A stretch of 64,000 nucleotides of DNA. It comes from Kalaharituber pfeilii (taxonomy: Eukaryota; Ascomycota; Pezizomycetes; Pezizales; Pezizaceae). The notes beneath the pieces were generated by a model. It was not told where the DNA came from. It made no database searches and saw only the letters and a list, made by a program, of their open reading frames with translations. Of the stretch, positions 1-64,000 are shown piece after piece. Both the position numbers and the translations under genes were made by a program. Where the stretch lies: assembly GCA_015179045.1 (NCBI GenBank), contig WHUZ01000143.1:30981-94980 (forward strand). The letters run 5' to 3'. Within the stretch, counting starts at the first letter, position 1, and every line of letters begins with the position of its first letter.

Positions 1-663
1 GCCGAAGCATATGCTTTTTAAAATCTCTTGCGAAACTGACATGAATGCTGACATCCGAGAATATTTTGCTGCCAAGCATTCAAAGCACAATACCTGGACA
101 CACAAATATAAGTGATACTGATCATTCCCCCCTCTTAAAATACAACAGATATGTGATGTTTGGAGAACTCAAGGCCTTGCGAGATGAATTAAATGTTTAA
201 AATATCTGGGCTTCAAATCAATTGGGCAGCGTCTTACAGAGTACAAATAGATTAGTATAATCCGAATTATGTTTCACACTTAGGACAAAGACAGGTTCCA
301 TGCCAAGACTCTTTACTTTGGGTACTTATCGATGAGAGGTATTCCTGCGCAGCCCTCTCTCGACTGTTAACAGTTCTGTCTACGCTACTCACTTCCTTAT
401 TCACCCCTTGTTGCAATGTCGTCCCGTGTATTTACCCATCTATTAAGCCCCTTTACCTTTCAAAGCATTTTCTCTAACTTCTCATACCCCCGAACGAGCT
501 TTTCCCATGCTTCTGTATCTGTCCTGCATGTATTTACAATGTCTCTCACTTTAAGAATATAACCGATATATGGATATTACCCCTTGCCGGAGGGTATGCC
601 TGTACCTGGAGTATACTAGTATTGCAACTGTTGAAGCCAAAGAGAGTTAATCCCTCGCAAATC
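1..663. other. unassigned sequence
   Basis: No coding signal, RNA gene or repeat that I can support. It is the left flank of the LINE-B insertion that follows. Confidence 0.4.
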
Positions 664-675
664 AACGGCACCGGT

Positions 676-2095
676 CTGAAGAGGGACATAAGGGAACACC
701 GTGAGAAGCTGACCATGGAAGCGTCACAGGAAGGCTTTGAACTGGATCCACAGAAAGCAGAAACCATCATCATCGGGTTCAAGGGAGAGAGTTACAGGCT
801 AGGAGGACTGTACATCGATTGGGAGTTGAAATTCGATGATCATTTTAATCGGCGGTTACACCTAGGCAAAGCAGCGTGGAGAGTAGCAGCCAGACTGAAC
901 GGAGTACCCCCAGCTAAAATGAGACAGTTGTACACAGGGATAGCCAGGAACATTGCTACTTGGGGCTGCTGGGCATGGGCGAGGTACGCAAAAGGCGCCC
1001 CCCCAGAACGAAAGCTTAGATTGCTGGAGAAGTGGCAATACGTTGTGGCGAGAGAAACCCATGGGGGGCGAGACGGGACGTGGTGGAAGGGCTAACTAAC
1101 CTGGAATCTGTCGAGACGTTCGTGTATGGAGAGGCAGACAGGGTAGAAGCCCGAACACTGAGGTAAGAAGAGCCAGTCAGAAGACCACAGCCAGATAGCA
1201 GATACCTGAGGGGGTCGCTGGAGCATAAAGACCCCCTTCCTCTCTATGTACACCCGATACATCCATCTGACTTAGGTAGGGAGGAGTGGGAGAGGCTAAT
1301 AGCCAAGGAGGAAGATGATGGGTGGACAAGCATTTACACAGATGGAAGTAGAATGGAGGACAAGACGGGCACTGGAGTGCATCAGACCGGGGAAGACACA
1401 TCAATATACCTGGGAGAAAGATGCACGGTCAATGATCTGAGCTGATAGCGGTTGGGGAGGCAATGCGGAGAGAGGGGGAGCTGCTAATTATCACAGACTC
1501 CAGGACCACGGTGACGAGGATGAAGGGGATAGCCAGGGGGGACCTTACGCCGGAGGGTGCAGCGGAGCTGGTGAGGAGAAGGTGGGAGGAGAGGACGTCG
1601 AGAGGGGACCGAGACCTGGCGATCCTGTGGGTTAAAGCACATGAAGGGATAGTGGGTAACACCGAGGCGGACAGGGCAGCCAAAGTAGCCACGGCGTTAC
1701 AATACCAGGACGAGACAGTGACGGAGGCCGGCATCCGACAAGAGGAAAAGAGCAGGAGAGGGGAGGAGAGAAAGAGACTACAACTGACGTACAGACCACT
1801 GGAATACCTGGGGACCAGAAGGAGGGTGTCCACACTCGCAGGCATAATGGGGGACAAAGGACTGAGACAATGGAGATACCAGATAGGAAAAGAAGAGTCA
1901 CCGGAGTGCAGGTGGTGTGGAAAAGCCCTCGAGAATTACAGACACATAACGAAAGACTGTGAGGCGTGGAAGAAGAGATTACCGGGAGGCGAGGCGGGGA
2001 TGAAGATGCCAAAGGGGGGGGAGAAGGGGAAAAAGAAAGAGGGGGAGAAGGAGGGGATGAAACTGGTTGAGGTGTTGGACTGGGCAGCGAGCTAG
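676..2095 (+). pseudogene. LINE-B ORF2 fragment: RT C-terminus, RNase H, CCHC-like tail
   Basis: The frame to 1095 matches the region after the RT catalytic site of Tad-like elements (GGLYIDWELKFDDHF, then RQLYTGIARNIATWG). RNase H follows with a frame break near 1440: YTDGS (first Asp) around 1340-1355, TDSRTT around 1494, and KAHEGIVGNTEADRA around 1635-1680, holding the late His and Asp. A possible zinc-binding segment, CRWCGKALENYRH with a following DC, lies near 1910-1960. The end is LDWAAS and a stop at 2095. RNase H would remove RNA from the cDNA hybrid during retrotransposition. Stops and frame breaks show that this copy is dead. Confidence 0.88.
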
Positions 2096-2222
2096 TTTCT
2101 TTGTTTCACACACTCTACGTCTCTTTATGATTTATCAGTTACTATTTGTTCTTTATGTACCTAACACCTCGCCGTAGCCTATCAGGCGGCACGCGAGTAA
2201 TGAAATGAAAAAAAATGAAAAA
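676..2222 (+). mobile_element. LINE-B copy 1, 5'-truncated non-LTR retrotransposon
   Basis: A 1,547-bp insertion flanked by an exact 12-bp target-site duplication, AACGGCACCGGT, at 664-675 and 2223-2234. It keeps the end of ORF2 (RT thumb region, RNase H, zinc-finger-like tail), a short 3' UTR, and the family-B tail (GCCGTAGCC, GGCGGCACGCGAGTAATGAA) followed by an A-rich tract. The truncated 5' end, A-rich 3' end and duplication are the standard signature of target-primed reverse transcription. This copy identifies the source lineage of the many tiny family-B insertions in the window. Confidence 0.9.
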
Positions 2223-2234
2223 AACGGCACCGGT

Positions 2235-3413
2235 GGTGGTCAGTGATACGTTGGAAGTTTAATTTTTGCACTTCTAGTTCCTATGTTCTACCCCGGAGGA
2301 GTTGATGTTTATAAGTTAGTATGAGCGTAGGTCCTAATACTCATTCAAATAAAAAATACATTTCTCCTCATGAGCTTCCCTTGGGATATCTTGCAGCAAA
2401 TCCTCTCAATTTTTAAGCCATCCTTAGCAATCAGCTTGGATACACCGCCAGGAAGCGAAGACAGACTTACTAAACACCGGTTGTGAGTGTTTTATATGCT
2501 TCCCCTTGGAATTACCTATAACCGAGGCTGCGTGAATCCTTTGCGTTTCTAGTCGTCGGCATGGCCTTATTATAGCGACTAATTATAAGTATTTACGAGA
2601 ACTAGAAGGACCGGCGGTACAATGTTGCTGTGTGAAGACCAGAGAGGTAAAGAACAAGGACAGGACAGGTATTTCCGCCTCGCCCAAGCTTGGAAATTTG
2701 CGTAATCAGAGGGCTGCAGGTCTGTTTCAGAATGGGCCTTATCGCGAACTGCTAGTGTCGCTGAGTTCGCGAGGTCATCAGTAACAAGAACTGCTTTTTT
2801 TTTTTTTTTTTTTTTTTTGTAACGAGGTTGCCATTATACCTTTGGAACGAAGTGTAGCTTATTTCGTCATAAGGGTACTCTATTTCCGCAGTGTGCTGTC
2901 ACTTGACAGCAGCCAGTGACGGCTTGGCAGTACCTCCAAGTGGCTACGCAGCCGTACTTTTACTCTGAGCACTCGTATGCATGCCAGTTGGGAGATAGCG
3001 ATTGCGAGAGGGACGGCTAACGTAAGCATGCGCTGAAGAAGGCCCCTTCCTCCGACCTGCCTACCCATCCTGGTTTCGTATACCCATCCGTCCTTCTCCG
3101 CCGTTGATCTTTCAGTGCCCACTTGCACTGGCCTCTGACACTGCCAAAACGAACTCCTCACGTCCTTGCACCCTCCCCCTCAAGCTCTCTCAGCCTCCGG
3201 CTTATTGTTTTTTCCCGCAATCAGATCCCGCAATCAGTTCACACGTGCAAGACCCGCGATTCACATCGTATTTCGTGCCTCCGGCTGGTAGCCTGTATCC
3301 GTGTAAGCGACCCCCCCCAAAAAAAAACAAATAAGAGATGATCTTCCTGCCTCCTCGGCAGTGCTGATTCAACGACCTTGTGTGCAACCTTCGTACCACA
3401 GCACCTGTTAATC
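2235..3413. other. unassigned sequence with an isolated T tract
   Basis: No gene recognised. A run of 24 T at 2795-2818 is flanked by GTAACAAG and GTAACGAG, which could be a decayed target duplication around a nearly pure poly(A) insertion, but this is weak. Short reading frames around 3104-3340 show no family features. Confidence 0.35.
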
Positions 3414-3428
3414 CCATACGGTTGCCCT

Positions 3429-3493
3429 TCCATGGCCATGGCAAACAGGCCGTTATGTGATATTAAGAGAGAAAAGAAAAAAAAAAAAAAAAA
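3429..3493 (+). mobile_element. short retroposon, family A (diverged)
   Basis: A 65-bp insertion: a degenerate family-A tail (CCATGGCAAACAGG, TTATGTGAT) ending in an A tract. It is flanked by a 15-bp duplication at 3414-3428 and 3494-3508 that differs only by two transitions (CCATACGG versus CCGTATGG, both followed by TTGCCCT). The decay of element and duplication suggests an old insertion. Confidence 0.75.
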
Positions 3494-3855
3494 CCGTATG
3501 GTTGCCCTCGTACCTACCGAGCTGCTTCCATATCCTGCTATGAAACTTTCGAATTGCGCAGGCGCGGATCACGGGTTGCGCGACATGGACGAAATGTCGT
3601 AAGGCGTGGTGGTTTGGACACGGTAGGCGAGCGCGGCAAGTCTGTACGCCAGACACACGTCCAGGGTCCAAGGCAATGGTAATGAGCAGCTTGCGAAGCA
3701 ACCTAAACCCCGCACGCCAGGATAATCGTATATGCTTATCCCGACGGTACTTACCCACGGTCACTGGTAGTTCTACCTTTTGGTGCAACAGTTTGTGAAA
3801 CGGTCAGTTAACAACGCGGAATAGGTTCTCTTATGTACCTTGACCTCTCTATATA

Positions 3856-4244
3856 CAGTTTTCCCTTGCTATATAAAATCCGGCCTTTTTCGTCCGGTAT
3901 AGCAAGGTTCCGTTATAAAATAAAATGCTTGGCAGAATAGAATAGGGATGGGCAGCAAAAATAATGTAATTGGGAAGTGGACAGCCTAATTTAATTATGT
4001 AATGTTATGATAAGTTTAATACGCATCTGCAAGGTGAATGCAATGTGGGGTAGCCAAGATTGGACGTATTAGTGTTAGTGTATCCGGTATAGCAAATATT
4101 ATTTGTATGGAGACAGGGGGGTAAGTGCCTGGCAATTCCTGTCCGGTCCGGTATTCTTCGTATGGGAGCGGGATGTAGCAACCTGAGAGCATCCGGTAAC
4201 CAAGGTTTCCGGTACAACGAGTCCGGTATAGCAAGGGAAAACTG
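3856..4244. mobile_element. Tc1/mariner-pogo type MITE, left-arm copy
   Basis: A 389-bp element with inverted termini CAGTTTTCCCTTGCTATA and TATAGCAAGGGAAAACTG. TA dinucleotides flank it at 3854-3855 and 4245-4246, as expected for TA-targeting Tc1/mariner/pogo elements. The interior repeats CCGGTATAGCAA-like motifs and has no coding capacity. The mirror copy is at 11797-12185. Confidence 0.88.
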
Positions 4245-4795
4245 TACTTTGAAGTCAATTGATGATGTGATTTTTTTGGACGTCATTTTCTTTCTACCAG
4301 AAAGTGATCCAATATGCTGGGAAATAAAATTTGAGAAGCACTTATATTATGGCGGTATTCTAAAAAAATTTTAACATTTGCTTCAATTCATTTTCTTGCG
4401 GAGAAATCAAGTAAGTAATATTATACTCGAATGTCGCAGCGACGTAGATCTACAAATAATGGCAAACGCAAACGACAATGCAAACCAGTCGTCTCGCTCA
4501 TGTACACTTTATTTAAATTTACAAACACAAATCACCTCATACAATACTAGTAGCTCGTTATCCATAACGCAAGTCGAATTCCAACACTCCATTTTCGCAA
4601 CAATAGCTCCATCTATCTATCTATGCCCGCGTTGCGAAGTTCACTCCAAAACGCAACAACCTAAACCAAAATGGATACAATTTCCTAGCAACCCCAGCTG
4701 CCACAGTACCGCGTCCCTAACCACGCACCTACGGACTAGCTGCCTGTGCCCCATTGGTAACCTTCCAGGGGACAATTCCATCCCTTATATACCCA

Positions 4796-6133
4796 CTAAG
4801 GGCATTTCGCCAAACCATCAGTCAACGCCTTCTTCTCATTTTCCGAAATGCTGAGGCTGTACTGAGTCTTCACATTGACCCATCGAATCAAGTATGCACA
4901 ATGGAAGGGCTCTGTTCACCCCAAAGTCAGCGCATTCCCAAGGCAGGCCCAGGGCAGAAACACTTACTTGAAGTGGGCATCCACTGGTCCGGAGACCTGT
5001 CACCTTTACTCCTGTTCTCCCCCAATGACACCGTGAGAAGCTCGAGGCCGTCATAGTCATTTGCGAACGCTCTGAGGCGAGTTGCGGGCCAGGCATGCGC
5101 GCCAGAGATCCAAGCGTCTTTGAGTGGGACGAGATGGTCAACGTCCTGTGATTTTCATGATGTGTCAGTCAGCGAGCGGCGAAACGTTGGGCCGAGGTAG
5201 ACGAGATTATAAAACGTACAGCCTGCGAAGCTAAGGTGAGTGTTGTTCCCGAGTAGGGATCAAGCCATTTTCCGGTAGTCACAGTACATCCGGATGTTGG
5301 GTCTGCCCTACATCCAACACATCAGCCTAGTTGATCAAAACAAAACAAAACGACAGGAAAGACCAGTCTCATCGTGCAAACACTTACACTTGCGTCGCAT
5401 CCCGCTTCAACACCGTCTCTCTAGTTGTGCACCCCAACGTCGTAGCCCAACCACCAAAAGACGACCTCTGGAACGTCGGGGCAGAGGCGTTTGCAGCCCG
5501 CACTGTCAATGCTGCCAGCTGTGTCTTTGCCACTGCGCTCGTGCTGATCTTGGCCTTTATCGCCGTAGGGCCCTTCTTAATCGGTTTCGCCGTAGGGCCC
5601 TTCTTAATCGGTTTCGCCGTAGGGTCCTTCTTAATCGGCTTCTTGCCCGGGGGCTTTTGCACTTTACCGGGGTTCTGGGGCCCCAGGACAGGGTTCTTAG
5701 TCCTGCCTGGGGCTTTTGTTTTTGGTGTGGTGGGGTTCTTCTTGGGCTGGCCTGGGGCTTTTGTTTTTGGCGTGGTGGGGTTCTTGGGGCGGACAGGGGC
5801 GGGAGCACGTCGGGCGAGCGGGGCGTCGACAACGAAGGTGTCATCACGGATGGCTAGACGCCTGAGGTGCTCTGATATATCATCTAGGTCATCTTCTACA
5901 TCCTCCACATCGTCATTGTCTTTGTCAAAATCGTCATAGTCTTCATCATCGAAGGTGCTGGCAAAACCAGGCGCGCCGCCGGAACCGCTGTGGTGGCCCT
6001 TGTGATAGGAGCCAACATCAATGTCGTCTTCGAATTCTGCAATTGCGTCTGTAGAAGGAGGAATGGCTTTTCCTCGGGCGAGCGAGGCAGTGAAGCCTAG
6101 GAGGGCAATGAGCAGAACGGAGCGGAACTGCAT
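4796..6133 (-). CDS. secreted DUF1524/HNH nuclease, left-arm copy
   Basis: Mirror copy of the gene at 9908-11245; that entry gives the domain description. Exons on the minus strand are 6133-5388, 5307-5220, 5145-4968 and 4911-4796 (375 residues). All splice sites and the HNH motifs are conserved. The protein differs from the right copy at two residues visible in exon 1: Lys for Glu in the acidic region (base 5923) and Val for Ala in the Pro/Lys-rich linker (base 5688). The two genes are divergent, with starts about 3.8 kb apart across the palindrome loop. Both look intact. Confidence 0.88.
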
Positions 6134-6481
6134 GTTTGACAACTTGAGGACTGTTAATTGAGAGGTAACTTTAAAGTGGTATAGGCCTGAATGTACAAAT
6201 CAACGAAAGTTTCAACAATGGAAACTCTGCAAACAAAAATAAAGCAAGAAGCAATCGGTAAATGGACGACTGAGAAGTGAAAGAAGAACGTAAAGGAATC
6301 AACAATCTGGACCCGCCAAATTGTTTGAGTACGTGTTGGTCCGTTGGGGTGATCGGTAGCTGGCCAGGAATTCAAGTGAGCGGAATGGAGCAACCTATAT
6401 AGTGACTTGGAGGCCACGCACAGTTGAAACCATTTTGGGCTTGTCTGCGACATTTCGAGGCCGACACACTCACCGTTGCTA

Positions 6482-6519
6482 TTTTTTTTTTTTTTTTTTT
6501 ATATATATATTTCATTACT
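6482..6519 (-). mobile_element. minimal family-B retroposon, left-arm copy
   Basis: A 38-bp insertion read on the minus strand as AGTAATGAA, then alternating AT, then 19 A. It is flanked by CTCACCGTTGCTA (6469-6481) and CTCACCGTGGCTA (6520-6532), a 13-bp duplication with one mismatch. Only about nine bases of LINE-B tail remain. Mirrored at 9522-9559. Confidence 0.75.
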
Positions 6520-6842
6520 CTCACCGTGGCTAGCTTTTCTTCTACCGTTACTACAAGCAACCCGTACATAACCCAGCATCGGTAGGACACTTAGAGGCAG
6601 TGCATGCGTACTATAAGCCCGTGTCTGCAGAAACGTAGAACGCTTACCAGGTTCGGAAAGTTTCAACACTGTAATGCAACCGCACGACCTACATGATGTG
6701 TATACGGAGCTCACTTGCCCAGCTGATTATTACTTACCGATCGCGGATATTGTCGACGTCATGACATAGCCATCGTAGTACCGATACTTCTATATACGAA
6801 GCTTGCTAGAATCACTGGGCAGTGAGTTACCAAAATAACCCT

Positions 6843-6880
6843 ACCATGGCGAACAGCTGCAAGCGGGGTTACGTGAAATA
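6843..6880 (+). mobile_element. family-A tail relic lacking poly(A)
   Basis: CCATGGCGAACAGCTGCAAG and the following GGGGTTACGTGAAATA match the family-A tail closely, but no A tract follows. Probably an old insertion that lost its tail. Mirrored at 9161-9198. Confidence 0.6.
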
Positions 6881-7163
6881 ATCGCTCACATAAGCAAGGA
6901 GACGCGACATGGTTTAGGTGTGGGGCAATCTACCTAAGCTAGGCTCGGTTACCTTTCACCGGGGGCTCGGTAATGCAGATCTCGGTGTGCTGGGACCACG
7001 AATCGGTAACACCCCGTCGCATGTTGGCCAACTGCACTAAAACGAACGTTTCCATTATTACTATATGTACACATCGAAAAAATCAACTATGAAATGGAAA
7101 TACAGATACTGCAGGCTGCCGAAGGAATTCATGAATGACAAAATCTCAAATACTAATACTTGT

Positions 7164-7230
7164 ACTAGCCGGATTCAAAAGTGTTCGGACAAACTGAGGC
7201 TTTTCGGTAACACTTTCAAATCCGGCTAGT
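7164..7230. repeat. short inverted repeat (hairpin), left-arm copy
   Basis: ACTAGCCGGATTCAAAAGTG pairs with CACTTTCAAATCCGGCTAGT about 25 bp apart, giving a 67-bp hairpin-forming unit. It may be a tiny MITE, but no target duplication is clear. Mirrored at 8811-8877. Confidence 0.6.
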
Positions 7231-7507
7231 GATCGATCGCAGTGAATATGAAGTTGCCTAACACAAACCAGCATTGTTCACGACCGCGTAGCAGCAATGT
7301 AGCTTTTACAAGGCGCTTTCTCAATACGGCGCCCAAAATTGCCCTAACAAATACCGTCTTATCGCGCGCAGGTCACGTCCTGCAAATTCCGCCCTGTAGC
7401 AGCTGTCCGTCTTCCATTGTCATCAGCAGTGTAGTAACCCTGCATATCTCACACATTACCATTTACGGCTTATCCCTTAAAGCCACCACCAGCAAACTGC
7501 AGACCAT

Positions 7508-7571
7508 GCCCTGCCTTGGCGAACAGCTGCATGTGGGGTCACGTGAAATAAAAAAAAAAAAAAAAAAAAAA
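7508..7571 (+). mobile_element. family-A short retroposon at the inner edge of the left arm
   Basis: GCCCTGCCTTGGCGAACAGC and the rest of the family-A tail, then 22 A. The upstream target-duplication copy (mirror of 8534-8544) is present, but the sequence after the A tract is unrelated. The second duplication copy is therefore missing: the palindrome junction cut through the poly(A). Confidence 0.85.
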
Positions 7572-7639
7572 TTCAATCCTGGCGAGAGAGACCTGTTATA
7601 CTTGTTTAGTTAAGCTCAGGTTGCAGGACTACTTGGCAC

Positions 7640-7705
7640 TTCAGCCCTTTAGCTCAGGCGCAAGCTATATCAAATGCGACTGGGTTCAATCCGGCGCGAG
7701 GCGTA
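7640..7705 (+). other. possible tRNA-derived relic (Pol III A and B boxes)
   Basis: TAGCTCAGGCGC (A-box like) and GGGTTCAATCC (B-box like) lie about 22 bp apart, as in a tRNA gene. The acceptor and T stems do not pair properly, so this is at best a decayed tRNA or the head of a tRNA-derived element. Confidence 0.25.
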
Positions 7706-7747
7706 ACCAGCAGTACTTACGACGAGTGGCCGCGATTCCTGTTCCTA

Positions 7748-8050
7748 TGGTGCCGGCAGCTTAGTACCAACACCTTGTAACATTTCGCTCGACCATTAGT
7801 CAGCAGCTTTTTTTCGCTTTTCTTTACTCCTTTGAGTTAGTAACCATCTCTCATACAAAATGTCCTCTTTTATTTTCCTATTCGCATGTGCAGTTTTTTT
7901 TTTTATTTTTTTCTGATCTCGTAGAATTGTTCGCAATAGCAAATACTATAGATTTACGAGATTTAAAATTCCAGATCTATAGTTGTGGTGTTGTGGATAC
8001 ATAATTTGTCACCCCCTTGATTTGGTGTCGGTACTAAGCTGCCGGCACCA
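7748..8050. mobile_element. MITE with 26-28 bp TIRs, TA-flanked
   Basis: TGGTGCCGGCAGCTTAGTAC near 7748 is inverted as GTACTAAGCTGCCGGCACCA ending at 8050. TA flanks both ends (7746-7747 and 8051-8052). The interior is non-coding and AT-rich. This fits a TA-targeting Tc1/mariner-type MITE. Confidence 0.75.
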
Positions 8051-8459
8051 TAATTCGGCCCACAATATTTCTATGACGTCTCTCCTTCGTCTACAAAACA
8101 ATAAGTGAGCACTCATATAGAGCTAGTGGAATTACAAGGTCAAGTAGGAAATAATATGTATTTAATATCTCATTTTAATTCTGTTCGATGTTCGATCACT
8201 TTCAGTACTTATTACTATCTACTTACTATTGGTGTCAAAAATATTTAGAGTTTGTCAAACAAGTAAAGTTTTTATCAACATAAGCATTGGAAGTCACTTT
8301 ACAACTACAGGAGTTTAAGTAAATACCGACGAGAAGTAAGTGCAAAATCAAACGTCTGAAGGGCTGTTTGATTAACTGCTCGCCGATATTTGTCGCTCAT
8401 CATATGGTATATGCTATGTATAACAGATAGCTCGGGCAGATTACGAGAATATGGTCTGC

Positions 8460-8461
<2 letters not shown>

Positions 8462-8493
<32 letters not shown>

Positions 8494-8533
8494 TTCACGT
8501 GACCCCACATGCAGCTGTTCGCCAAGGCAGGGC
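8462..8533 (-). mobile_element. family-A short retroposon with both duplications, right arm
   Basis: On the minus strand it begins GCCCTGCCTTGGCGAACAGC and ends in 30 A. ATGGTCTGCAG flanks it at 8451-8461 and 8534-8544; three further T extend the match. The right-arm locus therefore keeps the complete insertion, while the left-arm copy lacks one duplication. Confidence 0.9.
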
Positions 8534-8810
8534 ATGGTCTGCAGTTTGCTGGTGGTGGCTTTAAGGGATAAGCCGTAAATGGTAATGTGTGAGATATGCA
8601 GGGTTACTACACTGCTGATGACAATGGAAGACGGACAGCTGCTACAGGGCGGAATTTGCAGGACGTGACCTGCGCGCGATAAGACGGTATTTGTTAGGGC
8701 AATTTTGGGCGCCGTATTGAGAAAGCGCCTTGTAAAAGCTACATTGCTGCTACGCGGTCGTGAACAATGCTGGTTTGTGTTAGGCAACTTCATATTCACT
8801 GCGATCGATC

Positions 8811-8877
8811 ACTAGCCGGATTTGAAAGTGTTACCGAAAAGCCTCAGTTTGTCCGAACACTTTTGAATCCGGCTAGT
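8811..8877. repeat. short inverted repeat (hairpin), right-arm copy
   Basis: Mirror of 7164-7230. Confidence 0.6.
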
Positions 8878-9160
8878 ACAAGTATTAGTATTTGAGATTT
8901 TGTCATTCATGAATTCCTTCGGCAGCCTGCAGTATCTGTATTTCCATTTCATAGTTGATTTTTTCGATGTGTACATATAGTAATAATGGAAACGTTCGTT
9001 TTAGTGCAGTTGGCCAACATGCGACGGGGTGTTACCGATTCGTGGTCCCAGCACACCGAGATCTGCATTACCGAGCCCCCGGTGAAAGGTAACCGAGCCT
9101 AGCTTAGGTAGATTGCCCCACACCTAAACCATGTCGCGTCTCCTTGCTTATGTGAGCGAT

Positions 9161-9198
9161 TATTTCACGTAACCCCGCTTGCAGCTGTTCGCCATGGT
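9161..9198 (-). mobile_element. family-A tail relic, right-arm copy
   Basis: Mirror of 6843-6880; no poly(A). Confidence 0.6.
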
Positions 9199-9521
9199 AG
9201 GGTTATTTTGGTAACTCACTGCCCAGTGATTCTAGCAAGCTTCGTATATAGAAGTATCGGTACTACGATGGCTATGTCATGACGTCGACAATATCCGCGA
9301 TCGGTAAGTAATAATCAGCTGGGCAAGTGAGCTCCGTATACACATCATGTAGGTCGTGCGGTTGCATTACAGTGTTGAAACTTTCCGAACCTGGTAAGCG
9401 TTCTACGTTTCTGCAGACACGGGCTTATAGTACGCATGCACTGCCTCTAAGTGTCCTACCGATGCTGGGTTATGTACGGGTTGCTTGTAGTAACGGTAGA
9501 AGAAAAGCTAGCCACGGTGAG

Positions 9522-9559
9522 AGTAATGAAATATATATATAAAAAAAAAAAAAAAAAAA
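9522..9559 (+). mobile_element. minimal family-B retroposon, right-arm copy
   Basis: Mirror of 6482-6519: AGTAATGAA, alternating AT and 19 A, between GCTAGCCACGGTGAG and TAGCAACGGTGAG. The A tract is the same length as in the left arm, which is notable for a homopolymer. Confidence 0.75.
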
Positions 9560-9907
9560 TAGCAACGGTGAGTGTGTCGGCCTCGAAATGTCGCAGACAA
9601 GCCCAAAATGGTTTCAACTGTGCGTGGCCTCCAAGTCACTATATAGGTTGCTCCATTCCGCTCACTTGAATTCCTGGCCAGCTACCGATCACCCCAACGG
9701 ACCAACACGTACTCAAACAATTTGGCGGGTCCAGATTGTTGATTCCTTTACGTTCTTCTTTCACTTCTCAGTCGTCCATTTACCGATTGCTTCTTGCTTT
9801 ATTTTTGTTTGCAGAGTTTCCATTGTTGAAACTTTCGTTGATTTGTACATTCAGGCCTATACCACTTTAAAGTTACCTCTCAATTAACAGTCCTCAAGTT
9901 GTCAAAC

Positions 9908-11245
9908 ATGCAGTTCCGCTCCGTTCTGCTCATTGCCCTCCTAGGCTTCACTGCCTCGCTCGCCCGAGGAAAAGCCATTCCTCCTTCTACAGACGCAATT
10001 GCAGAATTCGAAGACGACATTGATGTTGGCTCCTATCACAAGGGCCACCACAGCGGTTCCGGCGGCGCGCCTGGTTTTGCCAGCACCTTCGATGATGAAG
10101 ACTATGACGATTTTGACGAAGACAATGACGATGTGGAGGATGTAGAAGATGACCTAGATGATATATCAGAGCACCTCAGGCGTCTAGCCATCCGTGATGA
10201 CACCTTCGTTGTCGACGCCCCGCTCGCCCGACGTGCTCCCGCCCCTGTCCGCCCCAAGAACCCCACCACGCCAAAAACAAAAGCCCCAGGCCAGCCCAAG
10301 AAGAACCCCACCACACCAAAAACAAAAGCCCCAGGCAGGACTAAGAACCCTGCCCTGGGGCCCCAGAACCCCGGTAAAGTGCAAAAGCCCCCGGGCAAGA
10401 AGCCGATTAAGAAGGACCCTACGGCGAAACCGATTAAGAAGGGCCCTACGGCGAAACCGATTAAGAAGGGCCCTACGGCGATAAAGGCCAAGATCAGCAC
10501 GAGCGCAGTGGCAAAGACACAGCTGGCAGCATTGACAGTGCGGGCTGCAAACGCCTCTGCCCCGACGTTCCAGAGGTCGTCTTTTGGTGGTTGGGCTACG
10601 ACGTTGGGGTGCACAACTAGAGAGACGGTGTTGAAGCGGGATGCGACGCAAGTGTAAGTGTTTGCACGATGAGACTGGTCTTTCCTGTCGTTTTGTTTTG
10701 TTTTGATCAACTAGGCTGATGTGTTGGATGTAGGGCAGACCCAACATCCGGATGTACTGTGACTACCGGAAAATGGCTTGATCCCTACTCGGGAACAACA
10801 CTCACCTTAGCTTCGCAGGCTGTACGTTTTATAATCTCGTCTACCTCGGCCCAACGTTTCGCCGCTCGCTGACTGACACATCATGAAAATCACAGGACGT
10901 TGACCATCTCGTCCCACTCAAAGACGCTTGGATCTCTGGCGCGCATGCCTGGCCCGCAACTCGCCTCAGAGCGTTCGCAAATGACTATGACGGCCTCGAG
11001 CTTCTCACGGTGTCATTGGGGGAGAACAGGAGTAAAGGTGACAGGTCTCCGGACCAGTGGATGCCCACTTCAAGTAAGTGTTTCTGCCCTGGGCCTGCCT
11101 TGGGAATGCGCTGACTTTGGGGTGAACAGAGCCCTTCCATTGTGCATACTTGATTCGATGGGTCAATGTGAAGACTCAGTACAGCCTCAGCATTTCGGAA
11201 AATGAGAAGAAGGCGTTGACTGATGGTTTGGCGAAATGCCCTTAG
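9908..11245 (+). CDS. secreted DUF1524/HNH nuclease, right-arm copy
   Basis: Four exons: 9908-10653, 10734-10821, 10896-11073 and 11130-11245 (375 residues), with GT-AG introns of 56-80 bp. The N-terminus is a signal peptide (FRSVLLIALLGFTASLARG). Next come an acidic Asp/Glu-rich stretch (about residues 25-75) and a basic Pro/Lys/Thr-rich linker with duplicated NPTTPKTKAPG and three KPIKK-type nonamers. The C-terminal third carries the DUF1524 (GmrSD C-terminal, HNH/His-Me-type) pattern: DVDHLVPLKDAW, SGAHAW, FANDYDGL, NRSKGDRSPDQW and a late Cys. Known members cut DNA or RNA; an extracellular nutritional, competitive or effector role is inference. The start is the ATG at 9908, which gives a clean signal peptide. 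A TATATA at 9640 and an AATAAA at 11528 flank the gene. An inverted copy lies at 4796-6133. Confidence 0.92.
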
Positions 11246-11796
11246 TGGGTATATAAGGGATGGAATTGTCCCCTGGAAGGTTACCAATGGGGCACAGGCA
11301 GCTAGTCCGTAGGTGCGTGGTTAGGGACGCGGTACTGTGGCAGCTGGGGTTGCTAGGAAATTGTATCCATTTTGGTTTAGGTTGTTGCGTTTTGGAGTGA
11401 ACTTCGCAACGCGGGCATAGATAGATAGATGGAGCTATTGTTGCGAAAATGGAGTGTTGGAATTCGACTTGCGTTATGGATAACGAGCTACTAGTATTGT
11501 ATGAGGTGATTTGTGTTTGTAAATTTAAATAAAGTGTACATGAGCGAGACGACTGGTTTGCATTGTCGTTTGCGTTTGCCATTATTTGTAGATCTACGTC
11601 GCTGCGACATTCGAGTATAATATTACTTACTTGATTTCTCCGCAAGAAAATGAATTGAAGCAAATGTTAAAATTTTTTTAGAATACCGCCATAATATAAG
11701 TGCTTCTCAAATTTTATTTCCCAGCATATTGGATCACTTTCTGGTAGAAAGAAAATGACGTCCAAAAAAATCACATCATCAATTGACTTCAAAGTA

Positions 11797-12185
11797 CAGT
11801 TTTCCCTTGCTATACCGGACTCGTTGTACCGGAAACCTTGGTTACCGGATGCTCTCAGGTTGCTACATCCCGCTCCCATACGAAGAATACCGGACCGGAC
11901 AGGAATTGCCAGGCACTTACCCCCCTGTCTCCATACAAATAATATTTGCTATACCGGATACACTAACACTAATACGTCCAATCTTGGCTACCCCACATTG
12001 CATTCACCTTGCAGATGCGTATTAAACTTATCATAACATTACATAATTAAATTAGGCTGTCCACTTCCCAATTACATTATTTTTGCTGCCCATCCCTATT
12101 CTATTCTGCCAAGCATTTTATTTTATAACGGAACCTTGCTATACCGGACGAAAAAGGCCGGATTTTATATAGCAAGGGAAAACTG
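11797..12185. mobile_element. Tc1/mariner-pogo type MITE, right-arm copy
   Basis: Mirror of 3856-4244, with the same termini and TA flanks. Confidence 0.88.
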
Positions 12186-12410
12186 TATATAGAGAGGTCA
12201 AGGTACATAAGAGAACCTATTCCGCGTTGTTAACTGACCGTTTCACAAACTGTTGCACCAAAAGGTAGAACTACCAGTGACCGTGGGTAAGTACCGTCGG
12301 GATAAGCATATACGATTATCCTGGCGTGCGGGGTTTAGGTTGCTTCGCAAGCTGCTCATTACCATTGCCTTGGACCCTGGACGTGTGTCTGGCGTACAGA
12401 CTTGCCGCGC

Positions 12411-12470
12411 CGCCCAGTCCATCACCTCCGCCAACGTTCTCCCCCCACCTTATATACTCGCTTATGATTT
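12411..12470 (-). pseudogene. LINE-B ORF2 C-terminal remnant
   Basis: The minus strand reads AEVMDWAAR, matching the C-terminus of LINE-B ORF2 (VEVLDWAAS at 2095, AELLRWADM near 34180, AEMLQWAGRP near 46430). It stops at the palindrome border, so the outer breakpoint fell in or next to a LINE. Confidence 0.55.
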
Positions 12471-12560
12471 AATGTAATAGTGATCTATCATACAGCCAGC
12501 TAAGCAATTTCCACAGTCTCCTATCCCCCTATGCAGTCATCTATGTACAAACAATAGTAC

Positions 12561-13640
12561 TTTTTTTTTTTTTTTTATATCATTACTCGCATGCCGCAGT
12601 ATGGGCTATGGCGAGGTATTTATTAAAGAAAGAAAATTAACCGTCACTAAATACATGTGGTGCCCGCAATACTCATACATGGTGCGGGTAGAATGTACAC
12701 ACTGGTCAATACAGCCTATTTCCTCCGTCTGTCCGGCTCGTATTGAGTGGTCCTCAACCATTTCCCACCTAACCTGACTCTGTCTACGTCCGTCGCTGCC
12801 TCCAAGTACACCATGACCGAGCTGGTCATTTTTCCTTCTTCCAGTAGCGCGGTCTTTCGTCTCAGCCACCTTATCCCCACGGTCTTGCTTAGCTTATCAT
12901 TCCCGGACTCTAACCATTTCCGGACCTTCTCTAAATCTTTTCTCAGGGCGATTCCATTATTATTCCATGTACTACGACGCCGAATGTCGGTGTGGTGGAG
13001 CCAGTATTTGGTGGAGGGGCGAAGGGCTTTCCGGTCTTGGGTCTTTGTCTTGGGGTGGGGTCTGGTGTGGGTCTTTGTCGTGTCGGTGTCGGGGTTGGGG
13101 GCTTAGTTGAGGTGGTGGTGGCGGCGGGAGTGCTAACCGTGGGTGTCGCCGGGGTCCCTACCGAAGGCGAGTCTGCAATTTTCTTCGCCTCCTTCCGATC
13201 CAGTCGTCGCTTAAACTCGTATGCAGCTTGGGCTGACGGTTTCCTTTTCTTGGTCAGGGGTATTGTCTGCACCGGAGTATCGGCAGGGGGTGTGGAGAGT
13301 CTTGGCGGTGTTTGTGGCGCGGGGGGTGCCGGCTCCGTGTCTATGTGTGTGATGGAAGGTCCAGGTGTTTCTCCCGCTGAGTGTCGTATCCTAAACCCCT
13401 CGCCAAACTCTATGGTAAGGGGGGATCCTGGCTTCGGGGCACCGTCGCTTCGGGATGTATCTTTCCACAGTGAAACCAGTATCTCGCCCCACTGGGTACC
13501 GTTGACTCTGAGTGTCTCCCTCAGGATGCTCCATTCAGGTATGTCTATTTCATCCCATCCCCGGGGGGTAGGCGGGGGGGCGGCTGTCTGCTTTCCCTTT
13601 GGCGGCATCCTGTTGGTTAGAGAATGTCTGTTCAAGGCTC
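12561..13640 (-). mobile_element. ORF1-only retroposon, copy a (family-B tail)
   Basis: Minus-strand element: one gag-like ORF1, a ~100-bp 3' UTR, the family-B tail (CGCCATAGCCCATACTGCGG, then GCATGCGAGTAATGATAT) and a 17-A tract at 12561-12577. No reverse transcriptase lies between ORF1 and the tail. Two more copies in the window have the same layout (14719-15464 joined to 22923-23380, and 36780-37759). The 5' end is not defined. This resembles the half-LINE (HAL1) type of non-autonomous element that is mobilised by a related LINE. Confidence 0.78.
12716..13608 (-). pseudogene. ORF1 (gag-like) of ORF1-only retroposon a
   Basis: Starts at an ATG at 13608 (MPPKGKQTAAPPPTPRGWDE). A globular N-terminal part includes EWSILRETLRVNGTQWGEIL; a Pro/Thr-rich linker with FKRRLDRKEAKKIA follows, then YGVVVHG-like and GIRWLRRK / RVRLGGKWLR segments resembling the RRM-like part of Tad-family ORF1. 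It ends at QYEPDRRRK, before any zinc knuckle. A ~10-bp duplication near 12950 (ATGGAATAATAATGGAATCG) shifts the frame, so the copy is inactive. The function in active relatives is RNA binding in the retrotransposition particle. Confidence 0.75.
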
Positions 13641-13884
13641 CCTATTGGGTCTTGGCACCGGCTGGGGTGTGGTTGATGTGTGGCAACGAGGTGGTAAGCT
13701 GAAGACTTCCTCAAAACTTCACCCCGGGGGGAAAAGTTGTATGTTGTGTTTATGAGGAAGAAAATTAGATCAAAAGACTCAGCGCGCTGAGAGCTTTCGA
13801 TCTATGTACGTTTCGCTTGGGGGGACGGTGTGGTTGTGGAGTCGCTTCCAAACGCTCGTCCTGAGGTGGTTGTTGTCGGTCAGG

Positions 13885-13995
13885 ATTGAATTTGATAGAT
13901 ATGACAGGTCCGGCCCGATGGTTGAATTTGATAGATATGGCAGGTCCGACCCCACGGCCTCAGGTGAGGAAGATTGAGCTCAATTTTACAGGTAT
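13885..13995. repeat. satellite-S units (about 2 degenerate copies)
   Basis: TTGAATTTGATAGATATGAC and GGTCCG-type units plus ATTGAGCTCAATTTTACAGG. The reverse complement matches the unit of the larger array at 17365-18060 (CTGTCAAATTGAGCTCATT), so the same satellite family occurs at two loci. Confidence 0.6.
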
Positions 13996-13996
13996 A

Positions 13997-14132
13997 AGCC
14001 ATTTCGGCAGCCATTGCGGCAGCCATTTCAGTAGCCGTTTTGGCAGCCATTATACCAGCCATTTCAACATCCATTTCAGTAGCCATTTCAGTAGCCCTTT
14101 CACCAGCCATTTCGGCAGCCATTTCGGTAGCC
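13997..14132. repeat. 12-bp minisatellite (AGCCATTTCGGC)n
   Basis: About eleven degenerate units of AGCCATTTCGGC/AGTAGCCATTTC. Read on the minus strand it gives an open Ala/Glu/Met-rich frame (AEMAAEMAGE type), which I regard as a by-product of the repeat. Confidence 0.75.
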
Positions 14133-14179
14133 GACAGTAGATCTGAGCCGACGACGGGTCTTGGCATTTTATCCTAATT

Positions 14180-14579
14180 GGGACGAAAAACCCTGGGCAG
14201 CTTGTAATCAACCCATCCACTCCTCAGCAAGCTGAGTTCGCTCCTGGGCATAGGAGGGTGGCGGGGGGGGGGGATTTCCAGATGTACGCGCGGAGAGGAA
14301 AGAAAGTAGAAAAATGGGCAGATGGCATAGCAATAACTTTAAGTCGGTTTTTCAAGTTGGGTTTGATCAATTCGGCACCAGTACAAACTCGTGCTTAAGT
14401 AAGCGATTGACATTTTTTCCTTACCTCCTTGATGCTTTTCCTCAAGTAGGGCTCCAAGTTTTGTACTGCCTTGGGGTACACAAGAGCTGTTCAGGTATAC
14501 CTTGGCTCGCGACATTCGAGCGCTTGAGAATGTATGCTGAGGCACATGATGCAAAATATCCATATTGTTGACCCTAACA
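14180..14579. other. unassigned sequence
   Basis: Nothing recognisable between the minisatellite and the family-A insertion, except a G tract near 14263. Confidence 0.35.
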
Positions 14580-14656
14580 TTTTTTTTTTTTTTTAATTCA
14601 CGTGACCCCGCGTGCAGCTATTCGCCATGGCAGGACCCCTAGGTCTAGACCCTCAA
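14580..14656 (-). mobile_element. family-A LINE tail, slightly longer copy
   Basis: A T tract followed by the inverted family-A tail (CACGTGACCCCGCGTGCAGC, CCATGGCAGG). It continues into upstream LINE-A sequence (CCTAGGTCTAGACCCTCAAAG), so it extends past the usual 5' start of the short copies. No target duplication was identified. Confidence 0.7.
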
Positions 14657-14718
14657 AGCCCGGCGACATATGCTTGTAACTTGAATGTCCATTTCTGTTC
14701 TCTGTTCTCTGTCTTGAA

Positions 14719-15464
14719 TTTTTTTTTTTTTTTTTTTTCAATATCATTGATCGCATGCCGCCCTAGGGGTTATGGCGATTTAGGTACATAATAGATAAAA
14801 TAAAAAAGGAAAACAAAATGTCATGAACGCTCGGTAGGGACCCACGACTCTCGCTAGTGATGTACGTAGTACATTCCAAAACCAAATCCAAGACCAGGAC
14901 CAATGTGCTGCCCATGTATGTTTGTGTGCTACAGGCAAGAAGGAACATGGTTTGCCTATCTCCGTCTTCTGTCCCACTCGTATTGGCTTGATCGCAGCCA
15001 CCTTCCTCCTAGTCTCACTCTCCCCGCTTCGGCCGGTTTCTCCAAGTATACCACCGCTGAACTTGTCAATTTCCCCTCTTCAACGAGCGTCTGTTTCTTT
15101 CTCAACCATCGAATCCCGGCGATCTTCCCCAAGTCGCTGTTCGCTACCTCCAACCATTTTCGGACGTTCCCTAGATCCTTCCTCAGGGCTATTCCGTGAA
15201 CGAGATGCCGAATTTTGAGGTGGTGGTAACGGGGGGCTGGTTGGGGTGGGGGTGTTGGTTGGGGGGTCGACGGGGGAGCGGGAGGGTCTGTCGTCAGAGG
15301 AGTGAGAGGGTTTGGTGTCCGTGGGGCAATTGACTTTCTTCCGGCCATTCTTTGGCGTGGGCGTGGGGCCTGGAGTGGGCTTGGGGGTTGGTGTGGGCCC
15401 CGTGGTTGAGTTTGGTGCGGTGGTGCCCACAGGGGTGCTGTCAACGAGTTATGTGACTGGAGTC
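14719..15464 (-). mobile_element. ORF1-only retroposon, copy b, 3' half
   Basis: Minus-strand ORF1 C-terminal half, 3' UTR and family-B tail with a 20-A tract at 14719-14738. At 15464 it is interrupted by the 7,458-bp transposon and resumes at 22923. Rejoined across one copy of the 9-bp duplication, the reading frame runs on from KIATAPKLGLQ into SHNSLTAPLWAPP. Confidence 0.8.
14956..15464 (-). pseudogene. ORF1 C-terminal part of retroposon b
   Basis: A Pro-rich linker, then HGIALRKDLGNVRKWLEV, IAGIRWLRKKQTLVEEGK, SAVVYLEKPAEAGRVRLGG and a stop after YEWDRRRR. It aligns along its length with copies a and c. The N-terminal part is separated by the transposon insertion (22923-23376). Confidence 0.8.
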
Positions 15465-15593
15465 TAGTCTCGCAAGCAGCTCTCTAGCGGAGTAGCCTCG
15501 AATCAGGCGCTGCTACTAGTAGGTGCTTAGGGGCTTGGCAGATGTATTACTTAATCAATGGTTTGAAGTTGTGTTTCTATACCGTTGTAGCGC

Positions 15594-15675
15594 CTGGAGA
15601 TTAAGTCGGACCCCCGTTACGATCAGGGCAACGATCAGGGCAACGATCAGGGGGCACACTAGCAACGATCACACC
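15594..15675 (+). repeat. subterminal repeat block, left end
   Basis: CTGGAGATTAAGTCGGACCC followed by three GATCAGGGCAAC-type units. The same block occurs at 19229 and, inverted, at 22754. Clustered subterminal motifs like this often bind transposase; that role is inference. Confidence 0.75.
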
Positions 15676-15702
15676 TTGTCAACAACACCATCAACACAAA
15701 CA

Positions 15703-15850
15703 TGAATAACTACACAGATATACATTCCTCCTTAGAAAGAAAGCTTTGGTACCTAAATTCTGAATGTATATAACTTGGTTTTCATGATTTATTTGATATA
15801 TGTGAATGAGAAATAGTTGAGCAAGCTTATAGGGAGAGATAAGATGAGAG
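15703..15850 (+). pseudogene. decayed terminal ORF, left end
   Basis: Reads MNNYTDIHSSLERKLWYLNS like the terminal ORF at 22645, but the next codons are disrupted: CGA has become TAA, and GCCTGT has become ATATGT. The changes are G:C to A:T transitions, as expected from RIP-like mutation. Confidence 0.7.
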
Positions 15851-16179
15851 CTCATAGAAGTATTCTGAAATTGATTACACTATTCATGTAATACAGCATC
15901 TGCCAGTGGTTTCTGATCTTTTCATTGCTACTGTAATCTGCTGAACCACTGTAGTCTGCCAAACTGATATAGTCTACTGAACTACTGTAGTATGCCAAAT
16001 TACTATAGTCTGTCTCTGTCCTATAGCTCTGTAGGTATATAAAACTCCCCTCTCCCTTCTCCGAATATGACATCATGGCAGTTTACTAGCTCAGTATATA
16101 TGATATCATTTCTGAGCAAACTTCTATTCATTTTCTAGCTTCATACATTTTAGAACTAGGCTAAGCGACTGCTATAGCA

Positions 16180-17000
16180 CTATACCCTATCAGCCTCCAT
16201 CCTTTTCAAACATTTCTCCATCCTCCAAAATATATATTTAGGGATTGTTTAATACATATATGATCTATCTATATTGTTCTCAGCTAATTTTTAGTTCTCA
16301 TTATTAACATTTCATGATACTTGAGTTGTAGCTCCTATATGTATATATATTAGTAAACCTCTACCAAATCAGCACTCTATCAGACCCCCCATCATCAATA
16401 TAGCATGTAGTACTTCTCCTCATCGAGAGTTACTGTCCGCCAGGCCAAAAAGACACTTGACCAGCGATACTCGCTAGTCCTCTGCGTAGCTCATATAGCA
16501 TATTTCGCGTCTGCGATGCCGGCGCCTGGCTGTCGCATATCGCCTACGTCATATACTATGCGTATATTGCACACTTCCACTGACCGCCCGCTCTATGGTT
16601 GTGGTGAATCCATAATAAATAATCCCATAGCAATAAATTGTACACTTGCGATAGTAAGAAGCATGCAATATTGATGATGGGGCCTCTGATAGAGGTGCCG
16701 ATTTGGTAGAGGTTTACTAATGCATATTCATATAGGAGCCACAACTCAAGAATTTTAAAACATCAACCATAAGAATCAAAGATCAGTTGAAAACAATATA
16801 GATAGATCATATAGATATTGAACAATCCCTAGATATATATTTTAGAGGATGGAGGAATGTTTGGAAATGATGGGGGCTGATGGGAGATAGTATTGGATTT
16901 AATATGGTATTCACTTAGCTCAGTGAATATGTGCCCAGAATGCATGAGGTTAGAAAACGAATTCAAGAGGTCTGTCAAAAAAAAAGATAAGTATATATGA
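16180..17000. repeat. internal duplicated module D1 (inverted-repeat module)
   Basis: An inverted repeat: 16190-16410 (CATCCTCCAAAATATATATT) pairs with 16650-16900, around a unique centre with GCTAGTCCTCTGCGTAGCTC. The right half reads into a relic of the helicase 5' region (GAATATGTGCCCAGAATGCA). The whole module recurs as D2 at 18445-19228, and half of it at 18080-18310. AT-rich and decayed. Confidence 0.75.
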
Positions 17001-17364
17001 CAGGCAAGAGCCATCGGCAAAAAAAATTGCTCTCATCCTAAGACGTTACATGTGTTTGACGCACTAATGCCATGGGGTGTCAACCACCTATCACGGTCAC
17101 GGTGACAGAACCTTTCCAAGAGTAGCGTCTGGATGCCACTCCGAGTCGGCTCGCCTCTTCAGCGGGTGAGTATTTACATAGGCACCTGACGTTTAGCACT
17201 TTTTCAATCATGCATTATCAACTACGGACTCATTCCCTACGTTCAAGTTATCAAGTACAGATTGATACACCCAGCATACTCAGCTCAAGTATGGCCTAAA
17301 TTAGTAGTCGGCTACTCACATCTACGGCGCTTATTTTGTTCTACCATGCCATAATATTATGTTT

Positions 17365-18060
17365 GACGACCTGCCATGCCTGTTGAATTGAGCTCACATT
17401 CCTTCATCGTGCGCCATCAGGAAGACCTGGCGTACTTGTCAAATTGGGCCTCATTGTACCACATCCTGCGCGGTGGAAATGGACCTGCAATAGCTGTAAA
17501 CTGAGCTCATTCTACCCACATGATGGGCCACATCTCGTGCCATCAATCGGGACCTGTATACTTGTCAAATTCAGCTGATGTTGCCTCATCATTTGCCATC
17601 GAGAGAGATATGCCATACCAGTCAAATTGAGCCCACTCTGCAATACGTCGCGCCATCGTATTGGACCTGTCATACCTGTCAAATTGAGCTCATTTTGCAT
17701 TGTAGTATAGGAGCCGTCGTACCTGTCAAATTCAGCTCATGTTGCCACATCTCGTGCTCTCGAGGGGGACTGAGCCACTTGCTAGTCCTCTGCGTAGCTC
17801 ATATAGCACGCCATTGCTGGGCTGTCGCATATCGCCTGCGTTGCATATACTCGCGCCGCCAAAAGGGCCCTGCGATACCTGTAGATCCAGCTCATTCTGC
17901 TGCATCTTACATGCCGTTAAGTGGGACCTATAATACCTGTCAAGTTCAGTTCATTCTACTACATCTCGCACCGCCGAGAGAGGTCTGCAATACCTGCTAA
18001 TGGAGCACATTCTACCTGATCTCGCGCCACGGAATGGGTCATTTCGTACCTGTAGATTAA
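17365..18060. repeat. satellite-S array, ~60-70 bp degenerate units
   Basis: About ten units built on ACCTGTCAAATTGAGCTCAT, then CACATCTCGCGCCATCGAG and a GGACCTG-like link. It lies inside the large transposon. Related units occur at 13885-13995, outside it. No coding signal. Confidence 0.75.
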
Positions 18061-18444
18061 GCCCATCTCGTACCTACCCCATCAGCCCCCATCCTTTCCA
18101 AACATTCCTCCATCCTCCAAAATATATATCTAGAGATTGTTCAATACATATATGATCTATCTGCATTGTTCTCAGCTAATCTTTGGCTCTCATTATTGAT
18201 ATTTTATGATGCTTGAGTTGTAGCCCCTATACGTACATGTATTAGTAAACCTCTACTAAATCGGCACCTCTATCATGACCCCATCATCAATATAGCATGC
18301 TTCTCATCATCGGTCCTATATGACAGTTTGAGATCTGACAGAATGAGCAGAATTTGCGCAGTAAGGCAGGTCCCACGACGGTGTAATCTGCGGCGGGATG
18401 AGAATGCGCTGGAGCGGTAGGACGACAGAGGAGGGTATAGAATC

Positions 18445-19228
18445 TAATACTATTTCCCATCAGCCCCCATCATTTCCAAACATTCCTCCATCCTCCAAAA
18501 TATATATCTAGGGATTGTTTAATACATATATAATCTATCTATATTGTTCTCAGCTAATTTTTAGTTCTCATTATTGATATTTTATGATACTTGAGTTGTA
18601 GCTCCTATATTAGTAAACCTCTACCAAATCAGCACTCTATCACACCCCCCATCATCAATATAGCATGCAGTGCTTCTCCTCATCGAGAGTTACCGTCCGC
18701 CAGGCCAAAAAGACACTTGACCAGTGATACTTGCTAGTCCTCTGCGTAGCTCATATAGCACATTTCGCGACTGCGACGCCGGCGCCTGGCTGTCGCATAT
18801 CACCTACGTCGCATATGCGTATATTGCGCGCTTCCACCGACCGCCCGCTCTACAGTTGCAGTGAATCCGTAATAAATAATCCCATAGTAATAAATTGTAC
18901 ACTTGCGATAATAAGAAGCATGTAATATTGATGATGGGGGCTCTGATAGAGGCGGCGATTTGGTAGAGGTTTACTAATGCATATACATATAGGAGCCACA
19001 ACTTAAGAATTTTAAAACATCAATCATAAGAATCAAAGATCAGTTGAAAACAATATAGATAGATCATATAGATATTGAACAATCCCTAGATATATATTTT
19101 AGAGGATGGAGGAATGTTTGAAAATGATGGAGGCTGATGGGAGATAGTATTGGATTTAATATGGTATTCACTTAGCTCAGTGAATATGTGCCCAGAATGT
19201 ATGAGGCTAGAAAACGAATTCAAGAGGT
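18445..19228. repeat. internal duplicated module D2
   Basis: A direct repeat of D1 with scattered transitions. It ends at GTCTGGAGATTAAG (19229), so it abuts another copy of the transposon's subterminal block, suggesting an internal partial element. Confidence 0.75.
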
Positions 19229-19329
19229 CTGGAGATTAAGTCGGACCCCCGTTACGATCAGGCCAACGATCAGGGCAACGATCAGGGCAACGATCAGGGC
19301 AACGATCAGGGCAGACCAGCAACGATCAC
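19229..19329 (+). repeat. subterminal repeat block, internal copy
   Basis: CTGGAGATTAAGTCGGACCC, then five GATCAGGGCAAC-type units. Same orientation as the left-end block. Confidence 0.75.
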
Positions 19330-19467
19330 ACAACAACAATCATTGTACTCCATAAACATCAACACCTGAACCACAAATCCTCCCTATTTACTCTCCTACT
19401 GCCATTACAAACTTTTTTTTATTCCTCTTACCTTTGGGATTTCAGAAAAAAGTACAAAAGCAATCAA

Positions 19468-21077
19468 TATGACTAATAGCAATCGTCGGACACGTGGTCA
19501 TGGCATGAGGCTACTGCAAGAGGGACCCCTGCACAAGACACAAAGGGGAAAGGCAAGACTAGGGTTGCTCCCATCGAATTATCTACTCCCATTCCAAGTT
19601 CTCCAGGGAATCCTGGAGGAATGAAGAGTGTCGTTCCATGTTTTGATTCCCTGGAAACCACTCAATTCATGAATGGAGCTATCAATGCTAGTGATTGGAA
19701 AGGAAGAATCCAGGTGGCTTGGGCCCAGTACTTTTTTGTCAAACGGGGGTTGAGTGCCGATGAGAGGAAAAGGTGTTTTCACAAGTTCATTCCTGGAGAG
19801 CTTGTCAGTGAAAGTAAGGATTTAATGGCATATTACGAACGAACATATTCAATCTATATTGAGTTCCTCAGAGGGAGAGTAATAAAGTATGGGAACATGT
19901 TCTTTGAGTCCCCTGCAGGCAAGCTATGGATGGATGAACTTGCAATTCATAAGTAAGCCTGTTCAGAACTGAGTCTACAAACTTGCAAGCTAACTAGAAA
20001 TAGAAAAGCACCATGCAAGGTTGGGGATGAATCTTTCGATAGTTTTCATTTGATGCGTTTCCGTGGACATGATGGGATTACCTTTGATAGCAAGGAAACC
20101 ATTGATTTCTACGTTACGATGCTCATTCACGTCAAGACGGAACCGGTTGAACTGGGAAAAATAGGCTGGATCGCGGACGATGAAGAGGGATATTGGCAGG
20201 CAATGCTAAAAGATACTGCTTTGCAGCTAATCTTACTCTACGTATTGGGGGAATCCAAAGGTCGAAGGACCTACTCCAAACAGGCGATGATTACCGACCT
20301 TGATAAAATTACATTCAATACGGCGGACTTGCCCGCATTGGCTAACGATATTTTCGACTATTCTGTTCTTGTGAACAAGCACAGCACTTTCCCACAACCG
20401 ATTGTAATCAGAGCCAGTAGCGATATGCTAGGAGATGATTCGTCTACAGAGACCATCATCCCTGGTGATGAGCCGGAGGACCTCATAAGTGCAGCTTTGG
20501 AAGATATTCATGAAGCAGCACCAACAAATGAAATGTCTGATGTACAATGCCAGGAAGTGGTATTGGACTCTATTAAGCAGGAAACCTTTATGGAACAATC
20601 CTTCCGTGAGAAAGTTCTGAAGCAAGATCGAGACATCATTGATCCGCGTGGACGGGAATTCTTACATGTTTGGGGTGAAGATCACAACACCCCCCTCTGG
20701 TATCAAACAAAGGTACCCAACGAGTATGCACGGATGAACATCTGGGGAAAGCATGAAGTTCACCGATGGGTGGTCAACAAACATATGCAATACCTTGATG
20801 GTGTCATTTATGATGCAATTTGCCGCAAGAAAACACTCCAGAAAGACCTCGATGAGGTAGACGCAGAGCTTTTGAAGATAAGGACTCGTGATCACGCAAG
20901 ACCATCCAGGAACATGAAGAGATGGAAAGACTCATCGAGCAAAAGAGAAAGGAGTTGGCGAATGCTCAAGAGGGTCCACCTGCTAAGCGGGCTCGAGCCA
21001 TAGACTATGGCATCAGCGAGGCTGAACTCAAAATCCTCGCAAGCGATGAATTCAAATATGGTCCAGATACCGAATAG
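19468..21077 (+). pseudogene. unknown transposon-borne gene, two exons, frameshifted
   Basis: The coding stretch before and after 19621 (MKSVVPCFDSLETTQFMNG...) splices at 19952/19998 through a 45-bp GT-AG intron into KAPCKVGDESFDSFHLMRFR and onward (DGITFDSKETIDFYV, LPALANDIFDYSVLVNKH, GREFLHVWGEDHNTPLWYQT, EVHRWVVNKHMQYLDG). A Lys/Glu-rich coiled-coil-like end reads on to a stop at 21077 in another frame (EEMERLIEQKRKELANAQEG), so one base is missing near 20905. An ATG at 19468 is out of frame with the body, so a second break lies near 19485. I recognise no family. It is placed just inside a subterminal block and is probably an element-encoded protein of unknown function. Confidence 0.6.
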
Positions 21078-21639
21078 GTTAAAGGATCAAGATTGTCCTA
21101 CTAGTAGAAACTTGCCTACTTACACATGTTAGTTTCTTATTGAGAGTGCTTCAGTTAATGACATATGTGAAGGAAATGGTACATGTGATATAGCTGGGAG
21201 AGAAATTTGGGCAGATAGATAGTGCTGTATTAGCAATCATGATGAAAGTGACGGAATTTAAGATCGTAATGATGTATGGCGGAACTGATCAAAGAGCATG
21301 TATGAAGGCTTGTGATGAAGGGATCTAGTTAATCTTTGAGACCTCTAGAAATGAAAAGACATACATTGCTAATAGCATCAGCGGGGCAAGTGACTATCTT
21401 ATTGTATCATATTGCCCATCTTGGAATGGCGTTCTGGAGGTGTGAGTAGGAAGTCCCGAAAATGCTGGCAGGTTTGAGCTGCTATCACCACACACACGAT
21501 CAGGAGGAGTAACTCAACAATACAAACAAGACTACAGATAAGACAACGTTCAACCAGTAATCCAGGTAGTTATTGGCCTGAGAGATGAGAGCTGTTCGGG
21601 ACTGACGGTGGCGGTTTATGAGGCCCTCAAGGGGAAGCC

Positions 21640-21768
21640 ATGTCGGGCATTGAAGATGATTACTACTCTGGGGATGAGGACTTGATCATGGCTGCAGATG
21701 ATCCAGGATTCTGGAATCAGACTCAAATGATGGAGGAAACTGGAGAGGCAAATGGTAAGACTGAATAA
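21640..21768 (+). CDS. short ORF or first exon of the helicase gene
   Basis: 42 codons from ATG 21640 (MSGIEDDYYSGDEDLIMAAD ...), very acidic, ending in TAA at 21766-21768. A GTAAGA at the end (GCAAATG|GTAAGA) could be a splice donor leading to the helicase reading frame at 22127. Acidic N-termini of this type are seen on fungal RecQ-like helicases; the link is inference. Confidence 0.35.
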   Translation: MSGIEDDYYSGDEDLIMAADDPGFWNQTQMMEETGEANGKTE

Positions 21769-21809
21769 GGAGAACATCCCCATGGTAATCAGGTTACTAA
21801 TAAGAGACT

Positions 21810-21840
21810 TGGGATGGGATGGGATGGGATGGGATGGGGA
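21810..21840. repeat. (GGGAT)n simple repeat
   Basis: Five to six tandem GGGAT units, too short and not of telomere type. Confidence 0.8.
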
Positions 21841-22054
21841 AGTGGTAGCTGATCGGTGCACTCATGTAGAACCTGCGATCAGAGGAACACAAACTGCGAT
21901 CAGATCAACACAACATAACAACGACCACCAACAGGAAAACAATGGCTCAGAGGGATCGTGTATGTATTGAGGAATTCCAAAATGATATATTTTAGTGATG
22001 GGGGGATGATCTGGACACGTGGGAGCTGATGGGGTATATGTATAGGCTCCGGTT

Positions 22055-22111
22055 TTTTTTTTTTTTTTTATTTCACGTGACCCCGCTTGTAGCTGTTCGC
22101 CATGGCAGGGC
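22055..22111 (-). mobile_element. family-A short retroposon in helicase 5' region
   Basis: 57 bp: on the minus strand GCCCTGCCATGGCGAACAGC through an A tract. The exact 13-bp duplication ATAGGCTCCGGTT is at 22042-22054 and 22112-22124. It begins at the same base as the other family-A short copies. Confidence 0.92.
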
Positions 22112-22126
22112 ATAGGCTCCGGTTCA

Positions 22127-22411
22127 ATGTGGCGGCCACTAAGCTCCGTGAAGATGTGCCCAGAACGCATGAGGTTACAAAACGAACTGAAAAAGTGTAC
22201 ACTAGAGAAACTTGGAAAAGAGATGTATGATTGGCAGGCAGCTATGAGCAGTGCTATCCTGATGGGTAACGATGCTTTATTGATCTCAGGAACCGGATCA
22301 GGAAAAAGCTTAGTCTTCCAGGCGCATGTGGTGTTGGTGGATCGCAAGAACCAAAGCAGCCAAATCGTGATCACTCCAATTAAAGCCTTGATCTATGATC
22401 AGGTTACAGAT
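22127..22411 (+). pseudogene. RecQ-like superfamily 2 helicase, N-terminal fragment
   Basis: The frame carries LGKEMYDWQAAMSSAILMG, then Walker A ISGTGSGKSLVFQ, then IVITPIKALIYDQ (motif Ia-like), the order of a DEAD/RecQ-type ATP-dependent helicase. It then breaks off and joins an inverted copy of the element's terminal ORF, so all motifs from DEAH onward are missing. Relics of its 5' region recur at about 16900 and 19190 in D1/D2. It may have unwound DNA during transposition, but that is inference; this copy cannot be active. Confidence 0.72.
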
Positions 22412-22645
22412 TTTACTTCCTGATGCCATAGGATTGAGTTCTGGGCTCAATAGCGCTTTAGTTAGGCTCGCTATCCGCCCTTCGATGATAGCTTGTTGTA
22501 CACGTACTCGGTTCAGCATTTCTTTATTAAGTACTTCTTGTTCACAGGCATCAAATAAATCATGAAAACCAAGTCGTATACATTCGGAATTAAGGTACCA
22601 AAGCTTTCTTTCCAAGGAGGAATGTATATCTATACAGTTATTCAT
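22412..22645 (-). CDS. terminal ORF of the 7.5-kb transposon
   Basis: Starts at ATG 22645 (MNNCIDIHSSLERKLWYLNS, then FHDLFDACEQEVLNKEMLNR). It is open for about 78 codons before running antisense into the helicase fragment, where the frame stays open by chance to 22310. A decayed twin sits at 15703-15850, near the other end and in the opposite orientation, so both transposon ends carry the same unit. No family recognised. Confidence 0.5.
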
Positions 22646-22671
22646 GTTTGTGTTGATGGGTGTTGTTGACA

Positions 22672-22754
22672 AGGTGTGATCGTTACTAGTGTGCCCCCTG
22701 ATCGTTGTCCTGATCGTTGCCCTGATCGTAACGGGGGTCCGACTTAATCTCCAG
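22672..22754 (-). repeat. subterminal repeat block, right end
   Basis: Inverted copy of the block at 15594 and 19229, ending in CTGGAG read from 22754 leftward. Confidence 0.75.
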
Positions 22755-23045
22755 GCGTTATATACATAATTAAGACACCAAACCAAAGATTGATTACATA
22801 ACACATATGCCAAGACGCTTCAGTAGCAACGTACTTATGTATTAAACGCCTGGTCCGAGGCTACTAGCGGAGCAACACCCATGCATGAAACTCCGCTTAG
22901 TCAGAGTCTGGTTACGAGACTAACTGGAGTCCCAACTTGGGCGCAGTGGCAATTTTCTTTGCGTCCTTGGCGCCGAGCCGCCGCTTGAAGTCTTGCGCCG
23001 ACGTCGTCTTGCCTTTTCGCTTCTTGGTTGCGGGCCCTGGGGTGG

Positions 23046-23107
23046 TTTTTTTTTTTTTTTTTTTTATTTCACGTGACCCCGCTTGCAGCTGTTCGCCATG
23101 GCAGGGC
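23046..23107 (-). mobile_element. family-A short retroposon within ORF1 b
   Basis: A T tract plus the inverted family-A tail, beginning (minus strand) TGCCCTGCCATGGCGAACAG. The target duplication matches at 11 of 13 positions: CCCTGGGGTGGTT at 23035-23047 and CCCCGGGATGGTT at 23109-23121. Both differences are transitions. Confidence 0.82.
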
Positions 23108-23155
23108 ACCCCGGGATGGTTGTTGGCGTGACTTCGGGGATTGGTATAATCTCCG

Positions 23156-23198
23156 TCCTTAGGGCGGCACGCGAGCAATGATCTAAAAAAAAAAAAAA
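23156..23198 (+). mobile_element. minimal family-B retroposon within ORF1 b
   Basis: TCCTTAGGGCGGCACGCGAG plus AATGATCT and an A tract. TCTCCG repeats on both sides (23150-23155 and 23200-23205). Only 29 nt of LINE tail. Confidence 0.72.
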
Positions 23199-23399
23199 TT
23201 CTCCGCGCTTTGCCCGGGGATGGCTCCTCTGAGTGCATGGTGACATTTTCGCTGAAGCCTAGGGCTTCGGAGGTAGGTTCCACCGGTGTCGTCTCGGGAG
23301 CTGAGTCAGCTGACCCGCTGCTTAGCGGTATGGTTTGCAATAATACTCTATTCCTGGGGTCTGTCTTGAATATCACTACCTGTATACGGCCCTAGGGAC

Positions 23400-23870
23400 T
23401 ATGGCGCTAAAATTTCGGAGGAGATAATAGAAATAAAGAAGACAAGGCAGAGATTTCATTCGGTTGCCCAGTACAATACATGTAATGTGCTGTGTTCATA
23501 TGCTTGTAATGAGGTCACGCTAATAAAGAATATTGTATATAGTTCGCCAAACTGGGGAGCCTATCGACAGAGGTATTGACATGAGCACATCGCAGAATTT
23601 AATGTTTGGAAGTCTAGAAAGTCTCAACAACTTTTAGAATGATCACCGACTTTGTTTCTGCTCTCCGCTTGAGATATATTTCCCTGTATTGCTATCACCG
23701 CATGCTACAAGCGGGGTCACGTGAAAAAAAAAAACAAAAAAACTCCTCTTTTCATATAAGCATATACTCATAGGTATACCACCCCTCAACCGGGCAGAAT
23801 ACCTCTAACGGAATTTTTCTGCATTTCCTTTATCAAGCTCCAGACCGCTGCAGCGACTAGGGAAACACAC
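23400..23870. other. unassigned sequence with a family-A relic
   Basis: At 23700-23742, GCATGCTACAAGCGGGGTCA and CGTGA then an A-rich tract are a 5'-shortened family-A tail without a visible duplication. Otherwise nothing recognisable. Confidence 0.5.
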
Positions 23871-24258
23871 AGCCAAGTTTGGCAGGGCTGCTCGGGGGTG
23901 AAGGCCTCAGGGCTTAGAAGTTCAGAGTGGGAAAGGTGGAGGCCTAGAGTGCAGTGGTGCAGAGAAGGGGAAGAGACGGTGGGGCATCTGTGGAGAGAAT
24001 GCACAGTCTGGACGCAGAAGTGGCCGGGGAGGAGGCGGTGATAGAATTCCCGGAGGCGGAGGAGGACGGCACAGATCCGCTGGTTATGATGTAAGAATGG
24101 GCCGGGCGGTGAAATATTTTGTCCCAGCAGTACATATTTTATCAATTATCCTTGTTCAGAGTACCGGGGACGGGAGAGGCTTTTTCCTTTACTCTCCTAT
24201 GTACGTAATCTCGCCATTGCCCATAGGGCGGCATGCTAGTAATTAAAAAAGAAAAAAT
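23870..24258 (+). mobile_element. LINE-B copy 2, 3' fragment
   Basis: Contains the ORF2 zinc-like and C-terminal region (GCCTCAGGGCTTAGAAGTTC, then GGGCATCTGTGGAGAG, GAATTCCCGGAGGCGGAG), the 3' UTR, and the family-B tail GCCCATAGGGCGGCATGC with an A-rich end. It serves as the uninterrupted reference for the LINE-B copy split by LINE-A at 51047. Frame broken. Confidence 0.75.
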
Positions 24259-24259
24259 T

Positions 24260-25696
24260 TAGTTTTTTTCTCGCTTTTTTTGTGTTGTGTTGGATAAACT
24301 TTTGTTCTGTTTCCGACTTTGTCCTCATCTTGTCCGAAGAATTGAAATCCTGTATCTCAGACAAGGCATCAGCTGTCAACCCATCTCACAAGTAAATTAG
24401 AGACAGTATTACTAACAACAATTAGATAGTCAGAACGTGACTTGTCGCCCTCTAAAACCTCTGGAATTGCGGCGGATTATCCGGCAGCAGTGTGGCAGGT
24501 TCCGCTCCTTGTGTCATCATCCAAATTCGAGCAGTCCGTTTCCTTGTCAGTGCAGCCTCGCTCGGTCTTACCCCCTCCACCTTCTCGCTGGGTGGAGCCG
24601 GAGGAGGGAATGTGTAGCGACATCGACTCCCAGTATTCAATCTCCTCCGTGTCCAAGTGGCCAAGACTTTGGGTATAGCAAAAGCACATGATTCCGTAAT
24701 GATTTAAAGTCAGAAGCCTTAATTGCATTTTGGATCATTTGAAATTCATATCACGTAACAAGGATTGCAGCAAGAGGTAACCTTAAAATGAAAAGCAAAA
24801 GCGTGGCTAACGCCGAAAGAGGGGAGGTAGATAGGCTATAGGGTGAAATTGGTCGGAGTCGGTAACAGTGCCCTTGCGGGGAGGTATAGACGGCGGGTTC
24901 TGCAGTCCAGCCCGGCGGTCAGTTTGTGCGCAGCATCCCGATTCAGATACATTATTCGTACATACAGCAGAACGATTATTAAAAAAAAAAAAATCGACAC
25001 AATCCTTAAGAAGTCGAAGTCGGAAATTGAAACCTGAAAAAATAAAAGGCAAACCACGTCCTGTGCCTCCAACCAAGTAGAAGCTTGCCATGGTGGTACA
25101 CGTGTACATCCGCGCTCCTATTGAAGTATGAAAGTTGTATGCAGTACTGCATAGAAGGAAAGCTTATAGTTAAGATGAAAGAATGAGGATTGAACATGGA
25201 AACATGCAATGAAGAACTGGAGTGCTGTTTGTGATAGTGCAACTAAGCTACAAAAATTGCAAGGATATACAATTAGACAGGAATGAACTATTTCTCTCTA
25301 TAACGATATGGTGGAGGCAAGATTTTTGACATGCCACTAATTGGATAACGCACAGTGTGACCGAGGCTCATGTTCCTGCACCCTTTGTATGTCTTTGTAC
25401 AACCCCAAGGATCCCTCTTTGCAATTCGAGCTATTCCACAATAGGAACAATTCACAGAAACAAGCTGCAGGAGAAGGGGCCCACACAGCGGGACATGTTG
25501 GCAAATCTGTAAACAAGTCGAACCCAAAACAATGGATCTCTCTGACTTTCCATTAGGAGAGCGTCATCTTGCCGTTTAGTCGTACTTGAAACTCTCCCAC
25601 GGGAAACCATGGTCCCTCCTGAAGGGTCCGATCCCTCGTCACCGGTTTTGAACTCAACCCTGTCGCTTGGTGTTGTAGAGGTAGGCATGCCATCAC
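24260..25696. other. unassigned sequence
   Basis: No transposon remnant or RNA gene identified. A minus-strand frame at 25452-25748 (EFGEAHLTNNIGDGMPTSTT ...) may be a downstream exon or frameshifted end of the gene at 25697-26820. Confidence 0.35.
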
Positions 25697-26820
25697 CTAT
25701 GTTATTCGTAAGATGTGCTTCACCGAATTCCGCGGCCACGAGTTGCATGTATCGAAGTTCATCGACTGGGTGCCGTTCACAAACTCCAATATTGTTTGTC
25801 TTTTGCTAGTCGCGTGACGACACTGGATTGATGGATTATTTTTTTTGAATTGTTCCTCCTTGTCCTCAGTACGAGGGGTGTGGCCTGCATTGACATCTGC
25901 GCAATCGGATGACTGCAAGTGCGCGTTTTCGTCTGAACAGGTTGCATTTTTGTGCAGCTTGTGATTGTAGCCCCCCTGCCTCAGTTGAAACCTCTTTACT
26001 CCAGGGAGGTTCTTAATCCATACCCATAGTCTGCGGAAAACACCTGTTTGAAGGGCCTGCAATGTGGTAGTTTTCAGCTCGATTGGCATGTAGTTCAAAA
26101 AGAGATGCCCAAAGGATCAAAAGAAATCTTACATACCTGCTCATTACTGTTCACATTATCTGCAAGAGTCCTTGCCGCCTTATCCTTACCCTTGTCGAGG
26201 CTGCTATTGCTGTAGAATGTCCTCTGGATAGGACCTACCAAAGGCCCTAAGGGTGGGGAATTTATACTGTTATTGGATTCTGTGTAATGATAGGACGGTG
26301 GTACGGGGACATCTAGCTGTACGGCAGCAGCATTTGTAGTCTGTGAATATGGCCGTTGGGTCACACCATCTTCCTCCATCGAAGCATAGGTGGACGTAGT
26401 GTCCGGCAGGCTAGCTTCGGCAGTGATACTTTGAGTGTCGACTCCCACCTCCGTGTTCGCAATAAATGCAATTGTCGTATTCCATTCCTCCGACAAAGCT
26501 GGAGTGTTGAGAGTACCAAGTTCAGGAACATCAAAGGTTACTCTGAAGCCTCCGGTGGGCGTGGCAAATATCGTAGTGCCTGGAATATGATGACGCGGAC
26601 CCATAGAAGCACTTCTCGTACTTCCCCTCAACTTGTTAATGCTGCAGCTGAAGGTTTTGAAAGTTTTCATTCTCAGATGTGCAGATGAATATTTGTTGCT
26701 AGAAAGATGACTAGCAGATAGATGGAAGGGAGAATGGGAGTGAATTTGGAAACAGTGGTTTAGAGGATGTAAAGTAAGCCAGGTGTCCGTAGGAGCTAGA
26801 GATGAGTCCGGGAAAGGCAA
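25697..26820 (-). CDS. hypothetical protein, at least two exons
   Basis: Exon 1 runs from 26820 (or an internal ATG near 26670, MKTFKTFSCSINKLRGSTRS) to 26137. An 80-bp GTATGT...GCAG intron follows (26136-26057). Exon 2 opens in frame at 26056 (ALQTGVFRRLWVWIKNLPGV) and ends at 25697. Ser/Thr-rich, with no transmembrane segment or recognised domain; the second exon has a short basic/aromatic helix-like stretch. An overlapping frame (25748-25452) also looks coding, so the real 3' end may lie further left. No family known to me. The upstream neighbour is a family-A2 retroposon at 27297-27573. Confidence 0.45.
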
Positions 26821-27296
26821 TGTGATGTTGAGTAAGAGGTAAAGAGGGAGGAGAGAGTAAGAGGTATTAGATAAAGGTCCTTAATTACAATGGATGTAGT
26901 AAACCCTAGAGTTGCGATCTTGGCACAGAACGTTCATAGCTATGCACAAATTCCAAAGCCAAGTCAGGTCAAAAGTACGCTCCTGCTATAGTAGGGGTAC
27001 AGGAACTATGTGAGCGTGGACTGAGTTCCTGGGGATATCCAAAATGTCCTTATACAGCTACGTTCGCTGCTTGGATGTAAGTAGGAATAAGTAATGCTAT
27101 CTATATATATATGTAAAGAGACCGTCAATCACTAGGACGTACAACCCTTGCTCAGACTCATGCCTATGTCGTTATCTACCACGCGACTAGCCCACCTAAT
27201 CCAATACTACTTCGGTATCCTCTTTAACTACCCTCCATTAGACATCCTAAGTGCGATCGTCAGCAATATCATCACACTCTATTAGCTCGACAGTTA

Positions 27297-27573
27297 TTTT
27301 TTTTTTTTTTTTTTTTACATCACATAACCCCGCTTGCAGCGCCAAGCCATGGCAGGGTCCCTGGGCAAGCCCTCGAAGCCCGGAGACAGGCTTAACAAAC
27401 AGAAGTTTCTATCTACTTCTAGAACCTGAGGCTCCAATATATATCTCCCCCTCTCCCCTCTCCCTCTTCTCCACACTTTCGCATCCCGGCAATCAAACTT
27501 CCCCCACGGCAAATTTCGCAGTTTCCTCCTCACCTTCACAGCCTGCAAATTTTACCCCGACCCGGGTCGGTAA
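27297..27573 (-). mobile_element. LINE tail of subfamily A2, 277 bp
   Basis: Bounded by an exact 14-bp duplication TAGCTCGACAGTTA at 27283-27296 and 27574-27587. On the minus strand it reads through the end of an ORF2 frame, then TTAAGCCTGTCTCCGGGCTT, then CCCTGCCATGGCTTGGCGCT, then GGGGTTATGTGATGT and the A tract. A2 differs from family A in the tail (CTTGGCGCTG for GCGAACAGCTG). Other A2 copies: 37021-37145 and 62475-62585. Confidence 0.9.
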
Positions 27574-27587
27574 TAGCTCGACAGTTA

Positions 27588-29206
27588 GCTAACTCCACTT
27601 CAGCCACTTCAGCACCAGCAGGCCAATGAGCAGAGGTAATACATTTTAGTGTTCAGGTTTTGTGAAGTCAGTGTGCCAGATGCTATTCGAAATTGTCTCT
27701 GAAAGCTTGATTTAGGGGAAGGTAAAAATATTGGTTGGGAAACTAGGGGTTTTCCAGCAAAGTTGCAATGCTTACACTATTTATTGAAACTTTCGAACTT
27801 GTTATGCTGCTACATGAGCAGGTTGTGCTGTACAATGGTTCTCAAGCTTGCATGTTGTCCGAACAAAGTTACGTCGCTCTTGAATGTCCGGTAGAAGATT
27901 AGGCATTTCGCTACCGAAATCAAACAACCTTGAGCAAATGCATCAGCCGGTCGACGGGTTTTCGCACCGCTCCGGATTTTGTCAATAGCTTTCACTCTCC
28001 TCAGGCTTGTTCAACAGCCTAGAGGTAATGATTATACGGGCAATTAGAAGAGATGTTGACATTGTCATTGATATGACAATACGAGGTGTAAGGCGAGGTG
28101 GTTTGAGGCAAAGAAGCGTGAGCGTAAGCAGTGCCGGTAGATTGAAGTGAGGCAGTGGAGGAAGCATCGTTCAGATTTTTTTTTTTCAATGATTTCATTC
28201 CATTCCGCATTTCTCGTGTGGGTCTGAGCATGGGTTGTACATACTAGTCGATTAGGGGTCGCTTCAAATATATATATATAACTAGTATCACTTATCTCTA
28301 CTTATATCCAGTCACCACAATAGTGACTGGACAGACACATTTCGGGGGATATCATGTGATCCAATTCCTCTACTAACAAAATTCTTTTCTGCACTTATCC
28401 ACGGAGGTTTAGAGTAGCAGTTGGCTGTTTAACTGGCTAGGACGTAACAGAGATTGATCAAACAATGGACACCTTATTCACAAGTAAAGCAACGAGCAGT
28501 AATCGAACGTCCGAACAATGAGCAAGGTCTTCCGCAAATGACAGGAGCACAGATGAAGATGAGAAGCATGAAAGTGTAGAACAATCTTTGGAAGATAGTT
28601 TGAAATGCATTTCCTACCTCTGTTTGGTCTCATCAGAGAATTAACATCGCGTACTACAGTGTATCGATATTGCATTCAAGTAACAGTGAACTATCCTTAT
28701 TTAACAAGTGTAATGCAGAGTGGCCAGAGTGAGATTTGGTCCATTATGTATTGAGGCTCATGCGTTCCAAGATCGCTAGTCATATGAGGACTAAGTGAAG
28801 TGATTACCAACAACGTTCAGAATCGTAGCACCTTCAGGGTAAAGGAAGAATGCTGTGTCGAAACACACCTACTTGTTTGGAATTCATGAGACCTGTATTG
28901 TGACTTCATTGTTTTCTTGGTTGTACTTGAACTTGTTCAGCATGACAAGCATCCTCATTAGCTCCGGGGCTTCAGGAAGCTCATAGAGCAGCGAAACCAG
29001 AACGAATTTTGGCCAGGGGCTGTAATGTGATTTACCACAGATAACCTGAAGTGTTCATATAAAAAAGGCGCTGACAAATTTCAAGAAGTGAAACTATGAC
29101 ATGAAGGACTTGATGTGTCATGAGCAACAGAATGACAAATTCCGGCTTAGTACTGAGCCGTGGAGCTGGAAAGGTGCTGACAACATAAACATCAAGTATA
29201 CCCACA
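27588..29206. other. unassigned sequence
   Basis: No supported gene. A short AT repeat lies near 28268. A T tract near 28177, followed by CAATGATTTCATTCC, is too weak to call a family-B relic. Confidence 0.35.
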
Positions 29207-29216
29207 AACCTCCTAC

Positions 29217-29276
29217 CTCGCTATAGCCCTCTGGGCGGCATGCGAGTACTGATATTAAGAAAAAAAATAAAAACAA
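29217..29276 (+). mobile_element. family-B short retroposon
   Basis: 60 bp: CTCGCTATAGCCCTCTGGGC, GGCATGCGAGTACTGATATT, then an A-rich tract. The 10-bp duplication AACCTCCTAC is at 29207-29216 and 29277-29286. Confidence 0.88.
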
Positions 29277-29286
29277 AACCTCCTAC

Positions 29287-29515
29287 GTGCATGCACAAAC
29301 CCAGTGCCCCCCGTCCCCAGCTACCCCAGACTGAGAACGGCAAACCAGTACTCGACCGGGTCACCCTCCACCTCCTCCTGCTTCCACCCTTTCTCCTCTA
29401 GATTCTCCCAGGAATGCCAGCTGACATGTGCCCCATCTTTGTCTTCCCTCTGGGGCCGCTCCAGTTCAGTGCACCTGAACACCACATGCTCAGCACTCCA
29501 TGCCTCTTGAACCAA
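29287..29515 (-). pseudogene. LINE-C ORF2 C-terminal fragment
   Basis: The minus strand reads EHVVFRCTELERPQREDKDG, then WHSWENLEEKGWKQEEVEG and a stop after VLSLG. It parallels the LINE-A C-terminus (DHLAFRCEEVEYPEGW, WEDIDEKKW). Two more copies lie at 49205-49960 and 61530-61830, both also on the minus strand. LINE-C is a third non-LTR lineage. Confidence 0.7.
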
Positions 29516-29629
29516 GATTTCTACTTATATCGTCTACCCGCGGTCCCAGCACCTGCTCATGGCTTCAATGACAAAACGAGATGCTGGCAAATTCCCTTCT
29601 CCCCTCTCAGACATTCTCAGCACTGCGTT

Positions 29630-30013
29630 GGTCAATCACGATAGTCGCGTCGTGCAAGTTTAGTTTCAAAACGCTGGGGCGCGTGATTAAAGAACACGTT
29701 ATAACACCGCTGGCTCTTATTGATGATATCTTGAAAGGGTCCCCAGAGGAGGAGTGTGCCATGTCCCCTGCTGATATTGGCCATCCTTGGAAGGGATCAT
29801 CAGCCCTCTCAAATTAACGATAGCATAAGAAACACCCTTGCAGAAGAAATCATCATCTCTGGTGGGGACATCGATTTTTTAGTGGAAGAGTGTTCATTGG
29901 ATATGTTTGCGGAAGCGTGCATGGACACCGTGTCCACTGTCGGCATCTCAGCCACTCTAGGTGAGGTGTCCCAGCCCACAGATTTCCGAGGTGGAGTTTC
30001 CACTGAATCATAA
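29630..30013 (+). pseudogene. broken hypothetical coding stretch
   Basis: Two overlapping frames look coding: FKTLGRVIKEHVITPLALID and DDILKGSPEEECAMSPADIG to a stop at 29817, then NTLAEEIIISGGDIDFLVEE and SLDMFAEACMDTVSTVGISA to 30013. Either a frameshift or an unrecognised intron lies near 29800. Acidic composition; no family recognised. Confidence 0.35.
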
Positions 30014-30230
30014 CGTGCAAAGAACCTGAGAAAGTACATTCTGACCATGCCATCCTTGCAGCAGAAGTTAGTGATCCAAAGTGTATTGGTAAAATAAATC
30101 TGGGTAATTGTTTCTAGACTGTTGTAGGCTCAAAGCCTATAACACAATCACAGCATGTCTCTGGCCCCTGTTAAATCCACACCAATGTTCAGAAACAAAG
30201 GCTGTTGCGTGACTTTCACAGGGTGGAGGA

Positions 30231-30287
30231 CATCGCCATACCCGTGGGGCGGCAAGCGATTAATGATATAAAAAAAAAAAAAAAAAA
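30231..30287 (+). mobile_element. family-B short retroposon
   Basis: 57 bp: CATCGCCATACCCGTGGGGC, GGCAAGCGATTAATGATAT, then A. The exact 12-bp duplication CAGGGTGGAGGA is at 30219-30230 and 30288-30299. Confidence 0.93.
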
Positions 30288-30299
30288 CAGGGTGGAGGA

Positions 30300-32523
30300 A
30301 AGAAACATTAACCCCATATATCCCGAGGGGGTTGATGTCAACCTTCAAAAGCAGAGCCTGAGTCCAATTGGAAGACCACCAGCAGCATAGGTTAACCTTC
30401 AGGATGCGAAATTGCCACATTTAAACAAACATGAAGTTAAGGGCGTCTTCGAGAGTCACAAGCTTTATACCAAGTCTTCCCAGGCTCTCTTGAATCCAAA
30501 GGAGAGGAAATGGGAAATTCTGCAGCCTTGGACAGGGTAACAGACGAGATCACCAGCCGCTGGCAGAAGCAGTTGGGCTTGGTCTTCATTTGGGGGATAT
30601 AGGTTTCTGAAGTAAGAACTACAACTTAACTCAAGCAAGCAAATAGTCCTTTCTAGCTGCGTTACACAAGAAATTGAGCGCGACTTATTGCGCCCGCTAA
30701 CCTGAAGGCCTCCTCCAATCGGTATAGCCATGGGTACTCGATGCGGAACAGTCTGGACAAGATTTCAGCCCAGATTTGGCGGAGGGTGATATCTATGCAA
30801 GTAATTGCCTGTGGTACCTCTTGGAACAAATGTATATCTAATCACGAACCCTACTACAGAAAATGAGGGTTACAATGTTTCCACAATATAATGATCTCTT
30901 TCCGGAGCGCAAAGGAAGGTGCAGTATTCGTACGGTCAATTGATCGGCTTTTGAGAACTTTAACTGAGGGCTAGAAGATTTATTGAAAGACCAAACGAGA
31001 AGGATTCCAGTCCCTTCTGGCTCGGTGCGAACATCGAGATTCTTTTTTTTGGAAGTTGAGCTTTAAGAGCCTGCGGCAAATGGATGTCCAAGAGGATCAG
31101 CAGGATGACAAAGGTAATACAAAAATCTTCAAATTTGTTGGTTGTTATTTGTGCGATTGCTGGAAACAGTCACTGAGTATCAGGCCGCAGGTAGAGGCAG
31201 AATGAAACGGAGCTGAGAGAACAGCAAAGGAGTGAATGGTATGCAGGATACCCCCAGATACGCGAAACAAAGTCTATGTTAGAGGATCTATTCGAAGAAA
31301 TCTCTAAGACCTCATAGAACTCCAACGACATTCCAAATGAGGCGATACGAGTATACCTAAAGCTAAGAAAGGCACATCAAGCGCAAGAAAGAAGAAAAAT
31401 TGGAAGGCGGGAGTAGCACAAGCAAATGATTCAACATAAAAGCCCAGGATTGTAACATTCAGACACGCAATGAGTCCGAGTCGATCTCCATTCCAATACT
31501 TCAGTTCCAAACGTCACTCTCAAACCAAATTTCGATGAATAATAATGACTGGCGCAAGAGAATTGAGACCAAGAGAAGCTAACCTATACCAAAGTATCCT
31601 TGGAACTCGAGCTCTGTTGAGCCATTGGAGGAAGATTTTACCATGCTTGAGCGCATTACAACCCACCACTGGCACATCTACGAAGTACCCCGATTTCTCT
31701 ATAGAAGATTGCATCAGCCATACACGTTCACTACCCCTTCGGACCTTAGCGCTGGACACCAGCACAACTCGCAATCAATCCCAATTCTCTTTCAGAAACC
31801 TAATAGTATCGGAGTTCCTCTCGTGCAATATTTGCCTGCCAGGCAACCAAGGATGAACATCTCACGAGCATTCAATTACACACGGAAGTTAGGAGTTTCC
31901 AGGGAGCATTGGATGTGCGTCCACCTTTAGTGAAAGGAGGTTCGAAGCTGACAGGTATCCACACCAAGATCATGCAGTAGATGATGGGAGTATGATTATA
32001 TCAAAGGGATATGATGTGGAAGTCAGCGCTCATCGAATGATAGCGCGGCTAAACCTTCGTTCTCAAACGATTATCAGGATAGGGAGCGAAATAATCTTCA
32101 GGATGACATTCAGAGTACAGCGGAAGACGTTCCTGCAGTGATTGATGCTACCGGGAGTGGAAACGGCGATGCCAACCTTGGCAGGATGGAAACGCAAATC
32201 AATATAAACTATTACAACCGCTATTCGGTATAGCAATGCGCCCTGGCGGGTACACTACAGGGACCGGATATTGTGGCTAACCCAATGAGAGTCTATAAAG
32301 CTGCCGTTGACAATGGCTTGTGCTGAGAAAGTACCTGCAACGAAGACCGCAGGTCTACCTAAATACTGCTTTGTGAAGCGCCTACAAGTATTACGAATGA
32401 CGAACAATCTATCATCGAATCCGTCCCGGGAACAACTTCCGAAGGCGGAATGTCAATAGACAAGGACAAGGAATGTCGTTTGGAGGGTGCTTGCTCAAAC
32501 TGCAATGCAAGTGATAATCATCT
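30300..32523. other. unassigned sequence, possible decayed gene
   Basis: Short frames around 30300-30390 and 31625-31930 (RFLYRRLHQPYTFTTPSDLS) look faintly coding but have no recognisable domain and are broken. Nothing else supported. Confidence 0.3.
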
Positions 32524-32534
32524 CTCGGCGTTGC

Positions 32535-32588
32535 AATTCCGCCATAGCCCATAGGGCAGCATGCAAGTAATGATTTAAAGAAAAAAAC
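32535..32588 (+). mobile_element. family-B short retroposon
   Basis: AATTCCGCCATAGCCCATAG, GGCAGCATGCAAGTAATG and an A-rich tract. Flanked by CTCGGCGTTGC (32524-32534) and CTCGGCTTTGC (32589-32599), an 11-bp duplication with one mismatch. Confidence 0.85.
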
Positions 32589-32824
32589 CTCGGCTTTGCG
32601 GACTACCTCGCACAGCAGGCCTATAAACACCGGGAGATTGTGTGACAATTTTAGACAAACTCAACTCCTATCGCGCTGTGGTCAAACTTGCAGGACTGTA
32701 AATGCAACAAATCTTACTTTTGAGGCTGGAGCTGAGAGCAGTAGAGGAGCAGAAGGGGCCTTTTTGTGAGTAATCTGAAGGTGCAATTCTCGACAACCCC
32801 TATCATGTTGCTGTTGGGATGGGA

Positions 32825-32873
32825 TTTTTTTTATTATTTTTTTTTTTTTTATTTCATTAATCGCGTGCCGCCC
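32825..32873 (-). mobile_element. minimal family-B retroposon
   Basis: 49 bp, about half of it T tract. On the minus strand it starts GGGCGGCACGCGATTAATGA. The exact 12-bp duplication GTTGGGATGGGA is at 32813-32824 and 32874-32885. It starts inside the tail hairpin rather than at its base. Confidence 0.92.
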
Positions 32874-33210
32874 GTTGGGATGGGAAAAAGGGAACGCGGG
32901 AGATTTCATCATCGCAGGGGATCGGAGTAATTGATGTAATTTCAGAGGAGAGGCCCGTGCAGGATGGGAAGCAGGACCTCTGTCTCCTAAATACTGTGAA
33001 AGCTGCTACAGATGAGGATGCACCGAGAAACTCCATTACTAATATCAATAAGATCTGCAAAACCCAGGCTCTGAAGATGTATCACTCGAGGAACCCACCG
33101 GACTTGATACTTTGGCAGAAGAACTTTCTCTCTTGGGGGAAATTGATAAGATCGCTGAGAGTCTAGGTGCACAAGTTGTGGCGTCTTTCAGCTCATGAGA
33201 AAATTTGCAT

Positions 33211-33264
33211 CGCCATAGCCCTTAGGGCGGCATGCGATTAATGAAATAAAAAAAAAAAAAAAAA
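33211..33264 (+). mobile_element. family-B short retroposon
   Basis: 54 bp starting CGCCATAGCCCTTAGGGCGG, then CATGCGATTAATGAAAT and A. The exact 14-bp duplication GAGAAAATTTGCAT is at 33197-33210 and 33265-33278. Confidence 0.95.
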
Positions 33265-33278
33265 GAGAAAATTTGCAT

Positions 33279-34029
33279 GAATTTATGAACTGATCTAGAG
33301 ACGAGGTAAGCAGCGGAGCGGAGAGTACGAAGGATGTGGCACGGCACGCTGCACTCTGAGATAGGATAGAACCCCTGCAACGGACAATGGTGAATATCGG
33401 GGAGTCGAGAGTACATCCAGCGAGGACCATATCCGTTAAGCGAACTGCATAAGGGCGGTTGATGAGAGAAATGTGCAAGAATGTACCTGTGCAACATCTG
33501 AGATTCTCCGTGTTGCATGAAGCATGGGATTTCGTGCGCGTTACGTGAGGATAAATAACGGCTGTTAAATCTTGGAAATGGTCGATAGAAGGTGTATGAA
33601 GGATGCTATTGAGGTCTTCGAGAGTGATGATTTCATCTGTAGGGCCTTTCTATATGTCGTCGCTTTTCTTCACGATGTCATATTTGAACCTGTGTTTCAA
33701 TTTTATTGGTCATGAATGGGTGTTGCACAAGCAAGGGCGCGGAGAATCCTGGTCATTCTCTTTTCACGTTTTTGTTGCTCCGCTTATCATATGTCAGTCC
33801 GATTCCTGGTTTGTGGCCCCGTTGCCATTGATATTGTATTCTAGTCCGATTGCCTTGTGGGAAATTTACTCCGCACTTAAAGCTTCTGATAGATCCTGGG
33901 AATTAAAACGTTCATACTGAGAAAATTTGTAAGACAGAGTTTGGATTATGGATTGAAGCATGCAATCATCCTGTTAAGTCCCATCTCTGACATAAACTCT
34001 GCAAAGCTCAATCAAAGAGAGAATTAGAA
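33279..34029. other. unassigned sequence
   Basis: Nothing recognisable; one plus-strand frame at 33603-33920 has no family features. Confidence 0.35.
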
Positions 34030-34400
34030 TTTTTTTCCTTCTTTCATTACTCGCGTTCCGCTCTAGGGGCTATGGCGAGGGTTTAAGTACAATGGAAAAA
34101 GAGGAAGTGGACAGAAAAATGGAGAAAATAACGCAAGTAAAGTAAGCAAGGTCAATATCCCATCCGCCGTCTCCGTCTACATGTCCGCCCACCGTAGTAG
34201 TTCCGCCACTGGCTCCCCTTCCCCTTCGCCTGTCTCCGGTGGTCGGTGAATCACTTTCAGTCCGCCCGGACATCTCCTTCTCCACGTCCTGCACCTGTCG
34301 CATATGTGTGAAGTTGTTCCTCCTCTTCCCGCACCATCGGCATTCCGGTCCGTCAGAATTTGAATTAGCGACATTTGTTGAGACTCTGAAATATGTATCC
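34030..34400 (-). pseudogene. LINE-B copy 3, 3' fragment
   Basis: Minus strand: zinc-like ECRWCGKR segment, degenerate linker, ORF2 C-terminus AELLRWADM and stop, 3' UTR, and the family-B tail near 34045-34080 (CGCCATAGCCCCTAGAGCGG). The poly(A) is short and interrupted. Frameshifted. Confidence 0.7.
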
Positions 34401-34620
34401 GTCAGTGTCGAGAGATGCACGTTACTGAAAATGTGGTGGCGACTTCGTCCCATTTGCACTAAAACCGCCGGTTGCTATAACAAAAAGCAGTAAATAGAGG
34501 ACTAGTCAAGGTATTTATCCACTATCAACTCTGAGTCCCTTACTCATTAACGGAAAACATATTACACTTATTATAATTATATTAATGTCATACCTCTTTA
34601 GCCGTAAAATACTTATCTGG

Positions 34621-34719
34621 TAGTCTCGTAACAAGACGCTGACTAAGCGAAGTGTCAGGAAAATGGTTGGACTCCACCCACCTGAAGCTCCGCTTAGTCA
34701 GTGTCTGGTTGCGAGACTA
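34621..34719. mobile_element. 99-bp MITE of the 7.5-kb TIR element
   Basis: The termini TAGTCTCGTAACAAGACGCT and (inverted) TAGTCTCGCAACCAGACACT share ~35 bp with the right TIR of the 15465-22922 element, including CTGACTAAGCG. It is flanked by 9-bp CTTATCTGG (34612-34620) and CCTATCTGG (34720-34728), one mismatch. This is a deletion derivative that supports both the TIR definition and the 9-bp target size. Confidence 0.88.
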
Positions 34720-34728
34720 CCTATCTGG

Positions 34729-35403
34729 GGTTTTCTTTTTGTTTTTTTGGCTCTAATCTCTTTTCGCATATTTGTTGTTATCTTACTCAGGCACCAACGC
34801 TTTGTAGACATTTTTCTCTAAGTGTGTTGTTACACATATTTAGAAATTCATATCCAACTATTCCCTAATTTGTGACTGCAATATTTCCTACTTGGGTTAT
34901 TATAGAACTGTGGAATTGCTCTAATTTCTGAAAGCTCCGCCCCTAAAGGATCTTTATTACTTGCCAAGCTTTTTGACTAATTTGCCACTCAATAATCTAG
35001 AACGAAACCGTGCCATAACGAATAAAATGCCCCAGATTTTTGCCTTTCGTTATAGCAAGGTGAGAATGTGTAGATTTCATTAGCCACTTTTCCTTGCATG
35101 AACCATTTGTATGTAGATGAGAAATAACTTCCCCTGAAGTTTTTTTCTTTTCGTTATTTGGTGCGATTTCGTTATAACAAGGGTCTAACTGTTGCTACGG
35201 CCTAATTTACCAAGTGCAGGATGCTTAGCTTAATGCATGGTAGTACAGACATGGTATGGGTGCAAGGGGTTTATTTCGGCTGAATCTTCTGTTTTGCTTA
35301 TTGTTGGCCTTCGGTCGCGACTGTCGCGTGGTTTGGTACAACGCAGAACGCGTCTCTACCTGGACACAAAACATCGCTCTCTGCGTCCTCTCCGCCGCGC
35401 AAT
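34729..35403. other. non-coding sequence upstream of the gene at 35404
   Basis: Contains TTCGTTATAGCAAGGTG (35040-35060) and TTCGTTATAACAAGGGTC (35168-35185), resembling the termini of the pogo-type MITE at 3856. A decayed MITE is possible but no pair of ends could be fixed. The gene's promoter must lie here; no clear TATA was chosen. Confidence 0.35.
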
Positions 35404-36371
35404 ATGTCCTCTTGTCGCGTTCTTAGCACCGCCGTGGTCGCTTACATCTCGCACGTAGCCACCCTGAAGGATCTCATACAATGCATGCCCACCACCCACC
35501 GTCCTCGTTTAGGGGAGCTATGCGAAGAACTCTATCGCGTAGCAGTCAAAACGGCTACCAGGAGGGTCGCACTCCAAGAACTGAAGGAGCTGAAGCAGAA
35601 AGGAACCTATCCCGGTACCATCGCGACCATCAAGCCGCTCTCAGTGCAAACTTGCAAGGAGTTCTCAAGCCACGATCAAGTTCATGCCTCCAGGCAACGA
35701 TTCGAAGAAGCCGCAGCCGCATATCGGGACCTCCTTCTCAACGAGACTATTCTCTTGCGTGAAGCAGAACTCGCGCACCTGCAGTCGCTCTTGTCCGTAG
35801 AAAAATACACTGCTCAAGCCCAGCAAATATGCCGCGAATACGACGATTGGGTACGCCAAACCTTTCCCGATCAGAAAGTGTTGGACGAATCATATACTGT
35901 CCCAACGGAGCTTGCTTCGCCAACCACCGAAGAACTTGCACTTGCAGTCTTTAAGTCAGTATCACAATTCTCACTGGTGAAATTAGTCCACCTTTGGCCA
36001 CAGCAGGCTATAGCTCTTGCGTTTGCCAGCGTGCAAAAGGACACCTCCTGCAAGCTGAAAAAGGTTGACCTTGCCGAAAAAGTGAAGGAGGAATCTAAAG
36101 CGGAACAGCTCATTGACTACTCCTCCCCCGCGATGACGTCTCTTATGAACAGCGCCGTCAAAAAGGCATTGGCGCGGCACAATGTTAATCCTCCGCAGAA
36201 GTCACGCCAGAAGGCTCATAGTAAGTGGAAAGATCTCTATTAATCCGAACAACTTCTAACAGTCACCTCATCGCCGCAGAGAAGAAAAAGCCTCAGGGCA
36301 GCAAAAATAACCACTCCATCAAGGCAAACGGCAAAGAGAATCGGAAAGGGAAGGTCTCTGGGAAAAAGTGA
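35404..36371 (+). CDS. hypothetical protein, two exons, basic C-terminus
   Basis: Exon 1 is 35404-36220. A 59-bp GTAAGT...GCAG intron follows (36221-36279). Exon 2 is 36280-36371, giving 302 residues. Helical and charged: a helix-rich body with possible coiled coil around residues 60-130 (RRVALQELKELKQKG, RFEEAAAAYRDLLLNETILL). The middle includes QICREYDDWVRQTFPDQ, and the tail is strongly basic (KKKPQGSKNN, KGKVSGKK). There is no signal peptide, membrane segment or recognised domain. The basic tail suggests nucleic-acid binding or nuclear location, which is inference. The frame is intact and the splice restores it exactly, so this is one of the few apparently functional genes here. I cannot exclude that it is an element-encoded accessory gene. 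Confidence 0.72.
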
Positions 36372-36779
36372 GGAAGTCTGGTACACAGCCCGGTTCGATA
36401 CAGTAGGCTTCGCAATAGGCTTCGTAATGGGAATACAGACGTCGCGGATTCGTATATAGACATAGCGCTTAAGACAATAAATATTTTACATCCACATAAA
36501 ATCCAAACGGCATCAGCTGTCAGTTCCGATACTAGAAATGAGTAGAATAATGCGCTAGGTACGGGTTCGCCATGCGCGATAGGCCCACAAAACTTATAGA
36601 TTTAAGTTTTTGGCACAATATCAAGCCTGTTTCAGCGGAAACAGTGCATCATTCAGATCACTCCCGCGCCCAAGAAGAGCACAAGTCTAGATATCACAAA
36701 GAAAACCGTTAAGAAGTAGTAGCATTACCATATTTTGCATCATATATAGCTCACTAGAGACTAGCTTTTGTACCAAAGC
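36372..36779. other. downstream of the gene at 35404; no gene seen
   Basis: An AATAAA at about 36477 could serve as a poly(A) signal for the gene ending at 36371. Nothing else recognised. Confidence 0.4.
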
Positions 36780-36782
36780 AGC

Positions 36783-37113
36783 CTAGCCATCTATCTATTG
36801 ACACGGAGCCGGCGGAACCAATACCAGAAGCCCTCGGCTTCAATTTTTACGACCTACTTTCGGAGGAACCGTCCTCCGAGGTGGTAGCACCAAAGGCTTC
36901 GACCGCACAGCCATCAACACCCCCAACGAGGAAGAGGAAGGGCCGACAGCCGTCACCCCAAGAACCGTACGAGATAAAGAGATGGCTAGACAAGAAAGAA
37001 GCCAAGAAAATAGCCTCCTGGAGGGGGGAGAGGGGGGTTTGTTAAGCCTGTCTCCGGGCTTCGAGGGCTTGCCCAGGGACCCTGCCATGGCCACGTGCTA
37101 CAAGCGGGGTTAT

Positions 37114-37145
<32 letters not shown>

Positions 37146-37590
37146 CAATCCTCCGGCCGAAGTCCCGGCGGCACCAACGGTAGACACCCCAGCCGCCCCC
37201 ACTACTCCGACCACTACCCCCGAACCCGAGACAAGACCAAGACCGCCCAAAGAAGACAAGAGACCCACAAAGGACAAAGGAAAAACCCCCGCCACCGCTC
37301 CACCGAGACCCGACGCTGCCAGCACCCCGAAATACGGCGTCGTAGTACATGGAATCGCCCTGAGGAAGGATCTGGCGAGAGTGAGACGATGGTTGGAGAC
37401 AGGGAACGCGGGCCTGGGAAAGACCGTGGGAATTAGGTGGTTAAGAAAGAAGTCCGTGTTGTTGGAAGAGGGAAAGAAGACGAGTTCAGTGGTGGTATAC
37501 TTAGAAGACAACACTGACATCGACAGGGTAAGGCTCGGAGGGAAATGGTTGAGGATTAGCCCTTACGAACAGGACAGGGGACGGAAGTGA
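36783..37590 (+). pseudogene. ORF1 of retroposon c, split by A2 insertion
   Basis: N-terminal part TEPAEPIPEALGFNFYDLLS to EIKRWLDKKEAKKIAS. After the insertion the frame resumes at 37147 (NPPAEVPAAPTVDTP) and runs through YGVVVHGIALRKDLARVRRW, LGKTVGIRWLRKKSVLLEEG, DIDRVRLGGKWLR to a stop after YEQDRGRK at 37590. Both halves are uninterrupted by other stops, so this copy was probably intact before the A2 insertion. RRM-like gag segment, no zinc knuckle. Confidence 0.8.
37021..37145 (+). mobile_element. A2-type LINE tail inside ORF1 c
   Basis: TTAAGCCTGTCTCCGGGCTT, GCCCAGGGACCCTGCCATGG, GCGGGGTTATGTGATTT, then about 25 A. The flanks AGCCTCCTGG and ATCCTCCGG suggest a degraded duplication but are not conclusive. 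Confidence 0.8.
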
Positions 37591-37723
37591 CGCACCTGTA
37601 CAAGGGATCACCACCCGCACCATGCATTAGTACCGCGGGAAACACATGTAGTTAGCCTTTTCTTTTTTCTTTCATTAATACAGAAACCTCGCCATAGCCC
37701 GTTGTGCGGCCTGCGAGTATTGA

Positions 37724-37759
<36 letters not shown>

Positions 37760-37763
<4 letters not shown>

Positions 37764-39422
37764 CCTCCAATTACCAACAGCGAGATCAAATGCTCTACTT
37801 TCCACTTGGTTGGCATACAGCTTTGCCGACGGCAACCTCTCCTGCATAACTTCAACCATTTGCAGAATTTCATAACCCCCTTAAGGCTGAACCAGTATTA
37901 TGGCCTTTACAGCGTTTGCCTGCATTTGCAGTTCCTCAGTTACGCCTCAAAGTCACATCGAGATCTATTCCAGAATGCACTGCGCCAGCTACCTTGACCG
38001 GTGGATACCTCCGCTCCTCTGACTGTGAATTGTGGAATAAGCGGACCCGAATTTGTGCAGCTATGACAAGGCCATAATCCCAAGCAAGCCCGGTTATTGA
38101 AGGATTTATATGGCCGTTGTTGGATTAGAGGGTCAGTCCATTTGGCATCCCAGTGAAAGTGAGTTTAGTTGACCGCGCTCTTCAGCCTATGAGGCCAGAA
38201 TTAGCGAACATAGGGTTGCGATCGATGTGGTGATATTGAATGAAGAAGATCATACGAACAGTAATTTCCAAACGCACAGTAATCTCCAGATCCCTCCAAC
38301 TTTTACTCTCTATTACCTTCCCATATCTGCCAAAAAGCTATGGCCTAGCAACAACGATATGCCAGACAAGAACATACGCATTGGTCATACAACTATTCGC
38401 GGTAAAAATCCGCATACACAACTTTACAACAGGGAAGTACCGCAGACCTTGCCCGTATACATCTCAGGGCACAGAATAAGACCCAGCACTCCGCGTCACA
38501 TGCGGCACTTTTTCCGGGGAGGTTAGTTGTAAGAGCAATCAATCAGCACTTTTTCCTGGTTCTAAACACCATCAATCATCAGTTTCAGGCTAACAACCAT
38601 CGTTTTGACAGGGCTCCAGAGAACATTACAACTATCCAAGGGGTTCCAGCCTCTAGTTGACATTGCGTGTCCAATGGGCGCTTTTCTTTCCTGAGGAACC
38701 TTCAGCCTGTCGTTGGGGTTCGCCTCTTTTGCAACAAAACTCTGATTGTGATTATGTGGCTCCGGTCTCCCTCCAGTGAGGTGCTCGATGGGGTATCTGT
38801 ACGACACTCGAAATGAGGTCTCCTTTGGCAGGGGCAAGAATGGAGATTTGACACAAGAGAATTGAGGGAAGAAACTTCTTCTACTCAATCCAAGCAAGTG
38901 CACTATGTCTCCTGCAGGATGCAGATCCTTGTGGAAACGTTATACTATCAATTCTACTGACTCGACGTGTCTGGGTAATTATTAACAAATTGCTCTGTCG
39001 GGTATGGGACTCGTCTTGGAAGCAATATAGCACCATGCTATGATTAATTTCTCCCCTTCATTCGTCTTTTTGTTTTCAATTTCATTATTCGTCCGCTGTC
39101 CACGTGCTATGTTGAGAATGGTTACAAGGTAAAAGGAAACAGAGGGCTAAGAAAAGATATGCCAAACCACCCCTTCCTTGCGATCTCCCCATCTACAGAT
39201 CCACCCACTCCAGCAGCTGCACTGCAGCGACCCGTTGTTCATCAAGCTTCTCTTCTCGGCGGATGCCTCAACGCCTGGGGACTGCCCCGACATATCTTGA
39301 TCCTAGGCTCGCTTCTATGCTATGCGGGCTGGGGTGGCCGCTGTCCCTTCCGCGACCATCGCATTGCAGAACCATGATCTGGGGTCGTAGCGACATAGTT
39401 CAAGCCGCGAAAGTTCTCTGGT
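37760..39422. other. unassigned sequence
   Basis: Frames at 38227-38526 and 38562-38903 have no supporting features. A weak family-B-like TTTCATTATTCGTCCGC near 39080 lacks a poly(A). Confidence 0.35.
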
Positions 39423-39424
39423 TA

Positions 39425-40263
39425 CTGTGGTTCACCACTTTCCCGGACACATTTACCACCAAAACTGCGCAAGTTTCGCACTCAATATCTCAACAACCAC
39501 AACAGCATCTGTGAATGCACTTTGTGTAGCTATTAGACAAAGTGTAATTCTTGCTATCTAGCACCTTTTCTTCATCAAAAATTGGGGGTGCAAAGGGATT
39601 ATGACTTGTCGCATTTACGTTGGAAGGCTTGGCATTTATTCGTATGGGATCTCCATACAAAATGTTTATCAGACTCGAATGTAGTCCTACTCTTCAACGC
39701 TAATTACAATAGCTATGATAGTATATGTCAAGAATCACCTGAAGAGGTATTGTAAGGTGCTGCATTTAGTTTACTTTCATTTGTTGAATTGTAGAGTTGG
39801 TGTACAACTATCTACTTTTGGGCGTTGTTCTCATACAAATGGTTTCTATGGGAAATATGAATATTGTGAATAATTTCACAACCACTACAGTTATTACCTA
39901 ATTACGTTGTTCATAGTTTCCGACTGAGTGATGCTATTGAATGTGAGTGTCTGAGTTTTTTTCATGAATTGATTGCAGGTGTAGCATGCAGAATTCGGGG
40001 GTGGTGATATTTGTATGGAGATCCCATACAAATAAATGCCAAGCCTTCCAATGTAAATGCGACAAGTCATAATCCCTTTGCACCCCCAATTTTTGATGAA
40101 GAAAAGGTGCTAGATAGCAAGAATTACACTATGTGTAATAGCTACACAAAGTGCATTCACAAATGCTGTTGTGGTTGTTGAGATATTGAGTGCGAAAGTT
40201 GTGCAGTTTTGGTGGTAAATGTGTCCGGGAAAGTGGGGTGTCCGGGAAAGTGGTGAACCACAG
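39425..40263. mobile_element. foldback MITE, 839 bp, ~240-bp inverted arms, TA target
   Basis: Termini CTGTGGTTCACCACTTTCCC and its inverse GGTGAACCACAG, with TA at 39423-39424 and 40264-40265. The arms 39425-39664 and about 40012-40263 are near-identical inverted copies (e.g. CTTGGCATTTATTCGTATGG against TACAAATAAATGCCAAG). The right arm has a short tandem duplication of GTCCGGGAAAGTGG. The ~350-bp centre is non-coding. The TA target points to the Tc1/mariner group. Confidence 0.9.
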
Positions 40264-40265
40264 TA

Positions 40266-40964
40266 TTGCCCCTGTTCGAACAGCAATTTTGTTATTGGAA
40301 TGTTTCATGTTTTCGGATAGCTGGAGCGTCTGCTAGTAGATTAGAGAGGCGTTCATTCTGGGGATCACGGCCTGGCCATGCATCCACATCAAATGGCCTC
40401 CGCTATTAGGTATTGACTTAAGGAAGCTTGCAGCAGGCGCTCAGTTGCCCGGTGGATCAATAGTTTGCAGTTGCATCTTTCTGGCAATATTCTGTCACAC
40501 CAAGCAAGGCACTATACTTGTTTATTTCTTCTGCATTCCTATTACCCTCATATTAGCACAATACACACGTTGGTCATGATAGATAGCTACAGGAGTTTCT
40601 AACAGGCTCCATGTTGTATATCAATTTGCAATCCTACACACCCTCTCACTGCAAGAACCATTTCAGAATTGCCTGGACGGTTGGAATCGGCAGTCCATCC
40701 ACGCATTCTGCCTACTATTTTGACATTGCCTCTGGCGTCCCTCTCGCCACTCCCAAGAGGGTCAGTTGTCATTAGTGCAGTGGCGGGGCATAGGCCCCAT
40801 ACTTGGGGTGGGAGCGAATCAGCAATGATGGCGGAGCTCGGAAATCTTAGGTCTGCAGACAGGGCATTGGGGCTCTTCAACGTTTTTTTGTTTTTGCTTG
40901 GTGATTTTGTGATCATATAACCCCCTATACTGGGCACCACCTACTGTGTAAGGTAAAAAATGAG
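40266..40964. other. unassigned sequence
   Basis: No gene supported. Contains the downstream side of the tRNA gene. Confidence 0.35.
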
Positions 40965-40969
40965 AAAAA
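40965..40969 (-). terminator. Pol III terminator of tRNA-Gly
   Basis: Five T on the minus strand directly after the tRNA 3' end, with a second run of six at 40955-40960 as backup. Confidence 0.8.
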
Positions 40970-41040
40970 TGCATCGATCGGGAGTCGAACCCGAGCCAAT
41001 TGCTTGGAAGGCAATTATCCTACCGTTGGACCATCGAAGC
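40970..41040 (-). tRNA. tRNA-Gly (anticodon TCC)
   Basis: 71 nt, no intron. The D-arm region reads TGGTCCAACGGTAGGATAA; the anticodon stem-loop is ATTGC-CTTCCAA-GCAAT with TCC at the anticodon position; the T-arm is CGGGTTCGACTCCCG. The acceptor pairs GCTTCGA with TCGATGC except for a T-T mismatch at the third pair. The discriminator is A. It is followed at once by a T tract. The one mismatch may be tolerated or mean that this copy is decaying. Confidence 0.93.
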
Positions 41041-41949
41041 GTACTTGTGTTGCGACACAAGGCGCTTAGTATATACATAAATAACACTAGGAAGATCCCA
41101 GAAGCAGCCGCAGAGTACCAGGAATAACAGAGCTTTGTAAGCAACTGCCGTGGGATGTGGTCCCAGAACGGGCGATATCCATGTACCATGGGACCGAATT
41201 AATGTCTGGAATATGATATCACAAGTATAATCTGCCCCACATCTGCCATCGGGGTCAGATTGGTAAAATGCCAAGCCACTTCTCTTGAAGTCGTGCTTGG
41301 TTGTCCGTGTATTGCATTTCTATGCTATGACTATCTACAGTGCTCATGCCTTCTGAACCTTCGGAGTCCCGCTCGGCTCCTACATCACCGGTATCTCCAA
41401 CAGCTCGGATCAGATACCTCATACCCGGGTCTGATATGCTACGACCATGCCTATCCGCCATTTCAGTACTGTCCGTACCCGACCTGTGGTCCATCTTCCC
41501 CTGCTGTAGCTGTTGGTTGATTAGGAAGAATCCTCACTAAGTATATTGGCAGCATGCGAGCATGAATAAAACGAAAATAGAAACTGAAAATTTGGCTACC
41601 TTAGCTAAAAATGCAGTTGGGGCTCGTCAGTTTCTAATTCGTTACTCTGAAAGGTGACGTATGACATTCGCATATTGGGCCCCAAGCCTCAATTTCCTTG
41701 AAACCGCTCTGTTCTGTTAAATATATCAAGGCTAATATCGATCCCGTAATCGCTCGAAACATCCGCGACTATTTAACTCAACCTACAGCTTTTGCGGAGT
41801 TTCTAACCCCGATGCCTCAACGGTCGTTGATGGCAGACTCTAGTGAGAACCATATAAATGCCTATGGTAAATGCGACATAGATGCTACTTAATATCAAGA
41901 AGTCCAATGCGACCTTCACAAATTCCGTCATACTCACCCTCCTTTCTAT
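41041..41949. other. unassigned sequence
   Basis: No supported gene. A plus-strand frame at 41698-41892 has no recognisable features. Confidence 0.35.
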
Positions 41950-41963
41950 ACCGCTGCGTTGAT

Positions 41964-41998
41964 TTTTTTTTTTTTTTTTTTCTGTCATCACTCGCATG
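41964..41998 (-). mobile_element. minimal family-B retroposon
   Basis: 35 bp: on the minus strand CATGCGAGTGATGACAG (17 nt of LINE-B tail) plus an 18-A tract. ACCGCTGCG repeats exactly at 41950-41958 and 41999-42007, and the match extends imperfectly to 14 bp. One of the shortest copies in the window. Confidence 0.85.
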
Positions 41999-42007
41999 AC
42001 CGCTGCG

Positions 42008-42786
42008 GTTATCAATTCACCAATCCTTTTCACCTAGAACCTAACCTACCCCTGCAATAGCTAACGTACCGTCGGAAGCCGCATCTACGGTTATGAAATG
42101 TTCAGTATCCTTTATCGTTTAATTCGTAGTAGCTGTTCATACCTAATGTCACTCTCAACTCCAAAGCACTTATCCCGTGCTATTAAACCTGATTTTGTGG
42201 GATAAACGTGTTCCTTCCACACGTCTTGCACAAATTAGTTTTGGCAACACGACGATGCGAAAGGACTGCAATATCGTTATTATGGCGGGCATAACCTCCG
42301 CAGCAATATAGCTTCTCATTTTTTCTCAGACGAGTGCTGGACACGGAGTAGCGGATCAAGATTCTGTTATGCTCCTGCGTTTGTCTTGTCTAACTGAAGT
42401 ACAATGGAGTCAGCCAATGGTTAGATTTTGGAATTACGAGTTGGGGCTGTCAGCAAGTACGGGAGTGAGATCAATTCTGTTGATTTGGTTTTTGGCGATT
42501 TTGGAGTGGGAGACGAGAGAGAGTAATAGGTCGCATGTGAGGCCGGTTATACGGTTTGCAAATCGATACAAAAATAAAAACAATACAGACACAAACAATT
42601 CGTTAGAAATGGAACACTGAGAGAGCTAGGAAGATGACAGTAACATAAAGTAGAATAGACACTTTTCTGTTGTTGATTGTCCGTATATTTCCTTTTCATA
42701 TCATACAAAATTAAAAACAAATGTCTCTCTAATCCATATTATGCATAGTCCGCTAGCACTTCTCCCTGAACGTTCTCAGCCCATCC
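42008..42786. other. unassigned sequence
   Basis: Nothing recognisable before the hAT-like MITE. Confidence 0.35.
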
Positions 42787-42794
42787 CTGGAAGC

Positions 42795-43341
42795 CAATGA
42801 ATCCAACAGGCCAGGCCGTGAGGGCCGCCTGGACCGTCCCCCAGGCCATTCAGGCCGGCCCAGGCGCCCTGCCATGGCCAACAACTGCATGCGGGGTCAC
42901 GTGAAAAAAAAAAAAAAAAAAAGGCCCGGCCCAGGCCATTCAGGCAGGTTCGAGCCAGCGTTTACCAGATTGTTTGAGTATTTAAATCAGTAGAATCTCT
43001 TGTATATCTAGAATTTTAGACAGCAGCAGTCTACGACTTTGGTCAAGTATGTATCACACTTTATATTCAAGTATATATACTAACAAATATTTTAGAAATG
43101 ACGGCACCTTCCAGATAATACAACAGATGGGACTCAATTCTGCGATGATGATACCTAATGGGTGACTGTCAATTACTGAGAGTGGAAATATCAAAAGCTA
43201 ATTCACCTGGGTTAAATTCTAAAATCGCTTAAATTTACGTAAATGACTAGTCTCGTGCCCAGACGCTACGTAAATGACCTGGTTGGCCTGGGCCGGCCTG
43301 AATGGAATGGCCTGCACCGGCCTGGCTTGTTGAATCCATTG
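42795..43341. mobile_element. hAT-like MITE, copy 1
   Basis: Termini CAATGAATCCAACAGGCC and (inverse) CAATGGATTCAACAAGCC. The exact 8-bp duplication CTGGAAGC is at 42787-42794 and 43342-43349. The subterminal regions are rich in GGCC/CAGGCC palindromes; the AT-rich centre matches copy 2 (58478-59259) in inverse orientation. CA(A/G)TG-type ends and an 8-bp target are hAT hallmarks. Carries a nested family-A insertion. Confidence 0.9.
42866..42922 (+). mobile_element. family-A short retroposon inside the MITE
   Basis: 57 bp starting GCCCTGCCATGGCCAACAAC, then GCATGCGGGGTCACGTG and A. Flanked by GGCCGGCCCAGGC (42853-42865) and GGCCCGGCCCAGGC (42923-42936), one single-base indel. Confidence 0.88.
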
Positions 43342-43735
43342 CTGGAAGCCTCCCTTTACCATCAAGCCGTCCTCCTTCTTTTGCTCTGGATTATCGGGAC
43401 TTAGACTTGGGCCTCTGGGACAATGCGTTTAACATTGCTCCATTTGGCTTGTTCTCATACACCGGAACGTATAGCCTAGGGACAGCAGCATCGTGTGTGT
43501 GAGCATGAACAATAGGTATACATCTGAAAGTTGGTTTAATCAAATTATGAGTAAACCGACGCTAGAGTCTCTCCAAGGAAGGGTTATGGATGGTAGAGGC
43601 CTTCGAATTCCCAATATCTGTTCCTCGATTATGTAAACCTTCCCTCTCGCTGCCTACCAACTCTTGGCATCTTTTGTGTTGACATCTCTTCCGCATTCGC
43701 ATCCTTTGCACATATTCACCATCACAACAAACCTC

Positions 43736-43741
43736 TATAAA
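43736..43741 (+). promoter_or_regulatory. TATA box for the gene at 44064
   Basis: TATAAA at 43736-43741, 15 bp before the minisatellite begins. If used, transcription would start around 43765 and the minisatellite would form the leader. Confidence 0.45.
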
Positions 43742-43756
43742 GCAAACATTCGTTTC

Positions 43757-44055
43757 ACCCTATTCACTATTCTAACTCACCACCCTGTTCACTATTCTAA
43801 CTCACTACCCTATTCACTATTCTAACTCACCACCCTGTTCACTATTCTAACTCACTACCCTATTCACTATTCTAACTCACCACCCTGTTCACTATTCTAA
43901 CTCACTACCCTATTCACTATTCTAACTCACCACCCTGTTCACTATTCTAACTCACCACCCTGTTCACTATTCTAACTCACTACCCTATTCACTATTCTAA
44001 CTCACCACCCTGTTCACTATTCTAATTCACCACCCTATTCACTATTCTAACTCAC
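43757..44055 (+). repeat. 25-bp minisatellite, ~12 units, in the presumed 5' leader
   Basis: Units ACCCT(A/G)TTCACTATTCTAA plus CTCAC, about twelve copies, with alternating A/G and T/C variants. The array ends 8 bp before the ATG at 44064. The alternation of two unit types implies expansion as a 50-bp double unit. Confidence 0.93.
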
Positions 44056-44063
44056 AGTTACCA

Positions 44064-45613
44064 ATGCCTCGCTTTTTCAAATCTTTCTCCAAGGAAGTGA
44101 AGCTCACTCTCAAAAAGAGTGCAGCAAAAGTGCTTGTTGCCTGCTCCGGAAAGGACTCTGTCGAGTCTGATTCCAAGTCCCGACTCAGCACTCAGGGCAA
44201 AGGCAAGGAAAAGGCCCATGATGCCCCAAGGGCAGTCAAGGTTTATGGACCCGCTACCGCAATTACGGTAAGTTTTTCATTATCAAAATAACTGAAATAG
44301 TGGATCTAATCTCATCTAGAATACAACGAATGCCATGCATTCCAGCCAGTTACCGGCAACGATGATTGTTCCGACACATCGCCAAGTTCAAAGTAACATG
44401 GAGACTCAAAGCCTCAGCATCAAGGTCAGTCGCAGAATTTTCAGGCGTTGTGTTTATAACCATAGTAATCTAAGATTCTTATAGAGACCCAAATCAAGAA
44501 CCCGCAACCCTTTCTTCCTCGGTGATGTCCGCGTTACAAGCGCACGTGAGAATGACATAGATTCACTCACTACTACTTTCTCTTCGCCCCCTAGGATCCC
44601 CTCAAGGGTCTCTAGCCTCAACGCACCTACACAGTTTAAGCAGTCTCCAACTGTTTCCCCTAACGTGGATGTGCCTGCTATTGCGGCAACATTGGCTGGT
44701 GCTGAAGCTATCACATTCAACCATGCCGCAACCGTGCCTCCCATGATATGCCAGAGAAACCTCCCAACCATCTATGAGGACGTCATGAGCACTATTGATT
44801 TAGAAGTCATTGTTTCATCCGTTGAAAATAGCACCTGCTAGGTCGAAGGAGCACAAGAGGAGGCCGTGGGTAATGAAGTGCATTCGAAAGCTGTGCATCC
44901 AGCAGTTAGTGTGATGGCTGCGGCTGCTGAGGAACCCGTTACCACGAAAAACACTGTTGCTACATCGGACACCGTCAAAGATGGTGACTGTCACAAGATG
45001 TTGGATGATATTATCGGTTTTTGTGAAGAGTTGGACGAAGTGTTGAAAACTGTTACATCGGACACTGTTAAAGATGGTAACTGTCACAAGTTGTTGGATG
45101 ACATTATGGGTTTATGTGAAGAGTTGGACGAAGTGTGGAAAACTGTTTTTACATCGGACACCGTCAAAGATGGTGACTCTCACAAGCTGTTCGATGATAT
45201 TATGGCTTTATGTGATGAGTTGGACCACATTTTGGATAAAAACGTTGACGAGATCATGGAACTCCGACAGAGAGTAGACGAGAGCCAGGACAACCACATG
45301 AGGAGCTAAGGAAGTAAATGTCAATGACAGGTCTGACGATGCGACAAAACAGCTTGAATCGTTATTTCCTGGAACCGAAAAGGTGAAGGACGCCACGAAG
45401 CCTCACACCGCAAACACCATGAGAAGCTATCACTCAACCTTTCACAATCAACCGAGTCATCCTAGACATATTGGCGGTGTTGGGACCATTGCGATGACCT
45501 TTGACGACTGGACAAAACAGCATGATGCAGTATATACAATCCTTCCAGCGAAGAAAGGGACAGCTTTGCCGGCTGGGGTTCCCCGCATATATCGCAAGAG
45601 CCGCTCGAAATAA
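44064..45613 (+). pseudogene. hypothetical multi-exon gene, disrupted
   Basis: Exons 44064-44267, 44320-44424 and 44485 onward, joined in frame by GT-AG introns of 52 and 60 bp. The N-terminus is basic (PRFFKSFSKEVKLTLKKSAA). Exon 3 reads to a TAG at 44839-44841, and the same frame then continues open to 45309. This part holds three repeats of ~27 residues (TSDTVKDGDCHKMLDDI ... CEELDEV) and an acidic helical end. A further coding stretch in another frame (SLFPGTEKVKDATK, IAMTFDDWTKQHDAVYTILP) ends at 45613. One in-frame stop and one frameshift suggest decay, although an unseen intron or a truncated active form remains possible. Function unknown. Confidence 0.5.
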
Positions 45614-46350
45614 TTACGACCGGATGACTATATATTGAAGGGTACAGTAACTTTGCTTGCCTCTCTGCTGCTCCTCTTGGTCCTGTCCTTTTTTATAGTA
45701 TCTATACTCAAAATGCCGTATAGGACGGCTCTTATTCTCTCCTCTTAAGTCTGAGGAAAATGCAAAAAAAATCAAGAAAATACAAAAACAAGAAAAAAAA
45801 AAAATCTGTTTCGGTAGTACGTCTTGTGTTTAAGGATATTTCTCCGCCTTCTGGAGGTTCTAATTTGTTCTCAACTTTTCTTTGTGTTTTCTTTTTCTTA
45901 TCGCATCGTTGAGATTTGTAAGTGCTTTCTGAAGTTCGATTCTTAGTAGCTACCGGTAGTAGTCCAGTTCGTTGTCGTTGAATTTTTTTATGTCAATTTG
46001 GCTCATAATGGGCTTTTTTGTTTTTTGTTTTTTATATCATTGATCGCGTGCCGCAATTGTCAATTAATTCACCATCAAAACACAATTTCTCACCAAACGA
46101 ACGGCTTGTTACGACCTGCCGCGATCAGGCTTGTACACTTGTACAGTATCCTGCATGGAGGGACAAAATATTCCATGAATAAATTCCTACAAATGGGGCC
46201 CGTTTTCTACTAGCAGACCACTCCTAAGCTTTCTATAGAGGAACAATTGTTCTGATTTCCTTCGTGACCCAAAGCTCTGCATTTGTGGGTACGTTACGAA
46301 TTGGTAACTCCCAAGCGCATCTACGGTAGGTGCAAAACTTGGAAAAATAA
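45614..46350. other. unassigned sequence with a family-B relic
   Basis: At about 46023-46056 a T-rich tract followed by ATATCATTGATCGCGTGCCGC is an inverted minimal family-B tail without a clear duplication. Otherwise nothing. Confidence 0.45.
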
Positions 46351-46359
46351 TTGCCGGGC

Positions 46360-46559
46360 GGGAGAGCAGACCTGATCGAGCCACCAAAGAGCAAGGACAA
46401 GGACGTTCTGGCAGAAATGCTGCAATGGGCGGGACGACCCTAAGGGCAAAGGGACCTTTCATTAATCTTTCATCATTTAGTTTCTTATCTCTTCATTACT
46501 GCTTATCTCTTCACTTCTATTAGTCTCATCATAGACCGCAGGGCGGCACACGAGTAATG

Positions 46560-46591
<32 letters not shown>
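46360..46591 (+). mobile_element. LINE-B copy 4, 3' fragment
   Basis: ORF2 C-terminus AEMLQWAGRP and stop, then the 3' UTR with a duplicated CTTATCTCTTCA, and the tail ACCGCAGGGCGGCACACGAG, TAATGATATT with ~28 A. The 5' end is approximate. Confidence 0.78.
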
Positions 46592-46594
<3 letters not shown>

Positions 46595-46754
46595 CCATAG
46601 CTCCGGTGCGGCCTTAATTTTCCCTTGTAACTCCGGCCTTGAGTGTTTCTCCGAGCTGTAGCGGGTTCTGCAAAAACTCCGGTCCATGCCTGAGGCACTA
46701 TCTCCTCACTCTGACCATGCTGGCATTTCTTGTAATACACATCTATGCCCAACC

Positions 46755-46814
46755 GCCCTGCCATGGCGAACAGCTACAAGCGGGGTCATGTGATAAAAAA
46801 AAAAAAAAAAAAAA
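46755..46814 (+). mobile_element. family-A short retroposon (type example)
   Basis: 60 bp: 40 nt starting GCCCTGCCATGGCGAACAGC and ending GGGGTCATGTGAT, then 20 A. The exact 14-bp duplication ATCTATGCCCAACC is at 46741-46754 and 46815-46828. The cleanest copy in the window. Confidence 0.96.
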
Positions 46815-47179
46815 ATCTATGCCCAACCCATTTTTCATTGCCAGACTGCAGCTATCGGTTTATCAGCCAGAATTCTCACTAGCAGCTTTACAGGTCAATA
46901 TGGGTGGATATACCCTTCGTGGGTAGACCCTGACATAAAGGAGACAATAGAAAGATAAGGAATATTGACGACATGCAGTACCAAGAGATAAAGTCAGCTG
47001 AATCAAAGGGAAATTCTATCTCTACTCACCTCATTAACTCCACCACGGGGTCCCCCTCTCCTACAACCAAACCTGCTTTTGTGTGCATAGTACGCGTAGT
47101 CACCTGTATGTACACGACTTCTGGGATATCCCCTTATTCCCGGATTTATTTTGGTAGAACAGTACGAACGTGTTCTTTT

Positions 47180-47235
47180 GCCCTGCCATGGCGGATAGCT
47201 GCAAGCGAGGTAACATGACACACACAAAAAAAAAA
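47180..47235 (+). mobile_element. family-A short retroposon
   Basis: GCCCTGCCATGGCGGATAGC, CAAGCGAGGTAACATGAC, a CACACA variant and ten A. The exact 10-bp duplication GTGTTCTTTT is at 47170-47179 and 47236-47245. Confidence 0.88.
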
Positions 47236-47245
47236 GTGTTCTTTT

Positions 47246-47271
47246 TTTTTTGTCAACATCATTACTCGTAT
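47246..47271 (-). mobile_element. minimal family-B relic
   Basis: A T tract followed by ATCATTACTCGTA, directly next to the family-A copy. A two-element pile-up; no duplication resolved. Confidence 0.45.
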
Positions 47272-49051
47272 TTGTGTTGGTACCGGCGTGGAAGTGTTAT
47301 GTAGTTGAAAATTGATCTTATAGCAATGCAAGCCTCTACAGCGGCAGATTGAATAACACGCTGAATCCTATCCTATCTGCAATATCTAAGCTTCGGATCG
47401 CCAATGCAGTACCACGGCGGGTGACTCTGTCGAAATCCTTCCCGCTGTAGGTTGTCAGATTGCAAATTGCTTACCAGATACAAGACACAGAGGCGAAGCT
47501 CCCCCATAAATCCAAGGTGCCCAACCTGCATTCTGATACACGTTCACAACATGCAGCAGTTGAGGATGAACGGTGGCTGCGACAATGACGGCACGATAAC
47601 CCTGTAGCTGTGCACGACAACGAGAGCAGGTCTAGGCATCGTTTTGAAAGTCAAATGACACTGGTGCTGACCCTGAGATACTGTCGCCATTGTATTGACT
47701 TTGCAGGAATTCACCTTCAATAAGTTGAAACTTAGGAATTAACAGGACGGTAAGCTTGTGCTGTCGCACCATGCCAGCTATACCTTCATTCAGTGGGTCG
47801 ACGTTCCTCAGATACACCTACATCACCTTTGTTATCCAACTTCGTTATTGTTCCTTGCCTGTCTGCACATAGGTACACGTATTAGCGCCCTATCTCTGCC
47901 AGATATGCCTTCCCATTCTGCTCTATTTCACGTGTCCCTAGAGCGTTCCATCAATGAACAGAAAACACCGCAGCGAGGCAACACGCTCAACGAACACAAC
48001 CGCAGAGTTACGTGCGAGCAATGTCCGATCGGATGAGGGCGTGAAACCGAACAAGACACTCGATGATCTCACCTTTTCCCAGAGAGCATGGTCAAGAGGC
48101 CTTATCATGATGAATGTCCTCCGGACACTGCAGTGTAATGGTTTTTAGTAAAGTGGTGTCTTTCGAGGTTGCCACAAAATATGGTACCGTTCCACGGGTT
48201 ACTTTTCCAAGAGGATTGGACGACCTCCTCCGAGCTGTGTCCCTGGCAAGGTGTTTGAAAACGTCACGTCCTTATGGACAAGATTGGGGAAAATGTCAAC
48301 CTGTCCTAAATAGTCATAGAGCCTCATTATTAGATAGCCATCATGACTCCAAGCTGACAACTTCAATCTCGGCAGTGTCCTAAAAAATTCATATCGCCAC
48401 TGTCAGTCAATAACAAATACTCAAGGAGGCAAATAGAGAAGATCCATTTTTTCTGTTGTCTTTCGGCCACGTAACCTCGCATAGAGGCTACAGTACCAGC
48501 ATATGGCGGGGGAGAAGATCCTGTTGGCAAAGGTTTAGACATCCATGTCAAGAATCAGGTAGTGCGAAGACAGGATGTGCTTTTTTTTTGCTTTTTAGAA
48601 CGTCTAGGCATGCCAGTGCGCTGCGCAGTGCAGAAGGATAAGGCGAAAAATATGCAAGAGGCACAGCGTCCTTCGCAGTCTCGATCGTTGCTAGTGTGAT
48701 TCTTGCATTTCGGGCAGTATTTGGTATTAGGGACGAGTTCCCTAGGGACTTGCTCCGCCATCCCCAACGAAATCCAGCACATTATAGAATAACCAGGAAT
48801 CTTGGCAGGGAACACAAATGCAGTGCAAGAACAGCAACAGAAACACATGATTTCATACTTGACTATGTTGAAATCCCTCCTCGAAAGCCACTCAGCGTAG
48901 TATTAATGTGGGAGCTAGGATAATTTTTCGGGGTGTTCATTGCGCGGATAAGTCGAGTGTTCACAGGTTTGTCGCAGGAATTATGACTCGCCACTTCTAT
49001 GACAGCTGCTAATAATAGAATTAGAAATTTGAACCCCTCTATATACATACG
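47272..49051. other. unassigned sequence
   Basis: Several short frames (47758-48036, 48555-48923) with no recognisable features. No repeat identified. Confidence 0.3.
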
Positions 49052-49063
49052 CAGGGCATTATA

Positions 49064-49114
49064 TTTTTTTTTTTAATATCATTTATCGTATGCCGCCCTA
49101 AGGGCTATGGCGAT
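49064..49114 (-). mobile_element. family-B short retroposon
   Basis: 51 bp: on the minus strand ATCGCCATAGCCCTTAGGGC, GGCATACGATAAATGATATT and A. The exact 12-bp duplication CAGGGCATTATA is at 49052-49063 and 49115-49126. Confidence 0.94.
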
Positions 49115-49204
49115 CAGGGCATTATAGGATGCAATAATTTTTTCATTGCGCCAATAGGAGCAGGTGAGAATCGGGGCTTTTTCTGAGTCAAGTAACCAGG
49201 CTAC

Positions 49205-49960
49205 CAGCCTATGACAGGGACCCATATACCGGGGCCAGGTTGATGCAACTACCTATCTATCCTACGTGCACAATTGGGTATCAATGTACCCTCCGACCTT
49301 CGGCTATCTCAGATCGAGGCGGGCGAACCTCAGCTGGGTTGCCCTCTATTTCCGCCTGCCTCCATCCTTTCTCCTCCAAGTCTTCCCAGCACTGCCATAT
49401 GACTTGCGCCCCATCTTTATCCCTCTTCTGTGGCCGCTCCAGCTCAGCGCATCTGAACACCACATGCTCAGCACTCTACGCTCTCCACAAGTGCATTGCA
49501 CCTCCTCACCACTGATCGTCCTTCTCCATATAGCTCCGCCCTTCCCAGTCCATAGCTAGTAAGTGCTCTCCTGCCCCACTTCAGAAACGTACCCTTCCCA
49601 ACCCCAGCTCGCACCCTCTCGTTCTTTCTCTTTTGAACTAACTCCTGGTGCAGCCCGCCCTCAGTGGGCTGCCCATTGTAGCTTATGTTTGGCCCCCTTT
49701 TTGGCCTTCTTATCTGCCTTCTCATTGCCCTCTATCCACACGTGGGCCTTGGCCCATGCAAACCTCACCGTGCCAGCATGCCATAGCCCATAGGGCGGCA
49801 AGCGATTAATGATATAAAAAAAAAAAAAAAAAAACCGCGCCAGCATCCCTCAGCCTCCGTCGCATTTCTGATGCCAGGTCCGCAGTCCTCTCTTTCAACA
49901 GCTTCAATGGCACCTCTCATATCTGCGAACCTGGAGAAATCTGGAAGAACGATCTAGACG
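49205..49960 (-). pseudogene. LINE-C ORF2 3' part: RNase H and C-terminus
   Basis: Minus strand, upstream to downstream: a helix-like EVPLKLLKERTADLASEMRR, RNase H end FAWAKAHVWIEGNEKADKKA (His and Asp of the active site), then KGTFLKWGRRALTSYGLGRA, EHVVFRCAELERPQKRDKDG and WQCWEDLEEKGWRQAEIEG. A family-B insertion (49780-49833) sits between the helix and RNase H end. Frameshifts and stops; inactive. Confidence 0.78.
49780..49833 (+). mobile_element. family-B short retroposon nested in LINE-C
   Basis: 54 bp starting GCCATAGCCCATAGGGCGGC, AAGCGATTAATGATAT, then A. The 13-bp duplication ACCGTGCCAGCAT / ACCGCGCCAGCAT is at 49767-49779 and 49834-49846, one mismatch. Confidence 0.93.
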
Positions 49961-50027
49961 GGAAGTGATTAGCCGCAGGTTCAGGTCAGGATACTCATTC
50001 ATTGGCCCCCGTGATAGCAAGGCTCTG

Positions 50028-50059
<32 letters not shown>

Positions 50060-50110
50060 CATTGCTCGCGTGCCGCCCTTGGGGCTATGGCGAGATTAAA
50101 TACATGAAAG
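50028..50110 (-). mobile_element. family-B LINE tail with 27-T tract
   Basis: T tract 50028-50054, then the inverted tail ATATCATTGCTCGCGTGCCG, CCCTTGGGGCTATGGCGAG, followed by 3' UTR-like sequence. The upstream limit is not defined. Confidence 0.7.
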
Positions 50111-50722
50111 GGAGTGGTTAGGTACATGAAAGAAAATGGAGTGGAAAATGTCGATAATAAAAATGAGAGGGAAATAAAAGTGTCAAGGTGGAAGTCTCTT
50201 CCCATCGAAAATGTGTAGAATAACGAACGCAGGTTAGCGACCAGGCCTAAGAGTCCTTCTGGACGCTCAACGCGATGCAAGTGCAAATGGGTGGCCATGG
50301 TCGGAGACGACATCAAGTCAGCCTTCAACTTCGTGAGACGAGAGAAGGTAATGCACTCTTGCATACCTTAGATTTGATTAAAGATATTAAATTAATACTG
50401 AAGAGCCTTAAAAGAGACTTTGTAGATTGAATTCAGAAGGTCTCTTCTAATGCCTATATCGCCTTCGAGAGTCTTTATCCCTGGATTTACAAAGAATTTG
50501 CTTCTGAAATATGACTCCCATCCTTTATCTGACATCTCCGGCAAGTTTACAAATTTGAGTTATCCATTGGCCCAGAGGTAGAATACTCCTAAAAGCCATC
50601 AGGTCTTGTTGCTACACCACTGCTAGATTTCCCTGAGTCCCCGAGTAGGCCTCCTCACTTGTTACTAGGTCCTGACTTGTTGTGGTAATGGCTTCTACTG
50701 TCGGGTTGGAGTTTTGGAGATA
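50111..50722. other. unassigned sequence
   Basis: The first ~150 bp may still be LINE-B 3' UTR; the rest is not recognised. Confidence 0.35.
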
Positions 50723-50811
50723 TCGGGTGTAACCCGCTCTATGTCGAGTGCAACCTGCTCTATGTCGGGTGCAACCCGCTCTATGTTGGGTGCAACCCGC
50801 ACTCACCTACT
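50723..50811. repeat. 21-bp minisatellite, ~4 units
   Basis: Units GGGTGCAACCCGCTCTATGT with C/T variation, about four copies. Confidence 0.85.
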
Positions 50812-50889
50812 GCTAAGGAACCACCCCGCTTCACAAATTCACTGATCCACCTCTAGTATCTTTTTCAGCCCCTCTAGCGGGGTTACTAG

Positions 50890-51046
50890 GGGGCAAGGGC
50901 CTCAAAGCCTGGAAGTTCGGAATCAACAAGGTGGAGAGCCCGGAGTGCCGCTGGTCCGGGGAAGGGGAAGAGACGGCGGCACATTTGGGAGGAGTGCCGA
51001 GTGTGGAGACAGAAATGGCCAGGGGCGAGGCTGCGGTGAGAGAACG
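50890..51046 (+). mobile_element. LINE-B copy 5, left part (split by LINE-A)
   Basis: ORF2 zinc-like segment (GCCTCAAAGCCTGGAAGTTC to TGGCCAGGGGCGAGGCTGCGG) matching LINE-B copy 2 (23870-24040). It stops at 51046 and the matching sequence resumes at about 56793 (TTCCCGGAGGCAGAAG). Confidence 0.8.
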
Positions 51047-51296
51047 TTTTTTTTTTTTTTTTTATTTTTTTTTTTTTTTTTATTTCACGTGACCCCGCAT
51101 GCAGCTGTTCGCCAAGGCAGGGCCCCTGGGTCTAAGCCCTCAAAGCCCGGAGGCAGGCTTACCTAACTACCCCTCCGCCGTCATCTCTACAAACGGAAAA
51201 CTCAACCCCTCCCCGCCCCACCTCCCCGAGGCACTAAAATAACTACAACTTTCCTCCACCGCCACCCTCGAACGAACGAAAAATCGCCCCCTCCCC

Positions 51297-54200
51297 CTAC
51301 ACCTTCAACGAACCAAAAAACTCTCCCAGCACATCCACCGCCTCCCCGTTCTCCTGCTCTGCCGTCCACTTCTTCTCGTCAATATCCTCCCACCTTCCCC
51401 ATCCTTCCGGGTACTCTACCTCCTCACACCTGAACGCCAGGTGGTCTGCCGTTTGCTTCTCTCCACACCCGCACCTGCTCCCCTCTGCCGCCTTCCCTAT
51501 TCTGATATCCCATTCCTTCCCCATCCCCTTCCCCGTCCTCAACCTGGTGAAAGCAGTGGTTGCCCCCCTGCCCCACCTCATCACCGCACCCCCTCCGTAC
51601 CCCACCTCCCTCCTCTCCGCTGCGCGCAGTTTTTTCCACTTCTGGCGCAACCCTCCTTCCGTCACCACCGACTTCCCGATCCTGTCCGCCGCCCTCTTCG
51701 CTTCGACGTCCGCCGCCTCGTTGCCAGCGATACCGATGTGCGCCTTCACCCACATCAGCTTGACGTCCCCCCCTTCTTTCTTTCTCTCCGCGACTGCATC
51801 CACCACTCTCCTCAGGTCTCCGGTTCGTGCTTTCCCCAGTCTCCCCGCCTTCCTCACCGCCGCGATTGCTGCCTGTGAGTCCGTCAGGATGACCAGGTTC
51901 GCCGGTGCTGGGACCGCCTTCCCTATCCCCATTCTCATCCCTCTCACCTCCCCATCCCACACCGTCGCCCCTGTCCCCATTTCTTCTCCCCCCCCGCCGT
52001 CCCACTTCCAGAATCCCCCTCCCACTCACCCCTTCTCATTCATACTACCATCTGTGTACACCGCCCCCCCCCCCTTGCGTTGCCCAAAAGATTGACGACT
52101 CCCACTCCTCCGCGCTTCCCCCTTTGCGTCCTTCTCTCGTCACTTCTTCCACCTCCGTTCTCGCACATCCCCCCCCCCATGACACCTCGTCCACCCCCTC
52201 CGGCATGACGAAGCTAACTGTGCTCTGCACCCTCCCTGCCACCGACTCGAAACCGTCCTTCTTCTGCATCGCCCATCCCACGCTCCAATCTCTCCAATCC
52301 CTGCCTCTCTCCTCCACATCCCCCTCTCCCCTGAAGTCCGCGGTCCAGATATCCCCGCATCCCTCCGGATCCCCTATACTCCTTGCCACCAGCCTCGCCT
52401 GCGCCGCATCTAAAGCTGTCTCCGCACTCTCCACTCCGGCGATCCAGTTGACTTTCTGCATCGCTGCTCCGTGGACAGCGCCCGTGGCCTTCTTCAGTAC
52501 CTGGTACTGAATTTTTTCCATCTCCCTTCTCCATTCCTTCTGCCCTCTCCACCCTATTTCCGAACCCCACATCATCACCGCCCTTATCATTCCCGTGTAT
52601 AATTGTCTCCAACTCCGTGGGCTCATTCCCCACTGCCCCGCGCCCACCCCCACCATAGCACCCGCGAGCTTTCTTGCCTTCTCTATCCTCGCCTTCCAAT
52701 GGAAGTCGAAGTCTAGAGTCGCATCGAAGATTACTCCCAGCCATTTCACCTTCTCCACCTCCTTTCTCTTTCTCTTCCCCTTACCAAACACGATATCCTC
52801 ATGCTTCGTTTTCTCCAAAGGCACCCCCCACCTCTCCGCCACCTCCCCCGTGATCCTTCCCAGCTTTACTCTCAATCTCTCTAGGTCCCTCGTCCCTTCC
52901 CAGTCCCACGCCGTCACATTAATGTCATCCACGTATGACGGGACCTCGCACTCTACCTCCGGACATTCTCTTCTCAACGTCTCCTCCAGGTCCTCCAGCA
53001 TCGGCGCCAGCCATATGAGCAAAAATGACCGGTGACAACGGCGAACCCTGCGGCACCCCCACGTTCGCTCTCCCCTCCCCCCTAATCACCCCATCCCATT
53101 CCACTGTGAACCTTCTTCTCCTGAAAAAACCCTTTAACCACCCTCCCCACCTCCTAGCCATCCTGTCTCCCTGTATCCCTCTCAACACCTCCTCCCCTTT
53201 CACATTGTTGAAGCCCCCCCTTACGTCGTCTAGGCTCCAAACCGACCCCCCCTTCCTTGCCAGGCACCGCTGGGTTTTGGTAACCGCTCTTATCATTGCT
53301 TCCGCAGCATTTCGCCCTTTTCTGCCGCCAAATTGATGTCGGTGGAAGAGCTGGTCTGCTTTCTGCAACTCGTTCGCTACCACTTTCTCTCCCAACTTCG
53401 CCACGCAGTTAATCAGGTTTATCGGTCTCCAACTCCTCACCTGGGACTTGTCCTTCCCCGGCTTCGGAATCATGACTACCTTGCTTAACTGCCACTCTTC
53501 CGGGGTCCTCCCCGCCGCCATCTCTTCCGCCATCTGTGTCATTAGCTCTCTTCCTAATGGCGTCTTCATCACCAGCTTCAAGAGCTTGTATGAGACTCCA
53601 TCGGGTCCCGGCGCCGACACGTTGCTCGTCCCCCTGAGGGCATCTTCTAGCATACCCACAATCTTTTCCACTTCATATCCCGGTCCTTCTCCCTCCCCCT
53701 CTCCTCCTCTCCCTCCTCCCCATTCTGCCTCTCTTCCCACTGAAAGTTCCTCGAGACCAGTGCGGAGCACTTGTCTCGATCCGTCCTCAGCTCCTCCCCC
53801 TCCTCCCCTGTTAGCTTCCCCATTGTTGCCTTCAACCTCCACGGGTCCTTTGCTACCCTGGCAACTGCCCACGGGTCTTTCTCCCCCATCTCCTCTGCGA
53901 AGGCCCTCCAGCACTCCTCCTTTTCTTTCCTAATGTTCGCCTTGAGGGTCCTCTTCGCCTCCTTCCATCTCTCATATCTCTCTGGGTCCATCCCCTTCGC
54001 CCCTTGACCCACCCCCCTCTCCCCTCTGCCGACACCTTCTTCCGGAGGCCCGTTAACTTCTTGGACCACCACTTCTTACTCCTTCTGCATATTCTCACCT
54101 CCCGGCTGTGCCTCTCCTTCAAGCTCAAGAGCTTCTCATACGGGGTCTCCCCTGGTAGTCCTCCGAGCCACTCCCCTTTCTTTTCCCCGTCCCATTCCTT

Positions 54201-54937
54201 CATATCTTCCACGAGATCCTCCACCTCTTCGAAATTCACCCTTCTTCTCTTCTCTTCCCCCCCCTCCTCCACGTCTTCCCATGCCGTGCCTATGGCTGCG
54301 TGGTCCGAACTCAGAAACGTCAGCTCTCTCTTCCTTTTTACCTCCTCTCCCATCCCCTTCTCCCAGCACAAGTCAATAACCGACTCCTGCACCTCCCCCC
54401 TTCTCTGTCTCCTCCACGTTGCCTCCCCTCTGCGCTCACCAGCTCCCATCCATCCCCTTCAAAGAACTCCTTCACTGCTACCCCTCTCCCATCATTTTGT
54501 ACCCCCTTCCCCCCCCACGCTTGGTGGTGGGCATTCCAATCCCCCACGATAATCCCCCTCCTCCCGTCCCATTCTTTTTCTATCTTTCCCAGGACGTTCT
54601 CCATCTCCTCCTTCTTCCAATTGGGCTGTACGTATATTCCTCCTACCCGTCTCTCGCCCACCGCCCCCCAAACCCAATTCTTTTCTTCTTCCCTCACCTT
54701 CACCTTCTCTGTCCTCCCTTTGCCACATGTAACACTACTCTTGTCCCCTCCCTCACCTCCGACTTTATGTCGAAAGATGGATGAGTCGTCGTTACCCAGC
54801 TCCCCCCCCTTTTCTCCACCCACGCTTCTAACACGAAGAAAAATATGAAAACCTTCCCTACTCGCTCATTCCAACGCCACGTGCGTGTTGGCCACTCCGC
54901 CTTGCACGTTCTGACTCCCTATCTTCCACTTCACCAT
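51297..54937 (-). pseudogene. LINE-A ORF2: endonuclease, reverse transcriptase, RNase H
   Basis: Order on the minus strand: APE-type endonuclease start GSQNVQGGVANTH (near 54910), VGGIYVQPNW, GDWNAHHQAWGGKGVQNDGR, SDHAAIGTAW (catalytic Asp-His). RT: GPDGVSYKLL, WRPINLINCVAKLGEKVV, SLDDVRGGFNNV, GVPQGSPLSPVIF and YVDDIN with both catalytic Asp. Then GVIFDATLDFDFHW and RQLYTGMIRAVMMWG. RNase H: TDSQAAIAAV, KAHIGIAGNEAADVEAKRAA. The C-terminal cysteines CGCGEKQTADHLAF may bind zinc. At least five frameshifts break the frame, several in G or C runs. Overall length and domain order match Tad1-group elements. Confidence 0.9.
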
Positions 54938-56669
54938 GTTGATTTCGGGGCTTCTGTCCTCTCATCCAGGCTCGGGGCCCAGGCGGAATCCTCAATGCCC
55001 TCTACACTCTTCTTCACCCCTTGCATCTTTTCTGCTCCCTCGTCCCAACTCTCATCCTTCGCTTTCCCTTTGGCCTTCGTCTTTGCCTCCCTCAGGATCG
55101 CGCTCAACTCCTCCGCTTCCTTTTGACTTCCAGCGTTGAAAACCACTCCCCCCTCCTCCTCCTCCTCCTCCGTGTTTCTCCTCTTCATGCCTTCGTTCCC
55201 ACCTGCCCCTGCTCCCTTTCTCTTCTCCGTGATCGCTCTAAATGCCCTCTTCGCCTCCTCGTCACTGCATTCCTTGGCGACATGCCCTTTCTTTTTACAC
55301 ACTAGGCACACAATTCCTCCAGTTGCCTGTTGTCCTTGCGTGCCCTGTGTCTGTCCTAACCCCCCTCTACTCCCTCCCTGTGCGCTAGCCCCTTTTCCTT
55401 TTGGTCCCTTTGGGGCATTTGCTGGGGGGGGGGTCTTTATCACCCCTTCTGGTAAAGGCTCCTCTCTCCTCCAATTCTGTCGAATCTCCGGCCTCCTCCC
55501 CTGCTGCTGCTTTCCTCTTGGGTTCCAGAGCTGTACCCATCTCGGCTTTCCAAGAATCATCACTCTCTCCTTGCACAGTCTCTCTGCCTCCTCCGCGTCT
55601 TTTACCTCAAAGGTCACCGAGCTCGACCTTGCCGTTTGCGGATTCGGTGCCCAGGCGAATCTGTGTGGCCCCCGGTTGCCTGCCTTCAATCCCGGGTTCT
55701 CTTTCTTGACCAGTTCAGTGACCACTGCGTCTGTCACTGCTCCCTTCTGTACCGGCACCCCCTTTATCACCGGCTTCACTCCCTTCTTGTTTTCCACCCA
55801 CACCCTTACCGTGTCCTTGTACATCGCCCTGATGAGGGCATCGCATTTCTTCAACACCTCCTCCTCTTTCATCTCTGTGGGTACCTCCTCAATCTCCCAC
55901 ACCCTCTCGAACACGCTAACTTCCCCGTGAATGTTTAGCCTCCTCATTCGGAACATGGGTTTCTTCTCCGTCGCCTCCCAGTCCCGTCTTGCCTGCTCAA
56001 ACACCTTCGTCCCCTTCTCCTTCTCCTTCTCCCACGTCTCCCCCTTCGCCACCACTCTCTCTTTGTGTTGAGAGGTGACCTGCATTTTCCTCATCTTTTC
56101 CCCCCCCTACGATTTGCCATCCCTCCCCCTCCTGTTTCACCTCCGCTGTGAGGAAACCATGATTCTCCCGCTCAATCCTCTCCGCTTCCTCTTTAGCTTC
56201 TTTTGCTCTCTTCGTGTCCTCCGCCTTGCTAGACTCCAAGGCTTCTCTTTCCAAACTTGTTCGCGAGCTCTTTTGCCAACAGCAACTCCCGCTTCTTGAG
56301 TTTCTGTCGTGCGTCGAGGTTGTTGTGTGCCTCGATCGCTGCTTCTTGCTTGCGTTTTTCCTCCTCTTCCGCCTTCCTTTGTTCCTCCGCCTTCTTCGCA
56401 ATCCTCCTCGCCTCTGCCTGTCTTTCCCTCTCCATTTCCTTCTCCCTATTCTCCTTCTCTACCTGTCTCCTCTTCTTCTCCGCTCTGTCTTTTTCTTCCG
56501 TCGTCGCGAGCCCCATGTGTGCATGCATACTCACGACCATATCCTCCAGCCTCTTAACCCTCTCTGCCATCCCCTTTTCTTCTCCGACGCCGACGTTTTT
56601 CCGTACGTCCTCCGCCCACATTCTCATCCCCTTCGCTGCATTCTCTGTCAGCTGTTCCTCCGCCACCAT
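54931..56669 (-). pseudogene. LINE-A ORF1: coiled coil, gag-like region, zinc knuckle
   Basis: Begins near 56669 (MVAEEQLTENAAKGM...), with a long Glu/Lys/Arg coiled coil (EKENREKEMERERQAEARR) across about residues 60-130. A gag/RRM-like region follows (IHGEVSVFERVWEIEEVPTE; NRGPHRFAWAPNPQTARSSS; ERLCKERVMILGKPRWVQLW). A single CCHC knuckle, CLVCKKKGHVAKEC, precedes an acidic tail. Two frameshifts (near 56230 and 56090) break it. The ORF1 stop overlaps the ORF2 start in ATGGTGA (54937-54931). ORF1 proteins package the RNA. Confidence 0.85.
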
Positions 56670-56790
56670 AGCCCTTTTCCATTCCGGTCCTGCTCCCCCG
56701 CCTCCTTAATAAACTCTTGCCACGTGTATCCGAGGCACCCTTCCATTAGTTTTGGCCACCTCCGCCTCCGCCTTACGGACTTTCTTCATT

Positions 56791-57012
56791 GTTTTCCCGG
56801 AGGCAGAAGAAGGGGGGCAGATCCACTGGCGGCCATGCTAGAATGGGCAGGTACAGAATAGGAGGGGTTCATCGTTCCGCAATTTCCTTGTATTTCATGT
56901 ATTACCTGGTCCTTTTATTCCTTATTTAATTTATTCCTTATGTACATAAATAGCCCACAGGGTGGCATGCGAGTAATGAATTTTTTTTTTTATAAAAAAA
57001 AAAAAAAAAAAC
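56791..57012 (+). mobile_element. LINE-B copy 5, right part with 3' tail
   Basis: Resumes LINE-B ORF2 end (TTCCCGGAGGCAGAAGAAGG), 3' UTR, ATAGCCCACAGGGTGGCATG, CGAGTAATGAA, then mixed T and A tracts. With 50890-51046 it forms one LINE-B copy into which LINE-A jumped. Confidence 0.8.
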
Positions 57013-58087
57013 GACTTCCTCGTACCCTAAACTTGTTCCGAAATCTACAACTGGACGTTCATGTGGTCTGAAACTATTGAAAATAAGTGCAACCATCATG
57101 CCTCTAGTATACATTGTTGTATTGAACCAAGCAAACCATTCCCAAACAGTATTGCTCGAAGCAGTTTGCTACTACTTTTTTTTGCTGGAGGGTGTAGAAA
57201 TATCGCCAGATAACGCAGGATAATAATGAAGGATGTGACTAGACTGAATTCCTTGATAATTTCGCTAATATATGACGAGGCTTCCAGAGCCATACATATA
57301 TAGAAAATGCAGAATATGAAGTTGCATACAAATCATGATCCACTATAGCGAAGCATTCGGTCTGCCAAAGTATGGAGAGCACACGGTCTGGGTCGTACGC
57401 TTGGACTCAATTATGGCGCCCACTGACATCCGATAACGTCGACAATCATTTCCGAGCGGTATTGCATGTCCTTCCGGGCATTGTTGCAGATTTCTCCGAC
57501 TGCTAGGTGCGGCTTGTATACCCTAGTTTGTCATGGTTTCCAACAACGGGAACCGGGGGTAACACAACTCCGCCTGCAGGCTATCAGCGAACGGTAGGTA
57601 ATGCACATTTACTAGCAGGGCAAAACTCCTCGTGCTTTTATTGATAGGTACTCTGAACTTCCTTATTTAGGCGGCTCGGGTTTCAATAATAGTTTTAAAG
57701 TGTAGCTTTCTGGAAGACAGATATCTGATTTCAGTGCTGGGTGACGCTGGTTCCGCACATTCCCATACCTCTGATTCTGGCTGGTCGATCATTGATAATC
57801 GTTTCATTCCCAATAGTCCATGCATCAATGAATACAGTAACCGTACATCTTTGGATGTCAATACTTCTATGTCTCTCGGGGGCTATGACAAATTACGTAC
57901 AAAGGAAATAATAGCAGTTAATAAGAAATAGAAAACCGTGCCTCTTGTCCTTCCGTCCCATCATCTGCCGATCCACCTCATTAGCTCTGGCAATGGGTCC
58001 GGGTCGTTCTTGGTTTGTCTTCCTTTTTCATCCCCGGCTCCTTATCACCTCCCTCCCTCTGGCCTCCTTGTCTTCCACACCTCACAA
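57013..58087. other. unassigned sequence
   Basis: No gene or repeat supported; short frames at 57667-57931 only. Confidence 0.35.
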
Positions 58088-58098
58088 TGTCAGAATGT

Positions 58099-58121
58099 AT
58101 AGGGCGGCAAGCGATTAATGA

Positions 58122-58152
<31 letters not shown>
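58099..58152 (+). mobile_element. minimal family-B retroposon
   Basis: Only 26 nt of tail (ATAGGGCGGCAAGCGATTAA, TGATAT) plus ~28 A. Duplication TGTCAGAATGT at 58088-58098 and 58154-58164, exact (13 bp if the two preceding A are counted). Confidence 0.93.
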
Positions 58153-58155
<3 letters not shown>

Positions 58156-58477
58156 TCAGAATGTTATCGGTTGCTTTCCCAACTTAGCCTTCATTCTTGA
58201 ACGTTACAACCTCTTTTCCACCAAGTTGTACTACGCAGTAGAGGTTTACAGGTTTTACTTCCTGTACAGTACATCGAATAAAATCCAAACAATCGCTCAG
58301 CGTACATAGACGAATATGTAAGGTTTTCTACCACAGATATTGTGATAAGCGAGAGTATAAAGTTACTGTATAGAAGGAGAAATACAAAAGAAACTTATAA
58401 GGGTTGACGTCAATACAAGGTTTGCTTAGGTCATCTCCCGAATAGGCTTAGCTAGAAGTTCAGTATAACGTAGAACT

Positions 58478-59259
58478 GAATGAATCCAGCATGCCAGGCC
58501 ATGCAAGGCCAATTGGAGGCCTAGACTGGCCTGGACCGTGAAATTCTGGCCTGGCCTGGCCTGAAACAATCAGGACCATTCAGGCCGGTCCAGGCCATTC
58601 AGGTCGCCCAGGCCAAGCAGGCCAACCAGGCTATTTACGTAAATTTAAGCGATTTTACAATTTAACCCAGGTGAATTAGATTTTAATAGTCCTGGATATT
58701 TCCACTATCAGTAATTGACAGTTGCGCATTAGGTATCATCCACGAAGAATTGATTCCCGTCTGTTGTATTATCTGGAAGGTCCATCATTTCTAAAATATT
58801 TCTTAGTATATATACTTGAATACAAAGTGTGATACATACTTGACGAAAGTCGTAGGCCGCTGCTGTTTAAAATTCTAGATAAACGGGAGATTCTACTCAT
58901 GTAAATACTCAAACAATCTGGTAAATGCTGGCCTCAATTCACCTGGATACCGGTGGAGTGATTCGTTTAATTGGCTTGAACCTGCATGAATGTCCTGGAC
59001 CGGCATGATTGGCCTGGACCGGCATGAATGTCCTGGACCGGCATGATTGGACTGGACCGGCCTGATTGGCCTGGACCGGCCTGAATGGTCTGGACCGGCC
59101 TGAATGGTCTGGACCGGCCTGAATGGTCTGGACCGGCCTGGGTGGCCTGATTCATGTGGATCAGGCCGGTCCAGGCTGGCCCAGGCCACTGAGAATACCG
59201 GCCGGGACCGGTCCAGGCGGTTTCAGTCCAATGCAGATCACGGCCTGTTGGATTCATTG
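58478..59259. mobile_element. hAT-like MITE, copy 2
   Basis: Inverse of copy 1 (42795-43341): ends GAATGAATCCAGCATGCC and (inverse) CAATGAATCCAACAGGCC. The exact 8-bp duplication GTAGAACT is at 58470-58477 and 59260-59267. The centre shares CTTAAATTTACGTAAAT-type and AATTGACAGT-type blocks with copy 1. Longer than copy 1 mainly because of an internal 22-bp repeat expansion. Confidence 0.9.
58985..59155. repeat. 22-bp minisatellite within the hAT-like MITE
   Basis: Units CTGGACCGGCCTGAATGGTC and variants, about seven or eight copies, composed of the GGCCTG motifs that also fill the MITE ends. Expanded relative to copy 1. Confidence 0.85.
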
Positions 59260-59267
59260 GTAGAACT

Positions 59268-60042
59268 AGTTAGCTTATTTTCACCTCTGTGGATCGATAT
59301 GTGATGTTCCATGCCGCGGATCATCAAATCTCCTTCTCAAGCTCAACTTCAGGAAGGCAGTTATTTCTCTTCCAGGCCTTCAGTCCCATCAGGGTGGCAA
59401 TGTCCCTGATGCTGACATTTTGCACACCAAACTGGCTCCAAATATAGCCTCGGGGGAAGAGGCTGGTACTCGTATTACATGACTATGAACAACTGTGGTA
59501 CATGAAGGGAAACTATCTACTAGGCGTAACTACATCTCGTTTGTATACTCCCTCTCGGCTCCTCTGCTACTAGGTATACCTTTCTCCACATCTTCAGTTA
59601 CCATTATCCACGACTTTGACTCTGTTCTCTTCCCATCCCCAAATGTGCTGAGAAATGGCACAAAATAGGAAAAAGTAAAAATAAACATATATATCACAAA
59701 ATGCAAGAAAATCCAATGTTAAAATATAGACTATTATCAGTCGACATTGACCTATGAGGAAAGAAGGCTTTCATGCACATAAGATTTGAATAATCGATGG
59801 CTGTTAGGAGCTGAAAAGTAGTTTTAAGTGGCCATTTATGTCTCTTTGCCATCTCATTCCGGATAACATCTGTCCTTTTGTTTTCTATTATTCTTAACGT
59901 TCTTTAAGGACATGCTTGGCGCCAAGCCCCTTAGAGTGATAGCAAAGTATCTTACCCTCACTCGACATTGTCCACCTCGAAGCAACACCATCGACGCCTA
60001 GCCTCAGATTGTGTCTGTCAACCTGTCAACCAGAGAACTACT
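59268..60042. other. non-coding, upstream of the gene at 60043
   Basis: No recognisable element; holds the promoter of the next gene, with no TATA that I would choose. Confidence 0.35.
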
Positions 60043-60754
60043 ATGTCGCAGGCCAATGTAGAGAAGGTACGTTTGATAATCCAATCGATGCGCTTTGATG
60101 TGAGCAACTACTAAAGATATCCATTAGATTCCTGCCCCGATAGCTCTGCCCATAAAGCCATGCACTCATAACGCGTTACGGCAACAGGTCAGTCATAGCG
60201 TACGACAGGGCAAGGTATGTGATATGTATACATTGTTTTGCAAATATCATCTGCACACTTGTTGACAACACCTGTCTAATTACCAACATAGGGCCCGTCT
60301 ATCCCAGCCACGGCCTCTCATCGTGATCGCCTAGGGGTATCCACAAGAACCAGGCGTGTGCCTGGGGCATTTGCAGAACCTATCTACAGTCCGAGTAAGA
60401 TTCCTCTCAGGATCCTTGGAGCGAAACTTGGTTCTCCCTCCACATACAAATGGAATCCTACGAAGTCTTGCACTTCGGTTCGGGCTAGCCTGTCGAAAAT
60501 TCCCATGCCCATGAAAGGCCATGCAAGTAACAGCTACGGCGGACTTTCCACTATTTTCTCTTCAAACCATCGGACAAGTCGTTGATTCGCCGGTTAAGTT
60601 AAACTCAACCTATGGCATCCGCATTCTGTCACTGAGAATCCCTCCGCCCACACCAGGCTCTGTGGTCAATATACCAGACTCGACAAGTCCCATTTCCCCA
60701 ACTATGCGGGTGGCGAGGGGGCTATTAGCGTCGACCACAAGTCACATCCCATAG
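60043..60754 (+). CDS. hypothetical protein, four exons
   Basis: Exons 60043-60066, 60128-60214, 60292-60526 and 60579-60754 join in frame (173 residues) through GT-AG introns of 52-77 bp. Starts MSQANVEK, continues IPAPIALPIKPCTHNALRQQ, GVSTRTRRVPGAFAEPIYSP, LGSPSTYKWNPTKSCTSVRA and ends in a Ser/Pro-rich tail (VVNIPDSTSPISP). Basic, probably disordered; no signal peptide or domain. Every exon boundary keeps the frame, which supports the model, but the protein matches no family that I know. A further open frame at about 60822-61015 (SALSPKAAIVSAGGYPRKGG) could be another exon. Confidence 0.5.
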
Positions 60755-61525
60755 GCGCTTAATTACGCCTGGCAAGTCCCAGAACACCCCACAAGGCTGG
60801 GCGTATGGAGGATATGGACCGATGGAATAGAGAGGCTACAAAATCACAAATTGCCCCTCCAAGACAAGGAATCTGTTGGCCAACGTAACCACAAATCACA
60901 GGTCTGCTCTTTCCCCGAAAGCTGCAATAGTGTCTGCTGGGGGCTATCCCAGGAAAGGTGGACCAAAGGTATCCCACAACGAGCGCGTAAGACTCATGGG
61001 CCTCTCCCATCAATAAATCAGACGCGGGAACAACAAACAAGCCTCCATTGAGCCATTGGGAAAGGAAAATGGACTGCGCTGAATATTAGTCGCACTAGTA
61101 CGGATATGCAACGTTCAGGGAGAGATGGCATTATGGGAAATTGGGTTGTGTAACCTGGATGGGGTGATATTATGATAACTGATAACCCTCGCACAGGTCA
61201 CTTGCCACCGGTTGATACTTTCTTGGAAACCGTCCTTAAATGACTGGCTTTCAACTACGTGAATGCAGGATTCGGGACTTCTTCACAAAGGGTGGCTCTT
61301 GTTGGGTTCATACATTGTGTGGCTAGGATGAGCGAACAACTGGCTTATTGTTACATAGCAACTTTATTGTTTTAGAGGAAACAAGTGCCTCACCGAGCTG
61401 TAATTGCTGCATCTGCTTCCAGATATACAGCTCTTATGCACTGTTGATCAATTTGGGCAGAATAATACAAGATAGGCTATAAAGTTTGTAACGGAATTTG
61501 TATAGTCGAACCTCTCATACTGGAT
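60755..61525. other. unassigned sequence
   Basis: May hold a last exon of the preceding gene (60822-61015); otherwise nothing recognised. Confidence 0.35.
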
Positions 61526-61529
61526 CCTG

Positions 61530-61830
61530 TCTTATTTTTTATTTTTATTTTTTTTATTTTTTTTTGGACCCATATACCCGGTCAGGTTTGGAACAACTAA
61601 CTACGAATCTACATACACACCTTGAGCACCCAGTGCCCTCCGTCCCGGCTACCCCAGTCGAGGCAGGCAAACTAATGCTCGACCGGATCGCCCTCCACAT
61701 GCTCCTGCTTCCACCCTTTCTCCTCTAAGTCCTCCCAAGATTGTCAGGTAACTTGTACCCCATCCTTATCCTTCCTCTGAGGTCTCTCTATCTCGGCGCA
61801 CCTGAACACCACATGCGCGGCACGAGCCGA
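61530..61830 (-). pseudogene. LINE-C 3' fragment
   Basis: A T-rich tract (61530-61565) followed by sequence matching the other LINE-C copies (CCTCCGTCCCGGCTACCCCA; CACCTGAACACCACATGCGC, inverted). Minus-strand ORF2 C-terminus, frameshifted. Confidence 0.7.
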
Positions 61831-62430
61831 GCCAGCTCGAGCTCAAACGAGCCAAGATCATGCTAGTGTTTTTCTTGACAGCCCGCTAAAATGCTTAGCC
61901 AGTGCAAGGTTTCATAAACTGTACGCATTTAGTGATGCAGGTGGGGGCGATGTTGGCAGACCGTGCGACAGGTCTGTGGTGGGATGCAATATCGAGTCGT
62001 AGAACTGTTCAGTAACTCAAATGCATTCAAGTTGTTCAATATTGCATCTTACACACATGAATACAGACCTCTCGCACGGTCTGCCAACACCGCCCCCACC
62101 TGCATCACTAAATGCTGGTAACGAGTAAATATCTAATACAGTAATAATTAGAGACTTGGAGCTCATTCTGACCTACCAAGTTCTAAGTGAGCGGCACGAG
62201 CCGAGCCAGCTCGAGCTGGCCTGGCATGAGCTCGAGCTCTGGCTCGAGCTTAAGACAGGCAAGATATGCTAGTGTTTCTCTTGACGGCTCGCTAAAATGA
62301 TGGCTCACTAAAATGCTCAGCCAGCGCACGGTTTCATAGTTAACTGTAAATACTGAATATGGTAATAAATTAGAGACTCGGAGGTCATTCCAACCTGCTA
62401 ACAAGTTCTATAAATATTAAAAGTGATTCA
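61830..62430. repeat. two tandem copies of a GAGCTCGAGC-rich unit
   Basis: CACGAGCCGAGCCAGCTCGA starts units at about 61828 and 62193. Both continue through ATGCTAGTGTTT, CCGCTAAAATGCT-like and GGTTTCATA blocks and end in AATTAGAGACT. The first copy is longer because a 191-bp element sits inside it. Confidence 0.75.
61925..62115. mobile_element. 191-bp MITE with ~50-bp inverted arms
   Basis: GCATTTAGTGATGCAGGTGG at the left is inverted as CCACCTGCATCACTAAATGC at the right; the arms continue through GGCAGACCGTGCGA. The tandem partner at 62330-62345 lacks it, giving a natural empty site. Target duplication not resolved. Confidence 0.82.
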
Positions 62431-62474
62431 ATTACATAGACCTATATCAAGTCTGTTACGTTTAATTTCTTTGT

Positions 62475-62585
62475 TTGTTAAGCCTGTCTCCGGGCTTCGA
62501 GGGCTTGCCCAGGGACCCTGCCATGGCTTGGCGCTGTAAGCGGGGTTATGTGATTTTTTTTTTAAAAAAAAAAAAAAAAAAAAAA
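62475..62585 (+). mobile_element. A2-type LINE tail
   Basis: TTAAGCCTGTCTCCGGGCTT, CCCTGCCATGGCTTGGCGCT, GCGGGGTTATGTGAT, then T and A tracts. Close to the copies at 27297 and 37021. No clear duplication. Confidence 0.8.
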
Positions 62586-63335
62586 GGTCTCTAGGAGATA
62601 AGTTGTACATTTTAAAAGTGTATTTATAGGCCTCTCTATTCTTTCTATCCTCTTGAAATTCTTTTCTCTTTACCGGTATCCAATATCAAGACTTCGGAAC
62701 TCATACTACGCTTCGAGACCCTTAATCCTCATACTATACTTCAAGCACTTTATGAATATGGCAACCAATTCTACCTCAATTCGTGACGCCTTTCTTGCCA
62801 GCCTAGCTGGCCGATATTCTTCAGTTAAAGACCAGCATACTATTTTGAACTCTCATCATCATAGTTATCTGTATGAAAGATGTATGATTTTGCGGCGAAA
62901 AGTATCAGATACTGAGCAGGAGATTTTGTGTATGTGTGCCGGGCCATTCGTAACAACGTTCCAGTGGCCACTGGCCCGGACCAGTGGCCACTAGCCCGGA
63001 CTACTCAACGGAACGCTGGTTCGTGATCACACACTAGTACAACGCATTGACCTTTTTGTTCTGCGCACAGAACTACAACAGAATGTTGGTATGTTGGTGG
63101 CTGTTAAAATACTAGAAGGTTCGGAATTGTAATTGTCTAAATCATTTGTTTATTTTTTTGTTTTATTTACTCAAGTATTTAAACTTGATATTTTTCCATG
63201 CTGTCGGTATTTTGAATGTATTCTACATATATCGCATTCTGTACCATACACTTCTCTAGTATACAACGCCAAGCCTATCTTATTTACCTAAACTGGTAAT
63301 TACTTTTCAGCCTCATTCCTTAACAATCTTTACCT
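62586..63335. other. AT-rich region with a possible small ORF
   Basis: An ORF from ATG 62752 to 62994 (MATNSTSIRDAFLASLAGRY after a first Met-Asn, then VKDQHTILNSHHHSYLYERC) may be the first exon of something but has no recognised domain. A 20-bp direct repeat CAGTGGCCACTGGCCCGGAC / CAGTGGCCACTAGCCCGGAC lies at 62963-63002. Confidence 0.35.
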
Positions 63336-63700
63336 ATGGAGCCTTTTACACCCGAAATTCGCCATCAATTCGAGCTATATATTCAATCTCGGGATCATAC
63401 AAATAGATATCAAATGGAACCTCAGAAGTTACGTGAAATCCGAATTTTCTGTCGTGATCCAGAACGGCCCGTGTCTTCAGCAGCTGAGAATAATGTTAAA
63501 ACTCTTGCTAAGGTAAGTATAACCTATAATGAGATTAATAAGATATTAACAAATTAGAAATTTTTTATTAATGAGGATGGCGTTCTAATGCGCAAAGCGA
63601 ATCCTCCCCAAAACGAATACCATCGTGAGGTTATTATAGAAGATCGAGCATTTGACATTATTCAAGATGTTCATTGCAATCTTGAAGCTGTTTTTCCTGT
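63336..63700 (+). CDS. gene start, possible integrase-type zinc-binding segment
   Basis: Exon 1 is 63336-63512 (MEPFTPEIRHQFELYIQSRD ...), then a 45-bp GTAAGT...TTAG intron (63513-63557). Exon 2 gives FFINEDGVLMRKANPPQNEY, then HREVIIEDRAFDIIQDVHCN. The layout INEDGVLMRK, then HREV, then IIQDVHCN, resembles the region ahead of the His-His-Cys-Cys zinc-binding motif of retroviral-type integrases and of transposon integrase-like proteins. That similarity is from memory of the pattern only. The frame then runs into the tandem repeat at 63686 and is probably destroyed there. 5' end intact, 3' end unknown. Confidence 0.45.
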
Positions 63701-64000
63701 CGCCGGAGGGGGTCATTCATCACGCTGTATTTTTTTTGCCCTGTCGCCGGAGGGGTCCTTGATGAAGCTGATTTTTCCTGTCACTGGAGAGGTCCTTGAT
63801 AAAGCTGTTTTTTTCCTGTCGCTGGGGGTCCTTGATGAAGCTGTGTTTTCCTGTCGCCGGAGGGGTCCTTGCTGCTGCTGTTTTTTTTTTTTTCGCCGGA
63901 GACGGTCCTTAATGAAGCTGTTTTTTCCTGTCGCTGGAGGGGTCCTTGGTAGAGCTGTGTTTTCCTGTGGCAGGGAGAGGTCTTTAGTGACGCTGTTTTA
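63686..64000. repeat. tandem repeat, ~35-43 bp units, running off the window
   Basis: Units of CCTGTCGCCGGAGGGGTCCT, TGATGAAGCTG and a T run, about eight copies with variable T-run length (starts near 63696, 63739, 63777, 63815, 63850, 63893, 63929 and 63964). Continues to the window edge. Confidence 0.88.

Follow-up and report, generated by a model that had tools for sequence, protein, structure and literature searches.

Short poly(A)-tailed units with a fixed start at the base of a LINE 3' hairpin in Kalaharituber pfeilii

In the genome of Kalaharituber pfeilii we found a short unit, 39 element bases followed by poly(A), that is real, abundant and sharply defined, with its 5' end fixed at the base of the 3'-terminal hairpin (H3) of a LINE family, here called LINE-A. 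The reading we favour, at about an even chance and from sequence comparison, is that the unit represents H3 plus the poly(A) of a LINE with endonuclease, reverse transcriptase (RT) and RNase H, and that it would have been retroposed alone by the LINE machinery. Throughout, the window is the whole 64,000-nt stretch of DNA in which an earlier note had described such units (G000:C50:30981-94980, in a 78.0-Mb assembly of 360 contigs).

The 3' hairpins of LINE-A

LINE-A, the presumed source family, shows matches to endonuclease, RT and RNase H in separate frames and ends in three hairpins, H1 (AAGCCTG/CGGGCTT), H2 and H3, followed by poly(A) (Table 1). RT homologues were found, no ORF1 homologue was found at E <= 0.001, and the domain set of LINE-A is one that we take to be that of Tad1/I-type LINEs. 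H3 consists of an outer stem of 7 bp and an inner one of 4 bp, separated by a 2/3-base internal loop and closed by a 5-base loop. The pairing of CCCTGC with GCGGGG proposed in the earlier note is right, the stem reaching 7 bp when G1 or A1 is paired with U32, and the first base of the short unit is indeed the 5' base of this stem, at the base of the hairpin.

Folding z-scores of H3 against shuffled sequences are modest (-3.0, -1.0 and -1.9). In eight hand-picked long copies from three subfamilies all H3 cells are paired, the stem being nearly invariant and the loop variable (GAACA, GAATA, TTGGC, CACGT, TTAGT). The same eight copies have two H2 pairs changed on both sides and no two-sided covariation in H3, and covariation over the whole structure is weak: 58 of 500 shuffles match the number of two-sided pairs, and sliding the alignment by +1 gives equally many changed cells (5). 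Because H3 has no two-sided change, the support for it is its pairing together with its likeness to a described recognition stem-loop.

In the excerpted text of PMC5135761, the consensus recognition stem-loop of stringent LINEs has its loop 4-6 bp away from an asymmetric internal loop, and in that of PMC4176376 the stem plus loop is bound by a protein region between endonuclease and RT. H3 has the dimensions of this type, its recognition by protein being putative. Like the 3' stem-loops of ZfL2, UnaL2 and SART1 as these excerpts present them, it is a 3'-end hairpin whose small loop is separated by 4 bp from an asymmetric internal loop, and among subfamilies its stem is conserved and its loop variable; the hairpin is a recognition signal in those elements (PMC5135761, PMC4176376), whereas here the hairpin itself is retroposed.

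Short units in the window

The six insertions named in the earlier note were all found, measuring 56-72 bp from the first base to the end of the tail and all starting with GCCCTGCC (Table 1). Their flanking target-site duplications (TSDs), of ~10-14 bp, were identified by script for the units at 46755, 47180, 22111 and 8533, and by eye, in imperfect form, for those at 42866 and 23107. For the palindrome pair the claim of flanking duplications holds at 8533, which has both TSDs, and fails at 7508, which has just the left one, the inner edge of the left arm of the inverted repeat falling in its poly(A). The window also holds two degenerate units beyond those named (3424-3493 and 9163-9203), and the final four bases of the TSD of the former, GCCC, equal the first four of the unit. 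The upstream continuation reported for longer copies was seen at 14636, 27358, 37079 and 62515, and in LINE-A at 51123.

Table 1. Coordinates in the window of LINE-A, its terminal hairpin and the hairpin units (TSD, target-site duplication)
Feature	Positions	Strand	Remarks
LINE-A, presumed source family	51047..56705	-	upstream limit approximate
H3 (39 bases), 3' end of LINE-A	51085..51123	-	equals short unit
Left TSD ATCTATGCCCAACC	46741..46754	+	
Short unit, H3 hairpin (GCCCTGCC...GCGGGGT) then poly(A)	46755..46815	+	TSD by script
Right TSD TCTATGCCCAACC	46816..46828	+	first A fused with tail
Short unit	47180..47235	+	TSD GTGTTCTTTT on each side, by script
Short unit	42866..42922	+	imperfect TSD GGC(C)GGCCCAGGC, by eye
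Short unit	23046..23107	-	imperfect TSD, by eye
Short unit	22053..22111	-	TSD AACCGGAGCCTAT, by script
Short unit, right palindrome arm	8462..8533	-	both TSDs (AAACTGCAGACCAT), by script
Insertion of 8462..8533, left-arm palindrome copy	7508..7571	+	only left TSD; arm stops within poly(A)
Degenerate short unit (GCCCTTCC...)	3424..3493	+	imperfect TSD
B-type degenerate hairpin unit ACCCTACC..., end GTGAAATAATCGC	9163..9203	-	without long poly(A)
H3 and tail of longer copy	14580..14636	-	upstream homology only ~35 bases

The palindrome is an inverted repeat of 3.95 kb (3626-7571 and 8470-12414) with 99.92% identity whose left arm has its inner edge inside the short-unit poly(A); it is either an artefact of assembly or a genuine palindrome for which the poly(A) was the seed. 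Each arm carries a 271-aa frame whose start resembles a secretion signal and which contains KNPTTPKTKAPG repeats (5384-6199 on the minus strand, 9842-10657 on the plus strand). Three C-type copies in the window (27358 on the minus strand, 37079 and 62515 on the plus strand) share TTTGTT immediately before the AAGCC of H1 and then diverge, which perhaps marks another fixed start near H1.

Genome-wide distribution of 5' ends

To avoid selecting loci by their 5' end, the genome was searched with a pattern from the 3' end only, GCRRGGTNAYGTGAAATAAAAAAAA, which gave 420 exact matches in the 78-Mb assembly and 0 for its reversed control; the pattern starts in the H3 3' arm and required 8 A, so that starts inside that arm are invisible to it. 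Reading 90 of these loci in listing order (L031-L120, omitting C47, C48:77206 and three in C50, the window's contig), we found 59 short copies, 58 of them distinct, and 31 longer ones. The hairpin 5' arm is kept in 90/90 loci, with a base change in some, and no copy starts between the two arms. Two short loci (L107 and L114) have identical flanks, and L114 was dropped; the other 57 differ. An approximate similarity search gave 146 matches and is not exhaustive, missing the window copies at 7508, 23107, 42866 and 51123; the 90 loci were counted independently of it. Compared with viral contigs, the unit gave no match.

Starts were also counted with masked patterns, in which the three bases preceding a given base must differ from the LINE. 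Such patterns are unequal in length and strictness across positions; they gave 625 5' ends at the H3 base, 1 four bases ahead of H3, 0 inside H1 and 0 at the 5' base of H2, the last two patterns fitting only A-type copies that extend past H2 (155 such exact copies). Not every hairpin therefore marks an end, H2 giving none. Exact units number 1605 in total, 366 with CAGGG immediately upstream and 1239 without it, the latter possibly including longer copies mutated there; these exact counts suggest more than 1000 copies that start at H3. The fixed start that the earlier note had claimed from the window, as opposed to random truncation, is thus borne out, the genome as a whole giving it stronger support than the window does, and neither an even spread of 5' ends nor descent from one duplicated locus, either of which the note had named as speaking against it, was found.

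TSDs, tails and junction bases

In 56/58 distinct short copies a TSD is found no more than four bases from [G/A]CCCTGCC, none being found for the other 2; in the loci read, the 5' end is thus fixed to within about one base at the first pair of the H3 stem. The TSD abuts the unit exactly in 31, overlaps it by one base in 12 and by two in 1, and is separated from it by one extra base in 8 and by two to four in 4. The poly(A), with a mean length of 23.1 in short and 23.8 in long copies, adjoins the right TSD, and with both features the short units have the form of products of target-primed reverse transcription (TPRT). In this they resemble 5'-truncated LINE insertions, with which they share poly(A), TSDs mostly of 12-14 bp and a sequence that is the LINE 3' end; they differ in that the start is fixed at the hairpin base and that only 39 element bases are present.

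Where one extra base separates TSD and unit it is, in the RNA sense, T in 8, C in 7, G in 2 and A in 0 copies, and two to four extra bases occur in five copies; this sample (22/100) mixes an unbiased set with loci picked by similarity to the short unit. A longer LINE-A template would supply G as the extra base, and 15/17 are not G. We therefore lean towards mostly non-templated additions, and so towards a discrete RNA end. Among subfamily C junctions an extra base is present in 1/18.

Longer copies

A TSD of at least 10 bp was identified for 12 of the 31 longer loci, and none was found for 19 within the 577-1477 bases examined; most of the TSDs found have 12-14 bases. Two of the 12 (L055 and L087) are starts at H1, and L087 has 15 T between the TSD and the H1-start element (AAGCCTGCC), a long run that may have been added to the end of the cDNA without a template. 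The other ten start 122, 329, 332, 471, 525, 577, 614, 1356, 1412 and 1424 bases upstream of H3. Since the three near 1356-1424 represent one common start, at which a distinct ~1.4-kb element begins at full length, the scattered starts are seven; for the one at 577 (L049) BLAST homology covers 59 bases only. Four loci (L039, L066, L082 and L098) agree in their right flank except for one base and seem to derive from the duplication of a single locus.

The ~1.4-kb element is subfamily B. Its copies L041, L050 and L058 share a 5' start (GCRACAACCACTT...) and carry the LINE 3' hairpins, and L050 has an ORF1-like frame of 319 aa, the only kind of frame noticed, with no RT-like frame noticed by eye. 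It resembles the HAL1 kind, an ORF1-only element, and its RNA may meet the LINE machinery in trans, which is a guess.

A second start at H1, and subfamilies A, B and C

In subfamily A, 32 masked starts lie at the 5' base of H1; with a mask pass rate of ~27/64 we estimate that this corresponds to about half of the 155 A-type longer copies. Twenty candidates were fetched from the head of the list, skipping C4:131832 (L055 itself), and 13/20 have, by script, an exact TSD of at least 8 bp within 2 bases of AAGCC. The remaining 7/20 have imperfect TSDs by eye, L132 with five extra bases and L130 weak, and two of the fetched starts (L127 and L129) share their flanks and represent one event. The H1 stem of subfamily B, which keeps 5 of the 7 pairs present in A-type H1, gave 1 masked start at the single place counted.

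Subfamily C, which has other hairpin loops, gave 147 masked starts at the H3 base; of 20 fetched, 18 have an abutting TSD by script, L142 has one by eye and L151 none. The fixed H3 start is therefore present in three related 3'-tail subfamilies, in B only rarely. Among the first 100 listed, the short-to-long ratio is 7:12 for A-start haplotypes (B type) versus 69:12 for G-start haplotypes (p = 5e-5); subfamily C also starts with A and yields many short copies. Derivation of a first G from the cap is not supported, given that A-bearing LINE subfamilies give short copies starting with A (L070 and L108, and 20/20 in C).

Alternative folding was considered as a cause of the few short B copies, using long copies of subfamilies A (15), B (15) and C (5, or 4 with 200 and 400 bases) and leaving aside one copy of no assigned subfamily. 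Given 50 bases of context, H3 is predicted to form less often in B than in A/C (p = 0.02); with 100 and 200 bases it forms more often in B (p = 0.02 and 0.0006), and with 400 there is no difference. With this inconsistent direction the explanation was rejected.

How the fixed start may arise

We give even weight, for and against, to the proposal that a discrete and stable hairpin RNA, of 39 nt and polyadenylated, arises from LINE RNA and that the naked recognition hairpin would thereby be a highly successful minimal retroposon, outnumbering its longer source copies ~2-3 times. LINE RNA would be cut or trimmed from the 5' side down to the stable hairpin, which would probably be protected by being held by an ORF2 protein that recognizes it; the product would be a discrete poly(A) RNA of 39 nt (or ~76 nt), which the LINE protein would use for TPRT, copying to its true 5' end, and the cDNA end would sometimes gain one or a few non-templated bases. 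The H3-base and H1-base starts both lie on the 5' side of a stem. RT approaches a stem from its 3' side and reaches the 3' arm before the 5' arm, so that a structural stall would be expected at the former and not at the 5' base, and because the starts are on the 5' side and the junction bases appear non-templated, run-off at a true RNA 5' end is favoured. The second start, at the 5' base of another hairpin, makes us lean the same way, and the fit of H3 to the stem-loop of stringent LINEs is consistent with a discrete RNA. Counting against RNA trimming are the few short B copies, which predicted folding does not consistently explain, the rarity of extra bases in C, the lack of starts at the H2 base and of two-sided covariation in H3, and the habit of 5'-3' exonucleases such as Xrn1, which usually halt some bases before a structure and not at its first pair.

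The earlier note had offered two readings, a strict stop of RT and a discrete polyadenylated RNA of ~40 nt; the fixed start, its place at the hairpin base and the independence of the insertions stand, and of the two readings we lean towards the discrete RNA. A stop of RT at the hairpin base is a possible, though in our view doubtful, alternative to RNA fragments: in such abortive TPRT the enzyme would copy the anchoring hairpin of a full LINE RNA and drop off at its 5' base. The stop would then coincide with the end of the hairpin, H3 is similar to the stem-loop to which stringent LINE proteins bind (in the excerpts cited above), and the longer copies, with similar tails and TSDs, show that longer templates are used too. 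The anchor, however, would be lost once the 3' arm is unwound, before the 5' arm is copied, so that RT would not be expected to stop with a precision of about one base; 15/17 single extra bases are not the templated G; H1 has a separate fixed start; and subfamily B, with a UUCG H2 that should stall RT nearby (the UUCG hairpin being very stable), makes fewer short copies.

We regard as unlikely a SINE-like family in which the 39-nt unit is transcribed from start sites of its own at a few master loci, the only copies to multiply. Short copies do exceed longer ones among the loci read (59 versus 31), 1239/1605 exact units lack CAGGG upstream (some of them perhaps mutated longer copies), many copies are identical, 36 sharing one haplotype, and four 39-base haplotypes (with 5, 4, 2 and 2 short copies) have no longer copy among the 146 script matches. 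Against this, one of these short-only haplotypes (4 copies) is that of the window LINE-A, and at four variable sites every haplotype with at least 2 short copies also occurs in longer copies, so that a single SINE lineage is not supported at these four sites; nor is one needed, because three subfamilies show the fixed start. Short copies occur in each of the subfamilies A, B and C, the second start at H1 would require masters of its own, and no Pol III box was seen by eye in the 39 bases.

Cleavage at the stem base, by an endonuclease (an RNase P-like activity, for example) or by the RNA itself, would be a version of the discrete-RNA proposal with another nuclease, and we consider it very improbable. 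The boundary falls precisely at the first pair, H3 and A-type H1 both have 7-bp stems, and B-type H1, with its five pairs, shows a single masked start at one place; but stem length alone suggests such a cut, and a tRNA is much larger than the unit. We give almost no credence to a coincidental cluster produced by segmental duplication or by ordinary random 5' truncation, and both were rejected, for although longer copies do have scattered starts and one duplicate pair occurs among short loci, 625 5' ends fall at the H3 base versus 0, 0 and 1 at three neighbouring positions, and 58 distinct flanks were found in 59 short loci.

Relation to known elements

We recognized no earlier description of such units in the open-licence literature searched. 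A close comparison is with SINEs that share a LINE 3' tail, which, as far as the excerpt of PMC3747384 goes, are likewise short, non-autonomous and carriers of the LINE 3' hairpin; the units described here differ from them in being without a 5' head or, by eye, a Pol III promoter, and in originating from several subfamilies. The short unit would be a SINE in the loose sense only. Tailless retropseudogenes, in the portion of PMC5322556 that describes them, share TSDs and defined truncation points that follow structure, but they are 3'-truncated in single-stranded regions and lack a tail, whereas our units are 5'-truncated at a stem base and end in poly(A); with poly(A) and a complete 3' end present, this assignment was rejected. 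In the MINE chimeras of Magnaporthe, according to the excerpt of PMC2104539, LINE 3' ends are also moved by fungal LINE machinery, but there another RNA is fused with 5'-truncated LINE copies.

Implications

The 5' truncation of LINEs is commonly ascribed to chance loss of RT or RNA. In this family, most copies of the 3' end start at one base set by RNA structure, and their 5' ends are a natural record of RNA processing or of RT release, of perhaps a thousand independent events. They suggest that a template as small as one hairpin and a tail can serve a LINE protein. If the discrete-RNA proposal is true, the unit would be a minimal retroposon, consisting solely of the signal read by the reverse transcriptase.
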